Shown: positions 1-64,000 of the stretch, piece by piece
How the letters are laid out: each line of letters opens with the position of its first letter
Position numbering within the stretch: the stretch's first letter is position 1
Assembly: GCF_030273315.1 (NCBI RefSeq)
Contig: NZ_CP127174.1
Location: 2,604,001-2,668,000, forward strand
Origin: Natrialbaceae archaeon AArc-T1-2
Lineage (GTDB): Archaea; Halobacteriota; Halobacteria; Halobacteriales; Natrialbaceae
Direction: 5' to 3'
Length of the DNA: 64,000 bases
Notes under the pieces: generated by a model
Told to the model about the DNA's origin: nothing
Seen by the model: only the letters and a program-made list of their open reading frames with translations
The model's database searches: none
Program-made: the position numbers and the translations under genes

Positions 1-1
1 G

Positions 2-934
2 CCGGAGTGGTGGGACGGAACGCTCGAGGGTGTCCCGCAGTACCCGCTGTACGCGAACGTGTTGCCGGACGATCCGTCCGAGCCAGCCTCGCTGACGCTG
101 CCGATCGCGGGTGCACTCGACGAGGACACCTCGGTCGCCGACGTCGCCGAGGCGCTCGACGACGAGGGGTACGACGTCGACCTCGGCCGCTACGAGGAGT
201 TCGACAACGAACAGCCCGACGCGCCGTGGGGACGCGCCCGCGCCCGGATGAAAGCCTGGAACCTCACCGACGAGATTCCCGTCCACCGCGAGCCGGCGGT
301 GACACCGCGATCCGATCTCGTCGACGACTACCCGTGCAACGTGCGCACCGAGGACCACTGGCGCGTCGAACTCGACAACGAAGGGGTCCAGCAGGAGAAC
401 CTGGACGCCTACGAGGAGCTCGCAGACGCCGGCGACGTCGATCCGATGGTTCTCACCTCCGGCCGTCAGGTCGAACACACCGGCGCGGGGGCAAAGACCC
501 GGAGCACGCTCGGGACCGCCTCGCGGTCGCCGATGATGTATCTCGAGCTCAACCCCGAGGTCGGCGACGAGCTCGGCGTCGACGACGGCGACTGGATCGC
601 CGTCACGACGCCACACGCCGAGATGTTCATCCAGGCCAGCGTCACCGAGCGTGTCCCGCGGGACCACGCCTTCGCGCCGTATCACTGGTCCGGCATCCTC
701 GAGGGCGAGGACCTGACGGAGAACTACGGCGGCGAGATGGAAGGGCTCGAGCCGATGGTGATCGGCGAGTCGATCAACGCTGGCACCGCGCCGGCTTACG
801 ATCGGGAGACCCAGATGCAGGAGACGAAGGTGACGCTGTGTACCGTCCGCGTGGCCGAAGACGACGAGATTCCCGACCTGTCCGACCGGCAGCTCCAGTG
901 GCAGGAACAGCGCATCAACCGCACGAAGCGATAG
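2..934 (+). CDS. Molybdopterin oxidoreductase catalytic subunit, C-terminal part (5' partial)
   Basis: The reading frame is open from the first bases of the window, so only the last 310 codons are present. The middle part (SGRQVEHTGAGAKTRSTLG, then LNPEVGDELGVDDGDWIAV) has the pattern of the molybdopterin-dinucleotide-binding domain that ends enzymes of the DMSO reductase superfamily. The N-terminal Fe-S and substrate regions lie outside the window, so the substrate (formate, DMSO, polysulfide, tetrathionate or other) cannot be read. The gene ends 10 nt before a four-cluster ferredoxin subunit, followed by an NrfD-type anchor and a TorD-type chaperone. This is the usual set for a membrane-bound respiratory molybdoenzyme. 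The superfamily is confident; the exact enzyme is not. Confidence 0.85.
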   Translation, partial: PEWWDGTLEGVPQYPLYANVLPDDPSEPASLTLPIAGALDEDTSVADVAEALDDEGYDVDLGRYEEFDNEQPDAPWGRARARMKAWNLTDEIPVHREPAVTPRSDLVDDYPCNVRTEDHWRVELDNEGVQQENLDAYEELADAGDVDPMVLTSGRQVEHTGAGAKTRSTLGTASRSPMMYLELNPEVGDELGVDDGDWIAVTTPHAEMFIQASVTERVPRDHAFAPYHWSGILEGEDLTENYGGEMEGLEPMVIGESINAGTAPAYDRETQMQETKVTLCTVRVAEDDEIPDLSDRQLQWQEQRINRTKR

Positions 935-944
935 GTGAACCAGA

Positions 945-1547
945 ATGAGCACACAAGACGACAGAACGGCACGAGTGATCCCGAACTGGGAGTCATGTAT
1001 CGACTGTGGCGCCTGCGAGGTCGCCTGCCAGCGAACCTGGGACCTCCCGCCGGAGAGCGATCGGATCCAGGTGGTCGCGCTCGCCCACGGCGACCGCGAG
1101 AACGAGGCGAACAAGCCGATGCAGTGTTACAACTGCCGGGACGCGCCGTGTATCGACGTCTGTCCGACGGAGGCGTTGCACTACAGCGAGAGCGGCACCG
1201 TCCGCGTAGACGCGGGCCGGTGTATCGGCTGTCACTACTGCGGCGTCGGCTGTCCGTTCGGCGCACCCCAGTATCCCGACGGAGAGGTACCCGAAGCCGA
1301 GGAGAGCCAGCCACTGGGTGCAAAGAGCGACGGCCTGATGGACAAGTGTACGACCTGCGAGCCGCGCCAGGAAGCGGGCCTGGAGCCGGCCTGCTCCTCT
1401 GAGTGTCCGACCGACGCGTTGCTGTTCGGGACGCCCGAAGATCTCTCGGAGCGTCTCGAGGAGGACGACACCGTTCAGCCGTTCGACGAGGAGGCCGCGG
1501 AGATCATCTTCGGAGACGACGCCGACATGATCGTGGGGGGTGACTAA
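945..1547 (+). CDS. Four-cluster [4Fe-4S] ferredoxin electron-transfer subunit (DmsB/PhsB/NrfC type)
   Basis: This 200-residue protein should pass electrons between the molybdoenzyme and its membrane anchor. Sixteen cysteines fall into four groups: 18/21/24/28, 61/64/69/73, 93/96/99/103 and 135/138/150/154. That is the signature of the beta subunits of DMSO, polysulfide and tetrathionate reductases. No signal peptide is visible; in this family the subunit is normally exported together with a Tat-bearing catalytic partner. The ATG lies 10 nt after the upstream stop, and the gene ends 2 nt before the next start, so the genes form one tight operon. Confidence 0.93.
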   Translation: MSTQDDRTARVIPNWESCIDCGACEVACQRTWDLPPESDRIQVVALAHGDRENEANKPMQCYNCRDAPCIDVCPTEALHYSESGTVRVDAGRCIGCHYCGVGCPFGAPQYPDGEVPEAEESQPLGAKSDGLMDKCTTCEPRQEAGLEPACSSECPTDALLFGTPEDLSERLEEDDTVQPFDEEAAEIIFGDDADMIVGGD

Positions 1548-1549
1548 CG

Positions 1550-2680
1550 ATGGCAGTCGAAATCGGGTTCGAACTCCCGTACACGCAGTGGGACTGGAAG
1601 GTTGGCTTCTACATCGCGATGATCGGTATCGCGAGTGGCGCGTACCTGATGGGCTACGTCGCCGACGTGCGCTCGCGGCGTGGCGAACGCGACCACGGAC
1701 GCGTCGCGAAGTGGGGCTATCTCACCGGTCTCGTCGGCATCGGCGTCGGCGGGCCGGTCCTGCTCTCTCACCTCGCGACGCCGTTCCGGGCGATGCTGGT
1801 GCCACTTATCATGACGAACTTCGGCTCGTGGATGGCGATTGGGCCGTACCTGCTGGGCCCGCTCGCACTCGGTGCGTTGCTGATGTTCGTCTGGGTCGCG
1901 TTCGGCCGGGACCGTCCCCACGGCCCGTCCGTCACGACGGAGAGCGAGGGCGTCGCCGCCGACGGCGGACGGGACGTCAGTTCCGACGGTGGCACCGACA
2001 GCGATCCTGCCAGGGCTGCGACCGGCGGACAGGCCGGCGGCATCCGTCGCATTTTCAACCGGGCCGGCATCCTCGACCACCTCGACGCGCTCGCGGACCG
2101 GACCCGGCCGACGGAGACGGTTCGTCTCGGCGTCGGCGCACTGTTCGGAATCTTCGCTGCTGGCGTCCTGATCTACTCGGCAATGGCGTACGGTACCGGC
2201 ATGACCGATCGCGTCCCGCTGTGGGACAAGACGTTCCTGATCCCGGTCCAGGTGTTGAGCGGACTCGGCGCGGGTCTTGCCGTCGCAGTCGGGCTGGCGA
2301 CGCTCGAGGATCGGGCCGTCGGGCGGACGATGCAGGAATACGCGCTGACGGCGTCCGGGCTGCTCGTGGCCACGCTCGTGGCCGTGCTCGCGACGGTCGC
2401 GCTGCTCCCGGGACAGGTTCCGGCGGCGGAGCCAGCGGTCGACAACATGTTGAGCACCTACGCGACGCTGTTCGTCGGCGGTGCCGTGCTGGTCGGTCTG
2501 GTCGTCCCGATCCTGCTGCTTGCCGGTGGCGCGCTCGGGCAGCGTCGTGGCGCGCTCGGCCAACGCGGGGCCGCGACCGCCTTCGTCGCAGCAGGTGTGC
2601 TCGTGATCGTCGGGAAGATCACGCTCGCGCTGACGTACCTGCTGGCGGCCGAGTTCACGCCGCTCCCGCTCCCGATGTAG
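1550..2680 (+). CDS. NrfD/PsrC-type membrane anchor subunit
   Basis: A 376-residue polytopic membrane protein with about eight hydrophobic helices. Examples are residues near 17-40 (GFYIAMIGIASGAYLMGYV), 58-75 and 84-120, and five more in the second half after an acidic, poorly conserved loop around 125-165. The length and helix count fit the NrfD/PsrC family, which anchors Mo/Fe-S oxidoreductases and exchanges electrons with the quinone pool. It follows the ferredoxin subunit by 2 nt. The quinone site cannot be identified by eye. The family assignment rests on topology plus operon position. Confidence 0.85.
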   Translation: MAVEIGFELPYTQWDWKVGFYIAMIGIASGAYLMGYVADVRSRRGERDHGRVAKWGYLTGLVGIGVGGPVLLSHLATPFRAMLVPLIMTNFGSWMAIGPYLLGPLALGALLMFVWVAFGRDRPHGPSVTTESEGVAADGGRDVSSDGGTDSDPARAATGGQAGGIRRIFNRAGILDHLDALADRTRPTETVRLGVGALFGIFAAGVLIYSAMAYGTGMTDRVPLWDKTFLIPVQVLSGLGAGLAVAVGLATLEDRAVGRTMQEYALTASGLLVATLVAVLATVALLPGQVPAAEPAVDNMLSTYATLFVGGAVLVGLVVPILLLAGGALGQRRGALGQRGAATAFVAAGVLVIVGKITLALTYLLAAEFTPLPLPM

Positions 2681-2756
2681 CCCTCCGCCTTCGCTTCCGT
2701 TGCCGTCCTCGAGTTGACTCAGCGTGTAACCGACGGACGACGGAGCTCACACGAGA

Positions 2757-3422
2757 ATGAGAAAGACCACCGACACCGATCGAACGAACGAACTCGCGGA
2801 CCTGTACGGGTTCTGCTCCAGCGTGATCGCCGATCCACCCGACGAGCGAGCGACCGAGCGTCTCGTCGCCGAGGAGTTCCCGCGAGAGGCATCGCCCCAG
2901 GCCCTCGAGAACGGGTTCCGATTGCTCGGCACGTGGCAGTCCGGCGTCGACGATCCGGCCGACGCCGCCGAGAAACTCAGGCGGATCCACACGAGCCTGT
3001 TCGTCGGCCCGCGCCCGCGCATGCAGGCCCACGAATCCTGGTACGCAGACGACTACCTGGGCGAGCCGCTCGCGGCGGTCAAACGCTCCTACCGGGATCT
3101 GGGTATCCGGCCGACGGACCAGCTCCGGGAGGAAGCCGACCACGCCGCCGTCGAACTGGCCGCCCTCGAAACGCTCGCCAGGGACGGGGCCGACGAGTAC
3201 CGGCGGGCGTTCCTGCTGGCACATGGCTGGTGGATCCCACAGCTGGCGACCGACGTCCAGGAGCTCGCTGACGACCCGTTCTACGAGGGCGTCGGCTGGC
3301 TGATCGAGGGCGTCTTCGAGGCGGACACCTACCTGCTCGGCATCGATCCGGCCGACCTCGAGCGAGGGTACGACGTCGATCCGTCCCACGAGATGGACGA
3401 GTCGGTTCTCTTCGGCGAGTAG
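2757..3422 (+). CDS. TorD/DmsD-family molybdoenzyme maturation chaperone
   Basis: A soluble, helical, acidic protein of 221 residues. The core LRRIHTSLFVGPRPRMQAHE followed by SWYADDYLGEP resembles the loop of TorD/DmsD/NarJ chaperones, which bind the Tat signal of molybdoenzymes and hold them for cofactor insertion. It lies 76 nt downstream of the NrfD-type gene on the same strand, exactly where a dedicated chaperone is expected. It converges on the S9 peptidase gene. The family is well supported by context and length; the client is inferred to be the catalytic subunit at the left edge. Confidence 0.85.
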   Translation: MRKTTDTDRTNELADLYGFCSSVIADPPDERATERLVAEEFPREASPQALENGFRLLGTWQSGVDDPADAAEKLRRIHTSLFVGPRPRMQAHESWYADDYLGEPLAAVKRSYRDLGIRPTDQLREEADHAAVELAALETLARDGADEYRRAFLLAHGWWIPQLATDVQELADDPFYEGVGWLIEGVFEADTYLLGIDPADLERGYDVDPSHEMDESVLFGE

Positions 3423-3437
3423 CCGCCGGTCGGCGCG

Positions 3438-5255
3438 TCAGACGTGTTCCTCGAGGAAGTCGACGATCTCCCGGTAGGCCTCCGTGCGGTTCTCGAGTTT
3501 CGAGAGGCCGTGGCCCTCGTCCTCGAAGATCAGCTTGCGGACGGGGACGCCCTGCTCGCGTGCCTCCGCGACGATCTGTTCGGCCTCGCCGACGGGCACC
3601 CGGGGATCGTTCGCGCCGTGGAGGACGAAGAGGGGTGCGTCGATCTTTTCGACGTTGTTGATCGGCGAGATGGACTCGAGGAACTCCCGGTCGTCCTCCA
3701 AGCTGCCGTACTCGGCTTCCCGCAGTTCGCGTCGCCAGTCGCCGGTGTTCTCTAAGAAGGTGACGAAGTTTGCGATGCCGACGACGTCGATGCCGGCAGC
3801 CCACAGGTCGGGGTACTCGGTCATCGCCGCGAGCACCATGAAGCCGCCGTAGGAGCCGCCCTTGGCGACGATGCCGTCGGGGTCAATCCGGTCGTGCTCG
3901 CGGAGCCACTCGACGCAGGCCTCGATGTCGGCGACCGAATCCATCCGCTTTCGGACGTCGTCGAGGCTGGCGTATTCGGCACCGTAGCCCGCCGACCCCC
4001 GGACGTTCGGCTCGAAGTAGGCGTAGCCGTTGTCCAGGAAGTACTGTTTGACGCTCGAGAAGGAGGGTCGCCGCTGGCTCTCGGGACCGCCGTGGATGTC
4101 GACGATGACGGGAACCTCGTCGTTCCCTCCGTCCTGGGTCGTCTCGGGAAGCGTGAGAAAGCCGGGCACCTCGAGTTCATCAAAACTCTCGACGTGGACG
4201 AGTTCCGATTCCCGGAACGTCTCCGGCGGGATGCCCGCGGTCGGGGCGAGGGTCCACTGCTCGGCCTCGCCGGTCTCTGCCTCGACGAGGAAGACGTTCG
4301 TGTTGACCGTATCGCCCGTCGTCGAGCAGGCGAACACCGCGGCGTCGGGGCCGAAGCTCACGCCGCCGGAGACGCCACCAGGGAGGTCGGGTTCGGGGAA
4401 CGTCTCGAACTCGGTCGGGTCGTCGCCGGCGAGTTCGCCCGCGGTGAGGTCGGTGTAGCCCTCCACGTTCCGGGAGTAGACGAACCGGCCGGTCTCGTCG
4501 TCGAGTGCGATGCCGTCGACGTTCCATCCATCGCCGTCGACGACGGTCTCTACCTCGAGCGTCTCCAGATCCAGGTAGGCCAGATAGAGCGTGTCCGCGC
4601 CGTCGTCGGTCACGAGGTAGATCCCTTCGCCGTCCGGTGCCCAGCTCGGACTCTGGAAGCGGACGTCGCCCTCGTGAGGCGTGAGGTGGGTCACGTCGCC
4701 GGTCTCGAGCTCGAGGACGTACAGGTCCTGGTCGAAGTTCGAGTACGCCTGCGAGACCAGCAGTCGAGAGTCGTCGGGACTCCAGCCGGCGAGGGTGAGC
4801 CAGCCGTCGCCCTCGTAGACGCGGTCGGCCTCGTCGCCGACGGCGTCGCGGTCCTGGACGTAGACGTCGAAGACGGACTCGTCGCGACGGTTGGAGGTGA
4901 ACGCGAAGCGGTCGCCGTCGTGGCTCCAGCCGCCCCAGCGGTGTTTGGCCTCCGGCGTCGCCGTGAGATTCGTGATCGCGCCGGTCTCGTCCTCGAGGCG
5001 AAAGAGCTGGGCGCGCTCGTTGCCGCCCTCGTCCATCCCGAAGATCAGCTCGGGGCGCTCGGGTGACCACGAGGCGAAGGTGACCCGTTCGTCGTAGAAG
5101 GTGCGCTGTTCGGGCCATTCGCGGGGGCCGGTAAGCGTCCAGACCTGGGGGACGCCGGTGGTGTTCATCAGGAAGGAGAGTCGCTCGCCGTCGGGACCGA
5201 GCGACGCGCCGTAGGCGCTGCGGATATTCAGGTAGCGATCGATGTCGTAGCCCAT
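3438..5255 (-). CDS. Prolyl oligopeptidase family (S9) serine peptidase
   Basis: A 605-residue protein with an N-terminal beta-propeller built from WD40/TolB-like repeats (for example WSPDDSRLLVS and WAPDGEGIYLV) and a C-terminal alpha/beta-hydrolase domain. The catalytic triad is readable as Ser468 in GGSYGGF, Asp550 in GANDPRVP and His582 in DEGHGLS. Family members cleave short peptides or acyl-peptides in the cytoplasm; no signal peptide is seen. I chose the ATG at 5255 (MGYDIDRYLNIRSA) because the 29 in-frame codons upstream have no family-like sequence. The gene converges on the TorD-like gene with only 15 nt between stops. The exact substrate is unknown. Confidence 0.92.
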   Translation of the reverse strand: MGYDIDRYLNIRSAYGASLGPDGERLSFLMNTTGVPQVWTLTGPREWPEQRTFYDERVTFASWSPERPELIFGMDEGGNERAQLFRLEDETGAITNLTATPEAKHRWGGWSHDGDRFAFTSNRRDESVFDVYVQDRDAVGDEADRVYEGDGWLTLAGWSPDDSRLLVSQAYSNFDQDLYVLELETGDVTHLTPHEGDVRFQSPSWAPDGEGIYLVTDDGADTLYLAYLDLETLEVETVVDGDGWNVDGIALDDETGRFVYSRNVEGYTDLTAGELAGDDPTEFETFPEPDLPGGVSGGVSFGPDAAVFACSTTGDTVNTNVFLVEAETGEAEQWTLAPTAGIPPETFRESELVHVESFDELEVPGFLTLPETTQDGGNDEVPVIVDIHGGPESQRRPSFSSVKQYFLDNGYAYFEPNVRGSAGYGAEYASLDDVRKRMDSVADIEACVEWLREHDRIDPDGIVAKGGSYGGFMVLAAMTEYPDLWAAGIDVVGIANFVTFLENTGDWRRELREAEYGSLEDDREFLESISPINNVEKIDAPLFVLHGANDPRVPVGEAEQIVAEAREQGVPVRKLIFEDEGHGLSKLENRTEAYREIVDFLEEHV

Positions 5256-5353
5256 GTCACGGTCGTCGTCGCTCGAGTCGGTAATCGTTTCGCCTCCGGC
5301 GACGTGGGTGGGGGCGGTCGTCCGTTTCCCCGGAGTCGGCAAGAGCGATCGGA

Positions 5354-5872
5354 TCAGCCGTCGGCACGTTCCTGACGCAGGAGCTGGAACGTCCCCGTCG
5401 AGAAGCCGTCCGGGGACGTCGGAAAGACGCTGTAGGTAACGCCCGGCTCCGAGCGGACGGTCGCCTCGAGCCGGATCGTCGATCCGCGGTCCCGTCCGAG
5501 GAGGCTCGATTCGCCGGCCGTGAGCTCGAGGAACGCCCCGCCGCCGTCGTCGGACTCGAAGGCGGCGATCAGGACGTCGCCCTCCGCGAGGTGCAGGGAG
5601 TCGATGGTGGAACCCTCGAGGTCGCGCTCGACCAGCACCTCTCCGTCGATCTCGTCGGGCTCGAGGAGTCCGGGTGCGTCCTCGCCGTCGCCATCGGGAG
5701 AGGCGGCGTCACCGCCACCGGCGTCACCGCCATCGCTATCGCCATCGTCGCCGTTCCCCGTGGCATCGTCCGGCTCGTCCCCGTCTCCCGACGGCGACCC
5801 ACCGTCGAGACAGCCGGCGACGCCGGCCGCCAGCCCACCCCCGCAGACGGACAGCACCGTTCGTCTGTGCAT
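5354..5872 (-). CDS. Putative Tat-exported lipoprotein
   Basis: The predicted protein has 172 residues. It begins with a twin-arginine signal (MHRRTVLSVCGGG) that runs into a lipobox-like LAAGVAGC, typical of haloarchaeal lipoproteins anchored through cysteine. A linker rich in Asp, Gly and Ser (residues 25-65) follows, then a small beta-rich domain of about 100 residues that I do not recognise. The frame stays open far upstream, but the signal peptide fixes the start at 5872. It lies on the same strand as the peptidase downstream and the NikR gene upstream, with no clear functional link. Confidence 0.75.
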   Translation of the reverse strand: MHRRTVLSVCGGGLAAGVAGCLDGGSPSGDGDEPDDATGNGDDGDSDGGDAGGGDAASPDGDGEDAPGLLEPDEIDGEVLVERDLEGSTIDSLHLAEGDVLIAAFESDDGGGAFLELTAGESSLLGRDRGSTIRLEATVRSEPGVTYSVFPTSPDGFSTGTFQLLRQERADG

Positions 5873-5921
5873 GCGTGATCGATCGGGGCCGACGCGTTTG
5901 GCTGTTCCGACCTGCCCGTGC

Positions 5922-6344
5922 CTACTCCGGCCGACAGTCGTCGCCGGCCTCGAGCGGGACCAGCGAGGTGTCGACGGCCTCGACGCCGTCGACCGACTGG
6001 AGCTGTCGAACGACCGTCTCGACGCACTCGAGATCGCCCTCGAGGACGAACAGCTCGAGACAGGAGTCGCCGACGTGGCTGTGATCGGTCGCGGTGATGG
6101 CGTCGTCGTAGTCGTGACGGAGCCGGGTGAGCCGCCGGTCGACGTCGCTCGAGCCGAACGCGTAGCACGCACAGACGACGCCAGCGAGGAGCCGGTTCTC
6201 GAGCCGGTGGTCGTCGAACTCCTCGAGATGGGTGCGGATGCCGTCACGAACGAGGTCGCTGCGACCGGTGTAGTCGTGTTCGGCCGCGAACTCGTCGAGC
6301 CGTTCGACGAGCTCGTCGGGCATCGAGACGCTAACGACGGGCAT
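5922..6344 (-). CDS. nikR: NikR-type ribbon-helix-helix metal-responsive regulator
   Basis: A 140-residue protein with an N-terminal ribbon-helix-helix (PVVSVSMPDELVERLDEFA) and a C-terminal ACT-like ligand domain. The nickel ligands known from Escherichia coli NikR (His76, His87, His89, Cys95) have counterparts here at His77, His88, His90 and Cys95, in ATDHSHVGDSCLELFV. The loop between His90 and the Cys is one residue shorter than in E. coli. The gene is divergent from two CobW-type metal GTPases across an AT-rich 104-bp intergenic region that holds a perfect short palindrome 10 bp from its start. It probably represses itself and possibly its neighbours in response to nickel or another divalent metal. 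Confidence 0.88.
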   Translation of the reverse strand: MPVVSVSMPDELVERLDEFAAEHDYTGRSDLVRDGIRTHLEEFDDHRLENRLLAGVVCACYAFGSSDVDRRLTRLRHDYDDAITATDHSHVGDSCLELFVLEGDLECVETVVRQLQSVDGVEAVDTSLVPLEAGDDCRPE

Positions 6345-6353
6345 ATATTAATC

Positions 6354-6368
6354 TATCTACTATAGATA
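6354..6368. promoter_or_regulatory. Candidate operator palindrome in the nikR-cobW intergenic region
   Basis: The arms TATCTA and TAGATA are perfectly complementary around a 3-bp spacer. Flanking bases extend the symmetry imperfectly to roughly 6349-6371. The site lies 10 bp upstream of the nikR start within an unusually AT-rich stretch (6345-6448) that must hold both divergent promoters. Binding by NikR or another regulator is inferred from position only. Confidence 0.45.
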
Positions 6369-6448
6369 TTAGTTGTTGTTATTCAAATCCGAGCTACCAC
6401 ATAATAACTAACATTAACAGTCGTCGAGATCATACACTGTAGCGATCC

Positions 6449-7653
6449 ATGACCGACGACCCGATTCCGGTAACCGTCCTGAGCGGGAGTCTCGGCGCGG
6501 GGAAGACAACGCTGCTCAACCACGTGCTGACCGCCGACCACGACCTCGAGGCCGCCGTCGTCGTCAACGACATGGGCGAGGTCAACGTCGACGCGGAACG
6601 CGTCGCCCAGCAGTCGGACCTGGGTGGCGACGAGGAGATCGTCGAACTCTCGAACGGCTGTATCTGCTGTCGGCTCCGTGGCGACATGCTCGAGGCGGTG
6701 GGCAAACTCGCCGACAGGCGGGAGTTCGACTACCTGCTCGTCGAATCCTCGGGCATCTCCGAGCCGATCCCGGTCGCCCAGACGTTCGCACTCGGCGTCG
6801 ACGACGCGGCGTTCGACCCGACGGACGTCTACGAACTCGACACGATGGTGACCGTCGTCGACGCGTTCAGCTTCTGGGAGTCGTTCGACGCCGGGACGAC
6901 ACTCACGAGCGGGGAGCTGGAGGCCGAACCCGGCCGCGTCCCCGAGGAGGCCCTGCTCGATCAGATCGAGTTCTGTGACGTCCTCGTGCTCAACAAGTGC
7001 GACCTCGTCCCCGACGACGACCTCGCGGAGATCGAGGCCGTCCTCGAGCGACTCCAGCCCCGCGCGGAGGTCGTCCGGACGTCGTTCGGCGACGTCGATC
7101 CCGGCGAGATCCTGGGGACGGGCCGGTTCGACTTCGCCGAGGCGAAACAGTCCGCGGGCTGGAAACACGAACTCACACACGACCACCACCACGACCCGAA
7201 GGCGGAACACGGCGTCACGTCGTTCGTCTACGAGCGACGGCGACCGTTCCATCCGACGCGGATCGGCTCGCTGTTTCAGGACCTGCCGGACGCGGTGATC
7301 CGTGCGAAAGGCTTCTTCTGGAGTGCGGGCCGGGAGGACGTCGCGATGGGGATGAACAAGTCGGGGACGTCGGTCCGTGCCGGCCCCGCCGGAGAGTGGC
7401 TCGCGACACTCCCCGAGGCCGAACGGGAGCAGTACTTCGCGGCCCGTCCCGGTCTCAGGGACGACTGGGACGAGCAGTGGGGCGACCGGCTGACCCGGCT
7501 CGTGTTCATCGGCCGCGAGTTCGACGAGTCAGGGCTGATCGACCGGCTGGACGACTGTCTGCTCACCGACGCCGAGATGAACGAGGACTGGGAGACCTAC
7601 CCCGATCCGTTCGAACCGCAAGAGGGACGTGAACGCGCGCTTACGACCGAGTG

Positions 7654-7654
<1 letters not shown>
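6449..7654 (+). CDS. CobW/COG0523-family metal-insertion GTPase (first of two)
   Basis: A 401-residue G3E-family P-loop GTPase. The Walker A motif GSLGAGKT is at residues 13-20, the metal-binding CICC motif typical of the family at 71-74 (NGCICCRLRGD), a switch-like ESSGISEP near 103, and the base-specificity motif NKCD in VLVLNKCDLVP. A C-terminal CobW domain begins after a short His cluster (THDHHHDPK). Family members deliver zinc, cobalt or nickel to client metalloenzymes. It is divergent from nikR and overlaps the next gene, a paralogue, by one base (TGATG), so the two are probably co-translated. The metal is not known; NikR next door hints at nickel or zinc. Confidence 0.9.
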
Positions 7655-8952
<1,298 letters not shown>

Positions 8953-8970
8953 CCGCGGATCACTCGAGGG

Positions 8971-8982
8971 GGAGGTTATTTG
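8971..8982 (+). promoter_or_regulatory. TATA-like box of moaB
   Basis: The AT-rich GGTTATTTGC lies about 28-35 bp before the moaB ATG at 9007, a typical distance for a haloarchaeal promoter giving a very short leader. Confidence 0.45.
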
Positions 8983-9006
8983 CTCTTGGCGTGTCGACTC
9001 CTGGTC

Positions 9007-9591
9007 ATGGTAGCCACCGACAGAGCCGAACGCCGATCGACGGACGAACACGGACACGACATCATCGACCCCCTGTACGTTGCGGTCGTGACGGTCTCGA
9101 GTTCGCGCGCCGCCGAGACCGATCCCGACGATCCGGGTGGGGACACGATCGAGGAAATCTTCGAAGACCACGGCCACGAGGTTCGGGTCCGAGAACTCGT
9201 CCGCGACGACTACGCGACGATCCGGACGGCGGTTCGGAGTCTGGTCGCCCGCCGTGACGTCGACGTCGTGGTCACGACTGGCGGCACAGGTGTCACCGCG
9301 GACGACGTCTCGCCCGAGGCGACCTCGGCGCTGTTCGAGCGCGAACTGCCCGGCTTCGGCGAACTCTTCCGGTCGCTGTCCTGGGAGGAAGTCGGCACGC
9401 GGGCGATGGCCTCGCGTGCAACCGCAGGGATCGCCGCCGACACGCCGGTCTTCTGTCTGCCCGGGAGCACGGGCGCCTGTACCACCGCCTGCGAGGAGCT
9501 GATCGTGCCCGAAGCGCCCCACCTCGCGGGACTGGCGACGAGCCACCAGCAGGACGCGACCGACCAGTCGCTGTCGGCCTACGAGGAGTAA
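9007..9591 (+). CDS. moaB: MoaB/MogA-family molybdopterin adenylyltransferase
   Basis: A 194-residue protein of the MoaB/Mog fold, which activates molybdopterin by adenylylation during molybdenum cofactor synthesis. Visible family motifs are VVTTGGTGVTADDVSPEA in the middle and the later CLPGSTGACTTACEELI. The frame opens at 8980, but the ATG at 9007 (MVATDRAERR) is preferred because it sits at the right distance from a TATA-like box. It follows the CobW pair on the same strand after 54 nt. The molybdoenzyme operon at the left edge and the Fe-S subunit at the right edge are plausible users of the cofactor. Confidence 0.9.
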   Translation: MVATDRAERRSTDEHGHDIIDPLYVAVVTVSSSRAAETDPDDPGGDTIEEIFEDHGHEVRVRELVRDDYATIRTAVRSLVARRDVDVVVTTGGTGVTADDVSPEATSALFERELPGFGELFRSLSWEEVGTRAMASRATAGIAADTPVFCLPGSTGACTTACEELIVPEAPHLAGLATSHQQDATDQSLSAYEE

Positions 9592-9677
9592 TACGGTCTG
9601 CTGTACCGATTCACGGGCGAAACCGCAGACTGGCCGTGGTTTCGGTATAACCGACGCCAAGCTACTACTGGACGGCC

Positions 9678-10889
9678 GTGGGAGGGTCGTTCGTGACCCT
9701 CTCGATCGAACGCCGGGCCGAGCTGTGGGGCGATCGCACGGCGATCGTCGACGTCGCGGAGGCCCGGCTCGACGTCCCGAGCGAGACTGTCGACGAGCGT
9801 CGGGTGAGCTACGCCGAGCTGTCGGCCCGCTCCGAACGACTCGCCGCCGGACTCGCGGCGACGGGGATCGGTGCCGACGACGCCGTCGCCGTTTTGAGTC
9901 GCAACCGAATCGACGCGATCGCCCTCGCGTTCGCCTGCCGCCGGCTCGGCGCGACGTTCGCACCGATCTCTCACCGGCTGACGCCCGCGACCGTTTCCCG
10001 CCCGCTCGAGCGAATCGAACCGACGATCGTCGTCCACGAGCCGGCTCAGCGCGACCTCGTTCGCGTGCTCGCTCCGACCGACACCGCAACGTTCGCCGAC
10101 CTCGCGGACGCCGGCACCGATCCGCCGCCGGAGACGCCGCCGGCCGACGACGACCCATTGTGGTACGTCCACGGCGACGGCGGCGCGCCGGTCGTCGCGT
10201 TCTCCCGCGAGGCCGTCGAGCGAAACTGCGTCGCCGCCGCGGCGACGTTTGGGTTCGGACGGCGCGACAGCGCGCCGCTTCTGCTCCCGCTGTCGTCGCC
10301 CGACGGCCTGCTCAGGGCCGCGTTCCCGCTGCTTTACGTCGGGGGAACGCTCCTCCTCGATCGCGCGTTCGATCCCGGCGACGCCCTCGAGGCGACCCGC
10401 CGCGCGAATGCGACCGTCCTCGTCGGTCGAGAGACGGAGTATCGCGAACTCGCGAATCGCGACGGATTCGCGGAGGCGCTTTCGTCCGTCTCGCGTTTCG
10501 TCTGTGAGATGCCGATCGACGAGCGCGTCCGAAACGCCCTCCTCGAACGTGGCGTCTCGCTGGTCGGTGCTCGCGGCTACCTCGCGTGTCCGACCGCGCT
10601 CGTGACAGTCGTCGACGCGGCCGACGCCGCGGAGAGTGGATACCGGCCCGTCCTCGACTGCTCGGCGCGACTCGTCGACGACGGCGTTCTCGAGGGAGCC
10701 GGCGAGGGACGACTCCAGCTGTCGGGACCGTTGCTCGCGGACGGCTCCGTCGACCGCGTCGAATCCGGCGATGGGGACGATAGCGAACGCGAAGTCGAAG
10801 CGGACGACGGTGGCCGCTTCGTGAACGGCTGGTTCGACACCGGAACGCGGGTTCGCCGCGACGACCGCGGCGTCTACTATCCGATCTGA
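9678..10889 (+). CDS. AMP-binding (ANL superfamily) protein, short and probably lacking the catalytic P-loop
   Basis: A 403-residue protein whose N-terminal half follows acyl-CoA synthetases (ERRAELWGDRTAIVD, then RVSYAELSARSERLAAGLAA, then SRNRIDAIALAFACRRLG). Normal members have about 500-550 residues and a Ser/Thr/Gly-rich phosphate loop like TSGTTGxPK. Here the matching place reads WYVHGDGGAPVVAFSREAV, and the family's later motifs and C-terminal lid are missing or very short. The start is a GTG at 9678; a second GTG at 9693 is equally plausible. It may be a non-catalytic acyl-binding relative or a decaying gene, although the frame is intact. No operon partner is evident. Confidence 0.65.
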   Translation: MGGSFVTLSIERRAELWGDRTAIVDVAEARLDVPSETVDERRVSYAELSARSERLAAGLAATGIGADDAVAVLSRNRIDAIALAFACRRLGATFAPISHRLTPATVSRPLERIEPTIVVHEPAQRDLVRVLAPTDTATFADLADAGTDPPPETPPADDDPLWYVHGDGGAPVVAFSREAVERNCVAAAATFGFGRRDSAPLLLPLSSPDGLLRAAFPLLYVGGTLLLDRAFDPGDALEATRRANATVLVGRETEYRELANRDGFAEALSSVSRFVCEMPIDERVRNALLERGVSLVGARGYLACPTALVTVVDAADAAESGYRPVLDCSARLVDDGVLEGAGEGRLQLSGPLLADGSVDRVESGDGDDSEREVEADDGGRFVNGWFDTGTRVRRDDRGVYYPI

Positions 10890-10986
10890 CGGTGGCCGAA
10901 AGCGGCTGATCGGCAGACACGCGGGCGGGAACGATCGTCGTCGACGGAATTTCGAGCGGCGGCAACAGCGGTTGCGGACGCAAGGC

Positions 10987-10999
10987 CTATTTTTATTCA
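10987..10999 (+). promoter_or_regulatory. TATA box of the glutamine amidotransferase gene
   Basis: The stretch CTATTTTTATTC is centred about 25 bp before the ATG at 11016, which suggests a leaderless or nearly leaderless transcript. Confidence 0.55.
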
Positions 11000-11015
11000 C
11001 ACCAACAAACGGCCC

Positions 11016-11732
11016 ATGAGCCAGCTGCGCATCGCCGTCCTCAACGCGGCTCACGAGGACGCGAACACGACGCGTAACTTCCGGCGCGAACTCGAGGGCT
11101 CGCTCGCCGAGTTCGACGCCACTGCCAGTCACCTCCCGGAAACGTTCGACTTCGACGCCGTCGCGATCACGGGCTCGCGATCGTCGGTTTACGACGACGA
11201 GCCGTGGATCGAGCCCACGAAAGCGTGGGTCGCCGACGCGATCGATCGCGGCCTTCCCTGCCTCGGTATCTGTTGGGGTCACCAGTTGCTCGCCGACGTT
11301 CTCGGCGGCGAGGTCGGCCCGATGGGCGCCTACGAAGTCGGCTACAGCGAGGTAGAGCGCCACGAGGGCTCGCGACTGCTCGCGGGGATCGACGACCGCT
11401 TCGTCGCCTTCACCTCCCACGAAGACGAAGTCGTCTCCCTCCCCTCCGGCGCCGACCCGATCGCGACGAACGAGTACTCGAACCACGGCTTTCGCAAAGA
11501 ACACGTCTTCGGCGTCCAGTTCCATCCGGAGTACGACCAGAAGACGGCCCGCGAGTTGGTACATCGCAAGGAGTTCGACGAGGAGCGAAAACGACGCGTT
11601 CTCGAGAGCATCACCCCCGAGAACCACGCGCGGACGAGCCAGGCGAAACTCGTCTTCGAGAACTTCCTCGAGTACGTCCGCGAGGTGCAGACGCCGGCGG
11701 TCGCCGCCGACGGCGGACGCGACTCGGCCTAA
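11016..11732 (+). CDS. Class I glutamine amidotransferase (GMP-synthase-like domain)
   Basis: A stand-alone 238-residue GATase. The nucleophile elbow GICWGHQ places Cys86, and VQFHPEYD supplies His170 and Glu172, completing the Cys-His-Glu triad used to release ammonia from glutamine. Residues 48-56 (AVAITGSRSSVYDDE) form the usual oxyanion-loop region. No synthetase partner lies next to it, so the acceptor of the ammonia is unknown. The length and motifs suit the GMP-synthase-like GATases that are common as free-standing genes in haloarchaea. It is preceded by a clear TATA box and followed by an acyl-CoA dehydrogenase on the same strand. Confidence 0.88.
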   Translation: MSQLRIAVLNAAHEDANTTRNFRRELEGSLAEFDATASHLPETFDFDAVAITGSRSSVYDDEPWIEPTKAWVADAIDRGLPCLGICWGHQLLADVLGGEVGPMGAYEVGYSEVERHEGSRLLAGIDDRFVAFTSHEDEVVSLPSGADPIATNEYSNHGFRKEHVFGVQFHPEYDQKTARELVHRKEFDEERKRRVLESITPENHARTSQAKLVFENFLEYVREVQTPAVAADGGRDSA

Positions 11733-11844
11733 CGGTCGGATTCTGTCACAGAAGTACCGAGCGTGACGGATTGGAACGAGATCCCGAACGCAACCGTCCG
11801 TGCCGACGCGAGCGCTTTTGACCGCTCCCGTCCCAGAAACTGTC

Positions 11845-13014
11845 ATGCTCGATTACGTACAACTCGAGGCAGACCTCCCGGAGGAGGAACGACTGATCCG
11901 GGACACGGCACGGGAGTTCATCGACGAGCGCGTCAAGCCGGAGATCGGCGACCACTTCGAGAACGGAACCTTTCCCACCGAGGTGATCCCGGAGATGGGC
12001 GAGCTGGGGTTTTACGCCCCGAACCTCGAGGGCTACGGCTCGCCGAACGTCTCCGAGACGGCCTACGGCCTGGTGATGCAGGAACTCGAGGCCGGCGACT
12101 CGGGAATCAGATCGATGGCCTCCGTACAGGGTGCGCTGGTGATGTATCCGATCCACGCCTACGGGAGCGAGGCACAGAAAGAGACGTGGCTGCCAGCCCT
12201 CGGCCAGGGTGAGACGGTCGGCTGTTTCGGGCTGACGGAGCCGGAACACGGCTCGAACCCGGCCGGAATGGAGACCAGTGCCGAGCGCGCCTCCGACGGC
12301 GACGGCTACGTCCTCACCGGCGCGAAGACCTGGATCACGAACGCGCCGATCGCTGACGTCGCCGTCGTCTGGGCGCGGGACCGATCGAGCGAGGACGACC
12401 CCGTCCGGGGCTTTCTCGTCGAGACTAACCGCGACGGCGTCGCCACGCCGAAAATCGAAGAGAAGCTCTCGATGCGGGCTTCGATCACGGGCGAGATCGT
12501 CCTCGAAGACGTCTTCGTCCCCGAAGAGAACGTCCTTCCGAACGTCTCGGGGATGAAAGGTCCGCTGTCGTGTCTTACTCAGGCCCGCTACGGCATCGCC
12601 TGGGGCGCGGTCGGTGCGGCCAGAGACTGCTTCGAGACTGCCCGCGAGTACGCGCTCGAACGCGAGCAGTTCGGCGGGCCGATCGCCCGCTTTCAGCTCC
12701 AACAGGAGAAGCTCGCGGAGATGGCCACGCAGGTGACGACCGCCCAGTTGCTCGCCTACCGGCTCGCGGAGCTGAAAGAACGGGGCGACCTCGAGGCCCA
12801 GCAGGTGTCGATGGCCAAACGCAACAACGTCCGAATGGCCCGCGAGCAGGCCCGCGTCGCTCGCGAGATGCTCGGGGGCAACGGCATCACGACCGACTAC
12901 CCGCCGATGCGACACATGGCCAACATGGAGACGGTCTACACCTACGAGGGGACCCACGACATCCACACCCTGATCCTCGGCCACGATCTCACCGACGTCC
13001 CGGCGTTCGAGTAA
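11845..13014 (+). CDS. Acyl-CoA dehydrogenase, glutaryl-CoA dehydrogenase-like
   Basis: A 389-residue FAD-dependent acyl-CoA dehydrogenase. Flavin-binding segments are visible (CFGLTEPEHGSNPAG, then KTWITNAPIADVAVVWA), and the C-terminal TVYTYEGTHDIHTLILG places the catalytic base at about Glu368. The YEGTHDIH version with a downstream LILG matches glutaryl-CoA dehydrogenases, which oxidise and decarboxylate glutaryl-CoA in lysine and aromatic catabolism. I chose the ATG at 11845 (MLDYVQLEADLPEEE) over the longer frame because it begins the family's usual N-terminus. Whether it decarboxylates cannot be proven from sequence alone. Confidence 0.88.
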   Translation: MLDYVQLEADLPEEERLIRDTAREFIDERVKPEIGDHFENGTFPTEVIPEMGELGFYAPNLEGYGSPNVSETAYGLVMQELEAGDSGIRSMASVQGALVMYPIHAYGSEAQKETWLPALGQGETVGCFGLTEPEHGSNPAGMETSAERASDGDGYVLTGAKTWITNAPIADVAVVWARDRSSEDDPVRGFLVETNRDGVATPKIEEKLSMRASITGEIVLEDVFVPEENVLPNVSGMKGPLSCLTQARYGIAWGAVGAARDCFETAREYALEREQFGGPIARFQLQQEKLAEMATQVTTAQLLAYRLAELKERGDLEAQQVSMAKRNNVRMAREQARVAREMLGGNGITTDYPPMRHMANMETVYTYEGTHDIHTLILGHDLTDVPAFE

Positions 13015-13120
13015 CGCTCGAGCGCGTGACATCGTCTCCCCCGGCACCGTCGAGATCAACACGCTCATAGCCGACGCGGTGTGACCGGAGGGTACGCTCG
13101 AGATTCGACGACGTGATCAC

Positions 13121-14293
13121 ATGGGCTGGCGATACCGGGATACCGTTCTCGCGCTCTGTACGCTCGCCTTTTTCGCGACGATGGTCGCCAGGCTGGCGAT
13201 CAGCCCGGTCGTGCCGGCGGTTACGGACGAGTTTGCGGTCTCGAACACGGTCGTCGGGATTGCCCTGTCTGGACTGTGGCTGTTTTACTTTCTCACGCAG
13301 TTTCCGAGCGGAATACTCGCCGACCGGTACGGCGAACGGCCGGTCATCTTGCTCGCAGTGGGCGGGACGGGAATCGCGGCGCTGGCGCTTGCGCTCTCGC
13401 CGGGCTTCGTCGTCTTCGTGGGAAGTACGTTCGCACTCGGTGCGCTGGCAGGCTTACACTACAGCGTCGCGACGACGCTTCTGACACGGACCTACGACGA
13501 CATCGGCACCGCAATCGGGATCCACAGCAGCGGCGGCCCCGCCGCTGGACTGATCGCCCCGGCACTCGCCGCGTGGATCGGCGTTCGCTACGGCTGGCGA
13601 CCCGCGGTTCTGATCGGAACTGTGGTCGCGATCCCCATCTTCGCGCTGTTCGCCTGGCGGATTCGCCCGACCGAGCCGCGCCGGCCCGACCAGCCGATGA
13701 GCGAGCGGTTCGAACTCGCGTCCGCGCTCGAGTTGCTCTCGCGTCCGCGGGTCGCCTTCCCGATCGCTCTCGCCATCGCAGCGGCGTTCGTCTGGCAGGG
13801 GACGGCCTCGTTCCTGCCGACCTTCCTCGTCGAATACCGCGGCCACTCGACGACACTTGCCGGGGTGGTCTTCTCGGCGTACTTCGTCGTGCAGGCGATC
13901 ACGCAAGTCGGCGTCGGCGCGGTGTCGGATCGGTACGGTCGTGATTTCGCGACCGCGGGCTGTATGGTCCTCGCGTCGGCCGGTTTCATCTTGCTCGTCG
14001 CCGTTCCCGGTCCCGTCGCCGTCGCGACCGCGGTCTTGCTCGTCGGGACCGGACTCGGCTGGGGAGCGGCCTTGCTCCCGCGGTTCATGGACGTCCTCTC
14101 GGATACCGAACGCGGAGCCGGCTTCGGACTCGTCCGGACGGTCTACGGCGTGGTCGGCTCGGTCGGCTCCGTCGCCACCGGGCTGTTCGCCGACCTCTTC
14201 GGCTGGGCCGTCTCCTTTTCGGTGCTCGCCGCGTTGCTCGCGCTCGTGTTCGTCGCGCTCGTCGTCAACGCGGCGTTCTCGCTCGAGTACTGA
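13121..14293 (+). CDS. Major facilitator superfamily transporter
   Basis: A 390-residue membrane protein with about twelve hydrophobic helices in two halves. The MFS loop 2-3 signature is visible as GILADRYGERPVI and its second-half counterpart as GAVSDRYGRDFAT, each between helices. The central acidic loop is near residues 186-205. Closest in style to the small nitrate/sugar/drug-type carriers of haloarchaea; no substrate can be assigned from motifs. It stands alone between the acyl-CoA dehydrogenase and the ferredoxin gene. Confidence 0.88.
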   Translation: MGWRYRDTVLALCTLAFFATMVARLAISPVVPAVTDEFAVSNTVVGIALSGLWLFYFLTQFPSGILADRYGERPVILLAVGGTGIAALALALSPGFVVFVGSTFALGALAGLHYSVATTLLTRTYDDIGTAIGIHSSGGPAAGLIAPALAAWIGVRYGWRPAVLIGTVVAIPIFALFAWRIRPTEPRRPDQPMSERFELASALELLSRPRVAFPIALAIAAAFVWQGTASFLPTFLVEYRGHSTTLAGVVFSAYFVVQAITQVGVGAVSDRYGRDFATAGCMVLASAGFILLVAVPGPVAVATAVLLVGTGLGWGAALLPRFMDVLSDTERGAGFGLVRTVYGVVGSVGSVATGLFADLFGWAVSFSVLAALLALVFVALVVNAAFSLEY

Positions 14294-14340
14294 TCCGACC
14301 CGAACCGTCGGGACGACGGACGGGAAAGAACGCAGAACAT

Positions 14341-14699
<359 letters not shown>

Positions 14700-14864
14700 T
14701 TACTCGGCGCGGTCGACGTCGACCTGCTCTTTGAGCGCCTCGAGACCGTCGGCTTCGGCGAGTTCCTGCAACCGCTCGCGGAAGTGTTCTTCGCAGAGAC
14801 CCACCTTGATGCCGTCGGATTCGGCGGCGAAGGCAGCCTCGCGGTCGCAGTAGTGGCACTTCAT
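14700..14864 (-). CDS. Small zinc-finger-like haloarchaeal protein (54 aa)
   Basis: A 54-residue ORF starting MKCHYCDREAAF. Two Cys near the N-terminus (3 and 6) plus Cys24 and His27 in VGLCEEHFRERL make a plausible treble-clef zinc site, followed by an acidic helix. Codon use is that of real haloarchaeal genes (Asp/Glu-rich, third-position G/C). Its stop is immediately next to that of the ferredoxin. Families of this layout (CxxC...C..H followed by a helix) are widespread and uncharacterised in haloarchaea. The function is unknown. Confidence 0.72.
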   Translation of the reverse strand: MKCHYCDREAAFAAESDGIKVGLCEEHFRERLQELAEADGLEALKEQVDVDRAE

Positions 14865-14931
14865 ACCCCACTATAGTAGCCCGGCCGGTTTGAACCCTCC
14901 GTTATCGTACGGTTTCTCCGCCGTCGATCCG

Positions 14932-15717
14932 TCATCGTACGGGCGCAGGGAGTTCGAGTGCCCGATACTCCGCCCGCGAGAGACCGGCGAGTCCGAGCCG
15001 ATCGTCGTGCGCGTCGCTCCCGCCGGTGACGGCGAGCCCGTGCCGGTCGATCGCCCGCTCGACCGGGTCGCGATCGACCGCCCGTCCGTAGGGATAGTGC
15101 AACTCGACGGCGTCGAGCTCGGCCGCGAGCTCGAGTGCGTCTGCCGGATCGCGATATCGAAGCGGGTGAGCGAGCGAGACGACGGCACAGGCCTCCGCAA
15201 GTACCTGCCGACCCCGCTCGAAGGAGGGGACCTCCCGCGGGACGTAACAGGGCTCGCCGAACCCGATGAGTCGATCGAACGCGCCCTGGTATCCGTACTC
15301 GGCGTCGGGATGGTCGGCGATCGCCCGCGCGACGTGGGGGCGGCCGAAGCCGTCCTCGACGTCGACGTCGAGATCGATACCGAGACGGTCCTCCACGCAG
15401 TCGACGATCGCCCGTCCGCGTTCCCGACGGTTGCGCTGGACGCGCTCGACGGTTCGCTCGAGGTCAGCAGTTCGTTCGACGCCGTATCCGAGTAGATCGA
15501 CGCGTGTGCCGTCTCCCGATTCGACGCGAAGCTCGATCCCGTGGACGATCGTGACGCCGTCGCGTTCGACGACCGGACTCGAGAGGGGCTGGAGTCGATC
15601 GTGATCTGTGAGCCCGACCACGGGGACGCTCGCCTCTGTGGCCGCCGCGGGAACGTCCTCGAGCGCGAGTTGCCCGTCCGAACGGGTCGTGTGGACGTGG
15701 AGGTCGGCGTAGGGCAT
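14932..15717 (-). CDS. PHP-domain metal-dependent phosphoesterase
   Basis: A 261-residue PHP-superfamily protein. The first metal motif is DLHVHTTRSDG (His7, His9), the second GLTDHDRL, then HGIELR, the later VSLAHPLRY and the final GGSDAHDDRLG. These are the ordered His/Asp/Glu ligands of the trinuclear PHP hydrolases (RNase AM/YciV-type, histidinol-phosphatase relatives). Members hydrolyse nucleotide or small-molecule phosphates in the cytoplasm; the substrate is not readable. It is a single gene with no operon partners. Confidence 0.88.
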   Translation of the reverse strand: MPYADLHVHTTRSDGQLALEDVPAAATEASVPVVGLTDHDRLQPLSSPVVERDGVTIVHGIELRVESGDGTRVDLLGYGVERTADLERTVERVQRNRRERGRAIVDCVEDRLGIDLDVDVEDGFGRPHVARAIADHPDAEYGYQGAFDRLIGFGEPCYVPREVPSFERGRQVLAEACAVVSLAHPLRYRDPADALELAAELDAVELHYPYGRAVDRDPVERAIDRHGLAVTGGSDAHDDRLGLAGLSRAEYRALELPAPVR

Positions 15718-15858
15718 GATCGGGCCGACGGACGGCCGCGGTAAAGCCGTTTCTCACGCGGGCTGCAGGGCGACCACGACTCTCTTCTCGCGTGCTGTTC
15801 TAGGACGCTTAATGGTACTAAGGGGATTCAATGCATTAGGTGGGTGCAATGGACAATG

Positions 15859-15866
15859 TTTATAAT
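15859..15866 (+). promoter_or_regulatory. Strong TATA box (TTTATAAT) of the DUF5789-like gene
   Basis: A perfect archaeal TATA element centred about 26 bp before the ATG at 15889, predicting a leaderless mRNA. It is one of the best promoter matches in the window. Confidence 0.65.
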
Positions 15867-15888
15867 GATCGTTCACTACGTACCTGGT

Positions 15889-16176
15889 ATGATGCTCAAC
15901 GGCACCGGCGAGGTCATCGACGACCACGAGTACCCCGCGACCACAGAGGAACTGATCGAGGCCTACGGCGACCGGAGCCTCGAACTCCCGAACGGGACCG
16001 AGACGGTCGGCGAGGTACTCGCGCGTCTCGACTCCGAGACCTTCGAGTCGCCGGAGGAAGCACGCTTTGCGGTCCAGTGTGCGGTGAGCAACAAGGCCGT
16101 CGGACGCGTCGGTTACAGCGACCGCGACCCGACGCCGCTTGGCAGCCCGTACGGACCCGACGCCGTCTCGTTCTGA
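15889..16176 (+). CDS. DUF5789-like small haloarchaeal protein
   Basis: A 95-residue acidic cytosolic protein (MMLNGTGEVIDDHEYPAT at its start, GYSDRDPTPLGSPYGPD near its end). I recognise it as a small conserved haloarchaeal family of unknown function, from recall of the DUF5789 pattern. The start at 15889 is set by the TATA box 23 nt upstream; a second ATG follows directly at 15892. No catalytic or metal motif is visible. It ends 17 nt before the convergent DUF5784-like gene. Confidence 0.75.
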   Translation: MMLNGTGEVIDDHEYPATTEELIEAYGDRSLELPNGTETVGEVLARLDSETFESPEEARFAVQCAVSNKAVGRVGYSDRDPTPLGSPYGPDAVSF

Positions 16177-16193
16177 CCGATCGCGTTTCGGTT

Positions 16194-17204
16194 CTATCGG
16201 TCGACGAACTCGAATGCCGTCTCTAGCTCGAGCGGTACCGAGCCCTTGCTGTAGCCCTCGACGTGGCCCGATGGCCGAGCGCGGTAGACGACGGCGGGGC
16301 GATGGCTGACCTCGGGTCGTTCACCGCGGACGGCAGCCCAGGCGTCGTCACGGAAACTCGAGCAGTCGACGAAGAGTACGGCACCACCGCCGTGTTCGGC
16401 GAGCTGGCCGGTGGCTTTCGTCTCGGCGGTCTCGCGGACGGCGGCGACGGGACTGGCGGCGGCGCGGTCGGCCGGCGGCTGCGGGCGGGTAACTTCGACG
16501 AGCGTGCTGGTGTCGCCGTCGTCCGCACGGTAGTCGAGCGAGTGACCGGTCGTCACCTCGATCTCGGGGGTGACGTCGTAGCCGGCATCGACCAGCAGTT
16601 TGGCGGCGATGAACTCGCCCATCGCGGCGCTCATCCGGACGTGGTCGACGTGATTGCTGGTGCCGAGCTTTCCGGACATCGTGTGTCGGTACGGATCGAG
16701 CGCGCCGGTCTCGAGAACCGATTCGAAAAAGCGCGTCGCCTCGCGGCGGCCGGCGTCGGGGAAGCCGCCGGCGTACTCCCGGAAGAACCGCCGAGTCGAC
16801 TCCCGGCCGTCTTTGGACATGAACACGGGGAGGAAAAACCACGAGATGTGGGGATAGTCCGCGAGCCACGGGTCCGCCTCGTGGAGATCTGCGAGTAGCT
16901 CGCGCTGGGCCCACCGCGAGACGGTGTAGGGAATCTCGCGCCAGCCGTACTTGTCGGTCTTCCAGAGCGACTGGGGCGTCTCGGTGTTGCCCATCCAGTA
17001 GGCCTCCTCATCCCGGCGAGCGAACAACGCGACGTCGCCGTTTTGCATCTCGAAGCGGTGTGTCTCCCAGCCGCCGTTGACGTCGAACCGGGGAGAAACG
17101 GCGCGTGCGCCGATGTTGTTCCGCAGCGGTTGCAGTATCTGTCGGCGAACCCGTTGTTCGCTCCAGGATTCGGGCGAATAACGAAAGCGAAGCGGCCGTG
17201 CCAC
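16194..17204 (-). CDS. DUF5784-like haloarchaeal protein with a possible nuclease-like core
   Basis: A 336-residue protein read from a GTG at 17204 (VARPLRFRYSPESWSEQ); the frame extends to an ATG at 17315, but that N-terminus overlaps the divergent promoter and looks unlike protein. I recognise the family only as a conserved haloarchaeal unknown. Near the C-terminus, EFIAAKLLVDAGYDVTPEIE followed by SLDYRADDGD and TLVEVTRP resembles the alpha-beta-beta order of PD-(D/E)XK nucleases (Glu, Asp, then VEVx), but the usual Lys is Thr. A nuclease role is speculative. It is divergent from the DUF5786-like gene. Confidence 0.7.
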   Translation of the reverse strand: MARPLRFRYSPESWSEQRVRRQILQPLRNNIGARAVSPRFDVNGGWETHRFEMQNGDVALFARRDEEAYWMGNTETPQSLWKTDKYGWREIPYTVSRWAQRELLADLHEADPWLADYPHISWFFLPVFMSKDGRESTRRFFREYAGGFPDAGRREATRFFESVLETGALDPYRHTMSGKLGTSNHVDHVRMSAAMGEFIAAKLLVDAGYDVTPEIEVTTGHSLDYRADDGDTSTLVEVTRPQPPADRAAASPVAAVRETAETKATGQLAEHGGGAVLFVDCSSFRDDAWAAVRGERPEVSHRPAVVYRARPSGHVEGYSKGSVPLELETAFEFVDR

Positions 17205-17313
17205 GTCTTCCGATAGGGGTGAGGACGGCTTACGTCTTCCGCCCGACCGCGCACGAACGTGAACAACCGTTACATTGATGTTCGACAACGCCTTACCTAT
17301 GCGTGTATCTACC

Positions 17314-17487
17314 ATGTCAATGGGTGCCTATGACGAAGACGAACACGAGCGCCGCGAAAAGCAGGCCTCGAAAGTCGACGCCGACTTCGACGACGAGCGG
17401 ACGATCCACCACGGGGAGGTCGAGTACGACGCCGGCGACTCTGCGGAGGCGCTTCTGGATCAGTTCGAGGAGATCAAGTCGAGCTAG
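17314..17487 (+). CDS. DUF5786-like small acidic haloarchaeal protein
   Basis: A 57-residue protein beginning MSMGAYDEDEHERREKQAS, with DDERTIHHGEVEYDAGDS and a C-terminal helix LLDQFEEIKSS. The pattern matches a short conserved haloarchaeal family (DUF5786, from recall). I chose the ATG at 17314 because family members start MSMGAYDEDEHE; the frame is open upstream. It is highly charged, with no metal motif. It is divergent from the DUF5784-like gene across about 110 bp. Confidence 0.75.
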   Translation: MSMGAYDEDEHERREKQASKVDADFDDERTIHHGEVEYDAGDSAEALLDQFEEIKSS

Positions 17488-17606
17488 TGTCTGACGACCG
17501 TCTCAGTTCGATTCTCGACGGATCGTTGCTGGCAAGACGACCGAAGTCGGCCTAGGTCCGGGCACGCTCGTCTCCTCGGTGCCGACGTCGGTGCCGGCAT
17601 CAGTGC

Positions 17607-18524
17607 TCACACGCTCCGTTGCCTCCCGGCGATTCGTTCCGATTCGTCGACGCAACTTCGATACACCGCTGTCTCGAACGGGACGGGGTCGACGGAACAA
17701 CGCTCCTCGAGTCGGCGGTCGGTGACGACGACCGGGGTCGTCATGCCGTCGATCAGTGGCCGGGCGACCGCGGCAGGCACGTCGGTGACCAGCTGGACCC
17801 AGTACGACGACAACCGCGGCGACAGCACCGGAACGGGGACGATGATCGGCTCGTGTCCACCGAGAATCCGAGCCGTCTCGAGCAGCATCTCCCGGTAGGT
17901 GAGTACCTCGGGACCGCCGATCTCGTAGCTCTCGCCCGCGGTCTCGGGGGCCTCGAGGACGCAACGAAGGTACGCGATCACGTCGTCGATCGCGATCGGC
18001 TGGCACGGGGTGTGGACCCACCGCGGCGTCACCATCACCGGGAGCCGAGTCGCGAGCTGGCGGATCATCCGGAAGCTGGCGCTTCCGTCGCCGACGATCA
18101 CCGCTGCACGCAAGACCGTGAGTGCGACCGTGCCGTCGGCGAGCACCGATTCGACCTCTCGACGAGAGCGAAGATGCGGGGAGAGGTCGTCGTCGGCACC
18201 GAGTCCGCCGAGGTAGATCAGTCGATCGACGTCTGCAGCCTCGGCCGCTCGCCTCGCGTTCGTCGCCACCGTTCGATCCCGCCGTTCGAACCCGACGCCA
18301 CGTCCCATCGAGTGGACGAGGTAGTAAACCGCGTCGACGCCCTCGAACGCCGCTTCCACCGTGTCGGGCTCGAGCAAGTCGCCCTCGAAGACGGTCACGT
18401 CGGCGGGCGGGTCGTAGCCGTCGGCGTCGCGGACGAGCACGGAGACGTCGTGGCCGGCCTCGCGGAGGGCGGGGACGAGACGGCTTCCGACGAAGCCGGT
18501 CGCGCCGGTGACGAGCGTCTGCAT
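17607..18524 (-). CDS. NAD(P)-binding atypical SDR (NmrA/NDUFA9-like)
   Basis: A 305-residue Rossmann protein. The dinucleotide loop TGATGFVGSR is at residues 6-15, followed by an acidic segment ending the second strand (VLVRDADGYDPP) and then FEGDLLEPDTVEAAFEGVD. The atypical SDR subgroup is indicated by YLVHSMG and YLGGLGADD in place of the usual YxxxK. The C-terminal part (YEIGGPEVLTYREML) is shared with NDUFA9-like epimerases. The substrate is unknown. Its start is 1 nt from the stop of the YkgJ-like gene on the same strand, so the two form an operon. A related protein is encoded at 44536. Confidence 0.82.
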   Translation of the reverse strand: MQTLVTGATGFVGSRLVPALREAGHDVSVLVRDADGYDPPADVTVFEGDLLEPDTVEAAFEGVDAVYYLVHSMGRGVGFERRDRTVATNARRAAEAADVDRLIYLGGLGADDDLSPHLRSRREVESVLADGTVALTVLRAAVIVGDGSASFRMIRQLATRLPVMVTPRWVHTPCQPIAIDDVIAYLRCVLEAPETAGESYEIGGPEVLTYREMLLETARILGGHEPIIVPVPVLSPRLSSYWVQLVTDVPAAVARPLIDGMTTPVVVTDRRLEERCSVDPVPFETAVYRSCVDESERIAGRQRSV

Positions 18525-18525
18525 A

Positions 18526-19404
18526 CTAGCGTCCGTCCCAGCCCGGCGTTCCCGGCGCGCCGCGGGCGTCCTCGAGTCGGACGGCCAGATCGGCCTCGGG
18601 CTCTTCGCCGGCCGCGTCGCGACGTTGCCACTCCCGGACCGCCCGGCCAGCCCACGAGTCCGTCTCGAGTACTCGTTCTCGGGCCTGCTCGTAGTGGTGT
18701 TCTGAGATCGCCAGCGTGCCGGGACTCGAGGCGGCGGCGACGGCGACGAACTCCGCGCGGTCCGCGTCGGTCAGGTCGCCGCGTGCGATGCGGGAGACGA
18801 CGCCCTCGAGGTCGTCGGGGCGGGGGTGAACGAAGACCTTCCCGCCGACCGCTCCTCGGCCGAGCAAGAGCCCGTCCGTCTGTCCGGGATCGTCTTCGCG
18901 TAGTCGCTCGCCACCGAAGACGCGCTCGACGCGTTCGCACTCGGTTTCTTGCTCGAGTGCGAGGTTGTAAGCGGGGTAGGCGCGACACTCGTCTGGAAAC
19001 AGCTCGTCGCCGTGGATGCGACACTGCAGCGTCGTCGGATCGAGAAAGGTGCAGGTCTCGAGCCAGCGTTCCCGGTCTCGTCCGAACGGCGCGACCGGCT
19101 TCGGAGGTGTCCGAAGACCGACGAAGAAAGCGGGCCGGCCGGCGATCGTTGCGACCGCCTGACCGTCGATCTCCGCGGCGGCGTCGTCCTCCTCGGCCGC
19201 CCACAGACGCGGCGTCAGCGCGTCCGAAAGCCCCGCCTCGAGAAACGCCCGCACCTCGTCGCGGGTGAGCGGGACGAGGTTGTACGCGTCGTCGAGCGGC
19301 TCGCGTGGCCCGCGGCGTTCGTGTTCCACGGCGCGGGCGTCGTCGGCACGTAGCGGTCGCCAGTCGATACAACAGCCCGCACAGCCCTCGCAGTGCACCT
19401 CCAT
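18526..19404 (-). CDS. YkgJ-family zinc/iron-chelating cysteine-cluster protein
   Basis: A 292-residue protein whose N-terminal half holds the YkgJ cysteine cluster: CEGCAGCCIDW at residues 5-15, then CTFLDPTTLQCRIHGDE and PDECRAYPAYN. These cysteines are thought to bind Zn or an Fe-S cluster. The C-terminal third is acidic and helical, with no known motif. It is the first gene of a two-gene unit with the downstream NAD-binding protein (1-nt gap). The biological role of the family is not established. Confidence 0.82.
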   Translation of the reverse strand: MEVHCEGCAGCCIDWRPLRADDARAVEHERRGPREPLDDAYNLVPLTRDEVRAFLEAGLSDALTPRLWAAEEDDAAAEIDGQAVATIAGRPAFFVGLRTPPKPVAPFGRDRERWLETCTFLDPTTLQCRIHGDELFPDECRAYPAYNLALEQETECERVERVFGGERLREDDPGQTDGLLLGRGAVGGKVFVHPRPDDLEGVVSRIARGDLTDADRAEFVAVAAASSPGTLAISEHHYEQARERVLETDSWAGRAVREWQRRDAAGEEPEADLAVRLEDARGAPGTPGWDGR

Positions 19405-19483
19405 ACTCGACCTACGGTAGCACCCCCCAAAACGGATGTGTCCGGGGAAAACGACTTTCAGCGATCGGAACCCACCGTCGGGT

Positions 19484-19729
19484 ATGACGAAACCCTCCTG
19501 TGACGGCTGTGGCCGACCGGTCTCGGTCGCAGGCGGCGTCGAGAACCTCTGGACGTTCGGCGAGCGAGACGGCAGCGAGGGGACCGCAATGATCCTCGAA
19601 CTCGCGGACGGAACGAGCTATCTGTTGTGTTTTCCCTGTATCGAATCGCTACCCGACGATCCCTCGACCGAGGACGTCGCGGCGCTTGAGCAGTACGAGC
19701 CCGACGTCGACGATGACGACGGCACGTAG
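19484..19729 (+). CDS. Small zinc-ribbon-like haloarchaeal protein
   Basis: An 81-residue acidic protein with two Cys-x2-Cys pairs, CDGCGRPVS near the N-terminus and CFPCIESLP in the middle, which should form one zinc ribbon. The tail is very acidic (YEPDVDDDDGT). The start at 19484 is chosen over an in-frame GTG at 19436 because the zinc knuckle then begins five residues in, as in similar small haloarchaeal proteins. The function is unknown. It ends 42 nt before the convergent membrane-anchored protein gene. Confidence 0.72.
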   Translation: MTKPSCDGCGRPVSVAGGVENLWTFGERDGSEGTAMILELADGTSYLLCFPCIESLPDDPSTEDVAALEQYEPDVDDDDGT

Positions 19730-19771
19730 TGGCGTCAGAAACACACACCACGGCCGGACGCCAGCCGCGGC

Positions 19772-20368
19772 TCAAGGCACGCTCGCCGTGCCACCCGCCG
19801 ACGCGGCCGCCGCCGCTGCGTCGTCGTCGTAGTCCTCACAGTCACTCCACACCACTGGGGCGTCGGCTCCGCCGTCGTCGCCGTCCTCGAGATCGCGCTG
19901 GAGGTCGTGTGCCCGGTAGTCGGCGTCGGCAACGAGTCGCTCGGCCATCGTCGGCGGCACCGCGATTCGGCGACACTCACTCGGGACGAACAGGCCGTCC
20001 GGCCCGAACGTGAACTGGACGTCGTAGTGACGGACCCGCTCGTCTTCGAGTTCGGGATGGATCGTCTCGAGGACGTCGGCGACGTACTCGACGAGCAAGT
20101 CGAGTCCCGGCGCGTCAGTCGTCTCGAGGTCGATCCGGACGACGGGAACGTACGTCGCCTCGCCGTCCTCGTAGTCGACGACGACGAGGTCCCGGACGGT
20201 CGGCGAATGCTCGAGGTGCGTCTCCGTTCCCGACGGTAGCGTTTCGGCGAGCCGATTCTGAAGGCGACGTCTGTGGTCCCGACGGTCGTCGTCGCGTTTG
20301 GCGGCGACGACGACTGCGACCCCGGCCACGACCGCCGCGACGGCCAGCCCGATGGCGAGGGGATCCAT
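19772..20368 (-). CDS. Membrane-anchored haloarchaeal protein of unknown function
   Basis: A 198-residue protein. Residues 3-24 (PLAIGLAVAAVVAGVAVVV) form a single transmembrane anchor, followed by a basic stop-transfer segment (AKRDDDRRDHRRR) and a soluble, acidic alpha/beta domain of about 150 residues. The C-terminus is low-complexity (Asp then Ala-rich). I do not recognise the domain. The start at 20368 is set by the TM segment; the long upstream extension of the frame overlaps the aIF5A promoter and is not protein-like. It is divergent from the aIF5A gene. Confidence 0.68.
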   Translation of the reverse strand: MDPLAIGLAVAAVVAGVAVVVAAKRDDDRRDHRRRLQNRLAETLPSGTETHLEHSPTVRDLVVVDYEDGEATYVPVVRIDLETTDAPGLDLLVEYVADVLETIHPELEDERVRHYDVQFTFGPDGLFVPSECRRIAVPPTMAERLVADADYRAHDLQRDLEDGDDGGADAPVVWSDCEDYDDDAAAAAASAGGTASVP

Positions 20369-20464
20369 ACGGCGGTATACGGTGTGGGTCACAAAGACGT
20401 TTTCTCGCTTCGCGTTCGTGGTTTCGGTCCGGAACGGACGTCGGGACTCGCCCGATTCAATTGG

Positions 20465-20472
20465 TTTATGGC
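20465..20472 (+). promoter_or_regulatory. TATA box of the aIF5A-agmatinase operon
   Basis: GGTTTATGGC is centred about 27 bp before the aIF5A ATG at 20495, predicting a leaderless transcript covering both coupled genes. Confidence 0.55.
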
Positions 20473-20494
20473 CCTCGGTTGAATATCCGCAGGC

Positions 20495-20869
20495 ATGGCG
20501 AAACAGCAACAAGAAGTTCGCGACCTCCAGGAAGGAAGCTACGTGATGATCGACGACGCCCCGTGCAAGATCAACTCCTACTCCACGGCGAAGCCGGGCA
20601 AACACGGCAGCGCCAAGGCTCGCGTCGAGGCCGAGGGCGTCTTCGATGGCAAGAAGCGTTCGTTCTCTCAGCCCGTCGACGCCAAGATCTGGGTCCCGAT
20701 CATCGAGCGCAAACAGGGCCAGGTCGTTTCGGTCGACGACGACGACATGCAGGTCATGGACTTAGAGACCTACGAGACGTTCACGATGCGCGTTCCCGAC
20801 GACGCGGACGTCTCCCCCGACGACGAGATCGAGTTCCTCGAGATGGACGAACAACGAAAGATCGTCTGA
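20495..20869 (+). CDS. Translation initiation factor aIF5A
   Basis: A 124-residue protein with the full aIF5A/eIF5A layout: an N-terminal SH3-like barrel, the exposed loop [12 protein letters not shown] whose Lys36 is the site of (deoxy)hypusine modification, and a C-terminal OB fold. It acts at the ribosome to relieve stalls at difficult peptide sequences. The gene ends TGATG, overlapping the start of an agmatinase-family gene by one base. This is a meaningful pairing, because polyamine metabolism supplies the modification of this very lysine. Confidence 0.97.
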
Positions 20870-21678
20870 TGTTTCCCGGGGCGACCGCCGACCGTGAGGA
20901 CGCGAACTTCGTGGTCGTTGGTGCGCCCCTGGACGCATCGACGACCTTTCAGCCAGGTACTCGCTTCGGTCCTCGGCGCGTGCGAACGTTCGCCGAGACG
21001 TTCGACGACTACGACCGCCGGACCGGCCGACACTTCTCCGAACTCTCCATCCACGACCACGGCGACGTTCGCGCCTGGGACGACGCCGAAGAGTACCTCG
21101 AGTGGCTCGAGGGGACCGTGCGCGACGTCGTCTGGGAGGACGCCATTCCGCTGACGCTGGGTGGGGAGCACACCGTCTCGCTCGCCGGCGTCCGTGCCGT
21201 CGAACCTGACGTCTTCGTCTGTCTCGATGCACATCTCGACTTGCGCGAGGAGTACGACGGCAACCCGTTGAGCCACGCCTGCGTGACACGTCACGTCCTC
21301 GAAAGCAGCGTCGAGGAGGTGATCGTCCTCGGTGCCCGGACCGGCAACGAGGCCGAGTGGGAACGAGCGAACGAACCAGACGTCACCGTCGTCCCACCCG
21401 AGGACGTCGGCGCGTGGACGCCCGACGGTCGACTCGAGGGGCGGGACGTCTATCTCAGCGTCGATATCGACGCCGCCGACCCCGCCTACGCACCCGGGAC
21501 GGGAACGATGGAGCCGTACGGCCTCGAGCCCCGCGAGATGCGCGACGTCGTCCGAGCGGCCGCCCCCCACGCGAGTGGTTTCGACGTGGTCGAGGTGAAC
21601 GACCGCGACGACGGCCAGGCCGCGACGCTCGCCGGAAAACTGCTGCGCGAGTTCGTCTTCTCGAGTGCGTCCGACTGA
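20869..21678 (+). CDS. speB: Agmatinase/ureohydrolase family protein
   Basis: A 269-residue arginase-fold enzyme. The binuclear manganese ligands are readable in order: His in LGGEHTVSL, the DAHLD segment (Asp, His, Asp), and two Asp in LSVDIDAADP. The family hydrolyses agmatine or related guanidino compounds to release urea. It starts within the aIF5A stop codon (TGATG), so translation is coupled. In Haloferax volcanii an agmatinase-like protein has been reported as needed for aIF5A deoxyhypusination, with agmatine as an intermediate; the present arrangement fits that pathway. The specific substrate (free or aIF5A-bound agmatine) is inference. Confidence 0.92.
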   Translation: MFPGATADREDANFVVVGAPLDASTTFQPGTRFGPRRVRTFAETFDDYDRRTGRHFSELSIHDHGDVRAWDDAEEYLEWLEGTVRDVVWEDAIPLTLGGEHTVSLAGVRAVEPDVFVCLDAHLDLREEYDGNPLSHACVTRHVLESSVEEVIVLGARTGNEAEWERANEPDVTVVPPEDVGAWTPDGRLEGRDVYLSVDIDAADPAYAPGTGTMEPYGLEPREMRDVVRAAAPHASGFDVVEVNDRDDGQAATLAGKLLREFVFSSASD

Positions 21679-21735
21679 ATTGACCCCATACTGGTTAGGG
21701 CCAACAGTCTGGAGTATGTGCCACCAACTCGGTGT

Positions 21736-22074
21736 ATGTCGCCGACCGAGACGACAGCCCTGGACAGAGAGACGGCGTATGCGATCTGCTCGCATCCACA
21801 CCGACGATACCTCCTGTCTCGACTGGAACCCGGCGAACGCGTTCCCGTTTCCGAACTCGTCTGCGAACTCGCGGCCCGGGTGCGAGACGAGTCGACCGAG
21901 ACCGAGACGCTCGACTCATCCGTCCGCCGACGCGTCAGGATCGCGCTGGCTCACGATCACCTCCCTCGACTCGACGACCACGGCGTGATCGAGTACCTGT
22001 CCCGAGAGAACGACGTCGTCGTGACAGACGCCGTCGACGAGCTGGGTCCACCCGCGATAGACCTCGAAGGCTGA
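21736..22074 (+). CDS. Winged-helix DNA-binding protein (DUF7344-like)
   Basis: A 112-residue protein. The first half (RETAYAICSHPHRRYLLSRL) and the following LVCELAARVRDES, then RRRVRIALAHDHLPRLDDHG and VIEYLSRENDVVV, form a winged-helix domain of the type common in haloarchaeal small regulators. The start is the ATG at 21736; an in-frame GTG 18 nt upstream is less likely. No effector domain is present. It is on the same strand as the agmatinase with a 57-nt gap. The target genes are not known. Confidence 0.75.
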   Translation: MSPTETTALDRETAYAICSHPHRRYLLSRLEPGERVPVSELVCELAARVRDESTETETLDSSVRRRVRIALAHDHLPRLDDHGVIEYLSRENDVVVTDAVDELGPPAIDLEG

Positions 22075-22107
22075 TAGGTTAGGCAACCGATACCGAGCGT
22101 AATCGAC

Positions 22108-23028
22108 TCAGAACGGCGACGAGAGGTACGCCTTCGGAATCGCGTTCCGGACCGTCACCAGCGGATCGACGACCTGGCTGATCTCGAGGCCGCCGACCAG
22201 ACTCGAGAACATGTACGCTTCCGTCTCGTCGAAGCCGTGTTCGGCCGCCAGAAGCTCGATCGCGTCCCGATTCGCGCGTTCACAGGCCACCTCGAGCGTC
22301 TCAGCGCTCACGATCGGCTTCCAGGCGTCGTCGGTCTCGAGCAGCGGTCGCTCGAGGTCGTGGTCGGGATCTGCGAGCACCTCGACCGTGCAGTCGATCT
22401 CGGTGGCGATTTCGGCACCGGTGCCGCACATCTCGCCGTCGGCCATCGCGGCCTTGCAGTCGCCCATCGCGAGCATCGCGCCCTCCTGGAAGACGGGGAA
22501 ATAGATCGTGTTCCCGGCAGTGACGTCCGTCGTGTCCATATTTCCGCCGTGGTCGTGGGGAACGAGCGTCGTGTACGACTCCGTGGCGGGTGCGACGCCG
22601 ATCGTCCCGATCACGGGCTCGACGGGCACCGCGAGGTCGGCGAAACGTATCGACGGCGTGTCTCCGTCGTCGTCCACGACGGGTGTCAGCCGGGTTCGCG
22701 GCGCGTCGATCTCCTCGTCGCCGTCGAGCAGCCCGAAGCCGTCGATGGTGACCACGCGTCCCTGCTGCTCGGCGAGCCGGATCGCCTCGAGTTCGACCCG
22801 GAGCACGTCGCCAGGCCGGGCACCTTCGACCGCGATCGGCCCCGTCGCCGCGTTGACCTCCTCGGGGACCGACTCGATCACGTCGCTTTCGTCCTGTACC
22901 GCACCATCGAGGCTGTCCCTGGTCTCGATCGTCAGCGCCGCCCCGGAGTCGACCGTCTCGATCGCCTCGAGGTCGGGAGCGAACTCGTAGATCGCGCCGT
23001 CCTCGTGTGTGACTGTCTGGCGTGTCAT
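22108..23028 (-). CDS. Acetamidase/formamidase family protein
   Basis: A 306-residue protein of the FmdA_AmdA family. The pattern ARPGDVLRVELEAIRL is followed by the characteristic LVPHDHGGNMDTTDVTAGN and then by MGDCKAAMADGEMCGTGAEI, which holds the family's metal-ligand His/Asp/Glu region. Members hydrolyse formamide or acetamide to ammonia and the acid. The start at 23028 begins the domain; the frame runs open for another 258 codons upstream, but that stretch is antisense to nif3. It is divergent from the Nif3 gene with about 100 bp between starts. Confidence 0.9.
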   Translation of the reverse strand: MTRQTVTHEDGAIYEFAPDLEAIETVDSGAALTIETRDSLDGAVQDESDVIESVPEEVNAATGPIAVEGARPGDVLRVELEAIRLAEQQGRVVTIDGFGLLDGDEEIDAPRTRLTPVVDDDGDTPSIRFADLAVPVEPVIGTIGVAPATESYTTLVPHDHGGNMDTTDVTAGNTIYFPVFQEGAMLAMGDCKAAMADGEMCGTGAEIATEIDCTVEVLADPDHDLERPLLETDDAWKPIVSAETLEVACERANRDAIELLAAEHGFDETEAYMFSSLVGGLEISQVVDPLVTVRNAIPKAYLSSPF

Positions 23029-23130
23029 GGCGGACGTATCGACACGGGAGACCGTAAATCGGTCCCCGCATTCGACGGGGTTCGAACGCGACCGGATAGA
23101 TACAAGCCACCGGCGGGCAAAGCCCCGGAC

Positions 23131-23898
23131 ATGGAGCTCACGGAACTCGTCGACCGCCTCGACGAGGAGTTGCGAACCGACGACTACGCCGACCTCGACG
23201 CGAGCGCGAACGGCCTCCAGGTCGGCCCCGACGAGAAGACGGTCGAACACGTCGCCTTCGCCGTCGACGGCGTCGCCGAGACGTTCGAACGGGCGGGCGA
23301 CATCGGCGCGGATCTGCTCGTGACCCACCACGGGATCTCCTGGGGCGGCCTCGAGCGCGTCACCGGCCGCACCTACGACCGCCTCGAGACCCTGTTCGAG
23401 AACGACCTCGGACTGTACGTCTCGCACCTGCCACTCGACGGCCACCAGGAGCTTGGCAACGCGGCCGGTCTCGCGAACGTCCTCGAACTCGAGAATCGCG
23501 TTCCGTTCGGCGAACTCGGCCCCGAACACATCGGCCAGCGTGGAACCGCAGTCGAGCCCTACACGCCCAACTCGCTTCGCGAGCGCCTCGAGTCCGAACT
23601 CGAAACCGGCGGCGAGGACGTACGGGTGCTCGACGCCGGTCCCGAAGAGATCACGGAGGTGGCGATCGTCACCGGCAGCGGCACCGACTGGCTCGAGGAG
23701 GTCGTCGCGGTCGGAGCCGACGCGCTGGTGACTGGCGAGGGGAAAGCGAAGGTCTACCACGAAGCGAAAGAAGCCGGGATCACCGTCGTCCTCGCCGGCC
23801 ACTACGCGACCGAGACCGTCGGCGTCCGGTCGCTGCAGGGGCTGGTCGAGGAGTGGGGCCTCGAGACGACCTACCTCGAGGTTCCGACGGGGCTGTAG
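23131..23898 (+). CDS. Nif3-like dinuclear metal-centre hexameric protein
   Basis: A 255-residue protein of the Nif3/YbgI (GTP cyclohydrolase 1 type 2-like) family. Metal ligands are visible in LLVTHHGISWGG, in SHLPLDGHQELGN and in the C-terminal VVLAGHYATETVGVRSL; the mid-protein TGSGTDWLEEVVAVGADALV is also typical. The family forms hexameric rings of unclear cellular role. It starts 30 nt after a short AT-containing stretch (GGATAGATACAAG). Confidence 0.9.
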   Translation: MELTELVDRLDEELRTDDYADLDASANGLQVGPDEKTVEHVAFAVDGVAETFERAGDIGADLLVTHHGISWGGLERVTGRTYDRLETLFENDLGLYVSHLPLDGHQELGNAAGLANVLELENRVPFGELGPEHIGQRGTAVEPYTPNSLRERLESELETGGEDVRVLDAGPEEITEVAIVTGSGTDWLEEVVAVGADALVTGEGKAKVYHEAKEAGITVVLAGHYATETVGVRSLQGLVEEWGLETTYLEVPTGL

Positions 23899-24124
23899 AT
23901 CGGATTCGAACCACAGGCTCTCGTTTCGGCCTGATGATCGGTCTCCACAAAGCGTCTCCTTACCCGCAGGTAGGGGTCGGGATCGCTACTGAAGGCGTGT
24001 CCTGTCACGGTCTCTAGTTGGTGACTTCCGTCGCTCTGGATCTCCCGACCTGCTAGATAGTAACTTTCCGCTTCGTGACCGTTGTTCCTGACGAAATTGT
24101 TCTTTCGTTAGAAATCTCGTGGAA
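23899..24124. other. Gene-free stretch between nif3 and the lysine-repeat gene
   Basis: No open frame with protein character is seen. A short GGATTCGAACC stretch near 23903 resembles part of a tRNA T-arm but has no matching cloverleaf. The stretch probably holds the promoter and upstream part of the long leader of the following gene. Confidence 0.4.
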
Positions 24125-24153
24125 GCTGGTAGCTCACCGATTACAAACAGTCC
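24125..24153 (+). promoter_or_regulatory. Conserved upstream block, copy 1
   Basis: The segment TAGCTCACCGATTACAAACA followed by GTCC recurs with few changes at 25290-25319. In both places it lies about 80 nt before the ATG of a Tat-exported lysine-rich protein, upstream of a conserved hairpin. Conservation in a region that is otherwise divergent suggests a regulatory role. Confidence 0.55.
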
Positions 24154-24181
24154 GTACGATGGAGTATTTCTCACCCACCAG

Positions 24182-24202
24182 ACCGACGGCAGTCCCGTCG
24201 GT
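24182..24202 (+). promoter_or_regulatory. Leader hairpin, copy 1
   Basis: Perfect 8-bp stem (ACCGACGG with CCGTCGGT) around the loop CAGTC. It lies 16 nt before the ATG at 24219 and just upstream of the purine-rich GGAGGGGAG that could act as a ribosome-binding site. A near-identical hairpin precedes the paralogue at 25387. Confidence 0.6.
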
Positions 24203-24218
24203 GGCTGGAGGGGAGACC

Positions 24219-24809
24219 ATGACAGACGAAGACCGCATATCCAGACGCGCGACCATCAAAGGTATCGCAACGACCGGTGCGCTCATCGGCGGTTCCATCC
24301 TCGGTGCCAGCTCCGCCAGCGCTGGCCACGAGAACGATTGCATAGATAACAACCACCGGAAAAAGTACAGCAAGTACAAGAAGAAAGGGAAGAAGTACGA
24401 CGGCTACAAGAAGAAAGGCAAGAAGTACGACGGCTACAAGAAGAAAGGCAAGAAGTACGACGGCTACAAGAAGAAAGGCAAGAAGTACGACGGCTACAAG
24501 AAGAAAGGCAAGAAGTACAAGAAGAGGAAGTATCTCGATGTCAAAGATCAGGTGTCATTTAACTTCGAATGCGTCGATCCCTACAAACAGCGGGCGAAGT
24601 TCCTCGTGCACCACGGGAAAGACAGGGATCTAAAATTCACCTACCGAGTTGCCGAGACAGGAAAGAAGGGAACGATCCTGGTTCGCGACGGAGTAGTCAA
24701 TTCCGAATTCCTCTGGGTGAAAGCCCCCAAGGGTAAAGCGACGGTCACACTGTACTACAAAGGAAAGCGCGTCGGCTACGCCAAGAGCGATCCGAACGAG
24801 CACTGTTAG
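24219..24809 (+). CDS. Tat-exported lysine-rich tandem-repeat protein
   Basis: A 196-residue protein. A twin-arginine signal (ISRRATIKGIATTGALIGG) is cut around residue 37. It is followed by a very basic stretch (residues about 46-102) made of a ten-residue unit, KKKGKKYDGY, repeated nearly five times. The C-terminal 85 residues form a beta-rich domain bounded by Cys (FECVDPYKQRAKFLVHH near its start, EHC at the end). That domain is paralogous to one in the next gene (shared WVKAPKGKATVTLYY). Such Lys density is very unusual beside an acidic haloarchaeal proteome. I chose the ATG at 24219 because both paralogues start MTD-(E/D)-(D/N)RISRRA. The function is unknown; binding of a polyanion (DNA, acidic glycan or S-layer) is speculation. 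Confidence 0.72.
   Translation: MTDEDRISRRATIKGIATTGALIGGSILGASSASAGHENDCIDNNHRKKYSKYKKKGKKYDGYKKKGKKYDGYKKKGKKYDGYKKKGKKYDGYKKKGKKYKKRKYLDVKDQVSFNFECVDPYKQRAKFLVHHGKDRDLKFTYRVAETGKKGTILVRDGVVNSEFLWVKAPKGKATVTLYYKGKRVGYAKSDPNEHC
24378..24518 (+). repeat. 30-bp in-frame tandem repeat, about 4.7 copies
   Basis: Units at 24378, 24408, 24438, 24468 and a partial one at 24498 encode KKKGKKYDGY. The units from 24408 to 24497 are identical at the DNA level and the first differs by one base, so the array has expanded or been homogenised recently. Confidence 0.92.
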
Positions 24810-25286
24810 CCAGCGCTGACCGCGACTGCGGATTCGCCCGCGGTGCCGGTCCGTCCTTTCTCTCGTCCGATTCTCGCCTTTTCCGTCGACCGGGTTGACG
24901 ACAATGATCACGACGTCACTAAGCGTCGAGATCCCGATCGAATCGGGAACCCTCCCAAGGAGCTGCCCGACTGCGGGCTACCTGTCGAATACAAGACAAG
25001 TCTGGGCTCCTGTGAATCGCCGCGGGGGTGGGAGTTGTTACAGGAACGTTGACTATACTCGAGCACAGGGCACCTCTAGCCTACCGTACGTGTTGACTCG
25101 AGCCGCGAACTCTTCTCGTCACCTGTGGATAGGGGGCGCTTTCCGTGGCTTCTGGCCCTCGAAGGCTCCGTATACCCCGCCCCATCCGGGGGTTTCGACC
25201 AGGGCGGGGGTCGTATTGGAACCGCAGTAATTCATGAGACCATTATTGTTTCGGTCGAGAAACAGTCGGTAGGGTAGGACTTTCGT
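24810..25286. other. Gene-free stretch, possible transposase-tail remnant plus GC-rich hairpin
   Basis: No intact gene is seen. One forward frame (about 24930-25050) reads GNPPKELPDCGLPVEYKTS and then SCESPRGWELLQER, which recalls the variable C-terminal tail of haloarchaeal TnpB proteins from IS200/IS605 elements. About 125 bp further on, 25175-25182 (CCCCGCCC) and 25202-25209 (GGGCGGGG) form an 8-bp stem, like the right-end hairpins of such elements. The reading as a decayed insertion is tentative. Confidence 0.35.
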
Positions 25287-25289
25287 GTC

Positions 25290-25319
25290 GATCAGTAGTT
25301 CATCGATTACAAACTGTCC
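25290..25319 (+). promoter_or_regulatory. Conserved upstream block, copy 2
   Basis: GTTCATCGATTACAAACTGT and its flanks match the block at 24125-24153 and lie at almost the same distance (82 versus 80 nt, counted from GATTAC) from the ATG of the paralogous gene. Confidence 0.55.
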
Positions 25320-25348
25320 CTCTGAAGGAGGTGTCGGTACTCGCCGGC

Positions 25349-25367
25349 CCGACGGCGGTGCCGTCGG
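25349..25367 (+). promoter_or_regulatory. Leader hairpin, copy 2
   Basis: CCGACGG pairs with CCGTCGG around loop CGGTG. Stem sequence, loop size and distance to the ATG (19 nt) match the hairpin at 24182-24202, although the loop sequence differs. Confidence 0.6.
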
Positions 25368-25386
25368 TGGCGGCGGAGAGACGACC

Positions 25387-27366
25387 ATGACAGACGACAA
25401 TCGCATCTCACGGCGAGCGAGTCTCAAAGGTATCGCGGCGACCGGGGCGTTCATCGGCGGTAGCGCACTCGGCGTCAGCTCGGTGAGCGCCGGGGACGAC
25501 GGTTCCGGCGTCAAACGAGTCGACTTCAAAAAGTGCCACTCGATGGCGGTTCACTTCAGACGAAGTGCCATCAAGTCGGCGAAAAAAGACGTCGTGGCGA
25601 CGGCCACCGTCCGCCTGTACAACGCGGACCCGGGCGCGAACGAGAACTACATCGAGAACTACCAGAAGAAGATCACGAAAGGTGACCTTCGTGCACACCC
25701 GAAGAAGAAAGGTGACGGGAAGTACGTCTGGAAGTTCAACGTCTTCCAGTTCTACGACCGGACTCCCGAGGACGGAGACAAGATCCTCTCGGTGAAAATC
25801 GACGGCAAGCGGTTCGAGAACCCGAACAAGTGTGCGAAAGACGTTCCGAACGCACGAACGAAAAAGAAAAAGGGCAAGAAAGGAAAGGCCGACCCCGACC
25901 GAATCAACCTCATCGCCGTCTGTACCGACGAAGAGACCGACATGGCCCGGTACAAGGTCACGAACAACAACGCCAAGCCGGTCAAAGTCACGTACAAGGG
26001 CGAGGACAAGTGCGCAAGCGGAATCGTGAAAGTCGAAGCGAAGAGTACGACCTACTTCGACGTCACGGTGCCCGACTCCGGCGGCGACATGACACTCGAC
26101 CTGTACTACGGTGACTGGCAGGTCTCGGAAGGCGTACAGAGCGCGACGGAGCACGAGTGTATCCTGCGTCCACATGCGTTCAACGCAGAGTGCGTGAACC
26201 GGTACAGGACGAAAGCGAAGTTCTACCTCCATCACAGCATCGACTCGGATCGGACCTTCGTCTATCACGTCGCCGAGACCGGAGAGAAAGGAACGATTAC
26301 GCTTCGCAACGAACCCGGGAACGCCAAATCCTTCTGGGTGAAAGCTCCCAAAGGCAAGGCGACAGTCACGCTGTACTACGAGGGAGTCCCCGTCGGAACG
26401 GCCTCGAGCGCAGACGTCGATATCTGCGACCCGGTCGTGAACAAGACGCAGGGAGAAAGTTACGACACAATTCAGGAGGCGGTCGACGAGGCCAATGGGA
26501 ACGACCGTATCAAAGTGTTCGGCAAGCGGTTCGAAGAGAACGTTACCATCGATGTGGATGGGCTGACGCTAAAAGGAGTCTCCAAAAAGAAGAAGACGGA
26601 TAAGAAGAGGAAAAAACCGAAGAGGAAGAAGAAAGACAAAAAGACGAAAGGGAAGGATAAAAAGTCGAAGAAAGCCGGAAAGAAGACGAAGAAGTCGAAG
26701 GAAAAGAAGTGGAAGAGGCCGGACAAAAAGGCGAAGAAGCCAGTCATCGACGGCCGCGGGGAGGGACCCACCGTTTTCATCGACGCGGACGACGTCACGC
26801 TCCGCGGGTTCAGAATCGAAAATGAGGGCAGTAGACCCGACGGAGTCGGCGTCCAAATCGAACCCGGCTCGTCGGGAATCGAGATTTCCAAGAACACGAT
26901 CGTTACCGAATCGAGCGAGACGATCCGCGACGAGGTCCCCGACGACGACGCTACGAGCGATCTCACGATTGCGAACAACCGCTTGCACACGGACGACTCC
27001 AGCGTTACCTACATCCACGGTACGGCAAGCCAGGGATCGGAGGACGCCTCGAACGTCGACTTCGTCAAGAACGTCGTCACGGCTGACGGTCTCGGTGACC
27101 ATCTCGCGGTTGGTCTCGAGGTCGACGGCGGAACAGTCGCCAACAACTTGTTCGCCGATCCGCCGACGGACTTCGGTCACCTCGAGCTGTTTGGTCCGGA
27201 CATGACGGTCAAATCCAACAAGTTCCGGGGTCACAGCCTCGGGGACGACGCCTTCTACGTCGCAGACTGGGACAACACGTACGACCTTGACGCGATCCTC
27301 CAGAACAACCGCTTCGACCCACCCGCCGAAGTCGACGAGGACGAGAACGAAATCGTTCCAGCGTAA
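25387..27366 (+). CDS. Tat-exported protein: two Cys-bounded beta domains and a beta-helix interrupted by a lysine tract
   Basis: A 659-residue secreted protein. The Tat signal (ISRRASLKGIAATGAFIGG) ends near residue 37, and an N-terminal domain of unknown type follows. Next come two copies of a roughly 85-residue domain that begins and ends with Cys (LIAVCTDEETDMARYKVTNN and FNAECVNRYRTKAKFYLHH); the second copy is closest to the domain of the upstream protein. The C-terminal third is a right-handed beta-helix of the NosD type (ESYDTIQEAVDEANGNDRIK at its start). Residues about 400-451 are an almost pure Lys/Arg tract placed between LTLKGVS and PVIDGRGEG, inside what is normally one continuous helix turn. 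A smaller Lys cluster is near residue 158. It is probably a cell-surface protein; its ligand is unknown. Confidence 0.72.
   Translation: MTDDNRISRRASLKGIAATGAFIGGSALGVSSVSAGDDGSGVKRVDFKKCHSMAVHFRRSAIKSAKKDVVATATVRLYNADPGANENYIENYQKKITKGDLRAHPKKKGDGKYVWKFNVFQFYDRTPEDGDKILSVKIDGKRFENPNKCAKDVPNARTKKKKGKKGKADPDRINLIAVCTDEETDMARYKVTNNNAKPVKVTYKGEDKCASGIVKVEAKSTTYFDVTVPDSGGDMTLDLYYGDWQVSEGVQSATEHECILRPHAFNAECVNRYRTKAKFYLHHSIDSDRTFVYHVAETGEKGTITLRNEPGNAKSFWVKAPKGKATVTLYYEGVPVGTASSADVDICDPVVNKTQGESYDTIQEAVDEANGNDRIKVFGKRFEENVTIDVDGLTLKGVSKKKKTDKKRKKPKRKKKDKKTKGKDKKSKKAGKKTKKSKEKKWKRPDKKAKKPVIDGRGEGPTVFIDADDVTLRGFRIENEGSRPDGVGVQIEPGSSGIEISKNTIVTESSETIRDEVPDDDATSDLTIANNRLHTDDSSVTYIHGTASQGSEDASNVDFVKNVVTADGLGDHLAVGLEVDGGTVANNLFADPPTDFGHLELFGPDMTVKSNKFRGHSLGDDAFYVADWDNTYDLDAILQNNRFDPPAEVDEDENEIVPA
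26582..26740 (+). repeat. Adenine-rich, lysine-encoding low-complexity insert
   Basis: About 52 codons, mostly AAG/AAA, giving a local base composition quite unlike the GC-rich surroundings. It interrupts the beta-helix repeat of the surface protein and has no simple fixed unit, in contrast to the regular 30-bp repeat of the upstream paralogue. Confidence 0.75.
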
Positions 27367-27539
27367 ACCGTCACCGTAGCGGGAACTCGCAAGACAGCGT
27401 TTCCGTTCCGGTGCGCTTACCTCGAGGGCAACCACGACAGGTCTCTCACTCCAGCGGCGATGCGGACGGTTGGCGACGCTGTTTTCGCCTCCGTTATCCC
27501 ATCCCCGGCCGAATCGTGACGTTGAACTCGTTGACAGTC

Positions 27540-27810
27540 ACGTTCGTGTATATATCGGACAACCACGAGTATCACGAACCCGACCGGGAGACGTTCTCGC
27601 ACGGTCCGGTCGGTCACGCCGAGGCCCGCGCGGGGATGACCGTCGGCGAACTGACCGACGAGTACGGCAACGCTGGCGGTCGCGTGGCGACGATCACGCC
27701 TCTACACGACGCGACTGGGCCACCGGAGCGCGGTCGTCGAGAAAGCGGGTGGCCGCCACGCGGCGGTCAGTCACGTCCACAACCTGCCGGGGACGAGTGA
27801 GGGGGTTTTG
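27540..27810 (+). pseudogene. Possible frameshifted gene remnant
   Basis: One frame reads HEYHEPDRETFSHGPVGHAE and then GELTDEYGNAGGRVATITP, with haloarchaeal composition. It then turns into Arg/Pro-rich nonsense near 27700, while another frame continues in protein-like fashion (LGHRSAVVEKAGGRHAAVSH). This suggests a single-base shift in a small gene. I do not recognise the family and no convincing start codon is seen. The rest of 27367-27837 shows nothing. Confidence 0.32.
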
Positions 27811-27837
27811 CCGGCGGTCGCCGTTGTGCGCTTGCGT

Positions 27838-28248
27838 TCAGTACGTCCGGTAGCTACCGGAACCGACGTCGATCCGGACGAGCGTGTTCTCCGCGTACGC
27901 GTCGGGCGAGGCGTCGTACTTCGCGTTGATCCGTCGGCGCGCGGCGCGGTTCTCGTCGTCGTCCTCGACGACTGTCGCGGTCCCGAGCAGCGTCACCGTC
28001 CACTGGGCGTCGCCGTTCTCGCTCTCTTCGATCGAGAGCGCTACGCGCGGGTTCTCCCTGACGTTCGCGAGCTTTCGTCCCGTCGTGACGAGTTCGACCG
28101 TTCCCTCGTCGTAGACGTACCAGACCGGGGCGACGTGTGGCCGGCCGTCGGTACAGGTCGCGAGGTGAGCCATCACGGGTTCGTCCTCGAGCAGTCGCTT
28201 CGCTTCCGGTGGAAGTGACACGCGAACGTCTACGGCCGCGAGCGACAA
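27838..28248 (-). CDS. Pyridoxamine 5'-phosphate oxidase-fold protein
   Basis: A 136-residue split-barrel flavin-binding protein. The pattern LLEDEPVMAHLATCTDGRPH followed by VAPVWYVYDEGTVELVTTG, then KLANVRENPRVALSIEE, is typical of the PNPOx-like/F420-binding families of haloarchaea. The bound cofactor (FMN, F420 or heme) cannot be decided by eye. It lies downstream of a UspA gene on the same strand after a 28-nt gap. Confidence 0.85.
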   Translation of the reverse strand: MSLAAVDVRVSLPPEAKRLLEDEPVMAHLATCTDGRPHVAPVWYVYDEGTVELVTTGRKLANVRENPRVALSIEESENGDAQWTVTLLGTATVVEDDDENRAARRRINAKYDASPDAYAENTLVRIDVGSGSYRTY

Positions 28249-28276
28249 AGGCCTGTTACCGGCAGCGTCGGTGCCG

Positions 28277-28693
28277 TCAGCGAACGACGGTGACCGAGGT
28301 GGGTGCCCGGCGGACGACCGTCTCGGCGATGCTTCCGAGCAACACGCGAGAGACCCCCTCCCGTCCGTGGCTGCCGACGACGACGTGGTCGACGTCGTTC
28401 TCTTCTGCGAACCGGACGATCTCCCTGGCAGGGTCGCCCGCGACCGTCTCCGTGCGGTAGTCGACGTCTTCCTCGGTGAGCAGTTCGACGAGCTCGTCGG
28501 TCAGGTCTGCCGCCTGCTCCTCGCGACTTTCCTTTAGCTTCTCCTGAACGAGGTTGATCCCCGCGCCGGTCGAGCCACCGGCCATCTCGATGACGCGCAA
28601 GAGGGTCAGCTCCTCGTTGCCGTACTCGTTGACCGCGTGTTCGACCGCTTTCTGTGCCGGCTGTGAGCCGTCGTAGGCGACGAGAACTTCCAT
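28277..28693 (-). CDS. Universal stress protein (UspA family), ATP-binding type
   Basis: A 138-residue single-domain Usp protein: N-terminal VLVAYDGSQPAQKAVEHA and C-terminal GSHGREGVSRVLLGSIAETV, which contains the G-x2-G-x9-G-(S/T) ATP-binding signature. Usp proteins modulate stress survival, but their direct targets are mostly unknown. The gene is preceded by a strong TATA box and probably forms an operon with the PNPOx-like gene. Confidence 0.9.
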   Translation of the reverse strand: MEVLVAYDGSQPAQKAVEHAVNEYGNEELTLLRVIEMAGGSTGAGINLVQEKLKESREEQAADLTDELVELLTEEDVDYRTETVAGDPAREIVRFAEENDVDHVVVGSHGREGVSRVLLGSIAETVVRRAPTSVTVVR

Positions 28694-28709
28694 ACCGGAG
28701 GTGGGTTCC

Positions 28710-28722
28710 GAAACAGTATAAA
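28710..28722 (-). promoter_or_regulatory. TATA box of the uspA gene (minus strand)
   Basis: On the minus strand GGTATTTATACTG is centred about 23 bp before the ATG at 28693, a near-consensus archaeal TATA element suggesting strong, leaderless expression. Confidence 0.6.
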
Positions 28723-28763
28723 TACCGATCCCGTGGTGTCGCCGGTTGGGTCGTCCTTGAGGA

Positions 28764-29633
28764 TTACTCGTCCTCGAGGTCTCGCAGGATCCGATCGGCG
28801 ACGTCGGTGGTCACGTAGTAGGTGTGTTTGCGGTGGGTCTCGTCTTTGGGCTTGAGCTTTCGTTCCGTCCCCTTGATGATCGAGCCTTCGTAAGTCGTCA
28901 CGACTCCAACCCGCTGCATGGCCCGGTAGAGCCGACGGACGTACTCGAACTCCATGTCGAGCTCCTCGGCGGTCATCCGGGGGTAGTCGGGCCCGCCACG
29001 CGAGAGCCTTCGGGCGAGGGTCTTTGCGTTCTCGACCCACCGCAGGAAGTTCTTTTTCCCGTCGCGCTCCTCGAGGAATCGCAACAGGTGATCGCCGTCG
29101 CGTGAGAGCCGGTAGTAGGTGTGGTGCTGGTGGGTTTCCAGCGCGCGTTTGAGCTTGACGTCCCGTCGTTTCAGCATGCCGGACTCGATGCGCTCGAGCA
29201 TGCCGCTGTCGACGAGTTCCTCGCAGGTGTCGGCGGTTCGCTTCCGGTCGGCGTTCAGGTGTCCCGACATTGACCGGGGATAATCGCCCTTGACGTCTTT
29301 GAGGTGATAGAGGATCAGAAACGCCAGTGGCTCGGGCGGCACCTGTGCCAGCTCACCCGCGACCGCCTCGCGTTCCTCGAGCGTCGACTCGAGTTCGCCA
29401 GCGCGTTCGTACCGGCGCTGGGCGTTCTCGGCGGCGCTTTCCTCGAGGTTTAGTGTCACCTCGATCGCCTCGCCGGTCGGCGTCTCGAGTTCGAGGGTGA
29501 GTTCGCCCGACTCCCAGTGTTCGCCGTCCTCGTTGCGGGCGCGCTCGAGTGCGTCCTCGACGGTCTCGATGCGCGTGAAGATTGTGTCGGCCTCCGTTCG
29601 CAGGCGTTCGATCTCGGCCCGTGAGACCACCAT
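28764..29633 (-). CDS. DUF2250-like protein with tandem winged-helix domains
   Basis: A 289-residue protein. An N-terminal coiled coil (residues about 5-30 and 65-95) is followed by two winged-helix modules. The first contains PLAFLILYHLKDVKGDYPRS and then MSGHLNADRKRTADTCEEL; the second contains PRMTAEELDMEFEYVRRLYR. Each ends in a similar basic hairpin (ALETHQHHTYYRLS and PKDETHRKHTYYVT), so the protein looks like an internal duplication. The first module resembles the archaeal DUF2250 family, from recall. A regulatory or chromatin role is likely but unproven. It is a single gene. Confidence 0.75.
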   Translation of the reverse strand: MVVSRAEIERLRTEADTIFTRIETVEDALERARNEDGEHWESGELTLELETPTGEAIEVTLNLEESAAENAQRRYERAGELESTLEEREAVAGELAQVPPEPLAFLILYHLKDVKGDYPRSMSGHLNADRKRTADTCEELVDSGMLERIESGMLKRRDVKLKRALETHQHHTYYRLSRDGDHLLRFLEERDGKKNFLRWVENAKTLARRLSRGGPDYPRMTAEELDMEFEYVRRLYRAMQRVGVVTTYEGSIIKGTERKLKPKDETHRKHTYYVTTDVADRILRDLEDE

Positions 29634-29685
29634 TGTCGACGGTGTAGGGTGGCAAGACGTATACTGCTACTGGTTCTCGTCCCGG

Positions 29686-29947
29686 TCAGGTCGTCCTCGG
29701 CGACCCGACAACCGGACGTCTCGACGAGTACCTCCCGACAGTAGCCCGTCGGAAACGACGATCCGAGCGTTCGGCGTCGCCGATCATTTCGGTGAGGGAG
29801 TTCGCGCACAACTCGATGTCGGCGTCGACGACGATCACCTCGTAGGCGTAGCCGGTATCAAGACTCCGGATGCTCCCCAGGGTTCTCAACTGTTCCACGC
29901 AGGTAGTTCGCCTCGTCGTACGCCGGGACGACGACGCTCACGTCCGG
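29686..29947 (-). pseudogene. Glycosyltransferase family 2 remnant (frameshifted)
   Basis: On the minus strand from 29947 one frame reads PDVSVVVPAYDEANYLRG, the classic N-terminal nucleotide-sugar-binding start of GT2 enzymes, and then hits a stop. A second frame picks up with EQLRTLGSIRSLDTGYAYEV and IVVDAD, where GT2 proteins continue with EVIVVDxxSxD. The rest of the enzyme is absent. This is a decayed fragment of a once larger gene, in the otherwise empty stretch 29634-30052. Confidence 0.62.
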
Positions 29948-30052
29948 CGTCCCCGGTTCGGCTGGCGGCGATCAGTCGGGCGCCGGCGTCATGTCACTCG
30001 AGGTGTCTCCCGCCGCGTTTTTAAACGTCCTCATCGTCCGGTCGGGGTCGGG

Positions 30053-31657
30053 TTACCCTGTCGCCCGCGCGGCGTCGGTCGACGACCGGGACTCGCGCGT
30101 CTCCCCGTCCTCGGTCTCTTCGATAACGTATCGCTGTCCGACCATGGGATCGAGAAGCGCGTCGACGGGTGCCTTTTCGTCCTCGAGGACGGGAGCGTCG
30201 TCGGCCTCGACGTCTGCGTCCGCGACGTAGCCGTCGACCTCGTCGTGTAAGTCGATGCCGATCTCGCGGTTCTCGTTTCGTTCGTGTAACTGCGCGGGCG
30301 AGAGGCGCTCGCCGTCTTTCGTTCCGACCAGCTGGATGTTCTGGACTGCGTTCGCCTCCGACGTCCGGAACGCGTACACCTCCGCGAACGGTTCGGCCAT
30401 CGTTCGGTACTGCGAGCGGTAAAACTCGGACGCTGGCCCCTCCGGTGCCGATACGACGTTCGCCACCAGGACGCCGTCCTCGTTCAAGCGCTCGGTTACG
30501 AGCGTCATGAACTCGACCGTCGTCAGCTCGAACGGCACCGCGTCCTGCTTGTAGGCGTCGAGGACGATCGCGTCGTAGCTCTCGTCAGTCTCTTCGAGGT
30601 ACTGTCTCCCGTCAGCCGTGTGGATCGTCAGCCGTTCGTCGTCCTCGAGGTCGAAGTACGTCTTCGCCGCGTCGGTCACCTCGGGATCGATCTCGACGAC
30701 GTCGACGGTCACGTTCGGATCGTGCTCGAGGACGCTCTTCGGACCGGTGTAGCCGCCTCCGCCGACGAACAGGACCCGGTCGACGTCGTCGGGATCGTCC
30801 GCGTACAGGTACGGCAGGTGAAAGTATCGGGTGTACGCGAAGACGTGGCGATCGGGGTCCTCGAGGTCCATCGCACTGTGTCGTGCGCCATCTAAATACA
30901 TCGTCCGCGTTTCGCCGCTGTCGACGATCTCGAGTTCCTGGTAGGGCGTCTGGGTCTGGTAGACGACCTCTCCGCGGGGATCGACGGCGACGGGGCCGCT
31001 CCCGGCGGCGACCACGAGCAACAGGGCCACGACGACGGCCGCGGCCACCGGCCCGCGGGGAACCGAAGGTACGACGAGCGCGAGCGCCGTGCCGACGAGC
31101 AACAGCCCGAAAAACAGTCCGATCGCGTCGACGCTCATCGACGGGATGAGCAGGAACGTCGTCGCGCCGGCCCCGAGGATCGAGCCGATCGTCCCGAGCG
31201 CGTAGACGTGGCCCGACGCCTCGCCGACGCCGTCCTTGCTCGACAGCTCTGCGGCGTAGGGGCTGATAAAGCCGAGCAGGTACGTCGGCGGTCCGAACAA
31301 CAGCACGATCGCCGGCAGCGACGCGTACCGACTCGGCAGCGGAATCGTCGTCGTCGCGGTCAGCAGGTACTCCCGGCCGAACAACACCACGGCCACGTAC
31401 GCGGCCGTGAACAAGAGCACCCAGCACAGCCGCGCGGTCGAAGCGTGTGTCGACGCCCGCTTCCCGCCGCGCCAGTAGCCGACGCTCAATGCGGCGAGAA
31501 AGACCGTGATGATACTTCCCCACGTGTAGATACTGCTGCCGAACTGCGGGGCGACGATCCGCCCCGCGAGGATCTCGAGTCCCATACTTGCGACGCCGGA
31601 GACGAACACCGCGAGTTCGGCTTTCGTCAGTCGGGGAATCGCTCGCCCGTCGTCCAT
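30053..31657 (-). CDS. Membrane-fused spermidine-synthase-like methyltransferase-fold protein
   Basis: A 534-residue fusion. Residues 10 to about 215 contain six or seven hydrophobic helices (for example LAVFVSGVASMGLEILAGRI). The C-terminal domain is a polyamine-synthase-like Rossmann fold with RVLFVGGGGYTGPKSVLEHD, an acidic VDVVEIDPEV after the second strand, and YDAIVLDAYKQDAVPFELTT. Soluble spermidine synthases share this core, but the membrane-fused family is of uncertain activity. I chose the ATG at 31657 because the preceding frame contains the divergent uspA promoter. The acidic C-terminal 90 residues are variable. It is divergent from uspA. Confidence 0.85.
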   Translation of the reverse strand: MDDGRAIPRLTKAELAVFVSGVASMGLEILAGRIVAPQFGSSIYTWGSIITVFLAALSVGYWRGGKRASTHASTARLCWVLLFTAAYVAVVLFGREYLLTATTTIPLPSRYASLPAIVLLFGPPTYLLGFISPYAAELSSKDGVGEASGHVYALGTIGSILGAGATTFLLIPSMSVDAIGLFFGLLLVGTALALVVPSVPRGPVAAAVVVALLLVVAAGSGPVAVDPRGEVVYQTQTPYQELEIVDSGETRTMYLDGARHSAMDLEDPDRHVFAYTRYFHLPYLYADDPDDVDRVLFVGGGGYTGPKSVLEHDPNVTVDVVEIDPEVTDAAKTYFDLEDDERLTIHTADGRQYLEETDESYDAIVLDAYKQDAVPFELTTVEFMTLVTERLNEDGVLVANVVSAPEGPASEFYRSQYRTMAEPFAEVYAFRTSEANAVQNIQLVGTKDGERLSPAQLHERNENREIGIDLHDEVDGYVADADVEADDAPVLEDEKAPVDALLDPMVGQRYVIEETEDGETRESRSSTDAARATG

Positions 31658-31718
31658 CGACGCCCCGTATGTGGTCTGACGGTGAGTATGCGTCGTTCGC
31701 AGCCGCCGAGTGTGCCAC

Positions 31719-31729
31719 GTTATATATTG
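31719..31729 (+). promoter_or_regulatory. TATA box of the forward uspA gene
   Basis: GTTATATATTGC is centred about 28 bp before the ATG at 31753. The element is nearly palindromic and could also serve the divergent membrane-protein gene. Confidence 0.6.
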
Positions 31730-31752
31730 CCAGGCGACCAAAAGAGACGAAT

Positions 31753-32202
31753 ATGTACGATCGAATCCTGATCCCGACCGACGGCAGCGAGCCGGCACGC
31801 GCCGCCATCGACGAGGGGCTCCGGCTGGCGAAACAGAACGACGCGACCGTACACGCGCTGTACGTCGTCGAACCGATTCCGCTGGGTGGGTTCGCCGCCG
31901 GCGCGGAGCCGGCGAGCGCCGAGTGGGACGACGTCGTCGACGAACAGAAATCGGAGGGAACGAAAGCCGTCGATGAAGTCGCCAACCGCGGCGACGAGTT
32001 CGACGTTGAGGTCGTCACCGAGATCGAGTACGGAAAACCGAACGAGGCGATCCTCGAGTACGCCGACGAGGAGGACATCGATGCCATCGTAATCGGTACC
32101 CACGGCCGATCGGGAGCCGACCGCCTCGTGATCGGCAGCGTCGCAGAGAAGATCGTCCGCAAGAGCGACGTCCCCGTTCTCACCGTCAGGCGGGGAAGGT
32201 AA
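31753..32202 (+). CDS. Universal stress protein (UspA family)
   Basis: A 149-residue Usp domain: MYDRILIPTDGSEPARAAID at the start and GTHGRSGADRLVIGSVAEKI near the end, carrying the G-x2-G-x9-G-S ATP-binding pattern. It follows a strong TATA box and ends just before the right flank of the IS607-like element, which has not interrupted it. Confidence 0.92.
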   Translation: MYDRILIPTDGSEPARAAIDEGLRLAKQNDATVHALYVVEPIPLGGFAAGAEPASAEWDDVVDEQKSEGTKAVDEVANRGDEFDVEVVTEIEYGKPNEAILEYADEEDIDAIVIGTHGRSGADRLVIGSVAEKIVRKSDVPVLTVRRGR

Positions 32203-32384
32203 GGCGGGCCGAACGCGACGAGCGCAAGGGTCTTTGGCCGGCCGTGGCTAGACTCGAGCGGCCGATGACGACGTACCCGCTCCGAGCCGGTCTCGGCAAC
32301 CGGTAGTGACGAGCCCTATGAGTGCCGAGGCCATCGATTTACATGCCCCCTTCCCCTCCGTTCGGCCGGTATACCGTTCCTATT

Positions 32385-32404
32385 TTCAGCAGTGTTCAGC
32401 AGTG
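32385..32404. repeat. Exact 10-bp tandem repeat at the tnpB stop
   Basis: TTCAGCAGTG occurs twice in succession, covering the tnpB stop codon and the last codons. Its place at the 3' end of tnpB, where the guide (omega) RNA of TnpB elements and the right end lie, makes a role in RNA structure or recombinase binding possible. Confidence 0.6.
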
Positions 32405-34161
32405 ACCCGTTGGAATTGGGTGTACTCGCGGGTGGTTGGGCCACACCCATCACTACCATCCGCATTCGACCCGGACAGGACGACAGCGGGCGCTATGACA
32501 GCCGACCCACCACCAACGGTCGCCCTTGCCTGCTCAGGCCTGTAAGCAACAACGCCACGCCCGAACGTGAGTCGCGTACCAGCGGAACGGCGGGCTGGCA
32601 CGGTTTCGCAATCCCCCGTATAGGAGGACGTAAAACCGTGATCCAGCCCATCCGTCTCGCTGAAGAACACGCGGGCCACGTTCACCGCCGCGACGTAATC
32701 CCGGTCGCCTTCGAATCCACATCGAGCGTTGTCGCACCGGAAGTGCCCGCCCCACCACACCTCCTCATCGTGATCAGGCGACTTGCACGTGTGCCCGGTT
32801 GAGCCACACCGCGGGCACACGCGACTCGTGTCCTGCGGATACACCCGCTCAACATCCACGCCGACGTACTCGCAGCGGTACTCGATCTTCTCGATGATCT
32901 CCCGCCGCGCCCAACTTGACAGCTCCCACGACAACTCACCTTCACCGGATGGCGGGGACAATGACCGCAAATCCTCGTGAACCATCGTGTCCACATCGTA
33001 CACCAACGCGAGTGCAACGACTTGGTTCGTCACGTCGTGAATCAACTGCTCGCGCTTGTGCTGGATCTTGTTGTTCACCCGTTCGTACTCCGCCTGCACC
33101 TCTTTGAACTCGTCTGTGTAATCTCGTCCGTTCCGTCGAAGTTCCGCTAATCTGGCGTTCAACCGTTGCCGTTCTCGGTGGAGTCGACGCATCTTGTCGC
33201 GGTCGGCAAACCGAACGAAATGCGGCCGCGACACCTGTTCGCCGTCCTCGTCAACGACGACAGCCGTCACGTCCTTGCGCATTCCGGCGTCGAGTGCCAA
33301 CACACGGTCTGCATCACCGTCGGCGTCGGTAGTGTCTATGTCGACGGGGAAAGAGAGTTCGTAGAATTGGTCGCCGTTCTTCCGCCTTGAGGACTGGAAT
33401 TCGGGGGCTGACAGAGAACCGCGCGCGGTAAGCGTGTGGAAGGCGTCGTACCCGTCGAGTTCGTGTTCGTGCCACGACCAGTCTCCACGGCTTTCGGGCG
33501 TCACGGTATCGGGCGTCTTCATCTTCACCGTCAATGACTGGTCGTCTTCGTCGTACTGGTATTTGATGGCTTGGCCGCTGGCGGGGCCATCGTCTGCCGA
33601 GTACGGTAACACGCCGTTGCTGTACTCCGGTGCATCTTGCAATTCGAAATATGAGTCGGGGTATCGGCCGTGGCGGTCGTAGTACGTGTTGAGTTGGTCG
33701 ATGAGAACGTCGACGTAGCCGCTGGAGAGGTACTCGCCGTCGTCCCACAGCTCTTCTTTGATGCGTCGACGGTGGATTCTGCGGATCTTGTGCGTAGGGA
33801 GGACGTCCTGAATGGCTTGGAAGGCTTCGCGGCGGTCAGCGTGGCTCCGTAGAGTTTCACCCACCTTCTGGAGGATGCACCGCCGGATGCGTGACGGTAG
33901 GTATAGCTCAAAGTCCTCCGGCGGTGCCTCACCGTGGATTGTTTTGTACAGGGCGTGGTCGTCGAGTTCTTCGAACGGTTGGTGTTCGTCGAAGTACTTC
34001 CACGCTTGATGGTCGGAGTTGGAGATGCCGGTGAGGTGTTCCGGCGTCCAGCGGAGGTGGAGAACGCAGGTGGCGACGTGTTGGACGAACTCGTCCAACC
34101 GTTTGTGTTGGTCGCGGTGGGTGTCCGGTAGTCGAACGGGCAACGAGAGATGGTCACTCAT
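32386..34161 (-). CDS. tnpB: TnpB RNA-guided nuclease of the IS607 element
   Basis: A 591-residue TnpB. The RuvC-like catalytic residues are all present: Asp291 in LALDAGMRKDVTAV, Glu396 in VHEDLRSLS and Asp488 in GDRDYVAAVNVARV. The zinc finger between the last two has CPRC (449, 452) and Cys476/Cys481. The protein is longer than minimal TnpBs (about 400 residues) because of an extended N-terminal region and about 90 residues after RuvC-III that look poorly conserved. By analogy with studied TnpBs it should cut DNA guided by an RNA transcribed from the 3' end of the element. It starts inside the tnpA stop (8-nt overlap ATGAGTGA). It is intact, so possibly active. Confidence 0.92.
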   Translation of the reverse strand: MSDHLSLPVRLPDTHRDQHKRLDEFVQHVATCVLHLRWTPEHLTGISNSDHQAWKYFDEHQPFEELDDHALYKTIHGEAPPEDFELYLPSRIRRCILQKVGETLRSHADRREAFQAIQDVLPTHKIRRIHRRRIKEELWDDGEYLSSGYVDVLIDQLNTYYDRHGRYPDSYFELQDAPEYSNGVLPYSADDGPASGQAIKYQYDEDDQSLTVKMKTPDTVTPESRGDWSWHEHELDGYDAFHTLTARGSLSAPEFQSSRRKNGDQFYELSFPVDIDTTDADGDADRVLALDAGMRKDVTAVVVDEDGEQVSRPHFVRFADRDKMRRLHRERQRLNARLAELRRNGRDYTDEFKEVQAEYERVNNKIQHKREQLIHDVTNQVVALALVYDVDTMVHEDLRSLSPPSGEGELSWELSSWARREIIEKIEYRCEYVGVDVERVYPQDTSRVCPRCGSTGHTCKSPDHDEEVWWGGHFRCDNARCGFEGDRDYVAAVNVARVFFSETDGLDHGFTSSYTGDCETVPARRSAGTRLTFGRGVVAYRPEQARATVGGGSAVIAPAVVLSGSNADGSDGCGPTTREYTQFQRVTAEHC

Positions 34162-34780
34162 CAGCAGTCACCTCGGTTTCGACTGCGTTGACGACCTGCT
34201 GCTTTTTCGATGACCTCATCCCGTAGAGTTTGCCGGAGAAGCTGGCGACGAGCTTGATGAGGTCATCGACGAGTTCTTCCTGTGCGGTTTTGTCCGTCTC
34301 GTCTTCGACGACAGTGATGGTGACGCCGTGGTGGTCGAAGAGGCGTTCGAGATAGGAGAAGCCAAAGCGGGTGAGTCTGTCCTCGTAGGTGACGAGGACG
34401 CGTCCGAAGTCCGCATCTGGAGTCTCGTCGAGAAGGGTGTTGAGACCGCGCCTGTCTTCGTTGAGGCCGTTGCCAACGTCAGTGTAGGTGGTTTCGACCG
34501 TCCACCCGTTGTCGTGTGCGTAGTCTCGGAGACGGTCAAGTTGACGGTCAAGATCGCCGTTGTCTTTCTGACCGTGGCTGGAGACGCGGGCATAGAGAGC
34601 GACGTGGTCGCGGGGGCGAGCATCACCAGCGAGGCGGAGGAGTTCGCGGTGTGGGATGCGGCGGTCGCCGCCGGGTGTCCGGGTGTAGTCAAGGTCGCCG
34701 CTTCGACACCACCGTTTGACGGTTTCGGGGTGGACGCCGAGTTCCTCCGCGAACTCGCCGATAGCGTACGACCGTGGCAT
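34154..34780 (-). CDS. tnpA: IS607 TnpA serine recombinase
   Basis: A 208-residue IS607-type transposase. The MerR-like helix-turn-helix (YAIGEFAEELGVHPETVKRW) is N-terminal, followed by a serine-resolvase catalytic domain with the nucleophile in LYARVSSHGQKDNGDLDRQL and the later VLVTYEDRLTRFGFSYLE. This order, with DNA-binding first, is specific to IS607. All expected motifs are intact. It overlaps tnpB by 8 nt, so both are translated from one message. Confidence 0.94.
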   Translation of the reverse strand: MPRSYAIGEFAEELGVHPETVKRWCRSGDLDYTRTPGGDRRIPHRELLRLAGDARPRDHVALYARVSSHGQKDNGDLDRQLDRLRDYAHDNGWTVETTYTDVGNGLNEDRRGLNTLLDETPDADFGRVLVTYEDRLTRFGFSYLERLFDHHGVTITVVEDETDKTAQEELVDDLIKLVASFSGKLYGMRSSKKQQVVNAVETEVTADE

Positions 34781-35131
34781 CGTCTTGTTGCTAATTGTTG
34801 CTTACTACTGCTTAAAGATTCGGAATTCAGAAACAGTTACAAACCCCCTCGACAAGTCAGCGCAAATTTCTGCGAGTCTACGCTAAGATACGCCAGGTCT
34901 GCTGCCCTCGACGCAGACAGTGGAGGAACCCGGACCCTACCGAATTACCGCTGTCGAGCACGGCAGCGATCGGCACTGGAAACCCGCCACGTATCCGTTC
35001 TTCAACCTCATAATCCGGTCGAAGAGCGTCCGAGAGGTAGACAGTGCGGCTGTCGGGCGGTTAGTCGTGGGCTTCCGCCTCGAATACGTGTCAATCGAGC
35101 GCCGTGCACCCTTCGCCGGAACCGCGACGCC
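34781..35131. other. Gene-free stretch: element flank and folP upstream region
   Basis: The first 50-90 bp are AT-richer and contain repeated TTGTTGC words and TACTACTGCTTA, probably the recombinase-side end of the IS607-like element. The remainder shows open frames with no protein character. Nothing else is recognised. Confidence 0.4.
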
Positions 35132-35139
35132 TTTTTATC
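35132..35139 (+). promoter_or_regulatory. TATA box of folP
   Basis: CTTTTTATC is centred about 24 bp before the ATG at 35159, predicting a leaderless message. Confidence 0.55.
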
Positions 35140-35158
35140 TCCCTTTCCCAGCGACGGT

Positions 35159-36352
35159 ATGGACACCGTCGACGCGGCTGGCCTCGAGATCGGGGACGGT
35201 CACTCGCCCCGGATCATGGGCGTGTTAAACGTCAGCGAGGAGTCGCCGTACGATCCGAGCGTCTACGACGATCCAGCGGACGCTGCACGCTACGTCGACG
35301 AGGAGCTGATCGATCAGGGGGCAGACGTCGTCGACGTCGGTCTCGAGTCGGCGAACAAACGCTTCGAAGTGCTCACCGCCGAGGAGGAACTCGAGCGACT
35401 CCACGTCGCCTGCGAGACGATAGATCGCGTCTCCGGAGACGCGGTTTTCTCGATCGAGACCCGGTACGCCACGGTCGCCGACGAGGCGCTTGCACAGGGG
35501 TTCGACATGGTAAACGACATCTGTGGCTTCGCGGATCCGGAGATGCCGACCGTCTGTGAAGCCCACGACGCTGCCGTCGTCAAGATGGCGAGCCCGCCCG
35601 ATCTCGAACGGCCGGGGGCGGTCGAAGAGACCGACTGGGCCACACGGAAGTCACCGGAGTGGGCCGAAGAAGCCGACTACGTCGACATGGTGTACGAGGC
35701 GTTGAAACAGAACGGGCTGACCGAGAAGACTATCGTCGACCCCGCATTCGGCGGCTGGAGCGAGACGAAGACGCTCGCGGACGATCGGGAGACGTTTCAC
35801 CGACTAGACGAGTTCCGCGCACTCGAGAAGCCGATGCTCGTCTCGATCAATCGGAAGAACTTCCTCGGAGAGATCGCAGGACGCGAGACCGACGAGCGAC
35901 TGCCGGTCAGCCTCGCGGCCACCTCGATGGCGGTCGCCCGCGGTGCGGACGTGATCCGGACCCACGACGTCGCCGAGACCAGGGACGCGGCGTCGATCGG
36001 CGCGGCGTTTGCCGAGCGGACGGCGACGACCACCGACGGCGTCACCGTCACGCGACTCGAGACCGACTCGCCGGCTACCCTCCGGACACACCTCGCCGAG
36101 CGCGGCGTCGATCCGGAACGTGCGACCGAGTGGTGCCACCACGTCCTCGAACTCGAGGGGCTCGATGGCGACGAGCGGGGACTGCTCGAGCGTCTCACTC
36201 ACGAGCACGGTGGGATGTGGCTCGACGTCGCGCCCGACCGCCAGCTACTCGTCGGCTCGTCCGCGGGGCTTGGCCGACTCGCCGATGCGCTCGACGACGA
36301 GAGCGAACGGCTGTCGTCCGTCGGACGTGACATCGAACGAAGTATACGGTAA
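35159..36352 (+). CDS. folP: Dihydropteroate synthase family protein
   Basis: A 397-residue protein built on the dihydropteroate synthase TIM barrel. RIMGVLNVSEESPYDPSVYD at residues 19-38 matches the MGVLNVTPDSF motif, GADVVDVGLESANKR the GA-(E/D)-IIDIGGES-(S/T)-R motif, and later strands include VNDICGFADPEMP, TIVDPAFGGWSETK and MLVSINRKNFLGEI. About 100 extra C-terminal residues form a helical domain of unknown role. The enzyme joins a pterin pyrophosphate to an aminobenzoate-type acceptor in folate or methanopterin-like cofactor synthesis. mptE, which makes the pterin pyrophosphate, lies 334 nt downstream on the same strand. Confidence 0.88.
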   Translation: MDTVDAAGLEIGDGHSPRIMGVLNVSEESPYDPSVYDDPADAARYVDEELIDQGADVVDVGLESANKRFEVLTAEEELERLHVACETIDRVSGDAVFSIETRYATVADEALAQGFDMVNDICGFADPEMPTVCEAHDAAVVKMASPPDLERPGAVEETDWATRKSPEWAEEADYVDMVYEALKQNGLTEKTIVDPAFGGWSETKTLADDRETFHRLDEFRALEKPMLVSINRKNFLGEIAGRETDERLPVSLAATSMAVARGADVIRTHDVAETRDAASIGAAFAERTATTTDGVTVTRLETDSPATLRTHLAERGVDPERATEWCHHVLELEGLDGDERGLLERLTHEHGGMWLDVAPDRQLLVGSSAGLGRLADALDDESERLSSVGRDIERSIR

Positions 36353-36686
36353 GAGAAAGCTTATGGCGGATGCCCCGAAACGAGATGATGGAAGCCGGGG
36401 CAGCCTCCCGGGTAGGGGTGCTTCGGAGGCGTCCCCTCGGCTCACAACGCGGAATTATTGTGACACTACCCGATCAGTGCCGACCGTATCCAACCGAACG
36501 GCAACGCCGGGGAACTCGTGGTAAGGGCCAGCAATACACCCGGTCATGAGTCGTTCAACAGTCGGCTGCCGGGAGTGGCCTCGATACGGGTTCAGTCGGC
36601 CGTTCAGTCCACGAGACCGGTGACTGGACCATGACCGGGTGTAAAACAGTGACGACCTTGTACGTCGGCGGCGAACGGTGACCGTA
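36353..36686 (+). other. 334-nt gene-free region with dense complementary segments (candidate structured RNA or MITE)
   Basis: No protein-like frame is seen. Complementary segments include GCCTCC (36403-36408) with GGAGGC (36425-36430), GGGTAG (36410-36415) with CTACCC (36466-36471), CACAA (36443-36447) with TTGTG (36458-36462), CTCGTGG (36515-36521) with CCACGAG (36609-36615), and a 14-bp perfect pair at 36535/36630. A TATA-like GAAAGCTTATGG at 36355-36366 could drive a separate transcript starting near 36390. I could not match it to RNase P RNA, SRP RNA or a known riboswitch. Confidence 0.5.
36535..36643. repeat. Perfect 14-bp inverted repeat spanning 109 bp
   Basis: TACACCCGGTCATG (36535-36548) is exactly complementary to CATGACCGGGTGTA (36630-36643), with 81 bp between. 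It may be a long-range helix of an RNA, or the terminal inverted repeats of a small non-autonomous element. The pairing is incompatible in a simple nested fold with the CTCGTGG/CCACGAG helix (36515/36609). Confidence 0.75.
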
Positions 36687-37385
36687 ATGGAGTTCGACGA
36701 GTGGGAACCCGTCTACGAGGAGATCCGCTGTGAGTTCGGCTTCGATCGAAGCGAGGACGAACGCACACGCGACGTGCTCGCATCACTCACGTCCCCGTTC
36801 GACGTGACACACCTGTCGGTTCTCGAGGACGGTCACGTCGCGATCGCCGGTGCAGGACCGTCTCTCACGGACGAGTCGGCCCTCGAGACGGCCAGGCGCG
36901 CGGACGCCGTCGTCGCGGCCTCGACGGCGGTCGACGTCCTCGAGGATCGGGACGTCGCCGTCGACTGTATGGTGACGGATCTGGACAAAAACCCCGACAC
37001 CGTCCGTCGGTTGACCGACCGCGGGACACCCGTTGCGGTCCACGCTCATGGGGACAACCTCGAGGCCGTTCGATCCGTGGTGCCGGACTGTACCGACGCG
37101 TTCGTGCTCCCGACGACCCAGGTCGAACCCCGCGGACCCGTCCGGAACGTCGGGGGGTTCACCGACGGCGACCGCGGGGCCTTCCTCGCGGACCACCTCG
37201 GTGCTCGTCGACTTTCGTTCGTCGGCTGGGACTTCGACGACCCCAGCGTCGATCCGATGAAAGCGACGAAGCTCGAGTGGGCCGAACGGCTGCTCTACTG
37301 GCTCGAGCGCCGCCGCAACGACCGATTCGTCGTTCTCGACGGCCGTCGAGACGGGATCGACACGGAGCCGTTACCCCTCGAGTGA
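36687..37385 (+). CDS. mptE: 6-hydroxymethyl-7,8-dihydropterin pyrophosphokinase (MptE/DUF115 type)
   Basis: A 232-residue archaeal-type pterin kinase. Key strings are HVAIAGAGPSLTDESAL (nucleotide loop), CMVTDLDKNPDTVRRLTDRG, VAVHAHGDNLE and NVGGFTDGDRGAFLADHLGA, followed by LSFVGWDFDDP; these follow the MptE/DUF115 family, which is unrelated to bacterial FolK. The enzyme pyrophosphorylates 6-hydroxymethyl-dihydropterin, the substrate of the FolP-like protein encoded upstream. The start is the ATG at 36687; an in-frame GTG at 36678 is possible. It is the second pterin gene of the locus. Confidence 0.88.
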   Translation: MEFDEWEPVYEEIRCEFGFDRSEDERTRDVLASLTSPFDVTHLSVLEDGHVAIAGAGPSLTDESALETARRADAVVAASTAVDVLEDRDVAVDCMVTDLDKNPDTVRRLTDRGTPVAVHAHGDNLEAVRSVVPDCTDAFVLPTTQVEPRGPVRNVGGFTDGDRGAFLADHLGARRLSFVGWDFDDPSVDPMKATKLEWAERLLYWLERRRNDRFVVLDGRRDGIDTEPLPLE

Positions 37386-37392
37386 TCGGCGA

Positions 37393-37599
37393 TCACTCGT
37401 CCTCGGACAGCGGCTCGACGCGGAACACGTACCCCTCGTAGACGCCGTCGAGGTTCGTCGGGTGCTCCTCGGCGGTGTGGTCGCGACAGAGAGCGGCCTC
37501 GGCCTCGACGGCACCCTGTCCGGTCTCCTCCTGGTATCGCTCGAGGACGACGAACTGTGCCGGCCGATCGCAGTTGCGCCGGTGACACGTCTTTCCCAT
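37393..37599 (-). CDS. Small Cys/His-containing haloarchaeal protein
   Basis: A 68-residue protein beginning MGKTCHRRNCDRPAQFVVLE, with a second motif ALCRDHTAEEH. Cys5, Cys10 and the CRDH group suggest a small zinc site, as in other haloarchaeal mini-proteins. Residues 42-68 are acidic. It ends 7 nt from the convergent mptE gene. The function is unknown. Confidence 0.7.
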   Translation of the reverse strand: MGKTCHRRNCDRPAQFVVLERYQEETGQGAVEAEAALCRDHTAEEHPTNLDGVYEGYVFRVEPLSEDE

Positions 37600-37674
37600 A
37601 CCGTCTTCAGGACCGTAACCGGGATAACGGTGTGGGGCGAGTCGAGTTTCGTGCGGTCGACGCCCGTCAGTACG

Positions 37675-38721
37675 TCAGTACTCGAGATCGCGTCCGTCGC
37701 GATCGGCGTCGACCGACTCGAGCCACGCCCGCTGGTCGGCCAGCCGCGGGGACGCGTCGGCGAAGACGTGTTCGAACACCGTTTCGCGGTCGGGTAGTGG
37801 CGTCTCTTCGGCGGTTTCGACCGCTTCGTCGACCTCCGACTCGGCGTCTCCCTCGATCTCGTCGACGAGATCGTCGTCGAGAACGCCCGCCTCCCGCAGA
37901 AACCCCTCGTAGCGCTCGAGCGGGTCAGCCGTGCGCCACTCGGGCAGCTCGTCTGGGTCGTCGCGATAGCGGTCGGGATCGTCGCTCGTGGTGTGAGCGC
38001 CCTGGCGGTAGGTGAGGCTCTCGACGAGGACGGGATCGCCGTCGCGGGCGCACTCGAGAGCCGCCGTCATCGTCTCGAACACCGCGAGCGGGTCGTTGCC
38101 GTCGACGCACACGCCGTCGATGCCGTACGCCTCGGCCTTGCCGGCTAACGTCTCGCTCGCGGTCTGGCGCTCCCGTGGGACCGAGATCGCCCAGCCGTTG
38201 TTCTCACAGAGGAAGACGACGGGCGCGTCGAACACCCCCGCGAAGTTGAGTCCCTCGTGAAAGTCGCCCTCGCTGGTCGCGCCGTCGCCGAAGTAACAGC
38301 AGACGGCGGGGTCGTCGCCGTCGTAGCTGGCCGCCATCCCGATCCCGACGGCGTGAGGGATGCCCGTCGCGATCGGGACGGCCTGCGGGAAGACGTTCAG
38401 TTCGTGATCGGAGGCGTACTCGGCGTACCCGCGCCGGAACAGTAAGACGTCGCTCATCGGGACGCCGTGAGCGATCTGCATCGCGTTCGACCGATAGGTC
38501 GGCACGAGCCAGTCCGTCCTCGAGAGTGCACGGGCCGCGCCGACCTGTGAGGCCTCCTGGCCCCGAAACGGCGGATAGCCGCTCATCCAGCCGCGTCGCT
38601 GCAACGCGAGTGCGCGTTCGTCGAACCGGCGTGTCCGGACCATATCGCGGTAACACCCGAGTGCCTCAGTCGCGGAGACAGACGTCGCCTCGAGACCGCC
38701 CGCTGCGATGACGCGGTTCAC
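37675..38721 (-). CDS. 2-oxoacid dehydrogenase E1 component, alpha subunit
   Basis: A 348-residue thiamine-diphosphate-binding subunit. The TPP motif runs from CYFGDGATSEGDFHEGLNFA to LCENNGWAIS (GDG to NN, about 30 residues). Upstream, YPPFRGQEASQVGAARAL and DWLVPTYRSN are typical of pyruvate or branched-chain 2-oxoacid dehydrogenase E1-alpha proteins. The phosphorylation-loop-like YRQGAHTTSDDPDRYRDDP favours the branched-chain or acetoin type. No E1-beta, E2 or E3 gene lies next to it, so its partners must be elsewhere. It is divergent from methylmalonyl-CoA mutase, with which a role in branched-chain amino acid breakdown would fit. Confidence 0.88.
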   Translation of the reverse strand: MNRVIAAGGLEATSVSATEALGCYRDMVRTRRFDERALALQRRGWMSGYPPFRGQEASQVGAARALSRTDWLVPTYRSNAMQIAHGVPMSDVLLFRRGYAEYASDHELNVFPQAVPIATGIPHAVGIGMAASYDGDDPAVCCYFGDGATSEGDFHEGLNFAGVFDAPVVFLCENNGWAISVPRERQTASETLAGKAEAYGIDGVCVDGNDPLAVFETMTAALECARDGDPVLVESLTYRQGAHTTSDDPDRYRDDPDELPEWRTADPLERYEGFLREAGVLDDDLVDEIEGDAESEVDEAVETAEETPLPDRETVFEHVFADASPRLADQRAWLESVDADRDGRDLEY

Positions 38722-38848
38722 GGAATCTGCGTCATCGGCCGTCCGGAAAGCGGTTCCGGTGGTCGAACCCGTCGCGACTGCGCTCGCTTCTGGTCGCTGC
38801 CGGAGGATTTCTCAAGCTTAAAGCCCCAGGGAACCCTGGTGTTCGATA

Positions 38849-40531
38849 ATGTTCGATTCCGACGACCTCGAGGAGATCCGTGCCGAGAGGGAGGAGTGGG
38901 AGACAGAGGCGGTCGAACCGGTCGTCGATCGTTTCGGCGAGCGCAAGGAGACGTTCACGACGGACACGGGCGGCCAGGAGGTAGACCGTATCTACACGCC
39001 AGAAGACGTCTCGGAGCTGGATTACGACGAGGACCTCGGCTTCCCCGGTCAGGAGCCGTACACCCGCGGGGTGTACTCGACGGGCTATCGCGGCCGACTG
39101 TGGACGATGCGCCAGTACGCCGGTTTCTCGACGCCCGAGGACACCAACGAACGCTATCACTACCTGCTCGATCAGGGTCAGACGGGGCTGTCGATGGCTT
39201 TCGACCTGCCGACCCAGATGGGCTACGACTCCGACGCCGCCATGGCCGCCGGCGAGGTCGGGAGAGCAGGCGTCGCGATCGACTCACTGGACGACATGGA
39301 GACCGTCTTCGACGGCATTCCCCTCGACGAGGTCTCGACGTCGATGACGATCAACGCGCCCGCGTCCGTGTTGCTCGCGATGTACATCGCCGTCGGGGAC
39401 ATTCAGGGCGTCGACCGCGAGGAGCTTCGTGGGACGATCCAGAACGATCTGCTCAAAGAGTACATCGCCCGCAACACCTACATCTATCCGCCAGGACCCT
39501 CGATGCGGATCATCACGGACATCTTCGAGTTCTGTGCCGAGGAGGCTCCCAAGTTCAACACGATCTCGATCTCGGGATATCACATCCGCGAGGCGGGTTC
39601 GACGGCCGCCCAGGAGCTCGCCTTTACGCTTGGAAACGGAATCGAGTACGTGGAGGCGGCGATCGACGCCGGACTGGACGTCGACGAGTTCGCTCCTCAG
39701 CTGTCGTTCTTCTTCAACGGTCACAACAACATTTTCGAGGAGGTCGCGAAGTTCCGTGCGGCCCGCCGGATGTGGCACGACATCATGGAGGAACGGTTCG
39801 ACGCTCAGAACCCGAAATCGAAACAGCTCAAGTTCCACACCCAGACCGCGGGCTCGACGCTGACCGCCCAGCAGATCGAGAACAACGTCGTTCGTGTCGC
39901 CTACCAGGCACTCGCTGCCGTCCTCGGCGGCACCCAGAGTCTGCACACGAACGGCAAGGACGAGGCGCTTGCGCTGCCGACCGAGGAGTCAGTCCGGACC
40001 GCCTTGCGCACCCAGCAGATCCTCGCACACGAGTCCGGCGCGGCAGATACCATCGATCCACTCGCCGGCAGCTACTACGTCGAGAGTCTCACCGACGACG
40101 TCGAAGCCGAGGCCTACGAGATTCTAGCCGAGATCGACGAACGCGGCGGCATGCTCGAGGCCGTCGAACAGCAGTGGGTTCAACGCCAGATCCAGGACAC
40201 CGCCTTCGACCGCCAGAAAGAGATCGAAGAGGGCGAACGAATCATCGTCGGCGTCAACGAGTTCGAGGTCGACGAGGACGTCGAGATGGACATCGAGGAG
40301 GTCACCGAAGCGGACGAAAAACGCCAGATCGACAGCCTCGAGTCCGTTCGCGTCGACCGCGACGACGAAGACGTCGAGGCGACGCTTGCGGCCCTTCGCG
40401 AGGCCGCCCGCGGCGACGACAACATTATGCCCTACATCATCGACGCCGTGAAAGTCTACGCGACGGTCGGCGAGATCTGTAACGTTCTGCGCGAGGAGTT
40501 CGGCGAGTACCAACCCGGCAGCGCGCTATAG
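38849..40531 (+). CDS. Methylmalonyl-CoA mutase, large (catalytic) subunit
   Basis: A 560-residue mutase catalytic subunit. Family strings include [77 protein letters not shown] and [20 protein letters not shown]. The protein ends before the B12-binding domain, which in archaea is a separate small protein that is not in this window. It isomerises methylmalonyl-CoA and succinyl-CoA in propionate and odd-chain or branched-chain metabolism. It is divergent from the E1-alpha gene, an arrangement that suits valine/isoleucine catabolism. Confidence 0.95.
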
Positions 40532-40672
40532 GACAGTCGTCGATCTCCCAGTCAGAGGGACGGTCACGATCCATACCGGGATCATTTATGTGGGCTCGGG
40601 AGGTAGAACACGACCGCGTCAGGAAAGCGACGGAACCGGCTCGAGACCGAAACATCCACCCACTATCTAACG

Positions 40673-41149
40673 ATGCCACTCGACGTACCCGTTCCCGACC
40701 CACCGCCGCTGTCGAACCGTGGCCGTCCCCAGGAGTTCGAGGCCGTCGCCGAGGTCGGTAGCGAAGCCGACCTCCGGCGGGGCGAACTCGAGGAAATATT
40801 ACAGGAAGGTGCGTGGCGGGAGGCCTTCGAGGAGTGGGCCGAGTACACGGATCTCACCGAAACGGAGTTCGAGATCGTCCTCGACCGGAACCTGCTCCGA
40901 GAACTCGACGTCTTCTGGGACCCCACCGAGGAGCGACTCCGGGCCGAGGTCGACGTCACGCCGGCCCCCGACACCGACGCGGAGTCACTCTCTCCCGGCA
41001 CCCGGGCGACGATCGAAGACGCCCTCTTAGAACTGGGACGGACGGTCGTCGAGGTGGTCGAGACGGCGTACGTCGACTGGGGCGGCGAGGAGACCGATTA
41101 CGTCTGGGACGAAGAGACCTTCGGCGACGGGATTCAGGACCGGGAGTGA
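40673..41149 (+). CDS. Acidic haloarchaeal protein of unknown function (first of pair)
   Basis: A 158-residue acidic soluble protein with no recognised motif (LDVPVPDPPPLSNRGRPQEF at the start, AYVDWGGEETDYVWDEETFG near the end). It begins after an AT-rich TATA-like GATCATTTATGTGG at about 40580, though the 80-nt gap implies a leader. It ends 5 nt before the next gene and probably shares its message. Composition and codon use are those of a real gene. Confidence 0.7.
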   Translation: MPLDVPVPDPPPLSNRGRPQEFEAVAEVGSEADLRRGELEEILQEGAWREAFEEWAEYTDLTETEFEIVLDRNLLRELDVFWDPTEERLRAEVDVTPAPDTDAESLSPGTRATIEDALLELGRTVVEVVETAYVDWGGEETDYVWDEETFGDGIQDRE

Positions 41150-41154
41150 TTCGA

Positions 41155-41598
41155 ATGCCGACGTACGAAACCGAACGCGACCTCCTGAACGCGGTCCGAG
41201 AGCGACTCGACGGCTGGCTCTATCGTGCACGAGCCGACGCTTTCGCGGAGCTGTTCGAGGACGAAGACGCCCTGCTGTCAGCAGACGAACTCCGGGTGCT
41301 CGACCGGATCGACTCAGAGTTGAGCCGCGAGCGCGGTCGTGGCGTGTGGGATACCGACGAATACGGGATCGTCTCGACCGGGACGATGAGCGGGGAGACA
41401 CCCCCACGCGTCGTCTGTACGACACACCCGCGGCTTCCGGAGCAGGGCCACCCTGGCGACGAACGACTCGACGAGGAGACGCGTCGCAAACTGAACGACG
41501 CACTCTGGCAGTACAGCCAGCGCGTCGTCGAACGCACACAACAGGAACTCGAGGAGTTCGTCTGGTCCGTCGACGTCGAGGCGTGGGAAACCCAGTGA
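41155..41598 (+). CDS. Acidic haloarchaeal protein of unknown function (second of pair)
   Basis: A 147-residue protein starting MPTYETERDLLNAVRERLDG, with RADAFAELFEDEDALLSADE and a C-terminal helix ERTQQELEEFVWSVDVEAW. I do not recognise a domain; it looks helical and cytosolic. The ATG is 5 nt after the upstream stop, so the two genes are co-expressed. It converges on the M24-like gene with no spacing between stops. Confidence 0.7.
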   Translation: MPTYETERDLLNAVRERLDGWLYRARADAFAELFEDEDALLSADELRVLDRIDSELSRERGRGVWDTDEYGIVSTGTMSGETPPRVVCTTHPRLPEQGHPGDERLDEETRRKLNDALWQYSQRVVERTQQELEEFVWSVDVEAWETQ

Positions 41599-42702
41599 TC
41601 ACTCGTCGGCGAGTTCGAGTACGGCTGGTCGCTCGAGTTCGAGGTCGGACTCGCCAACGGTCCGAACGGTCCGCGTGGGCCAGCGACCGGTGTCCGTCAG
41701 CGTCTCGAACCCGTCGTCTGTGACCAGTACAGTATCTTCGCTTTTTGCGCCCTGCACCGTCGGGTTCCAGGCGTAGGCCATCGGCGTCTCGACTGCGGCG
41801 TCGTGTCCCGGCGTCGCGATCCACTCCCGACCCGCGTAGCCGGCCGCACCGCCCTGGTGGTGGCGTTCCCACTCGTCGTCGTAGCCGACGGCGGCGTAGG
41901 CGTCTTGGATCGCCGCGAAGACGTCGCCGGCCGTGCCGTCTTGGTCGGCGGCCGATCGCGTCGCCGCGAGCGCCGTCGTCTCGACGCGGGCGGCGGCTTC
42001 GTGACGCTCCTCGAGCCACGCCGGCGGATCGAACGCGACCGTCCGGGTACAGCTCGCGTGACGTCCGCCGCGTCGAGCCGTCACCGAAACGAGCGCGTAC
42101 TCGCCGAGCTCGGCGTCGGTCGGCGTGTAGTGGCGGTACGTCTGGGCCCGCTCTGCGCCGCCGACGAGGACGACCGGAGCCTCGATCTCCCGTGCGGAGA
42201 GGGCAACGGCAATCGCGGAGGCGACCTCGTGTTCCGTATCCGCCGGCTGTAGCTCCCGGCAGACGGCCTCGACGGCCGCTGCGGTCTCCTGGCCGAGCCG
42301 TCGATACGCCTCGCGGTCGTCTTCGGTCAGGGGCTGGCGCAACGGCGTCGGATCGACGCGGTCGAACCCGGGGACGGCGACGTCGGCTGCGGCCGGCCCG
42401 TCGACCCGATCCGCGAGCGCCTCAAAGAGTGAGGACTCGTACCACGGGTAGGTCTCGAGGGCGACGTCTTCGTCCGCAAACGCCGGCAGTTCTTCTTCGG
42501 CGATGCGGTCGGCCTCGATCGTGTTCGTCAGGACGGTGACGTCGCTTCCGTCGTATCCGATCGCCGCGACGCCGACGGGGCTCTCCCGGTCGACGACGTT
42601 CGAGCCGCCGGAAAGCCACGCGAAGGCGTTCGGCCGCGCGAACCAGACCGACGACAGCCCTTCGCGCTCGAGGTAGGCCTCGAGTCGCTCGAGTTTCTCC
42701 AT
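41599..42702 (-). CDS. M24 (pita-bread fold) aminopeptidase-like protein, metal ligands apparently lost
   Basis: A 367-residue protein with the creatinase/prolidase layout: an N-terminal domain (SSVWFARPNAFAWLSGGSNV) and a C-terminal pita-bread domain. In metal-dependent M24 enzymes the first strands carry two Asp (VDFGAxxxGYHSDITRT-like). Here the segment reads LVSVTARRGGRHASCTRTV, with both Asp replaced. The later His (HHQGGAAGYAGRE) and Glu (NPTVQGAKSEDTVLV) regions are recognisable. It may work without metal, as creatinase does, or have lost peptidase activity. The start at 42702 is the family-like MEKLERLEAYLER; the open frame further upstream is antisense to ctaA. Confidence 0.8.
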   Translation of the reverse strand: MEKLERLEAYLEREGLSSVWFARPNAFAWLSGGSNVVDRESPVGVAAIGYDGSDVTVLTNTIEADRIAEEELPAFADEDVALETYPWYESSLFEALADRVDGPAAADVAVPGFDRVDPTPLRQPLTEDDREAYRRLGQETAAAVEAVCRELQPADTEHEVASAIAVALSAREIEAPVVLVGGAERAQTYRHYTPTDAELGEYALVSVTARRGGRHASCTRTVAFDPPAWLEERHEAAARVETTALAATRSAADQDGTAGDVFAAIQDAYAAVGYDDEWERHHQGGAAGYAGREWIATPGHDAAVETPMAYAWNPTVQGAKSEDTVLVTDDGFETLTDTGRWPTRTVRTVGESDLELERPAVLELADE

Positions 42703-42855
42703 GGGTGGTCGTCGCGTGGCTCGATCTTGAATGCGACGAAGCGGGGCCGGAGCTGACCGTCCGGTTCGAGACGGAGACGCCGGACCGACTCTCCAGTCAG
42801 GTGGGAACGACTCGGATGAGCTAAGTAGGCCCGCTCCCAAGCACGTCCCAGACAC

Positions 42856-43755
42856 GTGTCGTACGACAGCTACACCCCCGGCTCGTCCGACCGTTCGTTT
42901 ATCGACCGGCTTGGATTCTCCCACCTGCTCGCGACGACGATCGTGCTGATCACGGCGACGATCCTGCTCGGCGTCGCGACGCGAGCCTACGGCGCGGGAC
43001 TGGCCTGTGACGCTAACTGGCCGTTCTGTGACGCCGGGCCGTACAACCTGTTCCCGGCTAGCTTCCCGAGTTTCTGGGAGTGGATCCACCGGTTCGTCTC
43101 GATGTTCGCCGGCTTCGCGATCGTCGCCACCGCGATCGCCGCAATGCGCTCTTCGCGTATCGACCGCGTCGTGACCGGTGCGGTCGTCCTCGGGGCCGTC
43201 CTGACCCCGATTCAGGTCTATCTCGGTCGCGAGACCGTCCTCTCGTACAACCTCGAGGTGTTGAACTTGCACTTCTGGACGGCCGTGTTGATCTTCGTCC
43301 TGTTCGCCGTCGCGACCGTCCTCGTCTGGATGCCCCGGCTGACCGCCCGGCACGTCACCACCGCGCTCGCGGTCGGGCTCGTCGCGCTCCCGCTTCACGT
43401 CGGGCTCAGCTCGGCGGTGCTCGGTGACGTCACCCAGTACTCGCCGGCCACCCAGACGGCCCAGTACGCCGTGACGCTCGCGCTGTTCGGGGCGGTCATC
43501 GTCGCGACGATCGTCGGTCGTCGACGGCTGGACGACGCTCGCACCCTCGCCGTGGTGACTGCAACGCCGATTCTCGCCGTGCTCGTGGTCTTTTTCGGCC
43601 GCCACGCCGTGGTGACGTTCCCGTCGACGATCGCGTTTCAGAACGTCCTGTCCGCGTTTCATTTCCTCTCGGCCGCCGTCCTCTTCGTGGTCTTCGCCGT
43701 TGGCATCCGGCTGACCCGGACCGCCTCGACGGGCCGAGCTGCGACGCGGCTGTGA
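42856..43755 (+). CDS. ctaA: Heme A synthase (CtaA/Cox15 family)
   Basis: A 299-residue protein with eight hydrophobic helices. It has the family's loop Cys pair in YGAGLACDANWPFCDAG, and heme-ligand histidines in WEWIHRFVSMFAGFAI, VLNLHFWTAVLIFV, ALPLHVGLS and SAFHFLSAAVLF. It oxidises heme O to heme A for aa3-type terminal oxidases. It starts with GTG at 42856 (MSYDSYTPGSSDRSFI). The gene converges on tmk, and a palindromic element (43766-43849) fills the gap. Confidence 0.92.
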   Translation: MSYDSYTPGSSDRSFIDRLGFSHLLATTIVLITATILLGVATRAYGAGLACDANWPFCDAGPYNLFPASFPSFWEWIHRFVSMFAGFAIVATAIAAMRSSRIDRVVTGAVVLGAVLTPIQVYLGRETVLSYNLEVLNLHFWTAVLIFVLFAVATVLVWMPRLTARHVTTALAVGLVALPLHVGLSSAVLGDVTQYSPATQTAQYAVTLALFGAVIVATIVGRRRLDDARTLAVVTATPILAVLVVFFGRHAVVTFPSTIAFQNVLSAFHFLSAAVLFVVFAVGIRLTRTASTGRAATRL

Positions 43756-43765
43756 GCCGGCCGGC

Positions 43766-43849
43766 TCATACTATCGGACGTACCTGTGTGACGATGCTCG
43801 CCACCTCGGGGCGGCGAGCATCGTTCACGACGTACGTCCGGCAGTATCA
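43766..43849. repeat. Palindromic element A (TCATAC family), overlapping the tmk stop
   Basis: Arms of 37 nt (43766-43802 and 43813-43849) with few mismatches around a 10-nt loop. The inner 12 bp (ACGATGCTCGCC with GGCGAGCATCGT) and the outer CGGACGTAC with GTACGTCCG are exact. The ends are TCATAC and GTATCA, the last TCA being the complement of the tmk stop codon. Sister elements lie at 45492-45604 and 61030-61115. Confidence 0.8.
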
Positions 43850-44428
43850 CTCGAGTCTCGTTTCGAGCACCGTCTCGACGCGTTCGCGAACCGTCTCCGG
43901 AGACTGCGTCGCGTCGACGCGGACGAACCGATCCGGCTCCGCCTCGAGCAAGCGCTCGTAGTTGTCCCGGACAGCGGAGAGATACTCGACGCGTTCGAAC
44001 TTGTTCGTCGCGCCAGCGCGGGCGGCCCCCGTCTCGGGATCGACGTCGAAGTAGATCGTCAGGTCGGGTTCGATCGTGAACGGTCGGTGGACGTCACGGA
44101 CGTACGCCATCGGCTCCTCGAGGTCGTCCGCGAGCGTCGCCCCCTGGTAGGCGTACCGCGAGTCCGAGTACCGATCCGAGATCACGAGGTCGCCGGACTC
44201 GAGGGCGGGTTCGACCACCCGCGAGAGGTGGTCGGCGTGGTCGGCGGTGTACAAGAAGAGTTCGGCGAGCGGGTCGGCGTCGTCGTCGCCGATCGACCGA
44301 TAGACGGCGTCGCCGTACCACGAGTTCGTCGGCTCGCGGGTGAACGTCGCGTCCGGGTACCGCTCCTGTAACGCCTCCCAGACCGTCGTCTTCCCGCTGC
44401 CGTCGATTCCCTCGAGCGTGACGAGCAT
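43847..44428 (-). CDS. tmk: Thymidylate kinase
   Basis: A 193-residue P-loop kinase. [14 protein letters not shown] at 2-15 is the Walker [10 protein letters not shown] the dTMP-binding DR(E)P region, and [14 protein letters not shown] the conserved D-R-Y segment. It phosphorylates dTMP to dTDP for DNA synthesis. Its TGA stop (complement at 43847-43849) is the last triplet of palindromic element A. It is divergent from the NDUFA9-like gene. Confidence 0.93.
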
Positions 44429-44535
44429 ACCGAAACTCGCGGCGATGGCTACTACAATCTGTCGAGAGTCCTCCCAATTCCGAGCCCGTACAGCGTAGCC
44501 CGGTAGCTTTTATCGTTCCGAGACGTAGCTGGCGT

Positions 44536-45447
44536 ATGAAAGTCCTCGTCGCGGGCGGCACCGGTTTCATCGGCAAGAACCTCTGTGCGGAACTGGTCGA
44601 ACGCGACCACGAGGTGACGGCACTCGCGCGCGATCCCGCCGGGGCGGATCTGCCCGCGGGCGTCGAGACCGCGATGGGCGATGTAAGCGCTTACGACTCG
44701 ATCACGGGACCCGTCGCCGACCACGACGCTGTGGTCAACCTCGTGGCGCTCTCGCCGCTGTTTCAACCACCCAGCGGCACCAGTCACGAGGAGGTCCACC
44801 TCCGGGGGACCGAACACCTGATCAGGGCCGCCGAGGAGGGCGGCGTCGACCGATTCCTCCAGATGAGCGGGCTCGACGCGCACCCGGACGCCGACACGGC
44901 CCACCTTCGGGCCAAAGGCCGCGCCGAACGGGTCGTGACCGACTCCGATCTCGCGTGGACGATCTTTCGTCCCTCCGTCGTCTTCGGCGACGGCGGCGAG
45001 TTCGTCCCCTTCACGAAGAAGCTGACAACGCCGTACGTCACCGGCCTCCCCGGCGGTGGCACGACGCGGTTTCAGCCCATCTACGTCGGCGACCTCGTCC
45101 CGATGCTCGCAGACGCCCTCGAGGACGACGTCCACGTCGGCGAGAGCTACGAGGTCGGCGGCCCCGCGGTCTACACCCTCGCGGAGGTGACCGAACTCGC
45201 TTACGAGGCCGACGGAAAGTCCGTGACGGTGCTTCCGATCCCGACGCCGGTTGCGAAACTCGGGCTGACGGCCGCCGGGCCGATACCGCTGATCCCGTTC
45301 GGGCCGGACCAGGCGCGCGCACTCGAGTTCGACAACACCGTCGTCGACAACGACGTGACCGCCTTCGGCTACGAGGAAGCCGAGTTGACGACCCTCGAGG
45401 CGTATCTCGGCCTCGAGTCGGGAGAGACGGCGACGCTCGAGGCCTGA
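44536..45447 (+). CDS. NAD(P)-binding NDUFA9/epimerase-like protein
   Basis: A 303-residue atypical SDR. KVLVAGGTGFIGKNLCAELV gives the dinucleotide loop at 7-13, and VEMAMGDV-like and VVNLVALSPLFQP segments follow. RFLQMSGLDAHPDADTAHLR with K near AKGRAE, and TIFRPSVVFGDGGEFVPFTK, are typical of the NDUFA9 subgroup, which binds NADPH without being a normal dehydrogenase. The substrate or partner is unknown. It resembles the protein encoded at 17607-18524 in overall plan. An inverted-repeat element follows. Confidence 0.85.
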   Translation: MKVLVAGGTGFIGKNLCAELVERDHEVTALARDPAGADLPAGVETAMGDVSAYDSITGPVADHDAVVNLVALSPLFQPPSGTSHEEVHLRGTEHLIRAAEEGGVDRFLQMSGLDAHPDADTAHLRAKGRAERVVTDSDLAWTIFRPSVVFGDGGEFVPFTKKLTTPYVTGLPGGGTTRFQPIYVGDLVPMLADALEDDVHVGESYEVGGPAVYTLAEVTELAYEADGKSVTVLPIPTPVAKLGLTAAGPIPLIPFGPDQARALEFDNTVVDNDVTAFGYEEAELTTLEAYLGLESGETATLEA

Positions 45448-45491
45448 CCCGGTGTACGAGATACGGCATAGAAACACGACCACAAGTCGGG

Positions 45492-45604
45492 TCATACTGT
45501 CGGTCATACCGACGTGAACACGGCTGGTGACGGCACGGCCAGACACACGTTCAACGGCCGGATCACCCGGACTCCAGTTCACCGGTCCATGACCGACAGT
45601 ATGA
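45492..45604. repeat. Palindromic element B (TCATAC family)
   Basis: TCATACTGTCGGTCAT (45492-45507) is exactly complementary to ATGACCGACAGTATGA (45589-45604). A second complementary block, GTGAAC with GTTCAC, sits at the same offset on each side. The total of 113 bp is longer than the sister elements A and C, mainly because the interior is expanded. It lies between the NDUFA9-like and Dna2-like genes. Confidence 0.8.
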
Positions 45605-45674
45605 GCGATCGGAACCGTCAGTGAGGAGACCGCGACCGATAGCGTTTTTCGGGGACCGTTCGACTAGCACAGCC

Positions 45675-48380
45675 GTGAACGTACGCGGCACCGTCGCGGG
45701 AGAGGTCGACGCCCGGACCGTTACGACGAGCTACGGCGAGAGCGAACTCGCGGAGGTCCCGCTGGCGCTCGCGTCAGTCGACGGCGAGGACGTCGACCGC
45801 GAGGAGTCGACGCCGGTGACGGTGACCTGCTGGGGAAAGTGGGTCGAGTCCGCGGAACTGCTCGAGCCCGGGATGGAGCTTCTGGTTACCGACGCCGAGG
45901 TCGAGGAGTACCGCGGCGAGATCCAGTACTCGACGACCGGGGAGTCCTACGTCGTCGTCGAGCCGACCTACCTCGTAAACGTCACCGCCGTCCGGGACTG
46001 GGTCGAGTGCCCCCGGCTCTACTACCTGAACAAACTCTCCGGGATCCCGCTCAACTATCCCGTTCTGAAAGGGACGCTCGTCCACGAGGTCTTCGGCGAT
46101 TTATTGCGGGGGCGAGAGCTCGAGGCCGCCATCGACGAGCGGGTCGAGGAACACGGCCTCGAGCTCGGCCTGCTCGGGGAGTCGCCCGCGACAGTTCGAG
46201 AGGACGTCAGGGACAACGCGGCAGCGATCGAGGGCTGGCTCGAGCAGGGCCGCCTGACGGAGGACGATAGCTGGCGCTCCGAACAGATGTTGATCAGCGA
46301 GACATTCGGCATCAAGGGTCGGGCCGACGCCGTTCGCCGGGGCTCGCCGGTCGAGTTGAAAACCGGAAAGAACCTGCGAAAAGAGCCCCGCTTCAAGGAC
46401 AAGGTCCAGGCCGCCTGTTACGCGCTCCTCCTCGAGGAACACGGCGATCGGGTCGATACGGGAACCCTGCTGTACACGAAAAACTCCGCGCTCGATCGTA
46501 ACGAGGAGACCGGCGATCTCACGCCCGCAAAGGAGTTCTCGATGGGTGAGGGGCTGTTGAAGTACGTGTTGCGACTGCGAAACGAGATCGCGGCGATGGA
46601 ATCGAACGAGACGGTACCGTCGGGCCACGAAGCCGACGCGACGTGTGAGTACTGTTTCGAACGCGAGACCTGCATGGTCGTCTCGGGCCGGCTCGACCAG
46701 GAGTCGAAAGCCGGCCAGGTCGGGACCCCGCTGCCAGAGGCCGAACGCGACCACTTCGAGCGGTTCTACCGGGCGATCGAGGAGGAACGCCGGGAGGTCC
46801 ACCACGAGTACGCCAAGCTCTGGGAACAGGACGCCGACGAGCGGGCCGACGACGACCGGGCGCTGATCGACCTCGAGTTTCTCGACAGACGCGAACTCGA
46901 GGGCGGGCGCTGGGAGCTGCGGGCCCGGCGGACGACTGCGACGAGTTCGAAACTCCGGGAGGGTGACCTGGTGCTTGCGAGTGACGGCCACCCGGTCCGG
47001 GGCGAGGCGGAACTCGCACGGATCGAGCGACTAGATGAGAACGAGGTCGTCCTCACGGCCGACGAACCCGTCGACGTGACCCGCCTCGACGTCTATCCGT
47101 CCGAACTCTCGACTGACCGGCTGCTCGTTGCCCTCCACGACGCCCTGCTGAAAGGCGACGAGCGTCGCCGGGACGTTCTCTTCGGTCGCGCCGATCCCGA
47201 GTTCGACGCCGTCGAGGAGACGTTCATCGACAACAACGACGCCCAGAACGAGGCCGTCCGCAAGGCGGTGGGCGCACGCGACTTCGCGGCGATCCACGGG
47301 CCACCCGGAACCGGAAAGACCTACACGATCGCCCGCGCCGTCCGTGCGATGGTCGAACGCGGCGAGCGGGTCCTGCTGTCTGCGTTCACCAACCGCGCCG
47401 TCGACAACATGCTCGAGGCCTTACTCGAGCAGGGACTCGACACCGACCGCCTCGTCCGGGTCGGCACCGAAAGCGGCGTCCGCCCGGACATGCAGGCCTA
47501 TCGCCTCGAGCGGACGGGCGATCCCGACGAGCGACTGGCCGAACTCGAGAGCGCACAGGTCGTCGCGGCGACGACGGCGACCTGTGGCTCGCGGGTGATG
47601 AAAGAGCAGGCCTTCGACGTCGCGCTGGTCGACGAGGCCGCCCAGCTGACCGAACCGGGCACGTACGCGGCGATAAACCTCGCCGACCGGTTCGTCCTCG
47701 TCGGCGACCACGAACAGCTGCCGCCGGTCGTCCGCGCCGAAAACGAGCTCGCCGAATCGCTGTTCGAACGGCTGGTCGAGTCCCATCCCGACGCCGGCGT
47801 CATGCTCGATCGTCAGTACCGGATGAACCAGCGCATCCAGGCGTTCGCCTCCCGGGAGTTCTACGACGGACGGCTCCGTCCGGCGACGCCCGACGTGGCC
47901 GGACGAACGCTCGACGACCTCGAGGGCGTCTCGCGGTCGGCACTCCCCGAGGAGCTGGCCGACCCCGTCTCGTTCGTCGACGTCCCGGGCGACGACGGCC
48001 AGTACACCGACAGCGAGGAGGCCGCACGGATCGCCGAACTGATCGAGGCCTACGAGGCAGCGGGGCTGTCCCGGTCGGAGATCGGCGTCATCGCCCCGTT
48101 TCGCGCACAGGTGTCCGAAATCTCCGGTCGCGTCCCCGACGACGTCGTCGTCGACACCGTCGACCGATTCCAGGGCTCGAGCGAGGAGCTCATCGTCGTC
48201 TCGTTCGTCGCCAGCGGCGATCTGGAGGGGCCGATCTTCGAGGATTATCGGCGAATCAACGTCGCGCTCACCCGGTCGAAACGGGCGCTCGTGCTCGTCG
48301 GGGACGCCGAGGCGCTCGAAACGGATCCAGTTTACCGGCGGCTGCTCGAGTGGGCTCGAACGGGACACACCGCCCGATAG
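45675..48380 (+). CDS. Dna2-like nuclease-helicase (OB + Cas4-type nuclease + SF1 helicase)
   Basis: A 901-residue protein from a GTG at 45675 (a GTG at 45621 would add 18 residues with no family character). The first 100 residues look like an OB fold. A PD-(D/E)XK nuclease domain follows, with GRADAVRRGSPVELKTGK as its core, flanked by Cys112 (WVECPRLYYLNK) and Cys324/327/333 (CEYCFERETC), the four-Cys Fe-S staple of Dna2/Cas4/AddB nucleases. The C-terminal SF1 helicase has Walker A GPPGTGKT at 542-549, VALVDEAAQL, QYRMNQRI, VDTVDRFQGSSEELIVVS and NVALTRSKRAL. It probably acts in end resection or replication repair. Confidence 0.9.
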   Translation: MNVRGTVAGEVDARTVTTSYGESELAEVPLALASVDGEDVDREESTPVTVTCWGKWVESAELLEPGMELLVTDAEVEEYRGEIQYSTTGESYVVVEPTYLVNVTAVRDWVECPRLYYLNKLSGIPLNYPVLKGTLVHEVFGDLLRGRELEAAIDERVEEHGLELGLLGESPATVREDVRDNAAAIEGWLEQGRLTEDDSWRSEQMLISETFGIKGRADAVRRGSPVELKTGKNLRKEPRFKDKVQAACYALLLEEHGDRVDTGTLLYTKNSALDRNEETGDLTPAKEFSMGEGLLKYVLRLRNEIAAMESNETVPSGHEADATCEYCFERETCMVVSGRLDQESKAGQVGTPLPEAERDHFERFYRAIEEERREVHHEYAKLWEQDADERADDDRALIDLEFLDRRELEGGRWELRARRTTATSSKLREGDLVLASDGHPVRGEAELARIERLDENEVVLTADEPVDVTRLDVYPSELSTDRLLVALHDALLKGDERRRDVLFGRADPEFDAVEETFIDNNDAQNEAVRKAVGARDFAAIHGPPGTGKTYTIARAVRAMVERGERVLLSAFTNRAVDNMLEALLEQGLDTDRLVRVGTESGVRPDMQAYRLERTGDPDERLAELESAQVVAATTATCGSRVMKEQAFDVALVDEAAQLTEPGTYAAINLADRFVLVGDHEQLPPVVRAENELAESLFERLVESHPDAGVMLDRQYRMNQRIQAFASREFYDGRLRPATPDVAGRTLDDLEGVSRSALPEELADPVSFVDVPGDDGQYTDSEEAARIAELIEAYEAAGLSRSEIGVIAPFRAQVSEISGRVPDDVVVDTVDRFQGSSEELIVVSFVASGDLEGPIFEDYRRINVALTRSKRALVLVGDAEALETDPVYRRLLEWARTGHTAR

Positions 48381-48424
48381 CGGCCGGAACCGGTCGTACG
48401 ACGCCGACTCGTGGAATCGTTACG

Positions 48425-49504
48425 TTACGCCCCGTCGCCGCCGTCGATCTGTACGGCACGTTCGGTCTCGCTCGAGCGATAGATCGCATCGACGACGCGT
48501 TGCACTGCGAGGGCGTGTTCGACGCTTTCGCCGACGTCCCGGTCGGTCGCGATCGCGTCGAAGAACGCACGCTGTTCGTCGGTGTGGGTGTCGTTTCCAC
48601 GCGTCGTGACGGACGTATCCTCGAGGTGGTCGGGACCGGTCGTACTCGCGGAGTAGATCGAGAGGTCGTTCTCGAGGAGGTCGAACCGGGCGGCGGCTTC
48701 GGTGCCTCGGACGACGAACTCGTGGTTCGACGGCCGGTTCGTCGCCCACGCGACGTCGAGCGCGATCGTCCGACTCCCGTCACACCGGATGAACGCGCTC
48801 GCGGAGTCGTCGACGTCGAAGTTTCCCGGCCCGGCGTCGTCTCCCCACATCTCGATGTAGGCGTAGTCGTCACGGCGGCCGAACTCCGATCTGGTGACGC
48901 CGTTTATCTCGACGATGTCGGGATACGCGAGCAGGTACAGCGCGAGGTCGATCGCGTGGACGCCGAGATCGATGAGCGCACCGCCGCCAGCGATCGCCCG
49001 TCTGGTGAACCACGAACCGCGGCCGGGGACTCCGCGTCGACGGACGTAGTTCGCCTCCACGTGGGCTACGTCTCCGAACTCGCCGCGTTCGATGCGGTTT
49101 TTGACGATCTGGACGGTGTTCGCAAAGCGGTTGTTGAATCCGATCATACAGTAGCTGTCGGCCTCGTCGGCGGCCGCAGCGATCCGTTCGCCGCTCTCTA
49201 AGGTGTGTGCGAGGGGTTTCTCGAGCAGGACGTGGATGTCTCGTTCGAGGGCGGCGACGGCGTACTCCTCGTGGAACTTGTTCGGAGTGGTGATGACGAC
49301 GGCGTCGACGACGTCGAACAGTTCCTGGTGATCCTCGTAGACGTCGACGTCGTACCGTCTGGCAAAGCGTCTGCGCGCATCGGCCGAGACGTCCATGCCG
49401 CCGGAAAGCGGGACGCCGAGCTCGAGCAGACGCTCGGCGTGGTACTGGCCGATGTTGCCGAGCCCGACGATGCCGGTTCTGATCTCGGTTCGGTCGGTCG
49501 TCAT
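48425..49504 (-). CDS. Gfo/Idh/MocA family oxidoreductase
   Basis: A 359-residue NAD(P)-dependent sugar dehydrogenase-type protein. GIVGLGNIGQYHAERLLELG at 13-32 is the Rossmann loop, IHVLLEKPLAHTLES holds the family's Glu-Lys-Pro, and GGGALIDLGVHAIDLALYLL contains the catalytic D-x-G-x-H-x2-D. It likely oxidises a sugar or cyclitol imported by the ABC transporter encoded directly upstream on the same strand (102-nt gap). Substrate not readable. Confidence 0.9.
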   Translation of the reverse strand: MTTDRTEIRTGIVGLGNIGQYHAERLLELGVPLSGGMDVSADARRRFARRYDVDVYEDHQELFDVVDAVVITTPNKFHEEYAVAALERDIHVLLEKPLAHTLESGERIAAAADEADSYCMIGFNNRFANTVQIVKNRIERGEFGDVAHVEANYVRRRGVPGRGSWFTRRAIAGGGALIDLGVHAIDLALYLLAYPDIVEINGVTRSEFGRRDDYAYIEMWGDDAGPGNFDVDDSASAFIRCDGSRTIALDVAWATNRPSNHEFVVRGTEAAARFDLLENDLSIYSASTTGPDHLEDTSVTTRGNDTHTDEQRAFFDAIATDRDVGESVEHALAVQRVVDAIYRSSETERAVQIDGGDGA

Positions 49505-49606
49505 CTGTATCGTGTCCGGGAAATCTCGAGGCGATTCTCGCGGTCGTTCGGTGCTTCGGGCTGGAACGCCTTCGGTCCGTCGACAACTGTCGTCGTTTCG
49601 AACCGT

Positions 49607-50794
49607 CTACCTGTCGGCTTCGGTCGACCGAGCTCCAGCGTCCTTGCCGGCTGGTTCTGCGACGCCGTGTGCGAGTGCCTCGCCCGAGTCTGCATCGAAC
49701 AGGTGCAGCTGTGACCTGTCGAGGACGATCTCGACCGGTTCGTCCGCCGAGAGCTCCGCATCGGGCGGGACGCTCATCAGCAGCTGATTCGGCGACGCCG
49801 CGACGTCGTCGTCCATCGTTCGCGTCTCGGTCTCGGAGAGCAAGAGGTAGACGAAGATCTCGTCGCCCATCGGTTCGATCACGTCCGTCGTCGCGTCGAT
49901 CGGATCCGTCGGGAAGTCGATCGAGCCGGCCCGATCCTGGAGATGGACGTCTTCCGGGCGAACCCCGAGCGTGGCCGCGTCACCGACGTCGACGCCGGCG
50001 ATCGAAGCAGGATCGAGCTCGACGGTGAAGTTCTCCGTCTCGAGGCCGTTCTCGAGCAGTTTGCCCTCGACGAAGTTCATCGACGGCGAGCCGATGAAGC
50101 CGGCGACGAACCGGTTCGCGGGCTCGTTGTAACAGGTAAGCGGCGGTGCGATCTGCTGGAGTCTGCCCTCGTTCAACACCGCGATCCGATCGGACATCGT
50201 CATCGCCTCGGCCTGGTCGTGGGTGACGTAGATGATCGTCGTCCCCAGCTCGCGGTGGAGCCGCTGGAGTTCGGTTCGCATGTGGACCCGAAGCTTCGCG
50301 TCTAAGTTCGCGAGCGGTTCGTCCATCAGGAAGACGTCAGGATCGCGAACGATCGCACGCGCGATCGCGACCCGCTGGCGCTGCCCGCCCGATAACTCGT
50401 CGGGCATCCGGTCGAGCATCCCCTCGAGCTGGACGATCTCCGCAGCTCGCTCGACGCGAGTGCGGATCTCCTCGTCGTCGTACGTCCGGAGCCGGAGCCC
50501 GAAGGAGATGTTCTCGTAGACGTCCATGTGGGGAAACAGCGCGATGTTCTGAAAGACCATCGCGACGCCGCGATCTTTCGGTGCGAGGGTGGTGACCTCG
50601 TCGTCGCCGATGTAGACGCTGCCGTCGGATGGTTTCGTCAGTCCCGCGACGGTCTCCATCGTCGTCGACTTGCCACACCCCGAGGGACCGACGAAGGTGA
50701 CGAACTCGCCGTCTGCTACCTCGAGGCTCACGTCGTCGACCGCGGTGACGTCTTCGAATCGTTTCGCCACGTTCTCGAGTCGTACTCGTGCCAT
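49607..50794 (-). CDS. Carbohydrate ABC transporter ATP-binding protein (MalK/UgpC type)
   Basis: A 395-residue ATPase: Walker A GPSGCGKST, Q-loop VFQNIALFPHMDV, signature LSGGQRQRVAIARAI, Walker B VFLMDEPLANLDAKLRV, and switch His in IYVTHDQAEAM. The C-terminal 150 residues are the TOBE/OB regulatory domain of MalK-type proteins (LGVRPEDVHL). The start is the ATG at 50794 (MARVRLENVAKRF); the stretch just upstream holds the previous gene's stop, 4 nt away. It is co-transcribed with the two permease genes and the binding-protein gene. Confidence 0.95.
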   Translation of the reverse strand: MARVRLENVAKRFEDVTAVDDVSLEVADGEFVTFVGPSGCGKSTTMETVAGLTKPSDGSVYIGDDEVTTLAPKDRGVAMVFQNIALFPHMDVYENISFGLRLRTYDDEEIRTRVERAAEIVQLEGMLDRMPDELSGGQRQRVAIARAIVRDPDVFLMDEPLANLDAKLRVHMRTELQRLHRELGTTIIYVTHDQAEAMTMSDRIAVLNEGRLQQIAPPLTCYNEPANRFVAGFIGSPSMNFVEGKLLENGLETENFTVELDPASIAGVDVGDAATLGVRPEDVHLQDRAGSIDFPTDPIDATTDVIEPMGDEIFVYLLLSETETRTMDDDVAASPNQLLMSVPPDAELSADEPVEIVLDRSQLHLFDADSGEALAHGVAEPAGKDAGARSTEADR

Positions 50795-50798
50795 GGGT

Positions 50799-51854
50799 TT
50801 ACTCCTTGAGTGCACCTGCTGTGAGGCCGCTTACGATCTTCTCCTGGGCCACGATCACGAGGATCGCGACCGGGATGACGCCGATGATGCTCGCGGCTGC
50901 CATGAGGTTGTACAACACCTCGTACTGGCCCTGGTAGCCGAGGATGCCCTCGAGGATCGGCGCCCAGTTCTCGACCTGTCCGTCGGTCATCAGAAACGAG
51001 AAGAAGAACTCGTTGTAGACGGCGATGAACGTCAACACGCCCGCGGTCGCCACGCCGGGTGCCGACAGCGGGATGATGACCCGAAACAGCGCGCCGAGTC
51101 TGGTCGTCCCTTCGACGCGGGCGGCGTCCTCCAGGCCGTCGGGAATCTGGGAGTAAAAGGTCGTCAGGATGAAAATCGCAAGCGGCATGAAAATTGCCGA
51201 CAGCGGCACCACCATCGCGCCGGGCGTGTTGTAGAGACTGCCGTCGCCCGTGATCGGCGCGAGCGCCGCGAACTGGGTGTTGAACAGGTCGTTCAGCGGG
51301 ATGAAAAACGCCGCCGGCGGGAAGAAAGAGACGACCAGCACGAGCAACAGCAGTGGCGTCTTGCCGGGGAACTCCAGCCGTCCGAAGGCATAGCCCGCGA
51401 GACTCGCGATCACGAGGACGACGATCGTCGACGCCGTCGCGATCACGAAGCTGTTGAACACGTACCAGTGAAACGGGATGACCTCGAAGACCTCGAGGAA
51501 CGCGCCGGGATTGAACCCATTGGGCGTGAGGACGACGTCCTGGAGCTGTCCCTCCGGGGTGAGCGCGACCATGAGCAGCCAGTAGAATGGAAACAGCGTC
51601 GTGAGCAGGAAGAAAATCGTCGCGACGTAGAACATCGACCGATAGACGCGTTCGGGGTTCGTGATTGCGTTCGCGACCCACCGCTGGAACGGGCCGCGAT
51701 CGAGCTCGACCTCCTCCCGTTCGTCGAAGACCGCGCCGCCGTCTGTGGAACTCGTCGCGTCGTCAGGTCGGTCGCTCGAGCGGCCGCCGTCGGTCACTCG
51801 AGGCGACCTCGAACTCGAGCGGTCGTCCCGTGGTGTGTCTCGTGGTGGAGTCAT
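50799..51854 (-). CDS. Carbohydrate ABC transporter permease (MalG type)
   Basis: A 351-residue inner-membrane subunit with six hydrophobic helices and an unusually long, charged, Ser/Asp/Arg-rich cytoplasmic N-terminus (about 60 residues). The EAA loop that docks with the ATPase is visible as DGLEDAARVEGTTRLGALFR followed by VIIPLSAPG. The ATG at 51854 overlaps the stop of the upstream permease by one base, which indicates translational coupling. Confidence 0.93.
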   Translation of the reverse strand: MTPPRDTPRDDRSSSRSPRVTDGGRSSDRPDDATSSTDGGAVFDEREEVELDRGPFQRWVANAITNPERVYRSMFYVATIFFLLTTLFPFYWLLMVALTPEGQLQDVVLTPNGFNPGAFLEVFEVIPFHWYVFNSFVIATASTIVVLVIASLAGYAFGRLEFPGKTPLLLLVLVVSFFPPAAFFIPLNDLFNTQFAALAPITGDGSLYNTPGAMVVPLSAIFMPLAIFILTTFYSQIPDGLEDAARVEGTTRLGALFRVIIPLSAPGVATAGVLTFIAVYNEFFFSFLMTDGQVENWAPILEGILGYQGQYEVLYNLMAAASIIGVIPVAILVIVAQEKIVSGLTAGALKE

Positions 51855-52882
51855 CAGTAGAGCCCTCCCTCGGTGTCCCGGAAGAAGACGACGTAGACCG
51901 AGATGATGATCCCGATGACGAGCGCGGTCGCGAACGCCACCGCGGCGGCCGTCGCGAAGACGCGGGTGCCACCGAACATCGCCTCGACGACGAGACAGGT
52001 CAGCGACGGCACCGTCGTACAGCCCGCCGTCGACTCGATCAACCCGTACACTCGCATTGCGTCCATCGTCCGGAACAACATCGCGACCAACAGTGCGGGC
52101 AACACGAGCGGGAGCGTGATCCGCTTGAACCGCTGCCAGGGCGAGGCCCCGGCGACGCGTGCGACGTCGTAGAGGCTCCGGTCGACGCTTTGCAGTCCGG
52201 CGAGGATCAGCAGTGCCATGAAGGCCGCGGACTTCCAGATGTCGGCGACGAGGATGATGATAAAGGCGTCCTGGCTGTCCGCCAGCGGGTCGGGCCCGAA
52301 GATCCCGAGCCACTGCATCACGTCGGTCCCGAAGCCGACCTCGGGCTGGAACAGCAGGAAGAAGATCATCCCCTGGACGACGATCGGCACGGCCCACGGC
52401 AGGATGATCGCGACGCGAACCCAACGGCGACCTCGGAAGTCCTGGTCCAGGACGTAGGCCTGCCCGAAGCCGATCACTGTCTCGATGGCGACGCTGATAA
52501 CTGCGAAGGCGACGGTGACGAAAAGCGCCTGCTGGAGGAACGGAACGCCGAACTCGACGAACGGGAACGTCGCCGACGCCGAGACGTCGACGAACTGGCG
52601 TGCGAGGCGTGCGTTCCCGGTGAGGATGTCGACGTAGTTGTCGATCCCGACGAAGCCGCCGAGTGCGTCCGCCCCTCTCGTCTGGTCCTCGCGAAGCGAC
52701 ATGAAAAACGTCATGATCAGCGGGTAGAAGGCGACCAGCGCCAGCAACGCGAACGCCGGAAGCAACAGCAGGTACGCGTAGGCCGCCTCGCTCAGGTTCT
52801 CCATCCAGTTGACGACCGCGTTGCCTGTCCGGTCTCGCTCTCGTTCGGAGTCACGCGTCAGGGGATCGGTGTCAGTCGCCAT
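51854..52882 (-). CDS. Carbohydrate ABC transporter permease (MalF type)
   Basis: A 342-residue permease with six or seven helices, beginning after a charged 25-residue N-terminus. The EAA loop reads RSLYDVARVAGASPWQRFKR followed by ITLPLVLPAL. It overlaps the binding-protein gene by 11 nt at its start and the second permease by one base at its end, so the four transporter genes form a single tightly coupled operon. Confidence 0.93.
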   Translation of the reverse strand: MATDTDPLTRDSERERDRTGNAVVNWMENLSEAAYAYLLLLPAFALLALVAFYPLIMTFFMSLREDQTRGADALGGFVGIDNYVDILTGNARLARQFVDVSASATFPFVEFGVPFLQQALFVTVAFAVISVAIETVIGFGQAYVLDQDFRGRRWVRVAIILPWAVPIVVQGMIFFLLFQPEVGFGTDVMQWLGIFGPDPLADSQDAFIIILVADIWKSAAFMALLILAGLQSVDRSLYDVARVAGASPWQRFKRITLPLVLPALLVAMLFRTMDAMRVYGLIESTAGCTTVPSLTCLVVEAMFGGTRVFATAAAVAFATALVIGIIISVYVVFFRDTEGGLY

Positions 52883-54326
52883 TGGTTCCCTCCACGTCGG
52901 CCTCGCTTTGCTCTAAGCGCTCGTTCAGATCGTCCATCGCGACCTCGGGCGACTTCGCGCCGCGGTAGGCTGCGTGGACCTCCTGGAAGATGAGCGCGGA
53001 CTGTTCCGGCCAGACGTCGGTCACCGGCCGCGGGACAGCGTTCTCGCCGGCGGCACGGATCTGGTCGGTGTAGCGCGCGACCGGTCCGACCTCGTCCGGG
53101 TCGGCCTCCTCGACGAGGTCGATGATCGGCGGCAGGAACCCCTGAAGTTCGAAGATCGTGAGCATCACCTCGTCGTGGGTGAACGCCTCGATGACCTGCA
53201 ACGCCTCCTCGGCCTGGTCGGTGTTCGGGTTGAGCGTGAGGTGCCAGCCGCCCAGGCCAGCGGCCGTTCCACCGACGCCGTCGTGTTCGGCGTCCTCTTC
53301 CGAGACCGCGTACGGCATCGTCGTCACGCCCAGGTCCTCGCCGAAGGCGTCCTCGGCACCGGTCTCGGCGATGGCGAAGGGCCAGTTGCGGTGGGCGACT
53401 GCGTCGCCTCCCTGGAACGGGCCGAGTGACTCCTCTTCAGTCCACTGGACGATGGTCGACGGAGAGATCTCCGGATAGCCCTCCATCGCGTGGGGGTCGT
53501 CCTGGCCGTGGACGAACGCCCGCATCATCCGGATCGCATCCAGCACCGGCTCCTCGTCGACGGTGATCGGCCGGTCGCCGGCCTCGAACAGATCGTCGGT
53601 TCCGCCGAAGTAGCCACCGCCCCAGGTCGACATCACCTCGGTGAACGTACAGCAGGCCAGTCCCTCGTAGGCGGCCGCTTGCGTCGTGAACCCGAAGTCG
53701 ACGCCGCTCTCTTCGACCGCGTCGGCCGTCGCCTCGGCGAAGGTTTGCCAGGACGGAGGTTCCTCCTCCCAGGCGTCGCCGTCGTGGCCGGCCTCCTCGA
53801 GTAAGTCCTTGCGGTACAGCATCGTCCCGAAGTCCGGAAACAGCGGGACTGCGTGGAGTTCGTCAGTTTCGGGGTGGCGTGCGGTCTCGAGTGCAGCCTC
53901 GAGGTACTCGTCTTCGACGCGCTCGAGGACGTCGTCGGGAAGCTCGTCGGTCAGACTCGTCGTCTGCTCGCGGAGGATAAACGGAATGGTCCACCCGCTG
54001 TCCATCATGAAGACGTCCGGGGGAGACCGCCCGGCCTGTAGCGCCGACTGGTACTGTTGCATCCGCTGTGCCGAGTCGTCGACGCTCGCTCGGACTTCGA
54101 CGGTGATGTCCTCGTCGAGGCCGGCATCCCACAGCGCCTGCTGTACCGACGGGCCGTCGCCCTCGCCGCGCATGATGTCCTGGAAGTCGGTGTCACCGGT
54201 CATGACGACCGTCCCCGCCTCCTGACCGCGTCCGAGACAGCCGGCGACCGTCAACGCTCCCGTGGCTGTCGCCGCAGTCGAGGCCGCGGCGACGAATCGC
54301 CGACGGGAGACGCCGTCTCGTCCCAT
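52872..54326 (-). CDS. Extracellular carbohydrate-binding lipoprotein (ABC transporter, family 1 type)
   Basis: A 484-residue binding protein. The Tat lipoprotein signal (GRDGVSRRRFVAAASTA then ATATGALTVAGC) fixes the start at 54326. The mature part has the two-lobe extracellular solute-binding fold (for example GRSPPDVFMMDSGWTIPFIL and HAVPLFPDFGTMLYRKDLLE). It supplies sugar to the two permeases encoded downstream (11-nt overlap with the first). Trp-rich segments such as EVMSTWGGGYFGG suggest an oligosaccharide or glycoside ligand, but identity is unknown. Confidence 0.93.
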   Translation of the reverse strand: MGRDGVSRRRFVAAASTAATATGALTVAGCLGRGQEAGTVVMTGDTDFQDIMRGEGDGPSVQQALWDAGLDEDITVEVRASVDDSAQRMQQYQSALQAGRSPPDVFMMDSGWTIPFILREQTTSLTDELPDDVLERVEDEYLEAALETARHPETDELHAVPLFPDFGTMLYRKDLLEEAGHDGDAWEEEPPSWQTFAEATADAVEESGVDFGFTTQAAAYEGLACCTFTEVMSTWGGGYFGGTDDLFEAGDRPITVDEEPVLDAIRMMRAFVHGQDDPHAMEGYPEISPSTIVQWTEEESLGPFQGGDAVAHRNWPFAIAETGAEDAFGEDLGVTTMPYAVSEEDAEHDGVGGTAAGLGGWHLTLNPNTDQAEEALQVIEAFTHDEVMLTIFELQGFLPPIIDLVEEADPDEVGPVARYTDQIRAAGENAVPRPVTDVWPEQSALIFQEVHAAYRGAKSPEVAMDDLNERLEQSEADVEGTNGD

Positions 54327-54469
54327 TTGCCACTGATAAGAGGGGACTGTGAGGGTTATGCTCTGGCCTTGCAGGGGAAGACATCTCACGTCCGTCAGCG
54401 GTTACGGACGATCACGAACGGGGGACCCCCGAGAACGAGCTGGCTGACGACGACGGGTACGGAAGCCGG

Positions 54470-55534
54470 TTAGCTCTCCTCGAGCGCGGGCGGTTCGGTC
54501 CGGCCGATGCGGATCACGTGAGCTTCGACGTCCTCCAAGGCGGCGACGCGACCCCCGACGGTGACCTCGCCCTCGTCGGTCTCGAGCGTGATGCCGGCGA
54601 CTTCCTCGGTCATCTCGAAGGAGAGGTCGACGACCCGTCCCTGCACGACGCACGGACTTCCCGTCTCGACGTCACGGCCCTCGATGGTCGCGTAGAACTC
54701 CCCGCCGACGTCGAGGAGATCTTTGACGCATCGACGAATCGACGCGTACCGACGCGGATACGGTCGTCCCTCGCCGTCTTCGGCGAGCGTGACGTCGGCC
54801 GTGGTCCAGAGGACGGTCCCGAAGAAGCCGGAGACGAGAAAGCCAAGCGCAGAGCGGTTGAAGATGACGCCGTAGCGGTCCTGATCGTCGCGGAGGGCGT
54901 CCTGAGTCGCGTAGATCGAGTACTCCCCGTCGGCGACGGCGACCACCGGGGTGGTGATTCCGCGACGGGCTCGAGCGGTCGTCGCGACGGTGTCGTACTC
55001 GAACTCCTCGGGATTGGGTGCCTCAGCCGCGGGCGTGACGATCAAGTCGACGCTGACGTCGTCTGCGACGGTCGCCGCGAGTTCGTCCTCGAAGCGGGTC
55101 AACAGGTCCGGCGTCAACGAGAGCGCGAGCTCGAACTCCGCGGCGTCGATCACTTCCGCTAAGTACCGCAGAATCGTCGAGCGCGACTTCACGAGCGAGA
55201 CCGCTTCGGTGTCGCGTGCGGGTGCGGTGTAGCGGGCCTCGAGTTCGTCGATCATCTGCTCGAGCGAGGACTGGACGTCGTCGAACGCCTCGCCGGGATC
55301 GATCGCGACGACTTTCATCGGTCGCGACTCCCGGAGTTCGACGAGCCCGCGGTCGCTCAGGCTCCGGACGGTGTCGTAGACGCGAGGCTGAGGAATGCTG
55401 GTCCGGTCGGCGATCTCACTCGCCGTGAGCTGGCCGTGCTCCAAGACGGTGAGGTAGGCATCGATCTCGTACTCGCCGAGATTGAACCGATCGCCGACGT
55501 GTTCGACGGTCGACCGGAGTTCGTCCTGGCTCAT
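54470..55534 (-). CDS. TrmB-family sugar-responsive transcriptional regulator
   Basis: A 354-residue TrmB-type regulator. The N-terminal winged helix ([20 protein letters not shown] then [20 protein letters not shown]) is followed by a short coiled coil (about residues 85-105) and a C-terminal sugar-sensing domain. It lies just upstream of the ABC operon on the same strand (143-nt gap), so it probably controls that operon in response to the transported sugar, as known TrmB proteins do. Its own promoter has a good TATA box. Confidence 0.9.
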
Positions 55535-55552
55535 ACTCCCGCCTACGCACTC

Positions 55553-55564
55553 TATCGATAAAAC
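55553..55564 (-). promoter_or_regulatory. TATA box of the trmB-like gene (minus strand)
   Basis: On the minus strand TTTTATCGATAG is centred about 25 bp before the ATG at 55534, inside a locally AT-rich segment (55551-55577). Confidence 0.5.
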
Positions 55565-55744
55565 ATTTATTATGCATCGAGTAACACTGAGTTCCGAAAT
55601 CGGGTTGTCGACGCCGGAACGACACCCACGACGCGCCAGGAATTCGTGGCCGCCGCCTTGGTTCCCAACGGCCGCGAGAACGACTCACCGGGGCCGACGG
55701 TCGCTTCCCGAAAGTATAACCAACGCGCCAGAGAGTGTCCGCCC

Positions 55745-56728
55745 ATGGGCCGGCTCATCCTCCAGACCGTCAACGAGACCGGAGACGAGCTCGGCGACGA
55801 GATCGAGTCCCTCCTGCCGTATTCGCCCCCTGGCTGGCTCGTCGACCTGGGGCTCGCGATAGCCGTCCTCGTGGCTGGCTGGTACCTCTCGAAGCTCGTC
55901 GTCCGGCTCACGGGTCGAACGGTCGCCCAGCGCATCGATCGGCCGAGCGTGACCCGGACGGTCCTGCGTGGCGTCCGCATCTCCGTACTTATCCTCGCGG
56001 TGCTCGTCGCCGCCGACGTCCTCGTCGGGATCGGTGGCGTCGAGATCCTGCTGTCGGTGACCGTCATCTCGGCGGTTGTCGGCGTCGTCCTCGCGCCGCT
56101 TGTGGCGAGTCTCATCAACGGCTTTTTCATTCTCACCGACCGGCCGTTCGAGATCGGCGACATGATCGAGATCGTCGACGAGGGTCATCGCGGCTTCGTC
56201 GAGGACATCACGATCCGGTACACGAAGGTGTTCACGCTCGACAACACGTTCATCGTCGTCCCGAACTCGGAGATTCACGAACGGGACGTCATCAACTACT
56301 CCGCGGAGGACGAGCGAACGCGAGTGTCGGTCCAGTTCGAGGTTACCTACGAGAGCGACGTCGAGACGGCCCGCAAGCTCGCCGAACGAGCGGCACGAAA
56401 CGTCGACACCGTGATCTCGGGCGGGCCAGACATCCGAATCGGCAGCGCACGGTACGGGGCCGCACCCACCTGTCTCATCGAGGAGTACGGCGAGGACGGC
56501 ATTCTGTTGACGCTTCGGTTCTGGATCAAACATCCCTTCCGGCTGCTCGCGGTCCGATCGGCAGTCCAAGAACGGATCCGAAAGCGCTACGCTGACGCCG
56601 ACGTCGAGTTTGCCTATCCCCACAGACACCACGTTTTCGACGAAACGAGCGGTCGAGCACGCGTCGGGGTCGCCTCGCCGCTCGAGGCGAACGGGCCACC
56701 GCCCGATCCGGAAGACGAGAGAGAGTGA
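55745..56728 (+). CDS. MscS-family mechanosensitive ion channel
   Basis: A 327-residue MscS-like protein. Three hydrophobic helices are seen (about 29-52, 76-97, 100-125). The last is the Gly/Ala-rich pore helix, running into the conserved PLVASLINGFFILTDRPFEI then GDMIEI. A beta domain follows (VEDITIRYTKVFTLDNTFIV then VPNSEI) and a C-terminal alpha/beta domain. It releases osmolytes on hypo-osmotic shock, an important risk for halophiles. The ATG at 55745 is selected because the preceding 33 codons lack family character and cover the promoter AAAGTATAACC. Confidence 0.92.
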   Translation: MGRLILQTVNETGDELGDEIESLLPYSPPGWLVDLGLAIAVLVAGWYLSKLVVRLTGRTVAQRIDRPSVTRTVLRGVRISVLILAVLVAADVLVGIGGVEILLSVTVISAVVGVVLAPLVASLINGFFILTDRPFEIGDMIEIVDEGHRGFVEDITIRYTKVFTLDNTFIVVPNSEIHERDVINYSAEDERTRVSVQFEVTYESDVETARKLAERAARNVDTVISGGPDIRIGSARYGAAPTCLIEEYGEDGILLTLRFWIKHPFRLLAVRSAVQERIRKRYADADVEFAYPHRHHVFDETSGRARVGVASPLEANGPPPDPEDERE

Positions 56729-56733
56729 GTGAA

Positions 56734-57144
56734 CTACGTTCGCGTGCCGTCGACGGTGATGATCTCGCAGTCGAGGTGGTCTCGAAGGTACGCTTCGATG
56801 TTCGGATTGTCCGTAAACCGCCGAAAGAGACGGCGAAACCGACTCGCCTGCTTGTGTCCGATGACGACGACGTCTGCTTCCTCGGCTGCGACCTCCTCTA
56901 AGATTGACTCCTCGACGAGAAAGCCGGTCCGAACCACGTACCGGGCGTTCTCGAGGTGGCCGAACGTCTCCTCGACGGCGGCTTTCAGGTCGGTTCGAGT
57001 CACGTTCTTTCCGTTCTGATAGAGATCCACGTGCAGGACCGTCAGCGAAGCGTCGCGCTCCCGGGCCACTCTGATCGCCCGTTGAAGGGTACGTTTCGAG
57101 CGAGCGGACAGCGGATACCGAACGGGAACGACGACCAGCGTCAT
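56734..57144 (-). CDS. Universal stress protein-like protein
   Basis: A 136-residue Usp-fold protein: TLVVVPVRYPLSARSKRTLQ at the start, SLTVLHVDLYQNGKNVTRTD in the middle, and VAAEEADVVVIGHKQASRFR near the end. The glycine-rich ATP motif of the other two Usp proteins here is replaced by basic residues (HKQASRFRRLFRRF), so it may not bind ATP. The start at 57144 matches the normal Usp N-terminus. It converges on the mscS-like gene with a 5-nt gap. Confidence 0.82.
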   Translation of the reverse strand: MTLVVVPVRYPLSARSKRTLQRAIRVARERDASLTVLHVDLYQNGKNVTRTDLKAAVEETFGHLENARYVVRTGFLVEESILEEVAAEEADVVVIGHKQASRFRRLFRRFTDNPNIEAYLRDHLDCEIITVDGTRT

Positions 57145-57288
57145 CACCCAAGCGAACGTGACCGTCCCGGGTAAACCTTTCAGTCGACCCGGCAATCGCC
57201 ACACCCGAGTGGCGTCGACACCGATCCCGAACACGGTCCTCCGACCGGGAGAGACAGTCATTTACTTCGAGGACGCCACGGTCCCAGT

Positions 57289-57528
57289 ATGGAAGCGAGA
57301 TCGACCGGCGACGGAGAGACGGTCTACGTCTCACGGACGGACGGCGACAGGGGATCGAAAGCGCTGTTTCTGGTGGCCTACCGGAGCGACGACGCGAGTC
57401 GACGGTACGGCTGGTTCTGTACGAACTGTGAGAGCTTCGACGTCGCGATGGACGCGATGGGACGGATCCAGTGCAACCAATGTGGCAACCTCCGAAAACC
57501 GACCGAGTGGGACGCAGCTCACGAGTAA
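57289..57528 (+). CDS. DUF5816-like small zinc-ribbon protein
   Basis: A 79-residue protein with two Cys-x2-Cys knuckles, WFCTNCESFDVAMD and IQCNQCGNLRKPTEWDA, making a complete zinc ribbon. The pattern matches a conserved haloarchaeal family of unknown function (DUF5816, from recall). It is a single gene, divergent from the Usp-like gene across about 145 bp. Confidence 0.8.
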   Translation: MEARSTGDGETVYVSRTDGDRGSKALFLVAYRSDDASRRYGWFCTNCESFDVAMDAMGRIQCNQCGNLRKPTEWDAAHE

Positions 57529-57635
57529 CCGTCCGTCGCTCGCGTCGCTCCTCGAGTCGCCGGCTCGATCCGATCCTCGATCGTTCTTCGTCGGTCTGGC
57601 CGGAACTGCTGACGGTGTGTAATACAGTAACAAGA

Positions 57636-57641
57636 TTTATG
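57636..57641 (+). promoter_or_regulatory. TATA-like box of the gene at 57669
   Basis: GATTTATGCC is centred about 30 bp before the ATG at 57669. Confidence 0.45.
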
Positions 57642-57668
57642 CCGCTAACGCGCGTACCAGTGTACCGA

Positions 57669-57989
57669 ATGGGTCCTGTTAACATGCGACTCGTCGAGCA
57701 GGCCAGGTCGATCTTCGCAGAACTGGGATACACCGTCGAAGGAACCGGGCCGGAGTTTCGGGCCGAACGGGCGTGGAAAGTCGTCCACGTGAACCCGGTA
57801 AGTGATACACAGCAACTCCCGACAGGATCCGGAGAGTTTCGCTGTTTCGTCGCCGAGTCGGGAGACGCAGACGACCTCGGAGACCGACTTCGAAGCCGCG
57901 ATCCCGACTACGAGTGGGCGATCATCGTCGTCGACGGCGAGGAGTATCAGGTCGAACGCGCACCGCCGGGTCCGCGAGTCTCAGCGTAG
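57669..57989 (+). CDS. Small haloarchaeal protein of unknown function (DUF7116-like)
   Basis: A 106-residue soluble acidic protein: MGPVNMRLVEQARSIFAELG, then FRCFVAESGDADDLGDRL and EWAIIVVDGEEYQVERA. It looks like a small alpha/beta fold, and I recall similar haloarchaeal proteins only as an unknown family. The ATG at 57669 is set by the TATA-like box; the ATG at 57684 would also be acceptable. Its last 9 nt overlap the end of the convergent aminotransferase gene. Confidence 0.68.
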   Translation: MGPVNMRLVEQARSIFAELGYTVEGTGPEFRAERAWKVVHVNPVSDTQQLPTGSGEFRCFVAESGDADDLGDRLRSRDPDYEWAIIVVDGEEYQVERAPPGPRVSA

Positions 57990-59174
57990 GGCTCGCCGCG
58001 CCGCCGCGACGCCCGCATCGGGGTCGACGTCTGCCCCCATCGATTCTAACACGTCGCCGAGTGCCGTCACGACGAACAACACGTTCTCCTCTCGAGCCGA
58101 GTGACCCATACAGCCGATCCGGAAGATCTCGCCCGCGAGGTCGCCGAGTCCGCCCGCGACCTCGAGGTCGTAGCGCTCGAGCAGCTCCGCACAAACCTCC
58201 CCGTCGTCGATTCCGTCGGGGACGCAGACGGCGTTGAGACTCGGCAGCCAGTACTCCTCGGGGGCGTTCATCGAAAGGCCCATTCCCTCGACGCCGGCTT
58301 TCAGCGCGCCGGCGAGACGTTCGTGACGCTCCCAGCGCGCTTCTATCCCCTCCTCGGCGACCAGTCGAAGGGCTTCCCGCAGCGCGTAGACGTTCGTGAC
58401 CGGAGCCGTGTGGTGGTAGGCCCGTTCGTCGCCCCAGTAGCCCTCGAGCAAGGAGAGATCGAGGTACCACGACCGGGGGTCTTCCTCCCGGGTGAGGACT
58501 TTCGCCATCGCCTCGTCCGAGAGGGTCAGCGGGCTCGCGCCGGGTGGACAGGAGAGACACTTCTGGGGACCCGAGTAAGCGACGTCGATCCCCCACTCGT
58601 CGACGCGCAGTTCGACGCCACCGAGCGAGGTGACGGTGTCGGCGATCACCAGGGCGTCGTGGTCGTGGGCCGCCGCAGTCAGCGCGGGCACGTCGGGCTG
58701 GAGCACGCCCGTGCTCGTCTCGGCGTGGACGAACCCGAACACGTCGGGATCGTGCTCGGCGAGTGCCGCCTCGACGTCTGCGGGTTCGAGGGGTTCGCCC
58801 CAGGGGGCGTCGACCTCGACGACCTCGCCGCCAGCACGGCGAGCCATCGACGCCATTCGGCCGCCGAAGTAGCCGTTCGTCGGCACGAGCATCGTATCGC
58901 CCGGTTCGACGACGTTACCGATCGCAGCCTCCATCGCCGCCGAACCGGTTCCCGAGACGGGAATCGTCCACTCGTTGTCCGTCCGGAACGTGTACCGCAG
59001 GAGCTCCTGAACCTCGTCCATGATCTCGACGAACGAGGGATCGAGATGTCCCACAAGCGGTGTACTCATCGCGCGCAACACGCGCGGGTGAACGTCACTC
59101 GGTCCCGGCCCCATCAGCGTTCGGTTCGGCGGCGTCAGTTCATCGACCTGTGGCACGTCGGTATCGTCTCCCAT
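57981..59174 (-). CDS. PLP-dependent aminotransferase (alanine-glyoxylate/serine-pyruvate type)
   Basis: A 397-residue fold-type I class V aminotransferase. Motifs: LMGPGPSDVHPRVLRAMSTP at the N-terminus, VSGTGSAAMEAAIGNVVEPG, FVHAETSTGVLQPD, the cofactor Asp in LVIADTVTSLGGVELRVDEW, and the Schiff-base lysine in VAYSGPQKCLSCPPG. It probably converts glyoxylate with alanine or serine. The start at 59174 is chosen (MGDDTDVPQVDELTPP); a start 27 nt upstream is possible. Confidence 0.92.
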   Translation of the reverse strand: MGDDTDVPQVDELTPPNRTLMGPGPSDVHPRVLRAMSTPLVGHLDPSFVEIMDEVQELLRYTFRTDNEWTIPVSGTGSAAMEAAIGNVVEPGDTMLVPTNGYFGGRMASMARRAGGEVVEVDAPWGEPLEPADVEAALAEHDPDVFGFVHAETSTGVLQPDVPALTAAAHDHDALVIADTVTSLGGVELRVDEWGIDVAYSGPQKCLSCPPGASPLTLSDEAMAKVLTREEDPRSWYLDLSLLEGYWGDERAYHHTAPVTNVYALREALRLVAEEGIEARWERHERLAGALKAGVEGMGLSMNAPEEYWLPSLNAVCVPDGIDDGEVCAELLERYDLEVAGGLGDLAGEIFRIGCMGHSAREENVLFVVTALGDVLESMGADVDPDAGVAAARRALR

Positions 59175-59219
59175 GCGGTCACGTGACGTCGGGACCGACA
59201 AAAACGTTCACGAAAGCGT

Positions 59220-60164
59220 CTAGTCGCTAAGCGATCCTCCCGTGACGGATTCCGGCGACTGCGCAGGGCCGAGGGCGGCAAGCCGTTGAACGAGAGAGCT
59301 ACTTACGACCTGTTGTGCCACGTGAAACGCAGTGATACTGGCGATGATCGCCCCACCGCCAAACACCGACCCGACCATAACCGATACGCTTAGATTCTTC
59401 ATCGAACTCGAGAAGAGAACGGTGATACAATCCTCGAATCCCATCCCACGGACGTACAACGCGTACGCGATTCCGCCGCTGAGACACAGCGTTGCCACCG
59501 CGATCCCGCCGACGAACGCGAGTTGCAATGCGTCGATGGCGAGGGTCGAACCGCCGACGCCGACGTAGATCAGGGCGCCAATTGCCATCAGGGAGAATCG
59601 GTCCAACTGTCCGTCGGAAATCGTTCCGCTCGGAACGAGATACGCGAGCACCCCCGCACCTGCAATGATGGCGGCGAGTTCGACGACCATCTCGGAGGCG
59701 GAGACGTCGACCGTCGACCCGGCAAAGAGCGTAATAATCGACGGCATCACGAGCGGTGCAAGGAATATCGAAACGATGACGATAACCGTTGCCAGGAGCG
59801 TGTTTCCACCGCTCAAACGCGTCCAGATGATCGAACTGCCAGCGGTCAGCGGTGCAGCCAGAACGACGAGGACACCGAGCAGTAGCTCTCCCGACAGAAC
59901 CACGGCAGCGACCGGATACAGGGCTATGGGCGTGATCAGATACAGACAGACGAGCGAGACGACGACTGGAACCGAAACGTTCTGTGACGTGACGTCGTCG
60001 ATGTTGATCCCGTAAAACGACGTGAAGAGTAGCCCGGCGACGAGAACGGGAATGATCGGCTCCAGCGACGCGGCGAACCTCGGGTACGCCACGCCAGCGA
60101 GCGTGGCGGCTATCACGATCAGAAGCGACCCCTTCGATTGAACGATATCCCGGAGGGAGTGCAT
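59220..60164 (-). CDS. Bile acid:sodium symporter (BASS)-family transporter
   Basis: A 314-residue membrane protein with nine or ten helices. Typical BASS segments are seen: SLEPIIPVLVAGLLFTSFYG, VVLAAPLTAGSSIIWTRLSG (small-residue-rich crossover) and GFEDCITVLFSSSMKNLSVS before the last helices. The family carries sodium-coupled organic anions, pantoate or arsenite-type substrates; this one cannot be assigned. The ATG at 60164 starts directly before the first helix. Codon use is noticeably less GC-biased than in its neighbours, which may reflect recent acquisition. Confidence 0.82.
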   Translation of the reverse strand: MHSLRDIVQSKGSLLIVIAATLAGVAYPRFAASLEPIIPVLVAGLLFTSFYGINIDDVTSQNVSVPVVVSLVCLYLITPIALYPVAAVVLSGELLLGVLVVLAAPLTAGSSIIWTRLSGGNTLLATVIVIVSIFLAPLVMPSIITLFAGSTVDVSASEMVVELAAIIAGAGVLAYLVPSGTISDGQLDRFSLMAIGALIYVGVGGSTLAIDALQLAFVGGIAVATLCLSGGIAYALYVRGMGFEDCITVLFSSSMKNLSVSVMVGSVFGGGAIIASITAFHVAQQVVSSSLVQRLAALGPAQSPESVTGGSLSD

Positions 60165-60331
60165 TAGATGACAGCAACGAGTAGTCGAAGGTGCGCATAT
60201 AGGTCTTTTCAACACGATCTCGACCAAGTTTAATAGTTGTTATCACCCAACAAACACGCGAGAGAGTGTCACCCGCGTCCGAAGCTACCAGCTACGACCG
60301 CCGGTCACGCGGTTCGAGACCGCGGTGTACG

Positions 60332-60337
60332 TTTAAG
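60332..60337 (+). promoter_or_regulatory. TATA-like box of the dodecin gene
   Basis: CGTTTAAGTACG is centred about 30 bp before the ATG at 60365. Confidence 0.45.
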
Positions 60338-60364
60338 TACGTGTGCGTGGTGGTGACAGTCGGA

Positions 60365-60565
60365 ATGGTGTTCAAGAAGATCACGCTGATCGGGACGAGT
60401 GAGGAAAGCTTCGAGGACGCCGCCGACGACGCTATCGACCGTGCGGAGGCAACACTCGAGAACGTTCACTGGGTCGAGGTCGACGAACTCGGCGTCGAAG
60501 TCGCAAGCGTCGAAAACCGGGAGTACCAGGCGGAGGTGACGGTCGCGTTCGAACTCGAGGATTAG
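60365..60565 (+). CDS. Dodecin (flavin-binding storage protein)
   Basis: A 66-residue dodecin. It has the flavin-stacking Trp36 and the ribityl/isoalloxazine contact Gln55, at the same positions as in Halobacterium salinarum dodecin ([18 protein letters not shown], then [10 protein letters not shown]). Twelve copies form a hollow sphere that stores riboflavin or lumichrome and protects it from light. The ATG lies at a normal distance from a TATA-like box. Its stop overlaps that of the ErpA-like gene by 4 nt (convergent). Confidence 0.93.
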
Positions 60566-60930
60566 GTCCGGAACGACTCGCCACAGCCACACTCGCTGAC
60601 GACGTTCGGGTTCTCGACGGTGAAGCCGTCGGCCTGGAGACCACTTTCGTAATCGAGGACGCTTCCCTCGATGTACTTCATACTCGCCGGATCGACGAAG
60701 ATGCGAAGTCCGTGGTGTTCGTAGATCGTGTCGTCCTCGTCGGGGTCGGTGTCGAATCGCATGCCATAGGAGAGTCCGGCACAGCCGCCCTGCTGAACGT
60801 ACAGCCGCAGGCCGGCCTCGTCGACGTCCATGTCTTCGCCCTTGAGCAGGTCGAGTGCCCGCTCGGCGGCTTCCTCGGTGACCTCGATCCGGGGGGTCGT
60901 CTCCCCGTCTCCCGTACTGTCCACACTCAT
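60562..60930 (-). CDS. A-type Fe-S carrier protein (IscA/ErpA/HesB family)
   Basis: A 122-residue A-type carrier. The three conserved cysteines are Cys50 ([14 protein letters not shown]), Cys114 and Cys116 (SECGCGESF). The segment [20 protein letters not shown] is also typical. It carries [4Fe-4S] or [2Fe-2S] clusters to apoproteins; the many ferredoxin-type clusters encoded here are plausible clients. The first 11 residues are a variable acidic extension. Confidence 0.93.
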
Positions 60931-61029
60931 GTGCGCTAGTACCGGGGCGATGGTGTTAACCCTGACGCTCGGATACGGCCGTGCCGGGTCGCCCTCCGGC
61001 GACCGTATCAGAACGACTCACAGCTAATA

Positions 61030-61115
61030 TCATACGGATTGCTGTAACTATGTACCGGGGCAACCGCGCCTCGTCTTGCGGTTGCCCCGGTACGGACGTA
61101 CAGCAGTCAGTATCA
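61030..61115. repeat. Palindromic element C (TCATAC family), overlapping the hisD stop
   Basis: Arms of 38 nt (61030-61067 and 61078-61115) around a 10-nt loop. The inner 16 bp (GTACCGGGGCAACCGC with GCGGTTGCCCCGGTAC) are a perfect pair; the outer part (ATACGGATTGCTGTA against TACAGCAGTCAGTAT) has a few mismatches. The ends are TCATAC and GTATCA, and the last TCA is the complement of the hisD stop codon. Confidence 0.85.
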
Positions 61116-62396
61116 GCCGTCGTCGAGCCGTTCGCGAACGCTCGCCGCGTGAGCTTCGAGTCCCTCGGCCTCGGCGAGCGTCGTGATCGTCTCGGCGAGG
61201 GACGCGAGTCCGTCTTCCGAGAGACGCTGGACGGTCGTCGAACGAACGAACGTTTCGACCGAGAGACCGCCAGTCACGCGAGCACCGCCGTTCGTCGGGA
61301 GGACGTGGTTCGTCCCGCTCGCGTAGTCGCCGGCCGCGACCGGCGTGTGTGGGCCGAGAAAGACGCTACCTGCGCTGTCGATGCGCTCGAGGATCGCCTC
61401 GTCGTCGGCGGCGATGATCGAGAGGTGTTCGGGCGCATATTCCTCGGTGAAGAGGATCGCCTCGCTCATCGACCGGGCGAGCAAGATTCCACTGCCCCCG
61501 TTCGCGAGCGCGTCGCGGATGGTTTCTTCGCGCTCGCGCTCACGTGCCTGCTGGTCGACGGCGTCGGCCGTCGTCTCGGCGAGTTCGGGGTCGTCGGTGA
61601 CGGCGACGACCGGCGAGTTCGGATCGTGTTCGGCCTGAGCGACCAGTTCCGAAGCGACGAGGTCGGGTTCGGCTGTCTCGTCGGCGACGACGACGACCTC
61701 GCTCGGCCCGGCCAGAAAGTCGATCTCGACGTCGCCACGCACCGCCGCTTTCGCCGCCGTCACCCACCGGTTGCCGGGGCCGACGATCTTCTGGACGCTC
61801 GTGATCGTCTCGGTGCCGTAGGCCAGTCCGGCGACTGCCTGTGCCCCACCGACGCTGTAGACCGCGTCCGCGCCGGCCGCGTGGATGGCCGCCAGCGTGA
61901 CGGGGTTGAGTTCCTCGGCGGGTGGCGTGACGACCGAGACGTGCTCGACGCCCGCGACGACCGCCGGCACGACGCCCATGATCGCACTCGAGGGATACGC
62001 CGCCGTCCCACCGGGCACGTAGACTCCGGCCCGATCGATCGGCCGGAACCGCCGGCCGAGTTCGCGGCCGTCTTCGAACTCCTCGCGCCAGTCCTCGGGG
62101 ACCTGCGCCTCGTGGAACTCACGGACGTTCGCTGCCGCGGCCTCGATCGCCTCACGCACGTCCGCGTCGATCTCCTCGTAGGCCCGCTCGCATCGGTCCG
62201 TGACCTCGAGGTTGCCGACGCTGACGCCGTCGAACTCCTCGGTGAACTCCCGGACGGCGACGTCGCCCTCCTCCCGGACCCGGTCGACGATCTCGCGGAC
62301 GTCACTGCGGACTTCGTCGATGCCGGCGTCGCGCTGAAAGAACGCGGCTCTGTCGTCTGGCCCGAGGTCGGCCAGCTCTCGCACGTCGATACTCAT
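61113..62396 (-). CDS. hisD: Histidinol dehydrogenase
   Basis: A 427-residue HisD. Family strings include [87 protein letters not shown] and [20 protein letters not shown]-like (here [11 protein letters not shown]), with the metal and catalytic His/Glu/Asp in place. It makes histidine from histidinol in two NAD-linked steps. No other his genes are adjacent. Its stop codon overlaps palindromic element C. Confidence 0.96.
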
Positions 62397-62465
62397 GGCT
62401 ACGGGTTGGGATGGCCGCCGAAAAACGGTTTCTCTTCGTGCATGCGCCTATAGCGAAGACGATAG

Positions 62466-62687
62466 TCACTCGGCTTCGATTCCCCAGACGCCAAGCGCCG
62501 AGAGCGCCGCTCGGACGAACAGGTACGAAACGAGGACGAATCCGACAATCCCGATCGGTGCCGCCAGCGTCTGGGCCGTCCTGAACGGGATCACAAGTCG
62601 GCTGAACCCGAGGACGACGAAACTCGCCACGACGAGCCCGAACGCTACCAGTGCGAGCCGAACGAACCTCTGCTGGTCCATACTCAC
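62466..62687 (-). CDS. Small two-helix membrane protein
   Basis: A 73-residue protein with two clear hydrophobic helices (about residues 10-29 and 43-63), separated by a short loop (SRLVIPFRTAQTLAAP). A second ATG six bases in (62681) may be the real start. No known domain is seen; small membrane proteins of this kind are common and uncharacterised in haloarchaea. It is upstream of hisD on the same strand with a 69-nt gap. Confidence 0.68.
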   Translation of the reverse strand: MSMDQQRFVRLALVAFGLVVASFVVLGFSRLVIPFRTAQTLAAPIGIVGFVLVSYLFVRAALSALGVWGIEAE

Positions 62688-63063
62688 GATGGGATCGCTC
62701 GGCGTTAGTGTGTATCGGAGTCTATCGAGTCACTTCGAGTCGATACGACGTCGTTACCGTTCGGGATGGCCGTCTAGTACTTAATCTCCCGAACATAATC
62801 GCTCCGGTTCCCACGTCGTGAAAATCGCCTCTACATTTGAATCGGTACGATACTTGCCCACGGACAGGGCCCACAAATGTTCGTATCCGGCCGTAACCGA
62901 CGATCCAGCCAGGAACCACCGGGCTGCATCGGACCGAGCGTCTGCTCGGATCGGCTCCACAGTGGTTCGACTGGCGATACTCGCTTGAAGAGAGGCAGAG
63001 AGACGTTTGAATACACTTTTGAGGGTGAAAGATCCTACCCCCAGAACAAGGTGATTCGATTCA
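62688..63063. other. Gene-free stretch upstream of the second Fe-S subunit
   Basis: This 376-bp stretch holds no convincing gene. A minus-strand frame around 62781-63000 reads partly like protein (GYEHLWALSVGKYRTDSN) but lacks a start and haloarchaeal composition. The segment just before 63064 should contain the promoter of the right-edge gene; no strong TATA box was found. Confidence 0.35.
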
Positions 63064-64000
63064 ATGAGCGCTGACGACGAATCGTTCCATCCGCTCGGCG
63101 AAGATTGGGAGGCCGAGATGGAAGAACGACTCGAGGAGTCCGAGTACGACGCGGAACTCGGCATCGAGATGGCCAAAGACGCCCAGCGGATGGTCGCTGG
63201 TGAGATAACGGAAGCCGAATTCTACGATCGGTACCACGACGACGTCGTCGAAGAGTTCGGCGTCGACGACCGCCCCATGGCCGAACGCGTCGAGGCTGAA
63301 CGCGACGAGGAAGACGACGACGGCTCCCTCTTCGGTTCGATCTCGAACGTCGGCGGCGGCAGCGAGATGCCGCGGCGCGAGATGATGCAGAAGATGGGTG
63401 CCGCAGGGGCGTTTCTCGGACTCGGTGCGTGGGCGACGAAAGAGAACGTCGACCCAACGGACGACCCTGCGTCGGTCGCTGCAGCCCAGGAAGACGACGA
63501 TGGAGAGGACCTCCAGTGGGGGATGGTCATCGATCTCGATCGATGTGACGGCTGTCTCGAGTGCGTCCGTGGCTGCCAGGAAGAAAACGACTGGGACGAA
63601 GGCACCAACTGGATGTACGTCTTCACCTACGAAGAGCCCTACGAGGAGGGCCACGGGCTCGGCAACTTCCTCGTCCGTCCGTGCCAGCACTGTGGGGACG
63701 CGCCGTGTGAACAGGTGTGTCCGGTCGAAGCGCGCCATACCCGCACATCGGACGGGCTCGTGCTCACGGACTACGACATCTGTATCGGCTGTCGGTACTG
63801 CCAGGTCGCCTGTCCGTACGGCGTCAACTACTTCGGCTGGGAGGAGCCCGAGCTGCCGATCGAAGAGCAAGACCCCGACAGTCGATACGCCGAGTATCCG
63901 GAGGAAGGTCGCGAACGCCACGTCGACCACGTCAATCCGAAGGGGACGATGGGCAAGTGTACGATGTGTCCGACCCGCCAGGACGACCCGGACCAGCGCG
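63064..64000 (+). CDS. Respiratory four-cluster iron-sulfur subunit with internal Tat motif (3' partial)
   Basis: The frame is open to the window end, giving 312 residues. An acidic helical N-terminal extension of about 100 residues (LGEDWEAEMEERLEESEYDA and onward) is followed by a twin-arginine motif and hydrophobic stretch (PRREMMQKMGAAGAFLGLG, Arg104-Arg105). A ferredoxin domain then begins at Cys161/164/167/171, with further groups at Cys207/210/215/219, Cys240/243/246/250 and Cys299/302. This matches haloarchaeal 4Fe-4S subunits with a special N-terminal domain that belong to NrfD-linked respiratory complexes. Partner genes must lie to the right of the window. Confidence 0.88.
   Translation, partial: MSADDESFHPLGEDWEAEMEERLEESEYDAELGIEMAKDAQRMVAGEITEAEFYDRYHDDVVEEFGVDDRPMAERVEAERDEEDDDGSLFGSISNVGGGSEMPRREMMQKMGAAGAFLGLGAWATKENVDPTDDPASVAAAQEDDDGEDLQWGMVIDLDRCDGCLECVRGCQEENDWDEGTNWMYVFTYEEPYEEGHGLGNFLVRPCQHCGDAPCEQVCPVEARHTRTSDGLVLTDYDICIGCRYCQVACPYGVNYFGWEEPELPIEEQDPDSRYAEYPEEGRERHVDHVNPKGTMGKCTMCPTRQDDPDQR

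Follow-up and report, generated by a model that had tools for sequence, protein, structure and literature searches.

Exported Ig-like proteins whose disordered tails are built from repeats are a known kind of design. The bacterial Ig-like and Fn3-type adhesin and matrix modules (Big families, SiiE, RbmA) resemble P0001, a protein of the haloarchaeon Natrialbaceae archaeon AArc-T1-2, in the predicted β-sandwich topology and in the placement of an exported-type module on a disordered linker, whereas the P0001 domain has no significant match to the Pfam Big families, with a best E of 0.007 for a single member, and its fold matches are weak (E above 0.001). Bacterial histone H1-like proteins, which carry lysine-rich nucleic-acid binding tails, work intracellularly; the tail of P0001 is likewise disordered, Lys-rich and built from repeats, but P0001 bears an export signal and an Ig-like domain. 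The orthologs with a single domain that occur in the genus of Natrarchaeobius, such as that of N. chitinivorans AArcht4 (L004), share with P0001 the Tat signal, the Lys-rich character of the linker, the upstream element and a lone Ig-like domain with 63% identity, but their linkers consist of KKG repeats and others, contain less Tyr and lack the KKKGKKYDGY unit of P0001. Multi-domain haloarchaeal relatives from the Natrialbaceae and a few other families possess the same type of Ig-like domain and a Tat signal, and many of them are preceded by the same leader, but they comprise two to four domains and 280–620 aa and are mostly net acidic. No description of this family of Ig-like domains turned up in Pfam or in the papers searched.

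Export Signal, Disordered Tail and Ig-like Domain of P0001

The gene lies on the plus strand at positions 24219–24809 of a 64,000-nucleotide stretch of contig NZ_CP127174.1 (positions 2,604,001 to 2,668,000), which was analyzed as a whole and is called the window here, and encodes a protein of 196 aa that has a predicted mature pI of 10.0 and matches no Pfam family. An in-frame GTG at 24075 would give a longer ORF, but the ATG at 24219 was taken as the start, since the Tat signal common to all orthologs comes right after it. An in-frame N-terminal extension encoded by the leader was rejected because both the distance between motif and ATG and the frame vary among relatives; the sequence upstream of the ATG is conserved as non-coding DNA. 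The signal peptide MTDEDRISRRATIKGIATTGALIGGSILGASSASA (24219–24323, plus strand), recognized by sequence and present in the orthologs and in a neighboring paralog, comprises a twin-arginine motif, a hydrophobic stretch and an AxA cleavage site (SRRATIKG...ASSASA|G), with cleavage predicted before Gly36 (ASA|G). Its conservation in the orthologs upholds the first-pass annotation, which had described P0001 as Tat-exported, and P0001 is probably exported. No Cys occupies position +1, and the first Cys of the protein, residue 41, lies outside a lipobox, so that P0001 does not qualify as a Tat lipoprotein; its sequence also contains no C-terminal anchor, C-terminal hydrophobic segment or transmembrane segment.

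Between signal and domain lies a Lys/Tyr-rich polycation tract (24357–24533, plus strand; pLDDT about 30), which is part of a disordered tail of ~78 residues in the mature protein; the linker as a whole contains 44% K+R and 12 Tyr and has a net charge of +25. In the AlphaFold2 models, which were run for four sequences, residues 1–103 of P0001 have no structure, while residues 112–196 form a confident seven-stranded β-sandwich (pLDDT about 90 or more). The repeat tract had been described in the first-pass annotation as “fibre-like”; since it is predicted to be disordered beside a well-folded Ig-like domain, a fibre or other ordered repeat was rejected, and with no ordered structure predicted for the repeat P0001 does not fall among the fibrous or fibre-forming repeat proteins. 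The first reading had mentioned neither the folded domain and its family nor the adjacent lysine-rich paralog, the separate arrays of the relatives and the conserved leader. The C-terminal Ig/Fn3-like domain (24552–24806, plus strand), delimited by AlphaFold2, domain alignment and profile, contains the two family cysteines, C118 and C196, and is itself basic (+8). When 29 domain sequences were compared with the Pfam Big families all remained below the cut-off, the best E-values of 0.0035–0.0074 being marginal and confined to a few members. With regard to the fold only, the seven strands agree with an Ig/Fn3-like domain, and the PDB matches found with Foldseek are mostly of Ig/Fn3 type, including SiiE, an adhesin, and RbmA, a scaffold of biofilms, although all of them are weak and none reaches E < 0.001. 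A mobile or phage origin was rejected, as phage and plasmid collections yielded no relatives.

A Recently Duplicated Repeat

The tract contains a tandem array (24375–24518, plus strand), which is in frame within the ORF 24219–24809 and reads KKKGKKYDGY, with five Lys and two Tyr per ten residues. A TRF run on the window returned it as a single array of 4.8 copies with a period of 30 bp, 99% matches and a score of 281; no other tandem repeat in the window comes near it. Three of the full copies share one sequence, which the partial fifth copy (24 bp) also follows, while the first full copy is one base off; no such copies are expected in shuffled sequence. In 200,000 simulations with codons drawn independently according to the usage of the host genome, the synonymous differences between the copies were never as few as those observed, indicating that these are recent duplicates or were recently homogenized. 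Both the count of almost five units, three of them identical in DNA, and the recent expansion had already been claimed from the first reading, and both hold. In a scan of 85,000 genomes for the unit, including the peptide KKYDGYKK, the sole confirmed hit was the N. chitinivorans relative, and this protein lacks the unit itself; the one further genome of the host's genus, 67% complete, gave no match. Elsewhere in the window, a hexanucleotide array (10 × ACCACG, 8384–8443) encodes a His-Asp run, probably a metal-binding loop, in the ORF 7651–8952, which by eye resembles a CobW-type GTPase.

Near-identical copies are also what fresh slippage products look like. The main rival to the tether considered below is a neutral or nearly neutral expansion, in which the charge plays no part: low-complexity sequence of any kind would be tolerated between signal and domain provided that it is hydrophilic, and slippage or unequal recombination would lengthen runs of purine-rich Lys/Gly codons. 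Such an expansion is a serious if somewhat unlikely explanation, and the tandem repeats that TRF found at other places in the window, which are not Lys-rich, argue against it.

A Polycation in an Acidic Proteome

To place P0001 within its genome, forty 20-kb stretches were sampled together with the window, covering about 26% of the genome; ORFs were called with a simple codon-usage method, which makes the individual counts approximate but leaves the gap described below intact. Among the 655 scored ORFs P0001 ranks first for both Lys content and net charge: the mature protein contains 27.5% Lys, compared with medians of 0.6% for Tat-like and 1.4% for other proteins, and carries a net charge of +20.6 per 100 residues, compared with about −9 for the sampled ORFs. 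The sampled Tat-like proteins have a median pI of 4.3, and the exceptional position of P0001 in an acidic proteome is in line with the pI values published for haloarchaea, whose distribution has its main mode near 4.5 (PMC4230888). The polycation is therefore genuinely exceptional, as the first reading had supposed for a Tat-type haloarchaeal protein. The richest 40-residue windows hold 25 Lys in the paralog P0002 and 22 in P0001, while the next best holds 7 and the median is 2, so that these two adjoining genes are the only Lys-dense ones among 639 sampled ORFs, which speaks against neutral expansion as well.

The composition of the tail resembles that of lysine-rich nucleic-acid binding tails, and a tail of the H1 type might bind DNA of the matrix or incoming DNA outside the cell. 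Haloarchaeal proteins that are not acidified are often ribosomal, membrane or DNA-binding proteins (PMC4230888), which would fit such a nucleic-acid binder. However, neither the gene surroundings nor the domain point to DNA, the Tat signal speaks against a chromosomal role, and binding would be weakened by molar salt. Extracellular nucleic-acid binding, which would be one particular form of the tether, is thus improbable.

The paralog P0002 (25387–27366, plus strand; 659 aa) consists of a Tat signal, an N-terminal region, two Ig-like domains and a right-handed β-helix, and has the signal, leader and domain in common with P0001, with 58% identity over the best stretch. Some 50 Lys-rich residues are inserted into its β-helix (26583–26739, plus strand); this insert has degenerate tandem repeats and includes the 40-residue stretch with 25 Lys. 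A single homolog was found for this region (G042, L088); it aligns on both sides of the insert, but has no Lys tract there.

Conservation of Charge Among Relatives

Within the family, 35 of 125 genomes match P0001, many by the signal alone. The nearest relatives are single-domain proteins present in all four genomes of the genus of Natrarchaeobius, including N. chitinivorans. Natrarchaeobius is a soda-lake genus (PMC12343721). In these four orthologs the linker at the corresponding position is Lys-rich (41–51% K+R), and the mature pI is 9.2–10.3; a frame broken in close relatives, which the first-pass annotation had named as counting against its reading, did not occur, since all four are intact and lysine-rich. 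Together with P0001 they form a set of five proteins in which the Ig-like domain is joined to a lysine-rich tail of 39–87 aa with a net charge of +10 to +34, while the tail sequences differ. Furthermore, the ortholog in genome G042 contains two separate arrays, one with a period of 30 bp (2.4 copies, 97%) and one with a period of 33 bp, which indicates that repeats expanded independently in the relatives. This suggests that the charge of the tail, and not its sequence, is what is kept. Across the relatives, linker sequence is highly variable and linker length ranges from 11 to 87 aa, and Lys-rich arrays also occur in unrelated Tat-type proteins of other genomes, both of which would be compatible with neutral expansion; by contrast, each of the five proteins from the two genera carries a strong net positive charge in spite of the Lys depletion of the remaining proteome.

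With two Tyr and five Lys per repeat unit, and 12 Tyr in the linker, P0001 might also be a matrix or adhesive protein cross-linked by oxidation of Tyr and Lys side chains, similar to the Lys/Tyr-rich glues of animals. The orthologous tails hold only 1–3 Tyr, so that Tyr is not conserved, and no oxidase gene was recognized beside P0001, which makes this cross-linking very improbable. A small, cationic protein with a Tat-type secretion signal could likewise be a secreted toxin or halocin-like defense peptide directed against competing haloarchaea, and halocins include Tat-exported peptides. Yet the design of tail plus domain is kept throughout the related genus, the other relatives are large multi-domain proteins of surface type, and no immunity gene was recognized by eye beside P0001, leaving a defense peptide with very little probability.

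More distant members of the family are less uniform. One more single-domain relative (G035) begins with an acidic stretch of 11 residues and carries a Lys-rich tail at the C-terminus instead of the N-terminal tail, which counts against the tether. In most multi-domain relatives the linkers are Lys-rich but charge-balanced (Lys with Asp/Glu), and the pI is 4.1–4.9 in 11 of the 12 computed and 9.2 in one. Positive charge is thus not needed across the whole family, which likewise counts against the tether. In 24 of 28 family members the Lys content reaches 20% or more over some stretch of 40 residues, which in a few cases lies inside the domains and otherwise fits the tether. The domain profile matches 51 of 391 sampled haloarchaeal genomes, about one in eight.

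Three further observations concern other genomes. One family member (G083:C1:159212-162389; L015, L073) is apparently split in an insertion-like manner, with the leader and Tat signal ~1–2 kb away from the domain ORF. In another Natrialbaceae genome, G090, a Tat-type protein without relationship to P0001 (278 aa; L046 8379–9215, minus strand) contains 36% Lys, has a net charge of +83 and consists almost entirely of K/Y/E/R, with tandem arrays. Genome G023 encodes a further protein of Tat type (171 aa; L035 5721–6236, plus strand), which has a 60-bp array of KKRDGKKKGRKKHGRRKKGG (2.8 copies, 98%), another independent lysine array in a protein of this type. Open-access papers yielded nothing on lysine-rich exported haloarchaeal proteins.

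Upstream Element and Leader Hairpin

Both P0001 and P0002 are preceded by GTAGNTCAYYGATWACAAAM, then a hairpin and then the start codon. The conserved upstream element GTAGCTCACCGATTACAAAC, delimited by genome pattern search and alignment, is located at 24129–24148 (plus strand) and has a second copy before P0002 at 25295–25314 (plus strand, by genome pattern search); with 0–2 mismatches allowed, these are the only two matches in the entire genome. Among 392 haloarchaeal genomes, 26 contain the pattern with at most one mismatch, at 29 sites in total, and a reversed-pattern control gave none among the matches listed. Of these sites, 25 directly precede members of the P0001 family. Two of the other four (G004, G076) are positioned 27–47 bp before other Tat-type ORFs, which points to the GATWACAAA part as a core promoter. 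A core promoter within the element, with GATTACAAA as its TATA-like part, is therefore probable as judged from the sequence.

The 5′-leader hairpin, CCAG-a-CCGACGG-cagtc-CCGTCGG-tgg-CTGG (24178–24208, plus strand; folding and covariation), is situated just 5′ of the P0001 start codon, and the corresponding hairpin of P0002, found by alignment and folding, is at 25344–25375 (plus strand). Upstream element and hairpin are family-specific and are conserved across about ten genera (relatives L001–L031) despite strong divergence of the proteins, with L017 and L018 lacking the same hairpin sequence. The P0001 hairpin has a folding z of −3.6, and over 15 relatives 93% of the cells are paired, compared with 18–60% in slid controls. 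Seven double-sided changes were counted, against 2.8 expected from shuffles, although in the imperfect alignment only two pairs have compensatory changes, a number of pairs not above that in the shuffles. The comparison thus speaks modestly for the hairpin as a conserved structure. An Rfam search of the leader returned no family at E up to 1.

A Proposed Electrostatic Tether at the Cell Surface

The most likely role of the tail is that of a tether, because P0001 lacks a lipobox, a C-terminal anchor and a transmembrane segment; a tail that binds polyanions best explains why charge but not sequence is kept in an unanchored exported protein beside a folded module. We tentatively propose, at a little less than an even chance, that P0001 is an exported, non-anchored Ig-like protein kept on acidic polymers of the surface or matrix by its disordered polycation, in which charge is conserved and sequence is not. 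P0001 would be exported in a folded state through the Tat pathway and its signal cut at ASA|G, such that the mature protein would begin with the Lys/Tyr-rich disordered tail, followed by the Ig/Fn3-like β-sandwich. The tail would serve as a multivalent tether, acting through electrostatic and cation-π contacts, that keeps the domain on extracellular acidic polymers, with the S-layer glycoprotein and its glycans, acidic exopolysaccharide and possibly extracellular DNA as candidate ligands; both the surface-binding role and the ligand are deduced from sequence and prediction. As charge density is conserved but sequence is not, the tail would grow by tandem duplication of whichever unit is there, and the KKKGKKYDGY array would be the latest such event in this genome. 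Molar salt strongly screens electrostatic attraction, which is a real objection to the tether.

Haloarchaeal proteomes are strongly acidic, and their exported proteins are no exception. A family of such proteins that keeps a lysine polycation, assembled from other repeats in other species, would offer a natural test of polycation–polyanion binding in molar salt. Rather doubtful, but wider in reach, is the idea that the Natrialbaceae possess a family of exported Ig-like proteins, with a dedicated promoter and hairpin-containing leader, in which a disordered lysine polycation, repeatedly renewed by lineage-specific tandem repeats, acts as an electrostatic anchor on the acidic surface or matrix at molar salt without lipids, PGF-CTERM or S-layer domains. 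The family would at the same time add an uncharacterized type of Ig-like domain with its own conserved leader, which occurs in about one in eight of the sampled haloarchaeal genomes.
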